From contig JAKALA010000042.1 in assembly GCA_021813325.1 (NCBI GenBank), positions 1 through 36,739 on the forward strand: a DNA stretch of 36,739 bases, read 5' to 3'. Below the pieces are notes generated by a model. That model was not told the DNA's origin, did no database searches, and saw only the letters and a program-made list of their open reading frames with translations. Positions within the stretch are counted from its first letter, which is position 1. The number at the start of each line of letters is the position of its first letter. This DNA is from a bacterium (lineage in GTDB: Bacteria > Verrucomicrobiota > Verrucomicrobiia > Limisphaerales > UBA11358). Below are positions 1 to 36,739 of the stretch, piece by piece. Made by a program: the position numbers and the translations under genes.

Positions 1-2
1 GC

Positions 3-740
3 CAGTTCAACTCCCGCTGGACCTTGAGCGGCAAACCGCAAGGTCAGTTTCGCCGACATACAACACAAATTCGCAAAATGCCCAATGAAATCAAAGTGTC
101 ATGCTTTGGCTTTCGTAACACCCTCTATAAATACGGCGGGGTGGCCCCCAACTTGTGCCGGAAATTGCTCGAGTGAGCGGGCCACGCAGATTCTCCGGCT
201 CAAGGCTCAAAAATCGCTTGGAAAATAGCTGCAATAAAATTGCGCCAATCGACTCACGTGCCAAACGGCCTTCATCTCAAAACCGGAGCGCTGATAGGCC
301 TTGCTGTAACCCAGAGAGAAGGCTGCGCCTCGCATGGTTTAAACTAAAATCCGCATTCGAGATGAACCGCGAAACACACGAACCACGCGAAATTAAAAGC
401 CCGCAGCCGATTTCACCTTTCAAAACACTTCCCTCATTTGGTGAATCGACGAGCGTTTCAAGCCTCTGCCAGTTCGCGTATTTCGGGTGTTTCGCGGTTT
501 CAACTGCGGAGTTTTGACATGCCGATCGTGACGGATTCGCCCAAGTTCAAACCGCACCCAAGATCGCGGCGAAACGATTCTAACATCATTTTAAGTCGTT
601 AATGATTTGCATCTTACAACGCCATATACCCGTTTTCGGTAGTGGCTTGTTAACCGTGTTTGGGGATAGGCGACGGCGCATGCACTTTATAGATTTAGCA
701 GCGTCCCAACAATTATCCTTACATCACCTGAAACTTGCAC
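3..740. other. Gene-poor stretch; possible 3' tail of an upstream gene
   Basis: I recognise no gene here. One frame is open from the window edge to a TGA at 174-176 on the plus strand (about 57 codons, ending near CRKLLE); it could be the 3' end of a gene that starts outside the window, or chance. A longer frame at 155-517 has a composition and content that look non-coding and covers the inverted repeat described separately. Positions 520-740 are AT-richer than the surroundings and probably contain the promoter of the PEP-CTERM gene, but I cannot place a convincing -35/-10 pair. Confidence 0.3.
365..499. repeat. 27-bp imperfect inverted repeat (dispersed-repeat candidate)
   Basis: The arm at 365-391 (beginning AACCGCGAAACACACGAA) and the arm at 473-499 (ending GTGTTTCGCGGTT) are reverse complements with three mismatches over 27 nt, separated by 81 nt. 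The arms contain the CGCGAAAC word typical of short dispersed repeats that I associate with verrucomicrobial and planctomycetal intergenic regions. Either a REP/MITE-like element or a folded RNA structure would explain it. No coding potential is evident between the arms. Confidence 0.6.
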
Positions 741-1439
741 ATGAAAAAAAACATACTTAAGCCACTGGCGTGTGGCGGCGCGGTCCTGCTCGCCTTGACC
801 ACCGCCCAAGCCGGTTCGTTGACCGTCAATAATTTCAGCTTTGAACAGGACGTGGCCGGCGTCGGCAACGTGGTGACCACCATTCCCACCGGCTGGGCCG
901 CTTACAATGAAGCAGGCAGCAGCGACATTGGTTCGCAAAACGCCGGCGGCACGGATTACACCGTGAACAATCCGCTGGCGGCCACGGCCGACGCCAATCA
1001 ATACCTGTATATCAACATGTTCAATCCGAGTGTCACCGGGGGCATCTTTCAAGACATCGGCTTGTTGCAGCCCAACACTGATTACACCCTCACGGTTGCG
1101 ATCGGCTCCCGCAATGACCGGATCAATTCCTCGGGCATCATCTCGCTGCTGAACGGCACGGACAACACCGGCTCGCTTTTGGCCACCGGCGGCGGCCTTC
1201 CCGTAACCCAGAACACATGGGAAGATTATTCAATCAATTTCACCACCGGCAACACAGTCAGCGGCGATCTCACCATCGGCCTCTCCGTGCTGGGCAATGG
1301 CACCACAATCCAAGCGGACTTTGACAACGTGCGTTTGACTGCCAGCCCGGTCCCCGAACCCGGCACGTGCGCCTTGGTGGCAGCTGGTTTCGGGCTGATG
1401 GTCGTTGGCCTTCGCCGCAAATCAACCGCGTCAATCTGA
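741..1439 (+). CDS. PEP-CTERM sorting domain protein
   Basis: A predicted exported protein of 232 residues. It begins with a signal peptide (MKKN, hydrophobic stretch LACGGAVLLALTTA, cleavage near AQA-G). The middle (about residues 25-205) is Asn/Gly/Thr-rich and starts with a VNNFSFEQ segment like those of galactose-binding-like (DUF642/HpiC1-type) beta-sandwich domains. The C-terminus is a clear PEP-CTERM signal: VPEPGT, a hydrophobic helix, then the basic tail GLRRKS. Family knowledge says such proteins are processed by exosortase and kept at the cell surface or in the extracellular matrix; no exosortase gene is in this window. I chose the ATG at 741; an in-frame TTG lies two codons upstream. 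A strong terminator follows 40 nt after the stop, so it is probably monocistronic. Confidence 0.85.
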   Translation: MKKNILKPLACGGAVLLALTTAQAGSLTVNNFSFEQDVAGVGNVVTTIPTGWAAYNEAGSSDIGSQNAGGTDYTVNNPLAATADANQYLYINMFNPSVTGGIFQDIGLLQPNTDYTLTVAIGSRNDRINSSGIISLLNGTDNTGSLLATGGGLPVTQNTWEDYSINFTTGNTVSGDLTIGLSVLGNGTTIQADFDNVRLTASPVPEPGTCALVAAGFGLMVVGLRRKSTASI

Positions 1440-1477
1440 CATCAGCGCGCCGTTTTCATTGTGAATGGGGTATTAAC

Positions 1478-1506
1478 AACGACCCGCTTCGGCGGGTCGT
1501 TTTCTG
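1478..1506 (+). terminator. Rho-independent terminator of the PEP-CTERM gene
   Basis: A perfect 10-bp stem (AACGACCCGC at 1478-1487 with GCGGGTCGTT at 1492-1501) closes a TTCG tetraloop and runs into TTCTGTT. It separates the PEP-CTERM gene from the following histidine kinase. Confidence 0.85.
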
Positions 1507-1614
1507 TTCAAACACGTCCGCCAAAACCCGATCAAGTGAAGCTAAATGGATATCCGCTTGGCGACATCGGACGATTGCGTTAGGTTGCCCACCTTGCACC
1601 GTTTAACGATTTTC

Positions 1615-3081
1615 ATGCCCACGTTGGTCACTTGGCGGGAGCGATACTGTTTGCCGGCAGTCCGGCATCTTTGGCTGGCAATGTTGCTCGTGGCGGTCGC
1701 CGTGACGGCGCGGGCGGAGCAAACCGTGGAATCGCCGGCCATGTTGGAACCTTACACCAGCCCGACCAACGACTTGGGTTCCTGGGTGTGGAGCCAGACC
1801 ACGTTTGACCGGCAAGTCTGCCATTTTTGGAAGACGTTTGAAATTCCCGCCAACAACCCGGTGGTTTCCGCCCGGCTGGTGATGACGGTGGACAACGAAT
1901 TCACCCTCTATATGGACGGCCATGAACTGGGGCATGGCGCGGAATGGCGCGAACTTTTTGTCTTCGATGTATCCAAACTGCTCACCCCGGGCCAGCATGT
2001 GCTCGCCGTGGATTGTTTCAACGGATCATTCTCTGCCGGCCTGCTGTTCGGTTTGCGGATCACTCTGGCCGACGGACAAATAATCGCGGTCAAATCAGAC
2101 GACACTTGGCGCGTCATCCCCGACTCCGTCGCGCATTGGGAAACCCTGACCGAAGCGCAACCGGCCTGGCCGGCCACCACCATCCAAGCCGCGCTGGGCG
2201 GTTTGCCTTGGTGGAGCCAGCCCGCCTACGTGAACATGATGCCCGTGCCGCATTTGGTGGTGGTTCACTTCTGGCAGACCGGCTGGTTTCAGCTCACGCT
2301 GTTGATATTGAGCAGCCTGGCGGTCGTCATCATTTTGCGGCTGGCGGCGCAACTGGCGTTTCACCGGAATGAACGTCAACTGCTCCAGCGCGAACGGGCG
2401 CGGATTGCCCGGGAAATTCACGACGACATCGGCTCCCGGATGACCGAGCTGGTGCTCCACGGCGAAGAATTGCAAAGCGGGCAGCCGTCCGGTTCGCCTC
2501 TGCAATTGCAGCTCGGCCATCTGTGCGAAGAAATCCGCGGCGCGCTGGGCAGCATGGACGAGGTGCTCTGGGCCGTAAATCCGCGCCGCGACACGCTGCA
2601 TGACTTCACCGCGTATGTCTGCAAATACGCGCAAAAATTCCTGCACCCCACGGGCATTGAATGTCTGCTGGACGTGGAACCCGGCATCACCGCCACCGCC
2701 TTCGATCTGCCGCTGCGCCGCAGTTTGCTCATGGCGGTGAAAGAAGCCCTCAACAACGCGGTCAAATACTCGGAAGCCACCGAACTGCTGCTCAAAATCC
2801 AATGGCAGGACCGGCGGCTGGTCATTATCGTGCGGGACAACGGCAAGGGATTCGACCCGGCAAAAGCAAATCCCGAACGCAATGGCCTGACCAACATGGC
2901 CCAGCGCATGACCGAAATCGGCGGCCATTTCCGTCTGCACAGCCAGCCAGGCCAAGGCTGCCGCATTGAATTCAGCATCCCGCTGAAACCGCAGCGCCCC
3001 CGATCCTGGCCGGGACATGCCGATCCATTTTCCGAGCCGCCGAGCCATTCAAGAAACACCCACCCACATGACCTCAACTAA
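1615..3081 (+). CDS. NarL-type sensor histidine kinase with secreted N-terminal sensor
   Basis: Membrane sensor kinase of 488 residues. After a signal peptide (LAMLLVAVAVTARA) comes a periplasmic domain of about 180 residues resembling the galactose-binding-like N-domain of rhamnosidases (WKTFEIP, TVDNEFTLYMDG, LTPGQHVLAVD). A transmembrane helix (LTLLILSSLAVVIIL) leads to a HisKA_3 dimerisation domain with phospho-acceptor His at 2419-2421 (REIHDDIGSRM), then an HATPase domain with N box EALNNAVKYSEA, G1 DNGKGF and G2 NGLTNMAQRM. These are hallmarks of the DesK/NarL-type kinases. The ATG at 1615 places the signal peptide sensibly; an in-frame ATG at 1546 would add 23 residues and has no better ribosome binding site. 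The stop overlaps the downstream response regulator, its evident partner. The sensed ligand is unknown; a sugar is only a guess from the fold. Confidence 0.85.
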   Translation: MPTLVTWRERYCLPAVRHLWLAMLLVAVAVTARAEQTVESPAMLEPYTSPTNDLGSWVWSQTTFDRQVCHFWKTFEIPANNPVVSARLVMTVDNEFTLYMDGHELGHGAEWRELFVFDVSKLLTPGQHVLAVDCFNGSFSAGLLFGLRITLADGQIIAVKSDDTWRVIPDSVAHWETLTEAQPAWPATTIQAALGGLPWWSQPAYVNMMPVPHLVVVHFWQTGWFQLTLLILSSLAVVIILRLAAQLAFHRNERQLLQRERARIAREIHDDIGSRMTELVLHGEELQSGQPSGSPLQLQLGHLCEEIRGALGSMDEVLWAVNPRRDTLHDFTAYVCKYAQKFLHPTGIECLLDVEPGITATAFDLPLRRSLLMAVKEALNNAVKYSEATELLLKIQWQDRRLVIIVRDNGKGFDPAKANPERNGLTNMAQRMTEIGGHFRLHSQPGQGCRIEFSIPLKPQRPRSWPGHADPFSEPPSHSRNTHPHDLN

Positions 3082-3775
3082 ATGCGCCCCGCCGGCGGAA
3101 ACCAGAACCGCGCCCGCCGCCCGCCAATCGCCCATCAAAGTCGCCCTCGTGGAAGACCAGCCAAGAATCCGCGCGAGTTGGACCAAATTCATCAATGGCT
3201 TTGCCGATTTCACCTGCGTTTGCAGCTGCACCACCGGCGAAGAAGCGTTGCGCGTGATTCCACCCGAAAAACCGGATGTGGTGTTGATGGATCTTTTTCT
3301 GCCCCGCATGTCCGGCATCGAATGCACCGCCCGGCTCAAGGAATTATTGCCGCCAACCCAGATCGTGGTGCTCACCGCCATGGACGATGAAGAACTCGTT
3401 TTTCTGGCGCTCGAAGCGGGCGCCGACGGTTATCTGCTGAAACGCACCAAGCCCGCCGATTTGCGCGCGGCGCTGCTGGATGTGTTGGGCGGCGGCGCGC
3501 CGATGAGCAGCGAAATCGCCCGCCGGGTGATTGAATCCTTTCGTCAGAAAAAACAAATCCAGACCGAATGCAGCCGGCTGACCGTGCGGGAAGAGCAGAT
3601 TCTGCAAATGGTTTCCCGCGGCCTTGGCAATAAAATCATCGCCCAGAAACTCGGCATCACGGTTGACACCGTCTGCTGCCATTTGAAACATGTTTTTGAC
3701 AAGCTCCACGTGAATTCCCGCACCGAAGCCGTCGTCCGCTACATGGCGGCCAAAACGCCAAGGGGCACCCCTTGA
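3068..3775 (+). CDS. NarL/FixJ-family response regulator (REC-LuxR HTH)
   Basis: Cytoplasmic DNA-binding response regulator of 235 residues, partner of the overlapping kinase. The receiver domain shows the acidic pair (VALVEDQ), the phospho-acceptor Asp in VVLMDLFLPRMSG (codon at 3290), the conserved Thr in VVLTAMDD and Lys in GYLLKRT. The C-terminal LuxR-type helix-turn-helix runs LTVREEQILQMV to KLHVNSRTEAVVRY. I chose ATG 3068, which overlaps the kinase stop by 14 nt and suggests translational coupling; a longer frame begins at 3017. About 20 Ala/Pro/Thr-rich residues precede the receiver domain, so the true start could be slightly later. The target genes are not evident. Confidence 0.9.
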   Translation: MTSTKCAPPAETRTAPAARQSPIKVALVEDQPRIRASWTKFINGFADFTCVCSCTTGEEALRVIPPEKPDVVLMDLFLPRMSGIECTARLKELLPPTQIVVLTAMDDEELVFLALEAGADGYLLKRTKPADLRAALLDVLGGGAPMSSEIARRVIESFRQKKQIQTECSRLTVREEQILQMVSRGLGNKIIAQKLGITVDTVCCHLKHVFDKLHVNSRTEAVVRYMAAKTPRGTP

Positions 3776-3875
3776 CTGGCTTCCAGAAGCGGGCGGGCAT
3801 TTCCCCGCCGCGAGGACTGGTTGCGGGCAAAACTAAAAGGGCTTTGCCGTGCGCACCAGGCAGAGACCAGCCGGT

Positions 3876-4793
3876 TTAATCCGGTTGCAGATTGGCATCA
3901 AAACGTCCGGCGCCTTTGGATTCGATGGTGATTTTGCCGGAGCGCAAATGCAAATCGCGCTGGGGAAATGGAACTTCAATTTGATTTTCGCGCAGCTTGC
4001 GCTCGATGGCGAAGTAGAGTTCGCTGCGGAAATGGGTGGGCCGATGCGCCAGATCCACCGTCCAGACCGCCAGTTCAAAATTCAACGCGCTGTCCCCGAA
4101 TTCAAGGAAGCGGACCATGGGCGCGGGATTTTGGAGCACGGCGGGATTTTTCGCCGCCACGTCCAGCAACACCTGCCGTAATTTTTCCACGTCGCTGCCA
4201 TACGCCACGCCCACCGGCAAACGCAGGCGCACCTTGGGATCGCCGTAGCTCCAGTTGGTCACCGGGCTGGTGATGAAATTGGAATTGGGCACGATGATAG
4301 TGATGTTGTCATTGGTCACCACGATGGTGCTGCGCAAATTAATCTTGGTGACCTGGCCGGCCACGTCGCCCACCTCCACGCGATGGCCGATGGTGATGGG
4401 CCGCTCCGCCAAAATGATCAAGCCGCTGATGAAGTTGCTGACGATGTTTTGCAGGCCAAAACCAATGCCAACCCCCAAACCACCCACGATCACAGCCAGC
4501 GAACTCAAATCCAAATGCACCAGCTTGAAGGCAAAAAAGAAACCGACGGCAATGAAGCAATATCCAACAAAACGGCTGATGGCGAATTGCAGGTCCGGCT
4601 CCATGTGGGTGCGCGCCAGAATCCGCCGGCGCACGATGCGGCGCAAATAACGCTCGGTCAGGACGACCAGCAGCATGACCACCAGCAATTTGACAATGCC
4701 ATTCAACGTCAGACGACTGTCGCCGAGTTCGAGGAGTGGGGCGTTGAAAATGGCCTGAATTTTCGCCCACCAATGGGTCAAGGTCTCATTCAT
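3876..4793 (-). CDS. MscS-family mechanosensitive ion channel
   Basis: Inner-membrane small-conductance channel that would release solutes on hypo-osmotic shock. The protein (305 residues from the chosen start) has two N-terminal hydrophobic helices and the classic pore helix TM3 (VGGLGVGIGFGLQNIVSN), followed by FISGLIILAERPITIGHRVEV, the beta-domain entry found throughout the family (the PI.xGD position here reads ITIGH). The C-terminal cytoplasmic alpha/beta domain extends to LHLRSGKITIESK. I prefer the ATG at 4793 (MNETLTHWW); the frame stays open upstream to 4997, but that extension (MGAKESKKRR...) is hydrophilic and would overlap the divergent UbiA gene. Converges with the response regulator across 100 nt. 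Confidence 0.88.
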   Translation of the reverse strand: MNETLTHWWAKIQAIFNAPLLELGDSRLTLNGIVKLLVVMLLVVLTERYLRRIVRRRILARTHMEPDLQFAISRFVGYCFIAVGFFFAFKLVHLDLSSLAVIVGGLGVGIGFGLQNIVSNFISGLIILAERPITIGHRVEVGDVAGQVTKINLRSTIVVTNDNITIIVPNSNFITSPVTNWSYGDPKVRLRLPVGVAYGSDVEKLRQVLLDVAAKNPAVLQNPAPMVRFLEFGDSALNFELAVWTVDLAHRPTHFRSELYFAIERKLRENQIEVPFPQRDLHLRSGKITIESKGAGRFDANLQPD

Positions 4794-4995
4794 AAAACGG
4801 GTTGTCGTTGCGTCCCCACTGGCATACCAATTTATCAAGGTCTGCGAAAGCCGGTTTTTAGCGGCTTCGCGCTTAAATAATCCAGGCAATGGTGCAACAA
4901 ACGGGTGCCCGCGAGCAGCGAACCCCTCCATCCCGAAGCCTGTCATGGAATGACAGGCTCGCCAAATGCGGCGTTTTTTGCTTTCCTTCGCGCCC

Positions 4996-5862
4996 ATGAA
5001 ATCCGTTCCGCAATTTCAAACCCTGCTCAGCCTCGGGCGGGTTTCGAATTTGCCGACCCTCTGGTCGAACTGCCTGGCCGGCTGGTGGCTAGGCGGGGGC
5101 GGCAATGATGGGAAGCTGCCATTCTTGTTCAGCGGCATCAGTCTGCTTTTTACCGGCGGAGCTTTTCTCAACGACGCCTTCGACGCGGAATTTGACCGGC
5201 GGCATCGCCCTGAACGCCCCGTTCCCGCCGGCCACATCTCGCTGGCGGTCGTTTGGCGCCTGGGTCTGGGCCAACTGGTTGCCGGAATTTTTCTGCTCAT
5301 ATTTTGCGGCCAACTGGCCGCCGGAGCCGCCATCTTGCTGGCCTTGTCGATTTTGCTCTACAACTTCTCCCACAAATTTTTTACCGCCGCGCCCTGGATC
5401 CTGGGTGGATGCCGCTTCTGGGTTTACATCATCGCCGGCGCCACCGGAACCTTTGGTTTGAACGGCTGGCCGATTTATTGCGGCACGGCTCTGGCCCTGT
5501 ATGTCGCCGGGCAAAGTCAGATGGCTAGACGGGAAAATTTTCGTTTTGCTTTGCCACATTGGCCGTTGCTGTTGCTCGCCGCCCCCGTGGTTTTGGCCAT
5601 GGCCATGAATTTTGGCACCGCCCGCACCACGGCCCTCTGGCTCGCCATTCTCCAAGTTTCCTGGGTGATTTATTCAATGCGCACACTTTTTTGGGGGCGC
5701 GAAGTGAACGGCAAACATCTGGTCATGGATTTGATCGCCGGCATGGTCTTGGTGGATTGGCTGGCCGTCGGCCCGATGATTCCCCACTGGACTGGCATCC
5801 TGCTGTTTCCACTGTTGTTTGGCATGACGAAGTGGCTTCAAAAATTTGCGCCCACCGGTTAA
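4996..5862 (+). CDS. UbiA-family prenyltransferase
   Basis: Polytopic membrane protein of 288 residues with about eight hydrophobic segments. Near residue 60 it has the first Asp-rich motif of the family, NDAFDAEFDRRHRPERPVPAG shortened here as NDxxDxxxD plus RPVPAG, which binds the Mg-diphosphate of a polyprenyl donor. The second Asp-rich motif of UbiA/MenA is not present in normal form; the corresponding segment reads AGQSQMARREN, as in the EboC/SCO3242-type subgroup. The substrate therefore cannot be named: quinone, heme and sterol-type precursors are all unproven. The ATG at 4996 (MKSVPQFQTLLSLGRVSNLPT) fits the family N-terminus; an in-frame ATG at 4966 would add ten residues. Divergently transcribed from mscS. 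Confidence 0.8.
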   Translation: MKSVPQFQTLLSLGRVSNLPTLWSNCLAGWWLGGGGNDGKLPFLFSGISLLFTGGAFLNDAFDAEFDRRHRPERPVPAGHISLAVVWRLGLGQLVAGIFLLIFCGQLAAGAAILLALSILLYNFSHKFFTAAPWILGGCRFWVYIIAGATGTFGLNGWPIYCGTALALYVAGQSQMARRENFRFALPHWPLLLLAAPVVLAMAMNFGTARTTALWLAILQVSWVIYSMRTLFWGREVNGKHLVMDLIAGMVLVDWLAVGPMIPHWTGILLFPLLFGMTKWLQKFAPTG

Positions 5863-6464
5863 ATTGGCCGGGCTTCTTGGGCAAAACTCACCTTAAGCAG
5901 CAGAGCAGACGCATCTAAAATTGAGGATTTTGGGCTGAACGAGGGCGTTGGATGATGATGTCGGCATAAGCTTGGGAGCGTTTAACGAAGCGCTTATAGC
6001 CGGCGATAGCGCTTTTGAGGTTCTGAACCTGAGTTGTGTGCGTCAAGTTCTGCAATTGTAAACGGCGGTTGAAAAGTGCGGCGGGGGGTCATGCGTGTGG
6101 CGTGGCGCTCGAAAAGTGCGGCACCCTCTGGGCAAAGAAGACCTGGATTTGAGGGTTTTCGTCAAGGGTTTGATTTCGCTGCGAGGTAGAAGTAGCAGGC
6201 GGGAGGGCTTCGAGCCTTTAGCTGCCCCCCGCCTGCGGTCGAAGGTTCGTTTGATTTACTTGTGTTTCAGCCGGTGTCTGGCCTCCGTCAGCCGGTAGCA
6301 CTGGCCGTCATTCTGGACGCTTGCTCGCGCAAAGTGGTCGGCTGGGCCATGGCCGCTTGGGTGGCGGCAAATTCCCAGACCAACGCCATGTCGTTCTGAT
6401 TCATTTCCCCATTACACTGACGCCCCCGCCAAAAACCGACAAATTTATTTGAAGTTTTTTGGGG
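5863..6464. mobile_element. Insertion-sequence graveyard (IS21-type end plus fragments)
   Basis: No intact gene lies here. TGTAAACGGCGG starting at 6058 leads into GGTTGAAAAGTGCGGC; the same 12-mer GAAAAGTGCGGC recurs at 6071-6082 and 6111-6122. Tandem repeats of this GTTGAAAAGTG type after a terminal TG are characteristic of IS21-family ends. Inward, on the minus strand, a 14-codon tail (YRLTEARHRLKHK, stop at 6256-6258) resembles an IstB C-terminus. A different transposase fragment follows at 6298-6399. To the left, a minus-strand frame of about 45 codons ending at 5926-5928 (AGYKRFVKRSQAYADIII) is unidentified. The arms GCAGGCGGG and CCCGCCTGC near 6197-6235 also form a hairpin. Confidence 0.5.
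6298..6399 (+). pseudogene. Transposase rve (DDE) domain fragment
   Basis: The plus-strand reading ALAVILDACSRKVVGWAMA matches the start of the integrase core (rve) of IS3/IS481-type transposases, where the Asp after VIL is the first catalytic residue of the DDE triad. The frame ends in TGA after about 33 codons and nothing upstream or downstream continues the domain, so this is a decayed fragment. IS3 versus IS481 origin cannot be decided from this length. Confidence 0.7.
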
Positions 6465-6498
6465 CAACAAAAAAGCCCGCTCGAAAAAGCGGGCTTTT
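6465..6498 (-). terminator. Terminator of the DUF5679-NDK operon
   Basis: Stem AAAAGCCCGC (6471-6480) with GCGGGCTTTT (6489-6498) and an 8-nt loop; on the minus strand the stem is followed by a T-run (GCGGGCTTTTTTGTTG). It lies 20 nt after the NDK stop codon. Confidence 0.85.
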
Positions 6499-6518
6499 GG
6501 TTTCCATGACTCGATGGT

Positions 6519-7691
6519 TCAAATCTTGCCGTAAACGTCTTCAATCACCGCTTTGAAGCTGTTTTCGCCGGGTTTGACAATGCCAAATTCACGTTTGGCG
6601 TTGTCAACGGAATCGCTGGCGTGCGCGGCGTTGACCATGATGGTGGAGCCGAATTCGCGGCGGATGGATCCAGGCGGCGCCTTGGACGGGTCGGTCGGTC
6701 CCAACACATCGCGGATTTTGCTGACGGCATTGACGCCTTCGTAAACCAGGGCGATGCACTTCTCGGTGCCGGGTTTGGTCCAGTCGGCCTCCGGAATTTC
6801 TCCCGGAGCATGACCGGACATGAAGCGGACGATGTTATCGAATTGGGCATCGCCTTGCAGCGGGCCGAGAATTTCGCCCAGCGCTTTTTGATCTTCCGCG
6901 CCGATTTTCAAGCTGAGTTCTTTTTCCAGAACTTCCTTGGCTTTGACGCTGACCACTTCCTTGAGTTTGTTGCGCAGGAATTCGCGCACCGGCCCGTAAA
7001 ATTCCATGGCTTGGGCCGTGCTCATGCGGAACATGCGCGCCCCCACAATGTAAAGTCCGGTGCGGGAGAAGAAATCAATCACGTTGCCGGGGCGGCCGGT
7101 GGGAAATTTGAAGTTGTCCGGCTTGATCAACACCAAGGTGCGTTCGCCGGTAGTTCCCGGAGCGTAGCTGACCACGTTTTCCAAAATGCCGCCATCGGAA
7201 TCGGAATACCGTCCCCAAAGGCGCAGTTTGTTTTCGGCTTCGATGGTGGTGGGAGCGGCGAGCACGGCCGGCTCAAAATAGCGAACCGAGCCATCGTCAT
7301 CCATGATCAGATCGCTGAACGTGTCACGAATTGTTTCGCCAACACGACGATCCGGGCCGAGATTGCCAACCACGGAACGGACTTTGCGAACTGCATCATC
7401 ACCCCGAAACAACATGACCATGACGCGTTTACGCTGGCCGGTTTTGGCCTCGGGCGAGAATTTCTCCAACACGTAATCCCGCAGCAGTTCCTGAATTTTG
7501 CGGTCTTGCGGATCATGCGCAGACACGATGATATCCGCGTATTCTTTGACCAGCGCGGGGCTGGGGGCAAACATCCGCATCCCAGCTAAATCCAAGCCGG
7601 TGCGGGTGATCAAACGGCTTAAAATCCCGCCGGTGCGGGATTTATAAAGTGAATACGGGGTTACGATGACGTAAGCGAGCTGTTGGGACAT
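6519..7691 (-). CDS. Tandem nucleoside diphosphate kinase-like protein
   Basis: NDK transfers the gamma-phosphate between nucleotides through a phospho-histidine. This 390-residue protein holds two NDK-fold halves, against about 140-150 residues for a standard enzyme. In the first (about residues 1-160) the usual IKPD is replaced by VTPYS and no active-site His is visible (VRYFEPAVLAAPT), so it is probably non-catalytic. The second half has LVLIKPD near residue 185, an insertion of roughly 50 residues (KAKEVLEKELSLKIGAEDQ and following), and the active-site segment VNAAHASDSVDNAKREFG with the catalytic His. Its start lies 2 nt after the stop of the upstream zinc-ribbon gene, so the two are cotranscribed. 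I infer real NDK activity from one domain; a structural or regulatory role of the first half is open. Confidence 0.82.
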   Translation of the reverse strand: MSQQLAYVIVTPYSLYKSRTGGILSRLITRTGLDLAGMRMFAPSPALVKEYADIIVSAHDPQDRKIQELLRDYVLEKFSPEAKTGQRKRVMVMLFRGDDAVRKVRSVVGNLGPDRRVGETIRDTFSDLIMDDDGSVRYFEPAVLAAPTTIEAENKLRLWGRYSDSDGGILENVVSYAPGTTGERTLVLIKPDNFKFPTGRPGNVIDFFSRTGLYIVGARMFRMSTAQAMEFYGPVREFLRNKLKEVVSVKAKEVLEKELSLKIGAEDQKALGEILGPLQGDAQFDNIVRFMSGHAPGEIPEADWTKPGTEKCIALVYEGVNAVSKIRDVLGPTDPSKAPPGSIRREFGSTIMVNAAHASDSVDNAKREFGIVKPGENSFKAVIEDVYGKI

Positions 7692-7693
7692 AT

Positions 7694-7894
7694 TTAGACG
7701 GACGGCGGATTGGGGTTTGGGTTGGGCGTCACAGAAGTGGCCGGAGCAGCGGCCTTGCCGAGTATTTTAAACATAACCGTGCCACAGGTGGGACATTTTC
7801 CTTTGATGGCTTTGCGGCCATTTTTCATGGTTTCTTCAAGGCCATCGGAAATTTCTTTCTTTGCCTTGCACTTAACGCAATATCCTTCAGCCAT
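7694..7894 (-). CDS. DUF5679 zinc-ribbon protein
   Basis: A 66-residue protein with one zinc ribbon: YCVKCKAKKE near residue 5 and CPTCGTVMF near residue 35 give a Cys4 site, around the conserved KNGRKAIKGKC. This is the DUF5679 pattern, of unknown function. The tail is Pro/Asn-rich (SVTPNPNPNPPSV). It is the first gene of a two-gene unit with the tandem NDK protein. Confidence 0.85.
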   Translation of the reverse strand: MAEGYCVKCKAKKEISDGLEETMKNGRKAIKGKCPTCGTVMFKILGKAAAPATSVTPNPNPNPPSV

Positions 7895-8121
7895 AAAATA
7901 GTTTTCGTTTGAACTTTATGCCAAACGGTTCAATAGGTTATCCGGCGGAAATTCCACCGTCAATTAGAAACGCATTTCTCTAATTTTCAATTGCTTATAA
8001 AATTAATCGACACGCATTTTCATCCCACTCTGAGCGGCTTCGGTCTGGCGTTGAGGAAAAAGTTCTCTACAAAAGAAGGGGATTGGCGCCCGAATGCTAC
8101 GCAACATCAATACAATTGAAA
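7895..8121. other. Intergenic region upstream of the DUF5679 gene
   Basis: No gene is seen. The stretch 7965-8030 is AT-rich (for example TTGCTTATAAAATTAATCG on the plus strand) and presumably contains the minus-strand promoter for the zinc-ribbon/NDK pair, but no -35/-10 pair stands out clearly enough to place. Confidence 0.35.
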
Positions 8122-8145
8122 AGGGCGAGGCCACAGCCTCGCCCT
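8122..8145 (-). terminator. Terminator after rplS
   Basis: Perfect 10-bp stem AGGGCGAGGC (8122-8131) with GCCTCGCCCT (8136-8145) around a CACA loop. On the minus strand it is followed by TTTTCAATT, a short T-run, which suits the end of the rpsP-khpA-trmD-rplS operon. Confidence 0.75.
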
Positions 8146-8160
8146 GGAAAAAGCGGAAAA

Positions 8161-8535
8161 TTACTTGGCGGCCGCCGGAGCGACAACTTCCTTTTCGCGA
8201 ACCAGTGTGGCTCCCTTGCCCACGCGCTTGCGCAGGTAAGTCAGCTTGGCGCGACGAACTTTGCCCTGGCGTTCGACTTCAATCTTATCCACGCGCGGCG
8301 AATGAACCGGGAATATGCGTTCCACACCTTCACCATAGCTGATGCGGCGGACGGTGAACGTCTCATTCAAACCGGTGCCCCGCTTGCCGATGACAACGCC
8401 GGCGAAAATCTGAATGCGCTCCTTGTCGCCTTCGACGACTTTGGTATGCACGCGGACGCTGTCGCCAACATGGAAGCTCGGCGCGTCCTGACGAAACTGG
8501 GCTGATTCAATTTTTTTCAATAGTGCCTGGTTCAT
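8161..8535 (-). CDS. rplS: Ribosomal protein bL19
   Basis: Large-subunit protein at the interface with the 30S subunit. The 124 residues show the family signatures [28 protein letters not shown] and [16 protein letters not shown], followed by the basic segment [14 protein letters not shown]. The length is standard, with an Ala/Val-rich extension at the end. Last gene of the ribosomal/tRNA modification operon, 11 nt downstream of trmD. Confidence 0.97.
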
Positions 8536-8546
8536 AACTGTAAATT

Positions 8547-9215
8547 TTATTTTAACAAATCTGGTCTGCGGTTTTCAGTCCGCAATTGTGCCTGCGCACG
8601 CCGCCATTTTTCAATTGCGGCATGGTTCCCGGACAACAACACATCCGGCACCTTCATGCCGCGAAATTCCGCTGGTCGCGTATATTGCGGATATTCCAGC
8701 AATCCATGGCTGAATGATTCGTCGCGCGAACTTTCGTCATCGCCCAAAACACCGGGCAGCAATCTAGCCACCGCATCAATCACCACCATCGCAGGCAATG
8801 CGCCATTGGTCAGCACATAGTCACCGATGGACAGATCGTCGTCCGCCAACGCTTCCCGAATCCGCTCGTCAAAGCCTTCATAATGGCCTGTGACCAGCAG
8901 TAAATCCTGCTGTTCGGCCAGATCCTGGGCAATTCGCTGGTTGAACTGTCGCCCTGATGGCGAAAGCAAAATGACTTTTGACTCAGCCCGCTTTAAACTC
9001 TCAATTGCTTCAAACAGCGGCTCCACCTTCATCAACATGCCGGGACCGCCACCGAAAGGCTTGTCATCCACCGTTTTGTGCCGGTCATGCGTCCAATCCC
9101 GCAACTGGTGGATGTTCAAATCCAACAAGCCCTTTTGACGTGCGCGCTTGATGATACTTTCGTCGAGCGGCCCGGCGAACATCGCCGGGAACAGGGTTAG
9201 CACGTCAATTTTCAT
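8547..9215 (-). CDS. trmD: tRNA (guanine37-N1)-methyltransferase
   Basis: SPOUT methyltransferase that makes m1G37 in tRNAs with G36-G37 and prevents +1 frameshifting. Motifs visible in the 222 residues: [13 protein letters not shown] at the start, [14 protein letters not shown], the knot segment [14 protein letters not shown], and [20 protein letters not shown], with [12 protein letters not shown] near the end. I chose ATG 9215; an in-frame GTG three codons upstream is less typical. It starts 18 nt after khpA, leaving no room for the usual rimM. Confidence 0.96.
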
Positions 9216-9233
9216 GCGTGCCACCAGCGACCG

Positions 9234-9479
9234 TCATTTCGCCGGCTTGTCTTCCACGATTTCCAACGAGCAACGCAGCCCTTTTTTGGCGCTGCCCGCC
9301 TGCAACAGCGAGCGAATGGCGTTGATCGTCACCCCTTGCCGGCCAATGATCTTGCCAACATCCGAAGGCGCCAAGCGCAATTCATAAACCGTGGCACCGG
9401 CACGCTCGACTGGCGTGATGCTCACAGCGTCGGCGTGCTGCACGAGCCCTTTGACAATGTATTCCAAGAACTCCTGCAT
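9234..9479 (-). CDS. khpA: KH-domain RNA-binding protein KhpA
   Basis: Small KH protein (81 residues) that in other bacteria pairs with KhpB/Jag and binds RNA. The KH GXXG loop is in KIIGRQGVTINAIR; the preceding SDVG and following LLQAGSAKKG match the YlqC/KhpA family. It sits between rpsP and trmD as usual. Confidence 0.92.
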   Translation of the reverse strand: MQEFLEYIVKGLVQHADAVSITPVERAGATVYELRLAPSDVGKIIGRQGVTINAIRSLLQAGSAKKGLRCSLEIVEDKPAK

Positions 9480-9492
9480 GGATTGAAATCAA

Positions 9493-9750
9493 TTAGGCAG
9501 TTGCCGGCACCGCTTTGGCCGCCTTCTTGATGAAGCTGGCCACGGTGTCGCTGGGTTGAGCGCCTTTGCCGATCCAATATTGGGCGCGGTCAAGCTTCAA
9601 TGTAAAATTCTCACCCTGCTTAAGCGGCTGATAGGTGCCAATTTCCTCAATGCACTTGCCATCGCGCGGACTGCGGCTGTCGGCCACCACAATGCGGAAC
9701 ACCGGAGTATTCTTGGTGCCGACGCGTTTCATGCGAATTTTTACTGACAT
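9493..9750 (-). CDS. rpsP: Ribosomal protein bS16
   Basis: Small-subunit assembly protein of 85 residues. It shows the family start [20 protein letters not shown] and the segment EEIGTYQPL, then [18 protein letters not shown]. First gene of the operon rpsP-khpA-trmD-rplS; its promoter should lie in the 112-bp divergent gap before the Uma2-like gene. Confidence 0.97.
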
Positions 9751-9862
9751 AAATTTATCAAAAGAGCGTGGAGACTACCGGCCAAAAACTTCCTTTGCAA
9801 GCTTGTTTTAGAGAAAAAATGGCTGCTTGCCGCCAGTTGGATTCAATGCTTTGATACCGGCC

Positions 9863-10333
9863 ATGAGCCGGTCCTACGAGGAGATACTGAACGGCGCCAG
9901 CTTGCCGCGCTCCGCCCCCAGCCTGCGACATGAGCAGATTTGCGCCCGATTGCATCGGGAAATGGCCTCCAGCGTTGCCGGCATCTCCAGCATTCAGTTG
10001 CTCACACCGCGAACCCGAGTCCAACTGGCCCGAACCATCGCGTTTTGTCCCGATCTGGCCCTCATCATGACCGCCACGGGAAAACTATTTCTGGCCGTGG
10101 AAATCGTCAGCCGCGAGGACCATCAGACCGACACGGTGACCAAAAAGGAGATTTACGAAAACTTGCGCGTTCCCCGGCTGTGGATGGTGGATCCGCGTTA
10201 TGACAACGTGGAAATTTATCACAGCTTTGAGTTTGGTTTAAAATTGCACAACATCTTGGCAGGCAGCGAAGTCCTTGAAGAAAAGCTGGTTCCGCAGTTT
10301 CGATTAACCATCAAAGAACTGTTTGCCACTTGA
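9863..10333 (+). CDS. Uma2-family (DUF820) endonuclease-like protein
   Basis: A 156-residue protein of the Uma2/DUF820 group, which has a PD-(D/E)XK nuclease fold; members are abundant in cyanobacteria and filamentous bacteria and their role is poorly known. The likely catalytic elements are PDLALIM (Asp), KLFLAVEIVSRED (Glu, then polar residue) and the following TVTKKEIYENLRVPRLWMVDP that is characteristic of the family. ATG 9863 (MSRSYEEILNG) fits the family N-terminus better than the TTG at 9827. It stands alone between divergent rpsP and the next plus-strand gene. Confidence 0.75.
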   Translation: MSRSYEEILNGASLPRSAPSLRHEQICARLHREMASSVAGISSIQLLTPRTRVQLARTIAFCPDLALIMTATGKLFLAVEIVSREDHQTDTVTKKEIYENLRVPRLWMVDPRYDNVEIYHSFEFGLKLHNILAGSEVLEEKLVPQFRLTIKELFAT

Positions 10334-10415
10334 CAATATCACATTTTTTGAACAATTGTATTAACGGCTCTGTCAATACGTTTACAATCAACAAACTCAT
10401 TATCGTCATAATCCC

Positions 10416-10757
10416 ATGAATAAAATCAAACTTTCCCTGGCGTTGCTCGCGGGCTTGGCCATGGCCAGCGTCAGTTCAAGTGCCTTCGCCGCCAACGCAG
10501 GCAAAGCAATCACCATCACCGGCAAAATGGTTTGCGGGAAATGCACGCTGCATGAAACCAAGACCTGCCAAAATGTCATTGAAGTCGAAAAGGACGGCAA
10601 AACCATCAAATATTATCTCACGAAAAACGACGTGAGCAACGCCATGCACGAAGACGTCTGTCACGGCGACAGCAAACAAGTCACCGCCACGGGCACGGTG
10701 CAAAAAAAGGACGGCAAGGAAATCCTGACCGCCACCAAGCTCGAAGCCGCGAAATAA
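10416..10757 (+). CDS. Small secreted Cys-containing protein (DUF6370-like)
   Basis: An exported protein of 113 residues. A signal peptide (MNKIKLSLALLAGLAMA, cleavage near AFA-A) is followed by a compact domain with MVCGKCTLHETKTCQNVI, KTIKYYLTKNDVSNAMH and DVCHGDSKQVTATGTV. Four Cys residues (three in the first motif, one in DVCHG) could form disulfides or bind a metal; the combination is shared with short uncharacterised exported proteins I associate with DUF6370. Function unknown. The 82-bp leader is AT-rich. A hairpin at 10785-10818 probably terminates it. Confidence 0.7.
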   Translation: MNKIKLSLALLAGLAMASVSSSAFAANAGKAITITGKMVCGKCTLHETKTCQNVIEVEKDGKTIKYYLTKNDVSNAMHEDVCHGDSKQVTATGTVQKKDGKEILTATKLEAAK

Positions 10758-10784
10758 CCATTATTTTATTATTCCCCGCCACAC

Positions 10785-10822
10785 CAACCGCCGTCGGAAT
10801 CATTGCTGACGGCGGTTGAATT
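10785..10822 (+). terminator. Hairpin terminator shared with the hisA 3' end
   Basis: Perfect 11-bp stem CAACCGCCGTC (10785-10795) and GACGGCGGTTG (10808-10818), 12-nt loop, followed by AATTTTAC on the plus strand. The hisA stop codon (10800-10802, minus strand) falls in the loop, so the right arm encodes the last HisA residues. Confidence 0.7.
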
Positions 10823-11555
10823 TTACACAGTCCTCGTAGCGCATGCCGTTGCCGCCAAAAATATCCAGCGCCGAGCCGATCGTCAGATCAATCCGGCCGC
10901 CTCCCAACCGCGTAACTTCAGCCAGATCCGCCAGAGAATTCGCACCGCCCGCGTAAGTCGTGGGAATGGGCGAATAATCGCCCAACATTGCCACCAGTTG
11001 ACCGTCCACGCCACGGCATAATCCCTCCACATCCACCGCGTGGATGAGAAATTCGGCACAGTGGGCCGAAAACTTTTCCAAGGTTCCGGCATCCACGGCC
11101 AATTCGGTAAATTTCTGCCAGCGATCTGTGACGACAAAATACTTTTCGCCGCGCTTGCGACAGCTCAAATCAAGGACGAGACGATTTTTACCGATGGTCT
11201 GGACCAACTCGTGCAAACGGCCCCAATCCACCCGGCCTTCACGAAAAACCCAGCTGGTCACGATGACATGCGAGGCTCCGGCATCCAGCCAGTCGCGGGC
11301 GTTCTGCGCGTTGACACCGCCACCCAGATGCAGCCCGCCCGGATACGCTGCGAGCGCGGCGCGCGCCTCGACTTCGTTGCCCGAGCCGAGTTGAATAACA
11401 TGACCGCCGGTTAATCCGTCGTGGCGATACAAATCCGCGAACCAGGCGGCCGATTTTTCGGAAACAAAATTGGTGCGCAAGCCCGCGTCGCCAAGCGTGC
11501 CGCCGACGATTTGCTTCACTTTGCCTTCATGCAGGTCGATGCAGGGACGAAACAT
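10800..11555 (-). CDS. hisA: HisA, eukaryotic HIS6-type ProFAR isomerase
   Basis: Fourth step of histidine synthesis: isomerisation of ProFAR to PRFAR in a (beta/alpha)8 barrel. The 251 residues follow the eukaryotic HIS6 pattern rather than ordinary bacterial HisA: FRPCIDLHEGKVKQIVGGTL at the start, HVIQLGSGNEVEAR, LHLGGGVNAQNARDWLDAGA, HVIVTSWVFREG, RLVLDLSCRKR, EFLIHAVDVEGLCRGVD, TYAGGANSLADL and IDLTIGSALDIFGG. The catalytic Asp pair is expected in CIDLH and HAVDVEG, both kept. No other his gene is nearby. Divergent from parB across 117 bp. Confidence 0.9.
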   Translation of the reverse strand: MFRPCIDLHEGKVKQIVGGTLGDAGLRTNFVSEKSAAWFADLYRHDGLTGGHVIQLGSGNEVEARAALAAYPGGLHLGGGVNAQNARDWLDAGASHVIVTSWVFREGRVDWGRLHELVQTIGKNRLVLDLSCRKRGEKYFVVTDRWQKFTELAVDAGTLEKFSAHCAEFLIHAVDVEGLCRGVDGQLVAMLGDYSPIPTTYAGGANSLADLAEVTRLGGGRIDLTIGSALDIFGGNGMRYEDCVKFNRRQQ

Positions 11556-11672
11556 CGGTTCAAATTAGTTTCCCCCGACGACATTTCACATCAAAAAATT
11601 CAGTTCGCAAACCGGCATGGAGAAAAAACCCTTCGCGTTGACAAGTTCCCTGCCCTGCGACAATCTGCTTGC

Positions 11673-12599
11673 ATGTCAAAACCTGCACTGGGACGCGGTT
11701 TGGGCGCACTGATGGCCGGCAATGCCGCATCCACGCCGTCCGCCGCCTCTCCCGTCCCCAACCCCGGCGAACCGGCCGCCCCGCCGATCGCTCCGCATGA
11801 CCGCGTCCAACGCGTGCCGTTGAGCAAAGTGCGGCCGTCCGCGCTCCAGCCGCGCAAAGAATTTTCCGCGGAAGCCCTGCAAGAACTGGCCGATTCAATT
11901 CGCGAACAAGGCATCGTGCAACCCTTGATCGTGCGTGAAAACGGAGGCTTTTACGAACTCATCGCCGGCGAGCGCCGCTGGCGCGCCGCCCAATTGTTGA
12001 ACCTGACGGAAGTTCCGGTGATCACCCGCGAAGCGGATGATCGCGCCGTGCTGGAACTGGCTTTGATTGAAAATCTTCAGCGCGAAAACTTGAACGCGCT
12101 GGAAGAAGCGCTCGGCTATGCGCAATTGGCCGAACAATTTCAGCTCACACAGGAACAAATCGCCATCAAAGTCGGCAAGAGCCGGGCGGCAGTGGCCAAC
12201 GCCACCCGGCTGCTGAAGTTGCCGGCGGCAGTGCAAAGCTATTTGCGGGATGGACGGATCTCCGTGGGACACGCCAAGGTGATTCTGGGTTTAGACTTGG
12301 AAAAAGACCAAATCCTGGCGGCCGAACGCGTCATTAAGGAGGGTTTGAACGTGCGGCAAACGGAGGGTTTGATTGCCAAGCTCCAAGCCCGTGCCACTAA
12401 ACCCGCCGGAGAACATTCGCAGCCAACCGCGACGCCTGCCGATGCCAATATCATCCGTCTGGAAGACAAACTGCGGGAGCGGCTGGGAACTAAAATCCAT
12501 CTCAAATATGCTCAGGGCAAGGGCGCGGTGGAAATTTCCTTCTTCAGCGACGCGGAATTGCAACGGGTTCTTGAAATTTTGGGGATAAATGTCGATTAA
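11673..12599 (+). CDS. parB: Chromosome-partitioning protein ParB
   Basis: CTP-dependent DNA clamp that loads at parS and segregates the origin. In 308 residues: the N-terminal ParA-stimulating peptide PALGRGLGALMAG, an Ala/Pro linker, the ParB/Spo0J CTPase domain with QPRKEFS, GIVQPLIVR and ELIAGERRWRAA (the GERR nucleotide motif), ALIENLQRENLNALEEA, the HTH (TQEQIAIKVGKSRAAVANATRLLKLP), and the C-terminal dimerisation domain ending EILGINVD. ATG 11673 is chosen; the frame is open upstream to 11421 but that part overlaps hisA antisense. The usual parA neighbour is not present upstream, and I saw no obvious parS palindrome in the window. def follows after 21 nt. Confidence 0.93.
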   Translation: MSKPALGRGLGALMAGNAASTPSAASPVPNPGEPAAPPIAPHDRVQRVPLSKVRPSALQPRKEFSAEALQELADSIREQGIVQPLIVRENGGFYELIAGERRWRAAQLLNLTEVPVITREADDRAVLELALIENLQRENLNALEEALGYAQLAEQFQLTQEQIAIKVGKSRAAVANATRLLKLPAAVQSYLRDGRISVGHAKVILGLDLEKDQILAAERVIKEGLNVRQTEGLIAKLQARATKPAGEHSQPTATPADANIIRLEDKLRERLGTKIHLKYAQGKGAVEISFFSDAELQRVLEILGINVD

Positions 12600-12620
12600 A
12601 TTGAATAGCAAAGAACCATA

Positions 12621-13190
12621 ATGATTTTAGAAATTGTCCAATACGGCCATCCAACGCTTCGTCAAAAAGGCGCGCGCGTTGAAAGCATCACGCCGGAAAT
12701 CAAGAAACTGGTGGCCGACATGTTTGAAACCATGGAAGAAAACAACGGCGTCGGCCTGGCCGCGCAGCAGGTGGCCGTTGCCAAACAGGTCACGGTGATC
12801 GACGTGCGAGCCGTCACAGACCGCCCGTCCAGCTTGGAGATCGATGGCCAGCCGGCGCTGATCGATTCGATCATGCCCTTGGTGCTGATCAACCCGGAAA
12901 TCACCCCGGTTGGCGATCCCGTGATGGGTGGCGAAGGCTGCCTGAGTTTCCCCGAAATTTTCGCTGAAATTTCCCGGCCCGGTTTTGTGGATGTCAAAGC
13001 CCTGAACGAACAGGGCAAGCCGTTGGCGTTCCGCTGCGGCGGCCTGCTGGCCCGAGCCGTGCAACACGAAGTGGATCATCTCAACGGCATTTTGTTCATC
13101 GACCGGATGGACAAAAAAACCAAGTCGGCGCTGCAGCCTGAACTGGATGATTTGCAGGACGAAACCAAGAAGAAATTGAACCGGAAATAA
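12621..13190 (+). CDS. def: Peptide deformylase
   Basis: Metalloenzyme removing the formyl group from nascent proteins. All three motifs are present in 189 residues: GVGLAAQQ, EGCLSFP (metal-ligand Cys) and the HEVDH metal/catalytic motif in AVQHEVDHLNGILF. The start ILEIVQYGHPTLRQ is typical. The C-terminus is charged and hydrophilic (DDLQDETKKKLNRK). Likely cotranscribed with parB (21-nt gap). Confidence 0.96.
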   Translation: MILEIVQYGHPTLRQKGARVESITPEIKKLVADMFETMEENNGVGLAAQQVAVAKQVTVIDVRAVTDRPSSLEIDGQPALIDSIMPLVLINPEITPVGDPVMGGEGCLSFPEIFAEISRPGFVDVKALNEQGKPLAFRCGGLLARAVQHEVDHLNGILFIDRMDKKTKSALQPELDDLQDETKKKLNRK

Positions 13191-13228
13191 CTGGGGATTC
13201 GTTCAGATTTTTCGGAGAACAAATAAAA

Positions 13229-13256
13229 AACGGCGCAGACGTTGATCTGCGCCGTT
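13229..13256 (-). terminator. Terminator between def and glnII
   Basis: Stem AACGGCGCAGA (13229-13239) with TCTGCGCCGTT (13246-13256), 6-nt loop. On the minus strand it is followed by TTTTATTTG, fitting glnII; it can also stop def transcription from the other side. Confidence 0.82.
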
Positions 13257-13280
13257 CGTGTTTAAATCCAGAATCGCGAG

Positions 13281-14333
13281 TTACTTCTGCTTGGCTTTGC
13301 CCCCCGGGGTCGGCACCGTGGCAACAGTCTGCAGGATGCGACCCGCGATCTTGTAGGGATCGCCTTGAGAATTCGGCCGGCGATCTTCCAAATAGCCTTT
13401 GTAACCGTTGTCCACGAAGCTGTGCGGGACGCGGACAGAAGCGCCGCGGTTGGCCACCCCGTAGTTGAACTTGTCGATGGACTGGGTTTCATGCAGGCCG
13501 GTGAGGCGCAGATGATTGTCTGGACCATAGACCGCGATGTGTTCGTTCTTGTATTTGTCAAACGCCCCCATGAGGGCTTCAAAATAATCCTTGCCGCCGA
13601 CTTCGCGCATGTAGGTGGTGGAGAAGTTGGAATGCATGCCCGAACCGTTCCAGTCCACATCCTTGCCGAGCGGCTTGCAATGGAAGTTCACGTCCACCTC
13701 ATATTTTTCGCAGAGGCGCATGAGCAGATAGCGAGCGACCCAGACTTGGTCGGCGGCGTTCTTGGAGCCTTTGCCGAAGATCTGGAACTCCCACTGGCCC
13801 TTGGCGACTTCGGCGTTGATGCCTTCGTGGTTGATGCCGGCGGCCAGGCAGAGTTCAAGGTGCTTGTCCACGATTTCGCGGGCAATGGAACCGACGGCAT
13901 CATAGCCGACCCCCGTGTAGTAAAGGCCTTGTGGATAGGGGTAATTGTTCGGGCCGCAGGGGAAGCCAAGCGGACGACCATTTTTGTAGAGAAAATATTC
14001 CTGCTCGAAGCCGAACCAGGCACCGGGATCATCCGGAATAGTCGCACGCGCGTTGCTCGGATGCGGGGTCTTCTTGTCGGGCATGTAAACCTCGCACATG
14101 ACGAGCGCACAATTTTCGCCGCGGGCGGCATCGGGGTAAATCGCGACGGGCTTGAGCATGCAGTCAGAGCTGCGGCCTTCAGCCTGACGGGTGGAACTGC
14201 CGTCGAAACCCCACCAGGGGAGTTCGCTCAATTTGGGGAACGATTTAAATTCTTTAATTTGAGTTTTGCCGCGAAGATTGGCGACGGGTTCATAGCCGTC
14301 CAGCCAGAGGTATTCGAGTATGTATTTGGCCAT
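13281..14333 (-). CDS. glnII: Type II glutamine synthetase
   Basis: ATP-dependent amidation of glutamate to glutamine. At 350 residues, with WWGFDGSSTRQAEGRSSD near residue 40, LKPVAIYPDAARG, FGFEQEYFLY, GQWEFQIF, WNGSGMHSNFST and NRGASVRVP, this is the short eukaryote-type GSII, not the roughly 470-residue GSI. The metal ligand Glu residues are in FGFEQEYF and GINAEVAKGQWEFQ; the VNRGxSVRxP-like phosphate-binding segment is intact. GSII lacks the adenylylation Tyr of GSI, so control is expected at transcription; a candidate sigma-54 promoter lies 80-95 nt upstream. A little downstream of glnK-amtB on the same strand. Confidence 0.94.
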   Translation of the reverse strand: MAKYILEYLWLDGYEPVANLRGKTQIKEFKSFPKLSELPWWGFDGSSTRQAEGRSSDCMLKPVAIYPDAARGENCALVMCEVYMPDKKTPHPSNARATIPDDPGAWFGFEQEYFLYKNGRPLGFPCGPNNYPYPQGLYYTGVGYDAVGSIAREIVDKHLELCLAAGINHEGINAEVAKGQWEFQIFGKGSKNAADQVWVARYLLMRLCEKYEVDVNFHCKPLGKDVDWNGSGMHSNFSTTYMREVGGKDYFEALMGAFDKYKNEHIAVYGPDNHLRLTGLHETQSIDKFNYGVANRGASVRVPHSFVDNGYKGYLEDRRPNSQGDPYKIAGRILQTVATVPTPGGKAKQK

Positions 14334-14411
14334 GCGAATGGTGTGTGTGATTAATTTGGTTATTCCGATTCAACCGAATCAAAGTTCAGCTGATCGTCGG
14401 TGGAAAAGTTT

Positions 14412-14429
14412 GAGCAGGGACGATGCCAG
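14412..14429 (-). promoter_or_regulatory. Candidate sigma-54 promoter of glnII
   Basis: Minus strand reads CTGGCATCGTCCCTGCTC. The invariant GG and GC are 10 nt apart as in the -24/-12 consensus TGGCACG-N4-TTGC; the match is GG plus C-A upstream and TGC downstream, with mismatches at the sixth, seventh and twelfth positions. It lies 79-96 nt before the glnII ATG. The rest of 14334-14644 holds nothing I recognise. Confidence 0.5.
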
Positions 14430-14644
14430 ACCGCAAGATTTTTATGGCCGAATCCGGCGGAAAACTGTTTGGACACATGCCGACAGGCGGTTCCCGGCCC
14501 CCGGTAAAAAAACGGAACCCCGTTCCATTCCCACAACCCGGCTGGCGTTCTGTTTGGATTTGGCCACCGTGAATAAAATTCCACTCCCACCTTGGCATTG
14601 CCGCTTTGCATGGACCGGCCAATGCGTCATATTGGTCCGGCAAC

Positions 14645-15061
14645 ATGCTGAAAGTCAAAGACACCCTTCGCGCCACGGTCAACCTCTCGTTCGATGGCCG
14701 GGTTTTCAAAACCTACCACGGGCCGAATGCCGCGGAACGATTTGAAAATGAAGTGCGGGTGTTGAAACATCTGGAGGCCCATGGCTGCCCGTTTGTGCCC
14801 CGTTTGCTGGAAGCCGACCGCGACAAGCTGCGCATCGTCACCACCAACTGCGGCGGACGGGTCGAACAGTTGGATGATAAACGCCGCTTGGAGCTTTTTG
14901 CCGAACTGGAAAAATACGGCGTGCGCCACGATGATCCCGACGTCCGCAACGTCACCTACCGTTTTTCCGACGGACGCTTTTGTATGATCGATTTTGAATT
15001 TGCCACCATCCTGCCCGGCGCGGGCAGCAAACCCACCCCCAATGAAGCCCCCAAAACCTAG
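14645..15061 (+). CDS. Minimal protein-kinase-fold protein
   Basis: Only 138 residues, yet the kinase landmarks appear in order: a beta-3-like Lys in DGRVFKTY, an alpha-C-like Glu in FENEVRVLKHL, a hinge-like RIVTTNCGG, the catalytic loop RHDDPDVRNV (H-x-D-x4-N spacing), and DFE in FCMIDFEFAT replacing DFG as the Mg-binding Asp. It resembles the compact Bud32/RIO or lipopolysaccharide-kinase type with nearly no C-lobe. Protein, sugar or small-molecule substrates are all possible. ATG 14645 gives a start at MLKVKDTLRA; the open frame reaches 14606. The stop overlaps the following PP2C phosphatase by 20 nt, which suggests cotranslation and an opposing function. Confidence 0.6.
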   Translation: MLKVKDTLRATVNLSFDGRVFKTYHGPNAAERFENEVRVLKHLEAHGCPFVPRLLEADRDKLRIVTTNCGGRVEQLDDKRRLELFAELEKYGVRHDDPDVRNVTYRFSDGRFCMIDFEFATILPGAGSKPTPNEAPKT

Positions 15062-15887
15062 CAAACCCACAAATTCACCAGCGCTAAAATGGTCCGGCTG
15101 GACGGACATCGGCAGAGTTCGAAAAAACAACGAAGACGCGTTCCTCGGGCTGCGTTTCGATGCCCATGAAATACACCGGCTGGGGAAATTCGGCCAGGCG
15201 TCAACGGCGACGCACGACTTTACGTTTGCGGTTTGCGATGGCATGGGCGGAGCCAAGGCCGGCGAATTCGCCAGTCAGATTGCCGTGGAAAAAATCACCT
15301 CGCTCCTGCCCCGCGCCTTCCAGCAAACGGCCACCGGCATGCAAGCCGGATTCCAAGACATCCTCACCGAGCTTTATACGCAAATCCACCGGGCGTTGGT
15401 GTATCTCGGCGGCTCCTACGATGAATGCCACGGCATGCAAACCACCATGAGCCTCTGCTGGTTCACGCCGGGCTGGATGTATTTTGGCCACGTCGGCGAC
15501 AGCCGGATTTACCATTTGCCGAAGGGGAAGAATACCATCAAGCAGCTCACGGAAGATGACACGCATGTCGGCTGGCTGCTTCGCAACGGTCAGATCAACG
15601 AATACCAAGCCCGCACTCATCCGCGACGCAATGTGCTGCAAAAGGCTTTGGGCGGCACCAACCAGTTTGTCGATCCCCAAGTCGGCGCGGTGAATTACGA
15701 AAAGGGCGACCTGTTTTTGATCTGCTCCGATGGTTTGACCGAGGGGCTTTACGATCACTACACCGTGGACCTGCTGCGCGACACCGCCAAACACCAAGAC
15801 GCCGCCGCCGCCAAATCACTGGTCGAAGCCGCCGTGCGAAATGACGGACGCGACAACTCCACCGCCGTGGTGGTGCAAATCTTATAA
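15042..15887 (+). CDS. PP2C-family serine/threonine phosphatase
   Basis: Soluble Mn/Mg-dependent protein phosphatase of about 281 residues. Motifs: SGWTDIGRVRKNNEDAF, FAVCDGMGGAKAGEFAS, TMSLCWFTPGWMYFGHVGDSRIY broken here into TMSLCW and GHVGDSRIY, FLICSDGLTEGLYD and GRDNSTAVVVQIL; the metal-binding Asp residues are in NNED, CDGMGG, CSDG and GRDN. The GHVGDSRIYHLPKGKN segment and ARTHPRRNVLQKALGG match bacterial Stp/PrpC-like enzymes. ATG 15042 (MKPPKPS) overlaps the kinase stop; the frame is open to 14994. The Pro/Lys-rich N-terminus before residue 17 is probably disordered. Confidence 0.9.
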   Translation: MKPPKPSKPTNSPALKWSGWTDIGRVRKNNEDAFLGLRFDAHEIHRLGKFGQASTATHDFTFAVCDGMGGAKAGEFASQIAVEKITSLLPRAFQQTATGMQAGFQDILTELYTQIHRALVYLGGSYDECHGMQTTMSLCWFTPGWMYFGHVGDSRIYHLPKGKNTIKQLTEDDTHVGWLLRNGQINEYQARTHPRRNVLQKALGGTNQFVDPQVGAVNYEKGDLFLICSDGLTEGLYDHYTVDLLRDTAKHQDAAAAKSLVEAAVRNDGRDNSTAVVVQIL

Positions 15888-15890
15888 AAA

Positions 15891-15918
15891 ACGGCGGGCA
15901 ACTTGCGTTGCCCGCCGT
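15891..15918 (-). terminator. Terminator after amtB
   Basis: Perfect 11-bp stem ACGGCGGGCAA (15891-15901) with TTGCCCGCCGT (15908-15918), 6-nt loop; on the minus strand it leads into TTTTTATAAG. It begins 4 nt after the PP2C stop and may also end that transcript. Confidence 0.85.
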
Positions 15919-15945
15919 GTGAATCCTCCTGACCGCGTTCGACGA

Positions 15946-17385
15946 TCAGCCGTGGTAGCCGATTTCGCCGTGTTCGGATTCGTCGAGGCCGGCCATTTCG
16001 ACTTCTTCGCTCGGGCGCAATCCAACGAGCGCCTTCGTGATGTAGGCCGCGATGATGGTTCCGACCACCGCGAGGGCGATGGTCAAGCCCGCCGCCTTCA
16101 ATTGTTCGAGCACCAACGGGTGACCGAGTTTGGCCACGTCAGGCACCGCCGGGTTCACCGTCTTGTCGGCGAGAATACCCGTGACGATGGCACCGATCGT
16201 GCCGCCAACGGCATGCACGCCGAAGGTGTCCAGCGCGTCGTCATATTTGAACAACGGCTTGAGCCAGGTCACCGCGAAGAACGGAACCACACCCGCGAGA
16301 ATGCCAATGATCATCGCGCCGTTGGTGTTCACCCAGCCGCAAGCGGGAGTGATCACCACCAGGCCGGCGACGGCGCCGGAACAGAAACCCAGCACGCTGG
16401 GCTTGCCTTTGACCAGCCATTCCACCATCGCCCAGACGAACGACGCGGTGGCCGTGGCCAGTGTCGTGGTGGTGAAGGCGCTGCCCGCCACACCGTCCGC
16501 GCCGAGTTCAGAACCGGCGTTGAAACCATACCAGCCGACCCAGAGCATGCCGGTGCCGATCATACACAACACCATGCTGTGCGGCGCCATGTTCTCCTTG
16601 CCGAAGCCAAGGCGCTTGCCCAGGATCAAGCAGAGGATCAGCGCCGACCAACCGGACGACATATGCACCACCGTGCCACCCGCGAAGTCGATCGCCTTGA
16701 TCTTGGAATCCGCGTTGAACGCGCCGTTCATCAAACCTGTGCTGCCCCAGACCATGTGGGCGAGCGGGAAATAGACAATGAACATCCAGATGGCGATGAA
16801 AACCAGGATGGCTTTGAACTTCATGCGCTCCGCAATCGCACCCACGATCAGCGCCGGGGTGATGATCGCAAAGGTCAACTGGAACATGGCGAACACGTCC
16901 AGCGAAACCCACGGCGGCGACACGCCCCCGACCGCACCGCCCACGCCTTTAAAGAAGGCATAATCCATTTTTCCGAGGAACGCATTGCCGGGAGCAAATG
17001 ACAGACTGAACCCGCAAATCCACCAAAGAATCGTGACCAGCCCGGTAATGCCCAGGCATTGGGCGAGCACGGAGAGCACGTTTTTCCGGCGGACCAAACC
17101 GCCGTAGAACAGCGCCAGACCGGGCAGCGTCATAAACAGCACCAGAGCCGTGCTGGTCATCATCCACGCGTTGTGGCCGGGGCCGGGGCTGCCCGTCAAT
17201 TTGCCATTTGCGCTGGGGAGGCCGCTGTTCATCACGTAGGCTTCCAAGTCAGCGACTCGTTGATCGATCGTCACCGGCGCGGCCGCAGGCGCATTGGTGG
17301 CGGGCGCGGCATCATCGGCGCGGAGGGTAAGCGCCCCCAGCGTGGTGCCGGCAATCAATGCAAGTGTCAGAAAGTATTTTTTCAT
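15946..17385 (-). CDS. amtB: Ammonium transporter AmtB
   Basis: Trimeric membrane channel for ammonium, 479 residues. A cleavable signal peptide (MKKYFLTLALIAGTTLGALT, ADA-like site) and an Ala/Pro-rich linker precede the first helix, TSTALVLFMTLPGLALFYGG. The family landmarks follow: GGLVRRKNVLSVLAQC, VGAIAERMKFKAI, the first channel His in YFPLAHMVWG, GTVVHMSSGWSAL, and the second channel His in DTFGVHAVGGTIGAIVTG. The C-terminus ends LDESEHGEIGYHG, the usual PII-binding tail type. Cotranscribed with glnK (33-nt gap). Confidence 0.95.
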   Translation of the reverse strand: MKKYFLTLALIAGTTLGALTLRADDAAPATNAPAAAPVTIDQRVADLEAYVMNSGLPSANGKLTGSPGPGHNAWMMTSTALVLFMTLPGLALFYGGLVRRKNVLSVLAQCLGITGLVTILWWICGFSLSFAPGNAFLGKMDYAFFKGVGGAVGGVSPPWVSLDVFAMFQLTFAIITPALIVGAIAERMKFKAILVFIAIWMFIVYFPLAHMVWGSTGLMNGAFNADSKIKAIDFAGGTVVHMSSGWSALILCLILGKRLGFGKENMAPHSMVLCMIGTGMLWVGWYGFNAGSELGADGVAGSAFTTTTLATATASFVWAMVEWLVKGKPSVLGFCSGAVAGLVVITPACGWVNTNGAMIIGILAGVVPFFAVTWLKPLFKYDDALDTFGVHAVGGTIGAIVTGILADKTVNPAVPDVAKLGHPLVLEQLKAAGLTIALAVVGTIIAAYITKALVGLRPSEEVEMAGLDESEHGEIGYHG

Positions 17386-17418
17386 GTTTGTAGTCAGTAA
17401 ATTACGTTGGGGTTGGGG

Positions 17419-17790
<372 letters not shown>

Positions 17791-17815
17791 CTACGCGATT
17801 GGCTGAAGCGTCCTG

Positions 17816-17831
17816 AGCAACGGCGGTGCCA
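17816..17831 (-). promoter_or_regulatory. Sigma-54 type promoter of glnK-amtB
   Basis: Minus strand reads TGGCACCGCCGTTGCT. This matches the -24/-12 consensus TGGCACG-N4-TTGCW at every conserved position except one (C for G at the seventh). The GC of the -12 element sits about 60 nt before the glnK ATG, leaving a leader near 45-50 nt. It indicates RpoN-dependent expression under nitrogen limitation, as in many glnK-amtB operons; no enhancer site for an NtrC-like activator was identified. Confidence 0.72.
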
Positions 17832-17939
17832 ACCCCCGGACGCCGCCACGCGCATCGACATTTCCCCCTTATTTTACAATGGTTTTATCGCCACTGACTT
17901 TTTTTGACCACTCGTTTACGGGGCGGAAATTGCGCTTTT

Positions 17940-18247
17940 TTATCCAGCCAAATAAATTTTCGCCAGCACCCCGGACCGCTCCCTCACACCATCGCCATGA
18001 AAAGCCAAATCCGTGGAAGCAGAAGCAACCCAGGACATCAATTCCGACCGACTTGGGATGCCGACCCTGGATTTGAACCATTGCCGGTCTTCATCCACCA
18101 GCGTAATCAAGGCGATGGCGCTTCGCAGATGAGCGTGGCCAGATGCGTAAATTCGTCAAAGGATTCTCCCGGCACCGCATCCAAAACGTCGTATTGCCAG
18201 AGAATTTTGATTCGCTGCACTTCGTTTTTTAATTTTGGAACTTTCAT
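17940..18247 (-). pseudogene. Frameshifted GAF-domain protein remnant
   Basis: From ATG 18247 the minus strand reads NEVQRIKILWQYDVLDAVPG, then ESFDEFTHLATLICEA before a TGA at 18107-18109. Shifting one frame at that point continues with AIALITLVDEDRQWFKSRVG. Together this is the N-terminal GAF sensor signature (LDTPPE..FDDLTRLAAQIC..PIALVSLVDxDRQWFKS) seen in many signalling kinases. A second shift is suggested further on by GIDVLGCFCFHGF, matching the usual SFCAHAI region. The frame ends at 17940-17942. No kinase or other output domain remains. Confidence 0.75.
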
Positions 18248-18341
18248 TTTAACCCGTTAGTTCCGTCGAAGATCCTTATGGATTGACCACAACACAATTC
18301 CGAAGACATACCAAGCACCAAAGCTGCCGTCGGGCGGCGGC

Positions 18342-18719
18342 TTATCCTTCCAAAATAGCCGTGGCCGCCGCGTAATTTTCCGTATGCGTCAGGCTGATGT
18401 GCAAATGCCGGGCACCACGCGCGACGAACAATTCCTGACCTTTGCCGTGTAAAACCACAAACGGCTCGCCCGACTCTTTGCGGCGGATTTCCATATCCTG
18501 CCAGCCGAGTTGCGCTCCGATGCCCGTGCCGAAGGCTTTGGAAACGGCTTCCTTCGCCGCAAACCGCACCGCCAAAAACGGCGCCGGATTTTTGTGGGTG
18601 AGACAATAAGCAATTTCATCCGCCACCAAAACTCGGTTGACGAATCGCTGGCCAAATTTCTCAAAGGACGATGCGATGCGCGCCACTTCAATCAAGTCGA
18701 TGCCAGTGCCCAGGATCAT
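18342..18719 (-). CDS. acpS: Holo-[acyl-carrier-protein] synthase
   Basis: Transfers 4'-phosphopantetheine from CoA to ACP. The 125 residues begin ILGTGIDLIEVARI (Mg-ligand Asp) and contain RFAAKEAVSKAFGTGIG (Glu-Ala motif WxxKEAxxKA-like) and HLHISLTHTENYAAATAI. ATG 18719 fits the family start; the frame is open to 18761. It is the last of a minus-strand run luxE-luxC-queD-acpS with gaps of 64 and 61 nt between the last genes, and could supply active ACP for the LuxC/LuxE chemistry, though AcpS is a housekeeping enzyme anyway. Confidence 0.94.
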   Translation of the reverse strand: MILGTGIDLIEVARIASSFEKFGQRFVNRVLVADEIAYCLTHKNPAPFLAVRFAAKEAVSKAFGTGIGAQLGWQDMEIRRKESGEPFVVLHGKGQELFVARGARHLHISLTHTENYAAATAILEG

Positions 18720-18780
18720 TCGCCATCCACAGTTAAAGATTTGCCGGACCGAAGCAAGCAAACTTGCATTCGCGGATTTG

Positions 18781-19143
18781 TCACTCGCCGCGATACACCG
18801 CCCGCGCGGTGCAGGTTTCCGCCACCACGACTTCCGTCAACAGCGGCAGCTTCGGTTTTAATTTTTTCCAAATCCATGCCGCGACAACTTCGCTCGTGGG
18901 ATTTTCCAAACCGGGAATCTCGTTCAGGTAATAATGATCCAGCTTCAGCCAGATGGGCTTGAACGCGGCGCTGATGTCCGCGTAATCCATCAGCCAGCCC
19001 AGCTTGGAATCGCATTCGCCCGCCACCACGATTTCCACGCTGAAACTGTGCCCGTGCAATCGCCGACACTTGTGGCTCTTTGGCAAGAGCGGCAACAAAT
19101 GTGCGGCTTCAAACTGAAACGTCTTGCGTAACTCCATTTTCAT
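18781..19143 (-). CDS. queD: 6-carboxytetrahydropterin synthase (QueD)
   Basis: Zinc enzyme of the PTPS superfamily that makes 6-carboxy-tetrahydropterin for queuosine. In 120 residues: zinc ligands in FEAAHLLP and LHGHSF, catalytic Cys in HKCRRLHGHSF (CxxxHGH, the QueD type), GWLMDYADI, LDHYYLNEIPGLENPTSE, and VAETCTARAVYRGE at the end. PTPS-type pterin synthesis is an alternative for the superfamily but the CxxxHGH spacing favours QueD. No other queuosine gene is near. Confidence 0.9.
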   Translation of the reverse strand: MKMELRKTFQFEAAHLLPLLPKSHKCRRLHGHSFSVEIVVAGECDSKLGWLMDYADISAAFKPIWLKLDHYYLNEIPGLENPTSEVVAAWIWKKLKPKLPLLTEVVVAETCTARAVYRGE

Positions 19144-19207
19144 AATTCAAAATTTTATCAGGAATCCATGAAGCCATGATCTGTGGATTCCCAGGCTTTC
19201 GATTTCC

Positions 19208-20560
19208 TTATTCAAAATCGATCCATGTCACCAACTCACCCAACGCCGACCGGCCATCGTGCCGCCAGGTCAACGGCGGATTCTGCATCTGGCCGAGCGG
19301 ACAAATTCGGGCGGCGCCCCAACGGGCAAAATGCAGGGCCAGCTCGGCGGTTTTATCTGGAGATGCAGCGATTCCAACGGTCGAAACCAGCCCATGAATT
19401 TCATCCACGCCTTCCATGACCGCGCTTAAATCCGGAACCGGCTTCACGTAGATAAACCGGTTCAATGGGGAAACGCGAAAACGCACGTCATGCTCAAAGA
19501 CCACCGTCCAAGCCGTGGAATTGGAACTCGCCCATAATTTCAGATCACCACGATGTGCGGCAAGCGCCTCATACGTTGCCCGCCGAGAAGTGATGGCGGC
19601 TGACTCCTCCACCGAAATGGCTCCACGCGGTTCCCCAGATTCACGCTGCGCCAGTTCCACGGCGAGTTTTTGCGCAAAAACATCGGATTCCACCAGGCCG
19701 CGTTCTTCCACATAAAACACATGCGGCGACAAACAACCGTTCTGATCCCACGCGATGACATCATCCGCCGCTTGAGCAACCGTTTGGGCAACGGTTTCCT
19801 CCCGCAAGGCTTCGCGTGTAATCAGGCCAAAACTGACTTTCTGGCCGTAGCCGATGAACCGAGTTTTCACCGGCAGTTGCGCGCGGATCGACGCGATGGT
19901 TTCGTTGCTGCCGGTGGCCGTCACACAGTCCGCCTCGGAAAACAAGGCGGACTCCAGGTTTGCCATGCCGCCACGCCATTCCGCGAGTTCCAGGCACGAG
20001 CCCAACTTGTGATCCAGTTCGTAAATGGAATGGGCAAACAATCGCGGCATGAATGACGCGTTGCTGGCGCATTTCATGAACTGGGCGGAACGCGTCAGCA
20101 GCCCCAGCGTCAGGCTCAGCATGGCCGGATTGGGCAAATTGCCGGCGGCGATGTGAACCAGTAATTTCGGGCCGCAAGCCAGCCCGCCGTTGATAAATCG
20201 GTCCAACCGCTCCGCATGACCAAGCTCCTGTTCCAAAAGCGATTTAAAGTTCTCCGGCGTAAAGCGACGAAAAAACTGATCCAATCCTTTGGCCAGAACC
20301 GCCTTTGAAAATCCAGTCCTGGCCGGACCGCATTCCAGCGCCAACTGGCGAAAATGGTTTTCGGGACGAAGCCATGCGGAGCCGACTTCGCAAAGCAGAT
20401 CCACAAGCTCGCCCGTTTTCCGTGGCAGCAAAAACTTCTCCCGATTCTTTTTCAAAACCGTGCCCGCCTCCGCAATCATCGGTGCAGAAAGCGTGGCTTC
20501 CGGTGGCAGATCGGCGAGAAAGTAGTTGGGCAGATTCAGGTCCATGAGATCTTCAGGCAT
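19208..20560 (-). CDS. LuxC-like acyl-CoA/fatty acid reductase
   Basis: NADPH-dependent reduction of an activated fatty acyl group to an aldehyde, aldehyde dehydrogenase superfamily. In 450 residues: LLVHIAAGNLPNPAMLSLTLG, the nucleotide-binding ATGSNETIASIR, GQKVSFGLI and the catalytic Cys in WDQNGCLSPHVFYVEE (residue 276 from the first Met), with PLNRFIYVKPV and ICPLGQMQNPPLTWRHDG near the end, all as in LuxC. Its ATG at 20560 overlaps the luxE stop (ATGCCTGA), so the pair is coupled; ATG 20545 is an alternative start. luxA, luxB and luxD are absent here. Confidence 0.87.
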   Translation of the reverse strand: MPEDLMDLNLPNYFLADLPPEATLSAPMIAEAGTVLKKNREKFLLPRKTGELVDLLCEVGSAWLRPENHFRQLALECGPARTGFSKAVLAKGLDQFFRRFTPENFKSLLEQELGHAERLDRFINGGLACGPKLLVHIAAGNLPNPAMLSLTLGLLTRSAQFMKCASNASFMPRLFAHSIYELDHKLGSCLELAEWRGGMANLESALFSEADCVTATGSNETIASIRAQLPVKTRFIGYGQKVSFGLITREALREETVAQTVAQAADDVIAWDQNGCLSPHVFYVEERGLVESDVFAQKLAVELAQRESGEPRGAISVEESAAITSRRATYEALAAHRGDLKLWASSNSTAWTVVFEHDVRFRVSPLNRFIYVKPVPDLSAVMEGVDEIHGLVSTVGIAASPDKTAELALHFARWGAARICPLGQMQNPPLTWRHDGRSALGELVTWIDFE

Positions 20561-21686
20561 TCATCAACGAACAACCGCGTGGCTCCGCCAGTGAGGCCCG
20601 GCCCACCAGCTCAAACCCGCTGCCGCGCCGTATTCCCAAATCTTCCGTCTGGAGGGCGGCCACGGAAAACACATTGGCCAGATCAAAAATCCGGATCAAG
20701 CCGGTTTGGCCATCGGCCACCTCGCGTCCGGTTTCGGGCGATATGATTTGAGCCCGCACCCACAGCGGAAAACCGAAAACACCGTTGGAACCAGCATAGG
20801 CTTGCGAACTCAACTCGCTCATGCCGTATTCGCAGATGATGTTTTCCGGCGAGACGCCGAGGCGCTCCGTGATGAGCGCGTGCAATTCCGCCTTGGGCAA
20901 GGAACGCGAGCGATTCTTATAGCCGCCAGTCTCCATCACTTGTGAACCGGCCGGGAGTTTCAACTTCAAATTCCGTTCCGCCAGATGATCCAGCAGATGA
21001 ACAAAGGAAAAGGCCGTGCCCAAAATCAATCGCGGATGGCCGGTTGCTGATTGCGAATTATCCAAAACTGAAATGGCTGCTTCAAAATCCAGCGTCCAAG
21101 CGCCGTCCTTTTCAATCAGGCCAACAAACGGGGCACGGCTTGCCAGGACACTCGCTCCACCGGACTTTTGCCACACCGTTTGAAACATGTGAACCAATGA
21201 TGAGTTTGGGGCCTGCTCCGGCGGCGGCGTCAGGCAAATCAATTGGAAATGCGAAGCTGGAGATTGGAAATGTGACCAGAACCACGTCCCCAGCGAGGCT
21301 TCGTAAACTGCCAACGATTCCGGGCCATGAAAATGCCGGCTCGGCTTCTGTTCCGTCGTTCCGCTGGAATGAAAAACCGCCGTTCGTTCCTCCGCTGGAA
21401 TACTCGTCAGCTCCAGCTCTTTAAACAAACTCGTCGGCACAGCGGGAATTTGCTGCCAGTGATTGACGGCTTTCGGCGTCAGTCCCCGCGCCGCGCAAAT
21501 TTTTCGATAGCCAGGGTTGTGCTGGAATTGAAGGGCAAAGAGTTCCAATGCCAACGAATCAAAATTCCGAAAAGGCAAATTGGACAAATCCTCATTTGCG
21601 GGTGAGAGATGCCATTGTGACACCCGGCATTCGGAAATAATCATTTCGCGAAAGCGGGAGGCAAACTGAGAAAGCGCTGTAATCAT
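20553..21686 (-). CDS. LuxE-like acyl-protein synthetase
   Basis: ATP-dependent acyl activation, ANL/PaaK superfamily; in lux operons LuxE passes the acyl group to LuxC. The 377 residues carry the phosphate-binding loop FHSSGTTEQKPSRHF (about residues 105-119), METGGYKNRSRSLPK, ICEYGMSELSSQAY and GLIRIFDLANVFSVAALQTEDLG; the YGMSEL segment is the usual adenylate motif. I chose ATG 21686; a GTG at 21719 would add eleven residues. It precedes and overlaps luxC, and follows the SDR gene by about 100 nt, so both could share a promoter with it or have their own. Confidence 0.85.
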   Translation of the reverse strand: MITALSQFASRFREMIISECRVSQWHLSPANEDLSNLPFRNFDSLALELFALQFQHNPGYRKICAARGLTPKAVNHWQQIPAVPTSLFKELELTSIPAEERTAVFHSSGTTEQKPSRHFHGPESLAVYEASLGTWFWSHFQSPASHFQLICLTPPPEQAPNSSLVHMFQTVWQKSGGASVLASRAPFVGLIEKDGAWTLDFEAAISVLDNSQSATGHPRLILGTAFSFVHLLDHLAERNLKLKLPAGSQVMETGGYKNRSRSLPKAELHALITERLGVSPENIICEYGMSELSSQAYAGSNGVFGFPLWVRAQIISPETGREVADGQTGLIRIFDLANVFSVAALQTEDLGIRRGSGFELVGRASLAEPRGCSLMNA

Positions 21687-21788
21687 GCGGTATTTGTTTG
21701 TCGGCTGGTTTTCCGCCACAGCCGGAGAAGAATAATAGCTGCAACTCGGCCCTTCGCAAGCACCGTTCCAGCATTGTTCCGTTTTGTA

Positions 21789-22727
21789 TTATTCCCTAAA
21801 ATACGGCATTTGACGATTACGACGCCGATTCAGCTCGCTGGCGTAATTCGCCCCCAACGTTGCGGCATTTTTCCGCATCCAAGCAGTCAGCGAGGTTTTG
21901 CCGGCAGGCGATGTGTTCACGTAAAGCAATTCCTCCATCAGCCCCCTAATTTCTTCGCGCGTGATAAAAGTATCGTGTTTAAAAAAGCCAACCAATTTTC
22001 CAAGCATGAACCCCAAATCTGGAGGCAGATGAATCAACGGTCTTACCCGGTCAATTGCTACTCCAACTGCTTCCACCAATTCTCGATAGGTGAATGTCTC
22101 CGGCCCAATCGCATTTAAAATGACATTTTCGGAACGAGTTCCTTCCGTCACCGCCAAGTCCGCCAAGTCATCCACATGAATCGGTTGCAACCGATATTCG
22201 CCGTTGCCAAACACGGCAAAAAATGGAAACCGTCGCAACGCCCAGGCGATATTATTGATCAGAATGTCTTCGCGTCCGAATAATACCGTGGGACGCAGAA
22301 TGGCATGCGAGAGTCCGCTTTCCAGCAAGGCTTTTTCCAGCCTTGCCTTGCCGGAAAAATACTCCAGCGGCGAATCTTCCAATGGATTGGTGATGCTCAC
22401 ATGCACCACTCTTCGCACTCCAGCCAGCCGGGCTGCCTTGAACAGAGTTAATGTGTTTTCCACCGCTTGCGCATGGGTAAAGTGCTTGTGGTTGAAACGC
22501 ACCCAATACGTATTGTAAAGCACCTTCACACCGGACAATGAATCCACCAATCTGGCCGGATCATTAAATGAAAGCGGAAATGCCTGAACCTGATCGCCGA
22601 ACGGATTGGCTCGATTTGCAGAATTGGTTAAAGTAATCACTTCTTTGCCCTGTTCCAGCAGACGAGCCGCAATGTAACGCCCTGAATAACCATACGCTCC
22701 GGTAACGGCATGAATTCCATTGCTCAT
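21789..22727 (-). CDS. Atypical SDR (NmrA/NDUFA9-like) NAD(P)-binding protein
   Basis: Predicted oxidoreductase or regulator of 312 residues. The Rossmann motif AVTGAYGYSGRYIAARLL starts near residue 7; YNTYWVRFNHKHFTH, RVVHVSITNP, SHAILRPTVLFG and FGNGEYRLQPIHVDDLADLA are typical of atypical SDRs related to NmrA and complex I subunit NDUFA9. The usual YxxxK pair is replaced by EYFSGKARLEKAL. The substrate is unknown. It follows the GbsR-like regulator by 43 nt and is probably its cotranscribed target. Confidence 0.82.
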   Translation of the reverse strand: MSNGIHAVTGAYGYSGRYIAARLLEQGKEVITLTNSANRANPFGDQVQAFPLSFNDPARLVDSLSGVKVLYNTYWVRFNHKHFTHAQAVENTLTLFKAARLAGVRRVVHVSITNPLEDSPLEYFSGKARLEKALLESGLSHAILRPTVLFGREDILINNIAWALRRFPFFAVFGNGEYRLQPIHVDDLADLAVTEGTRSENVILNAIGPETFTYRELVEAVGVAIDRVRPLIHLPPDLGFMLGKLVGFFKHDTFITREEIRGLMEELLYVNTSPAGKTSLTAWMRKNAATLGANYASELNRRRNRQMPYFRE

Positions 22728-22770
22728 ATTTCTTTTTTCTGTCTTTTGTGAAATTTAGTTTTAAAAAAAT

Positions 22771-23292
22771 TTAAGTTAGCCAGTCACGCAATTTCCCAGC
22801 CCATTTGACCAACTTGACGCGCGATTCCAATGGCATGCGACGGACTTCACCATACCAGCCATCCATTTGTTCGAAGAACGCCAACATCTCCTTCACCCGG
22901 TCGCCAGTATATGACTCAACCTGTGCACCATCGTTGATCAGAGCCTGTGTTTCACGCAATGTCTTGAGCGTGGGATCCATTTCACGTCGTTTCCGTTCAT
23001 CCAGTAAAATTTCAAACAATTGCCAAACATCCTTGATGGACTGAAAATGTTCGCGACGATCCCCCAAAATATGAATCACCTTAACCACTCCCCATGATTG
23101 CAATTCCTTGAGACTGTTGCTCACGTGGGAACGCGCCACTCCCAGCAACGCAACAATTTCATCCGCAGCCAACGGCTTAGCCGAGAAATAAAGCAAAGCA
23201 TGAATCTGCGCCACCATGCGGCTAATTCCCCAACGCGCCCCCATTTCCCCCCAGTGCAAAACCAGCTTTTCTGTAACAGGATCAAGCTTCAT
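22771..23292 (-). CDS. GbsR/MarR-family transcriptional regulator
   Basis: DNA-binding protein of 173 residues with a winged helix: MVAQIHALLYFSAKPLAADEIVALL, recognition helix RSHVSNSLKELQSWGVVK, then a wing IHILGDRREHF. The remaining helices (VWQLFEILLDERKRRE and following) match GbsR-type regulators, which in Bacillus sense choline. First gene before the SDR and the lux-like genes, so autoregulation and control of that run are likely; the ligand is unknown. Confidence 0.87.
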   Translation of the reverse strand: MKLDPVTEKLVLHWGEMGARWGISRMVAQIHALLYFSAKPLAADEIVALLGVARSHVSNSLKELQSWGVVKVIHILGDRREHFQSIKDVWQLFEILLDERKRREMDPTLKTLRETQALINDGAQVESYTGDRVKEMLAFFEQMDGWYGEVRRMPLESRVKLVKWAGKLRDWLT

Positions 23293-23307
23293 TTCTTTAT
23301 TTACTGA

Positions 23308-23334
23308 AATATATTAAACCTAACTTTTTGTCAA
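23308..23334 (-). promoter_or_regulatory. Putative promoter of the gbsR-SDR unit
   Basis: On the minus strand a perfect -35 TTGACA (23329-23334) is followed after 15 nt by TATATT (23308-23313); 17 nt after it the hexamer is TATTTC. The AT-rich segment TTTAATATATTTCA overlaps the -10 and is the obvious place for autoregulation. The start codon is only 15 nt beyond, so the leader would be very short. Confidence 0.4.
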
Positions 23335-23368
23335 CCTCCAAACATACCCAAGACTACGCGGGCGCATC

Positions 23369-23666
23369 TCAATTTTTTGCAGGATTAAAGGCGGAATGAG
23401 GAAACAGCAGGTGTCCACGGTCTTTACGCCAGAAGGTTTCGATCCCCATTAAGGCTTCGTCGCCTTTGGTGGTCCAAAACTGGCCGGGGCGTTTGAACCG
23501 GCATTGCAATTGGCGACAGGTAGCTTCGATGGGACCACTGCCGATCGGCTCTCCCGCTCGTTTCCCGGCCCGATACCCACTTGCAAGAAATTGAGATGCG
23601 CCCGATGGAATGTTCCAGATAGATTAGCACTTGGGGACGCAGCCTTGAATGGCTATAGTTGACCAT
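23369..23666 (-). pseudogene. Broken transposase C-terminal fragment
   Basis: The minus-strand frame ending at 23369-23371 reads GEPIGSGPIEATCRQLQCRF, then KRPGQFWTTKGDEALMGIET and FWRKDRGHLLFPH. This is the C-terminal pattern of ISKra4-like transposases (GSGxVExxCKQ...RxKRxGxxW...Gxxxxxxxxxxx). The upstream part HSRLRPQVLIYLEHSIGR is in another frame, so a frameshift lies near 23600. No intact element or terminal repeats are visible. The family name is tentative. Confidence 0.65.
23631..23659 (+). promoter_or_regulatory. Putative promoter of the AraC gene
   Basis: TTGGGG (23631-23636), 17 nt, TATAGT (23654-23659), 33 nt before the AraC ATG. The -10 is good and the -35 weak; it lies inside the transposase remnant, so the remnant may now drive the regulator. 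Confidence 0.3.
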
Positions 23667-23692
23667 CAGATGGATATTATTGACTTTATTTC

Positions 23693-24580
23693 ATGAAACC
23701 CGGCGCCCCCCCAAAAAAAACTTCCATTAGTCCGCCCGCCTTCTTTTCCAAGGCGGTGGCGCAGGCCCGGCGGTTTTATCTGGATTTGCACCCGAGACGG
23801 CAGACGCCCCTGGCTGTGGTCTGCGGCGGCCTCGAACATTGCACCGCCGATTACGCCATCGCGCGCGAATCGTTCCCATTTTATTCCATCGAATACGTGT
23901 TGCGCGGCAGAGGCGCTCTCAAGCTCGGCCGCCACCCATGCGACCTGCGCCCCGGCTGCCTGTTCGCCTATGGCCCGGGGATTGCGCATCACATCACAAG
24001 CGATCCCGACGACCCGCTGGTCAAATACTTTGTGGACTTCAAAGGCACCGAAGCAGTCCGGCTACTGGCGTCCTGCAAGCTTGCTCCCGGCCACGTCTCC
24101 AAAGTGTTTCCGGCCCAGGCATTGCAACCCCTGTTCGATGAAATCATCCAGGCGGGAAGCCTGCCGCGACGGGGCGGCGCCGCGCTGTGCCGAAAACTTC
24201 TGGAATGCCTGGCGCTGCGGATTGACGGCGCCCGCGCCCCGATGGAAGGAGCCGAGACGCTGGCGTTTGCCACCTATCAACATTGCCGTCAATTTGTCGA
24301 AACGCACTTTCGCCGGCTGCGCACATTGGAACAGATTGCCGGCGAGTGCCATGTCAACCACGCCTACCTGTGCCGGTTGTTCCAGCGTTATGACCAGCAA
24401 ACGCCCTATCAATATCTGATCCGGCTCAAAATGAACTTCGCCGCCGAACAACTGCAACAGCGCAACGCGCTGGTGAAACAAATCGCGGAACAAGCCGGGT
24501 TCACCGATCCCTTTCACTTTTCCCGCGTCTTCACCACGGTGTTCGGAGTTTCGCCCGCGGCTTTTCGCCGTCTCAGATAA
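23693..24580 (+). CDS. AraC-family transcriptional regulator
   Basis: A 295-residue regulator. An N-terminal cupin-like sensor domain of about 150 residues (YSIEYVLRGRGALKLG, RPGCLFAYGPGIAHHIT) precedes the double helix-turn-helix: LEQIAGECHVNHAYLCRLFQ and LVKQIAEQAGFTDPFHFSRVF with the family ending FGVSPAAFRR. Such cupin-AraC proteins commonly sense sugars. Convergent with the giant gene across about 380 nt, so no target is indicated by position. Confidence 0.92.
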   Translation: MKPGAPPKKTSISPPAFFSKAVAQARRFYLDLHPRRQTPLAVVCGGLEHCTADYAIARESFPFYSIEYVLRGRGALKLGRHPCDLRPGCLFAYGPGIAHHITSDPDDPLVKYFVDFKGTEAVRLLASCKLAPGHVSKVFPAQALQPLFDEIIQAGSLPRRGGAALCRKLLECLALRIDGARAPMEGAETLAFATYQHCRQFVETHFRRLRTLEQIAGECHVNHAYLCRLFQRYDQQTPYQYLIRLKMNFAAEQLQQRNALVKQIAEQAGFTDPFHFSRVFTTVFGVSPAAFRRLR

Positions 24581-24655
24581 ATCAGCCGGCCAAAACAGGT
24601 CCGTTCCGCCGCAGGCACGAAAAACTTTAACCCGAAAACCGGAGTTGGCATGGGG

Positions 24656-24680
24656 ACCACACGCGGCTCGCGTGTGGTTT
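24656..24680 (+). terminator. Hairpin downstream of the AraC gene
   Basis: Perfect 10-bp stem ACCACACGCG (24656-24665) and CGCGTGTGGT (24669-24678) with a 3-nt loop, then TTTCGG. It could end AraC transcription, 75 nt after the stop, but the T-run is short. Confidence 0.45.
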
Positions 24681-24755
24681 TCGGCGGCCGGCCGAAAACT
24701 CGTTGAACCAATATTCCCCCGTTTCGTTCGGTGAAGATCATGGTGGGACGCCGGG

Positions 24756-24875
24756 TTTGGCGGGCCGCCAAACACCGCCGGCCAGCGGCCGGCGCTCCCC
24801 AACTGCGAAGTTTGGGGTTAACCCAAGGCTTGATTACCGCGTGACGCGTTGATGCCGGCCGGCATTGCGGCCAGC
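24756..24875. repeat. Cluster of GC-rich palindromes
   Basis: Several short palindromes follow closely: TTTGGCGG/CCGCCAAA at 24756-24772, CGCCGGCC/GGCCGGCG at 24776-24794, and GATGCCGGCCGGCATT near 24851 with a further inverted GGCCAGCATC. The stretch 24581-24958 has no gene, so these REP-like structures and the hairpin above are all it holds. Confidence 0.45.
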
Positions 24876-24958
24876 ATCGTCAATTCGGGGAATCCATTTG
24901 GCGGCTTGAAAGCGGCGCAAAATGATTTCCACCGGGCGTAGTCGCAAACCCAACCGGG

Positions 24959-27900
24959 TTACTGTTGCAACAGCCGGTAAAACACGTTGGGATGCGTGGC
25001 GTCAATCGGCAGGCTGATGACGCCGTTGGTCTGGGTGTAAATCAGCAACGGCTGCCACGCCGCCGGGTTGGCGAGGTTCGTGTTGAACAGAATCTGATAA
25101 TTGGCACCCAGCTTGCCAAACAGGTTCAACTGCCGCTGACCATTCGCATACAAAGCTTGCAATAGCGGCTCACCCTGCACCACCGCAACCGTGCCCGGAT
25201 GAAGAATGAAGTTTTGATAAAACGCGCCGCCCGGCTTTTGGGCCACCAGATTGGTCAACGTCAGCGGAATAAAAGCCGACAGCGCGTTGGTGTGCGCCGT
25301 GAAATGCAACTGGAAAACCTGCTGTGTGCCGGACAGGAACTGCCCGCTGACCGTCCCGAGGGCAATGAGCAGGTTGGTCCGCTGATCGGTCAAGGTCGCC
25401 GAGGCAATTTGCGGCGCTCTGGCCAGCAGACTCCAATTGGTCAGCCAGTATTCATTTACCGGCACCGAGAGCAGCAAATTGGTAACGCCGGCATTGGATG
25501 CGAGGAACACAGGCAGGCTCGCGCTTTGTCCGCCTTCGAGGTTGGTCGAACCGATGCCCAGCTCCAGATAATCCAGCACCACCACGGCAAAAGACTGGGT
25601 GGTGGACAATGGCGGATTGCCATTATCAGCCACGATCAAGGTGAAATGGTTGGTGGTATCCGCCAAAGCCCGCGTGGGAGACCAGCGGAAGATGCAGCTA
25701 TTGGTGGTGACCAGCAGTTCCGCATGGCTGTCGGCGCCGGGAGCGAGGCTGTAGCTCAACAGATCGCCGTTCGGATCGGTGGCATCCACCCGGAACGAGA
25801 CCGTGCTGTCCGGCGAAACCACGAAGTCGTTAATCGGCGGAACCACGGGGGCGACATTCGTCGTATCATGCACCCAGCTCATGGTCACCAGGTTTGTGCT
25901 GGTGTTGCCGGCCAGATCCTGAATTCCTGCCAGGTTCAAAGTGAGCTGGTAGGTGCCCAGGGGCGCGGTATAAGCCGACAAATTGCCAAGAACAAATGTG
26001 TTGCTGGCATAGTAACTTAACGTCGGCGTAAAGGCATTGCTCCCGTTGAAGGTGATTACAAAGTTGGTCGCCGCAAGCGTGCTGGGATTGATGGGCTTTG
26101 AGAACGTCACCGGTATGCTGCCCACCGCCGAATACAAAGGCGTGGAGACCGGCTGAAAGACCGCGCTGGGCGGCACAATGTCGATGAACAAATTGAAATA
26201 GGCCGGCGACGACACGTTCCCGGCAATGTCCACCGCCGTTGCCCGCAGCCGGTGCTGACCTTGAATGGTAAAGTTCAACGCCGCGCTGAAATTGGTTCCG
26301 TTCACGATGGCGGCACCGAGATCGGTGTCCGAGGTCTGATCATACACCCGCACGGTGAGATTGGTGGTGCCCACCTTGCCAGACAAGGTCACCGCCGAGC
26401 TGGCGGTAATGCCGTCCGTGCTGGAAATACCGAGGTCCGGAGTGATCGCCAGTTGCGTGGGCGCATCCGGCGTGGTCAGGATCATCGTCCAGCTTTCGTT
26501 GGTGGAGCCGGAACCGGCGTTGCCTGCCAGGTCACTCAATCCGGCGGCATTCACCGTCAAAGTGTAAGTTCCTGCCAAGCCTTGCACCCAGCTGATGTTC
26601 CCAATGATGAAATTGGTCGGACTAGTTTGGGTGACGGTCGCCTGGCTGGTGATCAAGTTGGCACCGCCATCGCGTGTCAGGGTGAAGTCATGATAATCAA
26701 AGGTGGCCGGATCGATCGGTCCGGAGAAACCGATGCTCAGAGACTGCACCACGATGTTGCGCGGATTGGTGGTCACCGGTTGCAAGGTCGTGATCTTGGG
26801 ACTGGTGGTGAGCATGGTCCAGTTCACGGACTGACTGCCGGTTCCGGTCAGCCCGCCAGTATCTTGAACATTGGCAGCATTGACGGTCAGGACATAATTT
26901 CCTTCGGCACCGGTCAATTCCCCCAGCCCGCTGATCACATACGTGCTGCCCGACTGCTGCGCGACCGTTACCGCACTGCTAATCAAATTGGCTCCGCCGT
27001 TCACCGTCAAATTGAGCGCGTGGTAATCAAACGTGGAAGCATTGATCAGCTTGGACAAGGTCACCGTCACGCTCGTCACCGGCTGGTTGCGCGGATTGGG
27101 CGTGATGGCAGAAATGCTTTGGACCACGGGCGCCACATTGCCTTTGGACCACTGCGTGGCAGCAGACACGTCGCCCGCCGGATTGCCCCAGAGGTCCAAG
27201 ATATTCGCACCGCTCACGGTGAGTTGATAATTCCCATCCGCAGCCGTGTAGTTTTGCAATCCCGTGAGCGAATAGGTGGCATTCGAGACAAGCACCAGAC
27301 TGAGGCTGCTGCCATCGGTGATCAAATTCGCCCCGCCATTGCGCGTAAGACTGACCGCATGGAAATCAAAGCTGGAAAGATCGATCGGTTCGGAGAACAC
27401 CACATTCACTGCCGAAACCGCGCCGCTCTGCACAAACGGCGTCACCGGTCCAACTTGTTCGATGGCCGGCGGAACCGTGTTGGTGGAATGATAAACCAAC
27501 GTATAACTGCCCGAGCCCGCCCAGTCAAAAAGGTGAACCAAATCCTCGCGGATGGCCCCCGTGATCGCCGCCGGGAACGTGCGGTCCGTGGTCCAGGCAT
27601 TATTGGTCAAGGACAGCACCTTGCCATCGGAACGGACGACACTGGCCAGGATGAAGCCTGCGCCCGGATCCGGCAATTGAATGTAATTCCAACCATTGCT
27701 GACCGTGGTGGTCAGATGCACTTGAAGATGTCCCGCCCCCGCCGGACCATCGAAGACGCCGTTGGTAACGACATTGACCGGCGCCGTGCTGCCATCGCTG
27801 AGATAGAGGATATCCGGCATATTTTGCGGATCAGGGATGTCGTTCACCAGAAAATCCGGCACCGCATCATCCGTGTCGCGATTGGCCAGCACCCGATGGG

Positions 27901-30900
27901 TCAGCTCATGAATTTCGACGCTATTGATCAACGAAGTGTTGGTGCTGCCGAGATCATCCACATGCTCGAACGTGGCGTTGAAGGAAACAAACTTGCCCTG
28001 CAATGATGACAACATTTCCCAAGTAACCACCTTGGCGTTGCCCGGCGCAATGTCACCCAGCTTCGCTTCGAGGGAGGGACTGACGGGCTGGTCACCGATC
28101 ATCGTGCCGATGATGCTGAAATCGATGAGCAGGCCCTTCTCGTTATCTACAATCTTCGGCTGGCCCGAGGTGATTTGGAAATTATGCGCGCTGCCCGCCC
28201 CCACATTTTTCACGATCAATCCCAATGCAAACGGCTCCGAAGGTTCGATCTGCGGCGTGAACGGATCATCCGCGTAAACATCGCGTTGCTGGAAGTAAAC
28301 CAAATTTAGCTTCGCATCGGGATAGACCGTGATGGGCGACGACAACAGCGGCACGGTCACAAGCTGGCCGCCGTCGTTATACGAAAGCGTGCCGCCGATT
28401 TGATAGGTAGCCGGCGCATTGGGAGCGGCGTCGGTCGTCGGAATAAACGTGTAAACCGCCGAGCCGGTGCCGCCACCATTCAGCGTGCCGGTGCCGTCCA
28501 CCGCCGACATGCCGGTGACCACCGGTCCTTCGGTCAGGAACTTGTCCGAGGCCGCGCCATTCGTGGCGTCGCGGAAATCCAGGTTCACTTGAATATCATT
28601 GATGGCGGTGGATCCGCCGTTGTCAATTTCCAGCGTGCCCTTGAACACGGTGCGCGTCATGACCACGCTTTGCTCGATGCGCAGACGGACATGCGCGCAC
28701 ACGCCCTGCGTGGTGTTCAGCGGTTTCATGCCCGTCACCAGCTTGGAATATTGCGGGGCCATGAACATCCCCACATTTTCCGCCAGGGATTTGGATTTAG
28801 TCGTCCCGGGCGGCGGCTTTAGCGAAGACGTGGTGTTTCCGCTGCAATCCGTTCCGGCGATGTAATAGGCCGTGATCACCGGCGCGCTGTTCACGTAATA
28901 ACTGCCGGTGGGCAGAATCGGCCAAAGCCCGAAATCAGGACTACCCGCACCGGCGCTGGCGGATGGCAACGCCGGCAACGGATAATTCTTCAGCAGATAA
29001 CAAATGCATTCCGGCAAGGCCGGCAAAAGACTGCTGGCCGCCCCGGCCGCGCCGCCCAGAAGCGCGCCGCACGCCCCGGCAATGGCCGCCTGCTGGCAGG
29101 GATTCAAATCCGCGCCCACGCACGAAAGATAAGCCGCAATGGTGTCGCAGCTCCACGACACGAGGTTTTCGGTGCCGGCCAGCGTCTTCAAGCTTTGCAG
29201 ACAATCCCAGGCATTCTTGCCGGTGCAAATCACTGAAAGGTCAACCGAACGTTGCTCCAACTTGTTATTGGGACCACAGACGTAGTAATACTCCACACCC
29301 AATGGCAAGCTAGGCAAACATTCACTGACGGACAAATTGCATCCATCATTCCCTAGGATCACGCGGTCGCCCTTTTTGGCGGCGGCTTTCACATAAGCCC
29401 GCGCGGCCGCCGTGGAACGCAGTTGAACCGTGACCGGAATGGTCACCGAAGCTTTGGCGGGAATTTGATCCACGACATCCACCAACGGCTGCACCAGATA
29501 ATCCGGGTCATTTGGCACTGTGACTTTGACGCCGTGGGCCGCGATCAAGCCTTCATTGGTCAGCTTGATTTCAAACTGGGAGACCTGGCCCGGCGTCACG
29601 ACCAGCAACACTTTGGGCTGCTCCACCACCACGTTGGGCACCGGCACCTCGGTTTCAAACACCGTTTCCAAAACCACCTTGTAATTGTCCTGCACCTCGG
29701 TGGGCACCACGCTCCACTGGTAGGAAACCAACTGCCGCGGCAGGAAGGCTTCATTGGTCGAAATCGTCCCGGCCACCACGGTCATGGTGCCGCGGTATTG
29801 ATTATGTTTATCCGCCGAGGCGTCCACCGTGTAGGGGCCTTCGGGCAGGGCGGAGAAATAGACGATGCCGTTGGCATCGGTGTTAGTGCTGGTGACGACG
29901 TGTCCATCAAACGCGTCGCGCACCGTCACCACGGCGTTGGTCACCTTGGGGCCGCCGGTGACGTAGTAGGTGTAATCATCCGTGGTGGTGACCTGCAAAT
30001 CGCCTGTGGCATCGGACATCGCGCGGAATTGGTAGGCGATGTTGACGCCGATGTTTTGATTGGCGATGGCAATGTTGCCCGAGTAAATGCCCAAGGTCAT
30101 GCCCAACGCGGGATTCAACACCAAGGTCACCGTCGCCTTGCCGCCGGCGGGAATGGATGGGATCACTGCGGGCGAACCCAGGCTCATCCAGGACAGCGAA
30201 GGAATTTGCACCGTCAAATCCCCGCTGCTGGCGCCGCCGTTGTTGATGACATCAAACGAAACCAGCGTTTGCTGTCCCAGCGTCATACCACGATTCAAGT
30301 AGCCCGGATTCACACTGAGCTGCGCCACCAGCGGCACCACCGAGACATTGAACGGCACCGTCACCTGCGCGCCTTCGCTCGAGGTGAAGGCCGGCGTGAA
30401 TTTCCCGTGGGCCGACTGGCTCAACGCGCTCATCAAAGTGTAGGCCACGGTCAACGTTCCTCCCGCCGGCAGCGTTTGGTTGGTGAAATCAAATTGCGCC
30501 GACAGCAGACCCTGCAAATCGGGCACCACCGCCGCCAACCCGGTGAGCGCATGGTCGGTAAGATTGCTCAGAACAATCTGGCCCGTGGACGCCACATTGG
30601 GCAGCAGTTGCAGCGTAACCGCCCCCGGCGACGCCTGCATGCCCAGCAGAGTGAAGTTCATCTGTGGCGGCACTTGCGCGACATACGGATAATCCGCGCC
30701 GACCGTATAGTCGCCCGCCTCCGTGCTCAACGGCTGGAAGGTGTAAGTGAAATTGCCCTGCGCATCCGCCACGACATTGAAATAGCGGTGGGCATCATTC
30801 ACCTGCACATCCAATTTCGCCGTGCCGCCCGGAACCGCACCGTTGTTGGCGGTGTAATAGACGCGGCCGGAAAACACCACGGGCGTGCCTTGAGGCGCCA

Positions 30901-33900
30901 CGGCAGGCGTCACATTCGTGACCACGGCGCTGTAAATCGGATTCAACGTGATTGATTGCGGTGAAATCAGCGTGTTGTTTTTTTTATCCAGTTCCACCAC
31001 ATCGTTGTGGCCGTCGGCCACCACTTCCAGCCAGTAGGTTCCGGGAACATTGGGAACATAAAAACTGAGCTGATTCGTGTAATTGGCGCCAATCGGAAGC
31101 GGCGTGGCATTCGTCACAATGCCCACCAGCGTGGCGTTCTGGCCCAAATTATCCGTGGCCAGGTAAACATAATCATACCAGAGATTATTGGTCGGCTGTC
31201 CCGCACCGTAATTTCCTTCCAGCCAGTTCACCGTAATTTTGGAACCCGTCAGCGCATTGGTCGGTCCGCTGATGGCAATGGGCACCAGGTCGGGTTGATA
31301 CACATCGGAAATCGTCAGCGGAATCGCGGCCGAATTAAAACCAGTGGCCGAAGCCGACAGCGTCACTGATTCCGGTCCGGTCTGTTTGCCGTCCAGAATT
31401 CCCGACACCGTAAACGTGGCGCTCGCCTGGTTCAGCGGCAGATTGACGGTTGCGGGCAAACTGATAATGCCAGTCGGGGCGGCACTGAGGTTCACGGTCA
31501 GCGCATTCGTCGGCACCGTGTTTCGCGTAATCGTCACCAGCACGTTGCTGCCTTTGGAAAGCGTGGGGTTCGGCACGCTCAAGGAAAGCGTCGGGCCATT
31601 GATGTCCAGCACCTGTAATGTGCTTGAAGCTGCGCCCGCAGCCAGGGCTATGCCTCCCGGACTCAGTGGCGTGGCGGTAAGACTGGCAATTTGCGTCCCG
31701 GTAGAAAGGTTGTCATTCCCCACCGCGATATTGAACGAAACCGAAGCCGTGCCGGCGGGAATCGTTACCGTATTCGGCAAACTCACCACCGGGCTGTTCG
31801 CCACAGTGAGTTTCACCGTCTGGGCGCTGCTGGTCACCGGCGAACGCGTCACCGTGCCTTGGGCGGCGGAGTTTCCGGCGCCTTTATTGACAGTCGGGAC
31901 CGACAATGCCAGGTCAAGCTGCACAGTATCCACATTCAAAACATCCATGATGGCCGAAACGGAATTAAAGCCGGCGGCAATCGCCGTCACCCGGGCCCGG
32001 CGCGTGTCGCTGATGACATGATCCGGAACCGGCGTCACGGTAAACGTGGCGCTGGCCTGCCCGGCGGGAATGATCACGCTGGCCGGCACAGTCAGGGCGC
32101 TCACGGTATCACTGACCAGATTCACAGTTAAAGGCGTGCTCCAGTTGACGCTGCGTGTGATGGTTCCAATCACCACGCCTGAACCGGCGTTTTCATTCAC
32201 GGCATTGGTGTTAAAGGTCAGCGCCAAAACGGCAAGGTCATCGAGTTGAATGGTCAAAGGAGCGGAAGCTGTGGCATAGCCCGCAGCCGCGGCCGATACC
32301 GTTTCCGCTAGGCTGATGCCTGCAACGTGATGGTCGATCACGCTGAGGTAAAAACTCACCGCGCTCTGTCCAGCGGGAATGATCACCGACGAAGGCAGAC
32401 TCAGATTGGTGGTTGTCGCTGTGGACAGAGCAACATTAAGCGCCGCTGAAATATCCCCGCCGCGAACGAGAGTGGCGAGCACCGCGTTGGTTCCGGCACT
32501 TTCTGAAACAGAGCTTTGGCTCAGAGCGAGCTGCAGGGTCGGAGCAATCGTCATGGCCTGCGTGGAGACAAGGCTGTTGTTCGTGTAGGAAGGCTCGTAA
32601 AACGCCTGGCCGGCGTTGGCCTGAACCACAATCCACTGCTGGCCGGAGCTGAACGGCGGCAGTGTTACGGTTTGCGTCACATTGGTGGACTGTCCGGCGG
32701 CCAGATCATTGGTCAGCACAAACGAGCCCAGCAACTGCCCGGCGCCCGCCGCGTTGGAACTGGAGAGAAACACACGATCATACCAGGGACTGACCGCCGG
32801 TCCCGTGCCCGCGTTGACGTCCGTCCACGAGATTTGAACAGCCTCATGAGCGGCGGCGGAAACTGGAATCACCAGGTTGGTGACCAACAAATCGGGATAC
32901 GGCGTCAGCGTGGAATTCACGGTCAGCGAATTGGTGTTGTTGCTTTCGCCCGTGCCGCTCGAATTGTATTCAAACACGTTGTTCCAACTGTCGGCTTGAA
33001 TCGTGATTTGCAGATTTCCCACGCCGGCGGCTCCGTCCGGCAACGTGAACGCGTATTGCCGGCTGGCGGATTGGCCGTTCGTAAGCGGTGACGCGGCCGC
33101 GTCATAGTTCAAATCAGCATTTACCAGCGTTTGGAGGGTGCCCAGGTTCACCACCGTGATGCGGTCGCGGAACAGCTTGCTCACGGTGCCGGAACCGCTG
33201 TTCGTATCACTCCAAGTGATGCCAACGACGCTGCCGGATTTTACAACCGCGTTGGTCACCGCCAAGCCGGCGACTTGCAGATCCGGATAGGCCGCCAACG
33301 TGTTGGTGACGGTCATCACAGCGGTATTGTTCGTCAGAGCCGAACCGGTTCCATTCGCTTCATACTGATTTTGATAATAATTCGCCGTGACCGACACCTG
33401 AATCGGCCCGGCGCCCGAAGCGCCGTTGGGAGTGGCAAACGAATAATTACGCGGAATGAAACCGCCGCTGGCAATATTACCGTAGATGGAGGGATTGTAA
33501 TAAACGGTGGTATCCAACAATTTCTCGCCGGTGTTGAGGTTGCTGACCACCACGCGGTCATACCAGTAGGTAAACGTATCGCCAACGCCCGAGTTGGTGT
33601 CGGTCCAGGCAATCGCCAGAGGCGAACCGGAAATGAAATTACCAGTTACCGCCAGTTGCGAAACTTGCAAATCAGGCGCGGCAAACGTGGTAAAAGTGTA
33701 ATCCCCGGAAAGTGTTTCATTCCCGGCGGCATCCTTGGAATGAACGCGGTAATGATATGTGGTGAGCGGGGCCAAATTATACACCGTGACGCCATGGGCG
33801 AGCACGCGTTGAGCATTCAAACTGGAAAACGCCCCATAAGCCGTGGTTGGCCCATATTCGACTTGAGAGGTGGACGCTTCGTCGGAATTCCAAGTGACGA

Positions 33901-36739
33901 CTGCGGTCAGCACCGCCGGGCTGGCTGAAATATTGCTCACCACCGGGAACGTCGCATCCACGAACAGACTGAACGGATTGGTTGCGACAATGGTATAGCC
34001 ATTGGTTCCTTGCGCGCCGGCAATCCACACCTGGTTCACACCATCCATCCCGGTGGACAACGTGATCGGCGGCGTCACATAAGTATCGTTCGGCATAGTG
34101 GTGCTGGCCCAGTGGCCGTTCGTCGTCACGGTCGGCTGCAGCGCAGCCGGAGTATTGGTCAGCGATACCGCCGGCGAAATATTTGTCTGCATGGACCGGT
34201 CAAAGACAAATGTCAGCGTCAGATTGGTGGTTGCCGGCACCGGCGCGGATTTGTTGGCATACGCGTTGATCAATTGCGGCACAATGGAAGTGGTTTTGTA
34301 AACCGCCACATAAAGCAGATTGGTATAGTCCGTAGTCTGGAAAGTTTTACTGTAATTGGGAATGGTCGAAATGACGCCGTTGCTCAGAGTGATCGATTGG
34401 AAATTGTATTCGTAGGGCGGCGTCAAAACCGTCAACGGCGCGACGATGTTCATTGTTTGACCGTTGGTATAAATGCCAGCTCCAGCCACGGAAGCAATTC
34501 CGCCGGGTGACGTTGCCGTGTTGACCCAGTGTAATGGATTCGCCTCGAGGTAATTGGCCACATAGGCGTGATTCGTATAAACCACGGTTTGCAAGGTCGG
34601 GCTGGTACTCAACACCACGCCACTCTCCGTCCAGTTGGAAAATGCGTAGCCGTAATTCGGCGTCGCAATCAACGTATTTGTGGAACTGTAAAAATTGGTT
34701 CCCGCTCCCACAATAACACCGGCGCCAGCCGGATAATTGGAGGCGGTGATGGCAAACGCGGGCAAGGAAAAATTGGCCACCAGTTGCCGGCTGTGTTGAA
34801 TGAAGAAAGTGTAAGTGCTGTTGGTGGTTTGCAACACACTGTTTTCCGTCCAGCCCGCAAAATAATAAGGCAAGGTGCTGGTGTTTGCCACCGCACTCAC
34901 TGTCACATAGCTGCCATCCGGAAAACTGCCATCGCCCGTGGCCACACCGGCGCCGACAGGATTAACCGATGTCACCACGGCATCAAATATGCCCGAGAAC
35001 GCCGACAGCGTGAAATTGACGGACTGGTTGGCACCACTGACTACCGTGGTCTGATTGGCAACGGGATTGTAGCCGTGGGTCGGCAAATCCTGCAAACCGA
35101 CCATCCACGTGCCGTTGGAAACAGACAACGCGTAGTTACCATTCGCGTCCGTCTTGGTGCTGAGAAAATAGCTGCCTGAAGAATTGGTCGTGTAGGCAAA
35201 AACAGTGATGTTGGTAACGCCGTGGTTGGCGCCGTCTTTAACCAAGCCAGTAATTTGCGCGTCAAACATGGCGTTGGTGACGACTTTTAATTGCAGACTC
35301 GTCGAGTTGTATAGCGTCTGCCACGCCAAACCGGAACTCAACGAGGGTAAATTCAACGCACCAAAAACTCCCGCATAAGAACCATAATTGATCAGCGTCA
35401 GAGTATCTCCGTTTTGCGGCACGTAGCCGCCCAACAAATTGATGCCCAATATGCCGTCAAAGTTCACATTCCCTCTCATCGTCGCGCGCCCCAAATTATT
35501 TGCCGCACTGACGCCAAACTGCATGGTGGCACCAGATTGAGCATAACCATTCGAACTATTATTGAAGTTCACCGTCCCCTGCAAAATATTCACCAATCCG
35601 CTGTTGTTGAACGGCAGGTTCAGCGTCGTCGTCCCGCTGCCGCTCGTCTTCCGAAACTCCCCGTAATTGTAAAAGCGTTCCCCGCTGTTGTAATAATAAT
35701 CAAAATTCTGGTCGCTCTGGCAGTCCCACAACGCCCCTGGCTCATTATATACCGACCCCAGCCACGAACTCCCGTTCCACGCACACCGCATGCCCCCGCC
35801 GCTCCACGTCACCACCCCGTAATTCGTAAACGCATTGAGCAGCGTCTTGTAGTTCCCGCTCACGTTCAACACCCCGTTCGTCCCCACCGTCAGCGCCCCG
35901 CCCAATTCCCCGCCGCTCCAGTTCAACACCGCGCCGTTGCTGACCAACATCGAGGCGTTCAGGCCGCCGCCCGTCCAATTCACCTGTGAACCTGTCAGTA
36001 ATTGCAACGAACCCGCCGCTCCATTGCCCAACGTCACGTTCCCATTGATGACATAGTTTCCGTTCAACCCCGCACCACTCATCAAATTCGTAATCGTGCC
36101 GCCTTGAAAATTCGTGCCCAACACCAGCGTCCCCCCGTTCAACCCCAAGTTCGCCAGCACATCATCCACCAACACCAGCGTTCCACCCGTAAACCGGTTC
36201 GTCCCCGAGCCCCCAAATACCGGCACCACCGGGTTCGTGTAGCTGAACGTCCCGCCATTCAAGTTCATCACCGCTCCCGCCCCCGTCGTCGTCGCCCCTG
36301 CCATCACCCCGCCGCTGTTGAAGTTCACCGTCCCCTGCAACACATTCACCAACCCGCTGTTGTTGAACGGTAAATTCATGCTCGTAATCCCGCTCCCGCT
36401 CGTCTTCCGAAACTCCCCGTAATTGTAAAAGCGTTCCCCGCTGTTGTAGTAGTAATCAAAATACTGGTCGCTCTGGCAGTCCCACAATGCCCCTGGCTCA
36501 TTATAGACCGACCCCAGCCACGAACTCCCGTTCCACGCACACCGCATGCCCCCGCCGCTCCACGTCACCACCCCGTAATTCGTCAACGCATTGTAGAGCG
36601 TCTTGTAACTCCCGCTCACGTTCACCACCCCGTTCGTCCCCACCGTCAGCGCCCCCCCCAAATCTCCCCCGCTCCAGTTCAGGATCGCACTATTACTCAC
36701 CAACATTGAAGCGCTCATGCCGCCACCGGTCCAATTTAC
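24959..36739 (-). CDS. Giant multidomain secreted protein (5' end outside window)
   Basis: More than 3,900 codons without a stop; the frame is still open at the window edge (VNWTGGG before the Met at 36718), so the true start and any signal peptide are missing. In order from the visible N-terminal side: Gly/Asn-rich beta-helix-like repeats (to about 35300); a CnaB-like domain (ITGLVKDGANHGVTNITVFA, near 35250); InlB/divergent-repeat-like units (YFAGWTENS); fibronectin III (near 33800); CARDB domains (PDLQV/PDLLV starts near 33670, 33290, 32905, 31290); four Calx-beta-like repeats (about 32560-31310); another CnaB-like unit (near 29900); a Cys-rich island (about 29350-28960); Big/Ig-like repeats with GGANLI (about 27460-26460); a cadherin-like and a cohesin-like region; and the tail FYRLLQQ. 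No enzyme or anchor motif is visible. Probably a surface or adhesion protein. Confidence 0.85.
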   Translation of the reverse strand, partial: VNWTGGGMSASMLVSNSAILNWSGGDLGGALTVGTNGVVNVSGSYKTLYNALTNYGVVTWSGGGMRCAWNGSSWLGSVYNEPGALWDCQSDQYFDYYYNSGERFYNYGEFRKTSGSGITSMNLPFNNSGLVNVLQGTVNFNSGGVMAGATTTGAGAVMNLNGGTFSYTNPVVPVFGGSGTNRFTGGTLVLVDDVLANLGLNGGTLVLGTNFQGGTITNLMSGAGLNGNYVINGNVTLGNGAAGSLQLLTGSQVNWTGGGLNASMLVSNGAVLNWSGGELGGALTVGTNGVLNVSGNYKTLLNAFTNYGVVTWSGGGMRCAWNGSSWLGSVYNEPGALWDCQSDQNFDYYYNSGERFYNYGEFRKTSGSGTTTLNLPFNNSGLVNILQGTVNFNNSSNGYAQSGATMQFGVSAANNLGRATMRGNVNFDGILGINLLGGYVPQNGDTLTLINYGSYAGVFGALNLPSLSSGLAWQTLYNSTSLQLKVVTNAMFDAQITGLVKDGANHGVTNITVFAYTTNSSGSYFLSTKTDANGNYALSVSNGTWMVGLQDLPTHGYNPVANQTTVVSGANQSVNFTLSAFSGIFDAVVTSVNPVGAGVATGDGSFPDGSYVTVSAVANTSTLPYYFAGWTENSVLQTTNSTYTFFIQHSRQLVANFSLPAFAITASNYPAGAGVIVGAGTNFYSSTNTLIATPNYGYAFSNWTESGVVLSTSPTLQTVVYTNHAYVANYLEANPLHWVNTATSPGGIASVAGAGIYTNGQTMNIVAPLTVLTPPYEYNFQSITLSNGVISTIPNYSKTFQTTDYTNLLYVAVYKTTSIVPQLINAYANKSAPVPATTNLTLTFVFDRSMQTNISPAVSLTNTPAALQPTVTTNGHWASTTMPNDTYVTPPITLSTGMDGVNQVWIAGAQGTNGYTIVATNPFSLFVDATFPVVSNISASPAVLTAVVTWNSDEASTSQVEYGPTTAYGAFSSLNAQRVLAHGVTVYNLAPLTTYHYRVHSKDAAGNETLSGDYTFTTFAAPDLQVSQLAVTGNFISGSPLAIAWTDTNSGVGDTFTYWYDRVVVSNLNTGEKLLDTTVYYNPSIYGNIASGGFIPRNYSFATPNGASGAGPIQVSVTANYYQNQYEANGTGSALTNNTAVMTVTNTLAAYPDLQVAGLAVTNAVVKSGSVVGITWSDTNSGSGTVSKLFRDRITVVNLGTLQTLVNADLNYDAAASPLTNGQSASRQYAFTLPDGAAGVGNLQITIQADSWNNVFEYNSSGTGESNNTNSLTVNSTLTPYPDLLVTNLVIPVSAAAHEAVQISWTDVNAGTGPAVSPWYDRVFLSSSNAAGAGQLLGSFVLTNDLAAGQSTNVTQTVTLPPFSSGQQWIVVQANAGQAFYEPSYTNNSLVSTQAMTIAPTLQLALSQSSVSESAGTNAVLATLVRGGDISAALNVALSTATTTNLSLPSSVIIPAGQSAVSFYLSVIDHHVAGISLAETVSAAAAGYATASAPLTIQLDDLAVLALTFNTNAVNENAGSGVVIGTITRSVNWSTPLTVNLVSDTVSALTVPASVIIPAGQASATFTVTPVPDHVISDTRRARVTAIAAGFNSVSAIMDVLNVDTVQLDLALSVPTVNKGAGNSAAQGTVTRSPVTSSAQTVKLTVANSPVVSLPNTVTIPAGTASVSFNIAVGNDNLSTGTQIASLTATPLSPGGIALAAGAASSTLQVLDINGPTLSLSVPNPTLSKGSNVLVTITRNTVPTNALTVNLSAAPTGIISLPATVNLPLNQASATFTVSGILDGKQTGPESVTLSASATGFNSAAIPLTISDVYQPDLVPIAISGPTNALTGSKITVNWLEGNYGAGQPTNNLWYDYVYLATDNLGQNATLVGIVTNATPLPIGANYTNQLSFYVPNVPGTYWLEVVADGHNDVVELDKKNNTLISPQSITLNPIYSAVVTNVTPAVAPQGTPVVFSGRVYYTANNGAVPGGTAKLDVQVNDAHRYFNVVADAQGNFTYTFQPLSTEAGDYTVGADYPYVAQVPPQMNFTLLGMQASPGAVTLQLLPNVASTGQIVLSNLTDHALTGLAAVVPDLQGLLSAQFDFTNQTLPAGGTLTVAYTLMSALSQSAHGKFTPAFTSSEGAQVTVPFNVSVVPLVAQLSVNPGYLNRGMTLGQQTLVSFDVINNGGASSGDLTVQIPSLSWMSLGSPAVIPSIPAGGKATVTLVLNPALGMTLGIYSGNIAIANQNIGVNIAYQFRAMSDATGDLQVTTTDDYTYYVTGGPKVTNAVVTVRDAFDGHVVTSTNTDANGIVYFSALPEGPYTVDASADKHNQYRGTMTVVAGTISTNEAFLPRQLVSYQWSVVPTEVQDNYKVVLETVFETEVPVPNVVVEQPKVLLVVTPGQVSQFEIKLTNEGLIAAHGVKVTVPNDPDYLVQPLVDVVDQIPAKASVTIPVTVQLRSTAAARAYVKAAAKKGDRVILGNDGCNLSVSECLPSLPLGVEYYYVCGPNNKLEQRSVDLSVICTGKNAWDCLQSLKTLAGTENLVSWSCDTIAAYLSCVGADLNPCQQAAIAGACGALLGGAAGAASSLLPALPECICYLLKNYPLPALPSASAGAGSPDFGLWPILPTGSYYVNSAPVITAYYIAGTDCSGNTTSSLKPPPGTTKSKSLAENVGMFMAPQYSKLVTGMKPLNTTQGVCAHVRLRIEQSVVMTRTVFKGTLEIDNGGSTAINDIQVNLDFRDATNGAASDKFLTEGPVVTGMSAVDGTGTLNGGGTGSAVYTFIPTTDAAPNAPATYQIGGTLSYNDGGQLVTVPLLSSPITVYPDAKLNLVYFQQRDVYADDPFTPQIEPSEPFALGLIVKNVGAGSAHNFQITSGQPKIVDNEKGLLIDFSIIGTMIGDQPVSPSLEAKLGDIAPGNAKVVTWEMLSSLQGKFVSFNATFEHVDDLGSTNTSLINSVEIHELTHRVLANRDTDDAVPDFLVNDIPDPQNMPDILYLSDGSTAPVNVVTNGVFDGPAGAGHLQVHLTTTVSNGWNYIQLPDPGAGFILASVVRSDGKVLSLTNNAWTTDRTFPAAITGAIREDLVHLFDWAGSGSYTLVYHSTNTVPPAIEQVGPVTPFVQSGAVSAVNVVFSEPIDLSSFDFHAVSLTRNGGANLITDGSSLSLVLVSNATYSLTGLQNYTAADGNYQLTVSGANILDLWGNPAGDVSAATQWSKGNVAPVVQSISAITPNPRNQPVTSVTVTLSKLINASTFDYHALNLTVNGGANLISSAVTVAQQSGSTYVISGLGELTGAEGNYVLTVNAANVQDTGGLTGTGSQSVNWTMLTTSPKITTLQPVTTNPRNIVVQSLSIGFSGPIDPATFDYHDFTLTRDGGANLITSQATVTQTSPTNFIIGNISWVQGLAGTYTLTVNAAGLSDLAGNAGSGSTNESWTMILTTPDAPTQLAITPDLGISSTDGITASSAVTLSGKVGTTNLTVRVYDQTSDTDLGAAIVNGTNFSAALNFTIQGQHRLRATAVDIAGNVSSPAYFNLFIDIVPPSAVFQPVSTPLYSAVGSIPVTFSKPINPSTLAATNFVITFNGSNAFTPTLSYYASNTFVLGNLSAYTAPLGTYQLTLNLAGIQDLAGNTSTNLVTMSWVHDTTNVAPVVPPINDFVVSPDSTVSFRVDATDPNGDLLSYSLAPGADSHAELLVTTNSCIFRWSPTRALADTTNHFTLIVADNGNPPLSTTQSFAVVVLDYLELGIGSTNLEGGQSASLPVFLASNAGVTNLLLSVPVNEYWLTNWSLLARAPQIASATLTDQRTNLLIALGTVSGQFLSGTQQVFQLHFTAHTNALSAFIPLTLTNLVAQKPGGAFYQNFILHPGTVAVVQGEPLLQALYANGQRQLNLFGKLGANYQILFNTNLANPAAWQPLLIYTQTNGVISLPIDATHPNVFYRLLQQ
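35562..35983 (-). repeat. Tandem repeat copy inside the giant gene (inner copy)
   Basis: This 422-bp block aligns without gaps to 36318-36739, 756 bp (252 codons) away. Over 333 compared positions (from 35651) I count about 31 mismatches, and only about six in the first 190. Codes for NWSGG, LGGALTVGTNGV, TNYGVVTWSGGGMRCAWNGS, NEPGALWDCQSDQ, DYYYNSGERFYNYGEFRK. Confidence 0.85.
36318..36739 (-). repeat. Tandem repeat copy inside the giant gene (outer copy)
   Basis: Partner of the block at 35562-35983, cut by the window edge; further copies may lie upstream of the gene portion seen here. Between the two, 35984-36317 encodes the rest of the unit (NLMSGAGLNGNYVINGNVTL, TGGTLVLVDDVLANLG). Confidence 0.85.

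Follow-up and report, generated by a model that had tools for sequence, protein, structure and literature searches.

At the locus described here, a gene for a type II glutamine synthetase (GSII) lies divergent from a short open reading frame for a kinase-like protein, which we call KIN and which overlaps the gene of a PP2C-type phosphatase; genes for an ammonium transporter and a PII protein follow on the opposite strand. The whole stretch of DNA analysed, 36,739 nucleotides from a bacterium of the phylum Verrucomicrobiota, is referred to as the window, and the features below are given in its coordinates.

13281-14333, minus strand: type II (eukaryote-like) glutamine synthetase GSII, 350 aa, divergent from KIN; proposed substrate
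14334-14644, no strand: divergent spacer of 311 bp, common to GSII and KIN
14645-15061, plus strand: KIN, minimal kinase-like protein of 138 aa, with a conserved core (residues 1-123) and a variable tail (124-138)
15042-15061, plus strand: 20-nt overlap of the KIN 3' end with the PP2C 5' end
15042-15887, plus strand: PP2C-type Ser/Thr phosphatase, 281 aa, PF13672
15946-17385, minus strand: ammonium transporter AmtB, convergent with PP2C
17419-17757, minus strand: PII protein GlnK, with the T-loop YRGS49EY51T

Elsewhere on the minus strand of the window, overlapping genes for a LuxC-like acyl-CoA reductase and a LuxE-like acyl-protein synthetase occupy positions 19208-21719, with no adjoining luciferase gene noticed, and an open reading frame of 3919 aa (24959-36718) probably encodes a giant extracellular protein, whose domains include CARDB, Big and InlB repeats.

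The KIN reading frame is a real gene, because it has homologues in many genera (47-87% identity) that share its start methionine and its invariant catalytic residues. An alternative TTG start is present upstream of the ATG at 14645, and in an alignment of 110 homologues, reaching down to about 60% identity with the window protein, every member begins at the equivalent of that ATG. Most nucleotide differences between KIN and its nearest homologues are found in the third position of codons (for example 14/8/58). The original prediction for this locus, of a 138-residue protein keeping H-x-D-x4-N, DFE and the Lys/Glu pair in order, was borne out: the motifs occur as K22, E36, H95-x-D97-x4-N102 and D116-F-E118, and K22, E36, H95, D97, N102, D116 and E118, with both catalytic Asp residues among them, are invariant in 110 of the 110 homologues. 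Three cysteines, C48, C69 and C113, are also conserved (in 110, 109 and 109 of the 110, respectively). That is not common in the core of a cytosolic kinase, and the cysteines may have a redox or metal function.

Within the phylum, the family is confined almost entirely to one class. The genome of the window carries a single copy of KIN, and homologues were found in 79 of 387 genomes of the phylum, all from the class of the window except for one weak match; a scan of a genome collection gave 322 related loci. Titles of the 80 loci listed by a scan with the KIN pattern nearly all name Verrucomicrobiota, and the small remainder are MAGs labelled otherwise. The one weak match in other classes of the phylum lies within an APH-like protein fused to a methyltransferase, a 456-aa protein (L130:2633-4000) that carries a methyltransferase domain and, at its C terminus, an APH/RIO-like domain with weak similarity to KIN. 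No KIN was found on plasmids, yet GSII has matches in 125 plasmid records, most of them from rhizobia.

Structure prediction gave the small protein a confident two-lobed kinase fold from which the lower C-lobe is missing (AlphaFold2, alignment of 81 sequences, pLDDT 93.1, pTM 0.85). The model runs from a beta-rich N-lobe, which contains helix C, through one long helix and the catalytic loop to the DFE hairpin, and there it ends, the conserved core stopping at residue 123, five residues past DFE. The activation segment up to APE and helices F-I are absent from both sequence and model, as is a glycine-rich GxGxxG loop, the beta1-beta2 turn reading D-T-L-R. In ordinary kinases the activation segment and helices F-I serve to bind the substrate, and since KIN ends right after DFE it lacks the half of the C-lobe that normally holds the substrate and offers no platform of its own for one. 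To our knowledge, no active kinase domain is as short as this.

The nearest solved folds are those of ArkI, Bud32 and RIO2, at about 18-27% identity. Foldseek matched the model to ArkI (E 9e-7), Bud32 (5e-6) and Rio2 (1e-5), as well as to many ePKs, and VIA alignment returned Z scores of 12.7 to Rio2 and 12.2 to ArkI across 112-118 residues, the ArkI superposition being 2.9 A over 112 residues. These relatives differ from KIN in having a longer C-lobe, and in partners and substrates, which are tRNA, KEOPS and the ribosome. Sequence libraries place KIN loosely in an APH/Bud32/Kdo group. Its sole Pfam match above cut-off is APH (PF01636; 32.8 bits, gathering score 23.2), a profile that 81 of 81 homologues match at E<0.01 in alignments that stop near position 198-199 of 239, so that the substrate-binding C-lobe helices at the profile's end are absent. 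The score against the Bud32 equivalog TIGR03724 (23.8 bits) lies far below its cut-off of 125, and searching the PDB with a sequence profile gave no usable relative. On the predicted fold, together with the Lys/Glu pair, the HxD...N loop and the D-F-x Asp, KIN is a member of the PKL superfamily; with neither C-lobe helices F-I nor a GxGxxG loop, it falls outside the Hanks-type/ePK group.

The partner phosphatase is intact. It scores 64.5 against a cut-off of 24 bits for PF13672, and 190.2 against the Stp1/IreP equivalog NF033484, short of that model's cut-off of 230. Its metal-binding motifs (NED30-32, DGMGG66-70, GD152-153, DG230-231 and DN271-272) are complete, and D32, D66, D153, D230 and D271 are invariant in 108 of 108 homologues. 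A survey of other genomes found PP2C directly downstream of KIN on the same strand at 108 of the first 109 homologous loci. Junctions among these comprise 45 four-nucleotide ATGA overlaps, 13 other overlaps, 40 spacers and nine fusions, with no start assigned at one locus. The 20-nt overlap of the kinase stop with the PP2C start had been predicted correctly; its length is not conserved among homologous loci. Fused KIN-PP2C reading frames arise in separate lineages, four further cases being found in one family (f3), and an AlphaFold2 model of one fusion is confident in both domains, with a short linker of low confidence between them. KIN and PP2C are thus functionally coupled, as the idea of a compact kinase/PP2C pair had held, and the natural fusions strengthen the case for joint action; fusion and overlap together argue that the two act on one and the same thing. 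Their enzymatic activities would presumably be opposed.

In two genera (g35 and g45; eight loci) KIN immediately follows mgtE, in many cases abutting that gene or overlapping its end, while in the mgtE-linked genomes PP2C is still divergent to GSII at six of the seven GSII loci examined and was not seen at the seventh. Glutamine synthetase is a magnesium-dependent enzyme and mgtE a gene for a magnesium transporter. The close structural relation to Bud32, whose relatives may work mainly as ATPases, the lack of a lower C-lobe for substrates, and the fusion or overlap with PP2C would also fit a KIN that binds ATP/ADP, or hydrolyses ATP, as a regulatory subunit that renders the phosphatase energy-responsive, in the manner of Bud32 in KEOPS, with PP2C acting on GSII that another kinase has phosphorylated. 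We regard this as rather unlikely, given that the phosphotransfer residues, HxD Asp97 included, are invariant throughout the 110 homologues and that KIN is retained apart from PP2C in the mgtE-linked genera.

The pair is closely associated with GSII. The window GSII is related to Streptomyces GlnII (4bax) and to the yeast and plant enzymes in the PDB, and is 76-78% identical to rhizobial GSII. It lies within 1.7 kb of KIN at 82 of 96 testable loci and is divergent from it at 81 of the 96; in family f3, KIN, PP2C and GSII form a co-directional run, and one genome of that family has two copies, each accompanied by a separate GSII, of which one is only 48% identical to the window GSII. Among 236 genomes of the class, 112 have both KIN and GSII, 120 have neither, three have GSII only and one has KIN only, counts to be read with the caveat that linked genes may drop out together from incomplete assemblies. 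The two genes thus occur together in 112 of the 116 genomes with either, and only four of the 236 are discordant. In 21 of the 112 the genes lie on different contigs or at a distance of more than 6 kb, so that neither adjacency alone nor joint assembly gaps account for the pattern, and presence and absence switch jointly within about a dozen families. Sigma-54 sites were found in nine of 88 GSII-KIN spacers and not in that of the window. Rather than a pair inserted between nitrogen genes, as first supposed, KIN and PP2C are a fixed partner of GSII: they are present where it is and usually stand beside it.

This tie to GSII also bears on what KIN might modify. With ArkI as the top Foldseek match and APH as the only Pfam family above cut-off, KIN could in principle act on nucleic acid, as ArkI does in the 2'-phosphorylation of tRNA, or on a small metabolite like APH, PP2C being a mere neighbour. 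That is very unlikely: PP2C is a phosphoprotein phosphatase, co-conserved and fused with KIN, the APH substrate pocket in the C-lobe is absent, and the association with GSII would go unaccounted for.

Other nitrogen genes distribute differently. GlnE, the adenylyltransferase and adenylyl-removing enzyme of GSI, acts on a tyrosine and is the textbook case of post-translational control of glutamine synthetase. It was detected in nine of 113 KIN genomes compared with 75 of 123 KIN-less genomes (Fisher p 1e-18; as with all Fisher p-values for KIN associations here, shared ancestry is ignored), and GSI in 12 of 113 compared with 64 of 123. GlnE tracks GSI, being present in 69 of the 76 genomes with a GSI over cut-off. 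The genome of the window has no GSI match, and GlnE appears in it only as a short 28.9-bit match inside GlnD. GlnD itself, the PII uridylyltransferase, is nearly universal in the class, so that PII already has its usual modifier.

PII was nonetheless a candidate target. The GlnK-AmtB genes adjoin the pair at many loci (AmtB at 37 of 60 testable ones), and YRGS49EY, the motif phosphorylated in cyanobacteria, is found in 45 of 46 KIN-linked PII proteins. The cyanobacterial PP2C-type phosphatase PphA acts on PII Ser49; the corresponding kinase escaped identification for a long time, and the present candidate is SpkB (PMC10651672). By this analogy the pair would modify GlnK at Ser49 and reach glutamine synthetase through PII alone. 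PII does not track KIN: Ser49 is kept in 32 of 33 KIN-less genomes, no less than in the linked proteins, and PII is present in 20 of 25 KIN-less genomes. Retention of Ser49 without KIN and the near universality of GlnD, on which the proposal was downgraded, argue against PII as the target, while co-occurrence points to GSII, and at the f3-family loci examined GSII adjoins the pair and AmtB-GlnK does not. We therefore consider modification of PII unlikely, if the least so of the alternatives weighed here. The AmtB neighbours, together with mgtE neighbours in some genera, might also suggest that the pair has several nitrogen or magnesium targets (AmtB, MgtE and GSII), with GSII only one of them or a co-inherited regulon gene. 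Linkage to AmtB or mgtE fails across lineages where the presence of GSII holds, which makes this improbable.

The reading we prefer, at a probability of roughly one half, is that KIN is a reduced but active Ser/Thr kinase of the RIO/Bud32/APH type and forms with PP2C a dedicated switch for reversible phosphorylation of GSII. KIN would phosphorylate GSII, likely lowering its activity under plentiful nitrogen, and PP2C would take the phosphate off again. Because KIN stops right after DFE and has no platform of its own, substrate binding would probably fall to PP2C or to GSII itself, which is a two-ring oligomer. The gene, the kinase fold with its full catalytic residues, the intact phosphatase, the coupling of the two and their near-perfect tie to GSII are supported by computation, and it is from co-occurrence that we infer that KIN phosphorylates GSII directly and that PP2C reverses this; catalysis by KIN, the phosphosite, the direction of the effect and the signal received are likewise predicted parts of the mechanism. 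The sole standout among lineage-specific sites considered as a KIN-specific phosphosite was GSII Ser285, beside the conserved HET motif, which is invariant in the 105 GSII proteins of KIN genomes and mostly absent in rhizobia. It also occurs in GSII from KIN-less genomes and in yeast glutamine synthetase and so does not discriminate; it was rejected, and no GSII site can be named with confidence.

Several known systems share features with the proposed switch. GlnE, too, is a dedicated modifier with two opposed activities that tracks one type of glutamine synthetase across genomes, but it is a nucleotidyltransferase acting on GSI, whereas the pair described here combines a kinase fold with a phosphatase and is tied to GSII. 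AceK, the isocitrate dehydrogenase kinase/phosphatase (PMC6591243), similarly places one central metabolic enzyme under dedicated control by phosphorylation and dephosphorylation; it is one large bifunctional protein, unlike the core of about 125 aa and the separate PP2C fold found here, and the enzyme proposed as target differs. PphA likewise involves a PP2C-type phosphatase in nitrogen control, with PII as its target, whereas here the co-occurring gene is GSII and PII keeps Ser49 without KIN. In rhizobia, GstI is encoded by a small gene divergent from GSII in the same position as KIN (in Rhizobium leguminosarum, L188:2378-2569), but it is annotated as an inhibitor of GSII translation, is not a kinase and has no PP2C.

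The closest parallels in gene arrangement are PrkC/PrpC, PknB/PstP and Stk1/Stp1, co-transcribed pairs of adjacent kinase and PP2C genes (PMC6213207). Their kinases are Hanks-type, membrane-bound proteins with sensor domains and many targets, whereas KIN appears soluble, has no lower C-lobe and is tied to GSII. Proteins that combine PP2C with Pkinase domains are also known (PMC12088040). Since such pairs and fusions have been described, the original prediction that no system of this form was on record was too broad: the general kinase/PP2C form is already known, and the novelty lies in the truncated kinase family and in its link to GSII.

Among the four glutamine synthetase isoenzymes of Rhodopseudomonas, a recent study found adenylylation in GSI only, with none of GSII, and proposed that modification of this sort is conserved just in GSIs (PMC10100968). 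Our search of the open-access literature found no description of covalent control of bacterial GSII, and neither phosphorylation of GSII nor nitrogen control of this kind in Verrucomicrobiota. More tentatively than the switch itself, we suggest that a kinase of about 125 residues without a substrate-binding lobe may borrow the platform of its target and, together with PP2C, may constitute the first known dedicated phosphorylation switch for bacterial GSII, one that would replace GSI/GlnE adenylylation across this class of Verrucomicrobiota. The co-occurrence of KIN and GSII makes covalent control of bacterial GSII directly testable, and KIN offers a good test of how minimal a kinase fold can be for catalysis, and of substrate recognition by such a core.
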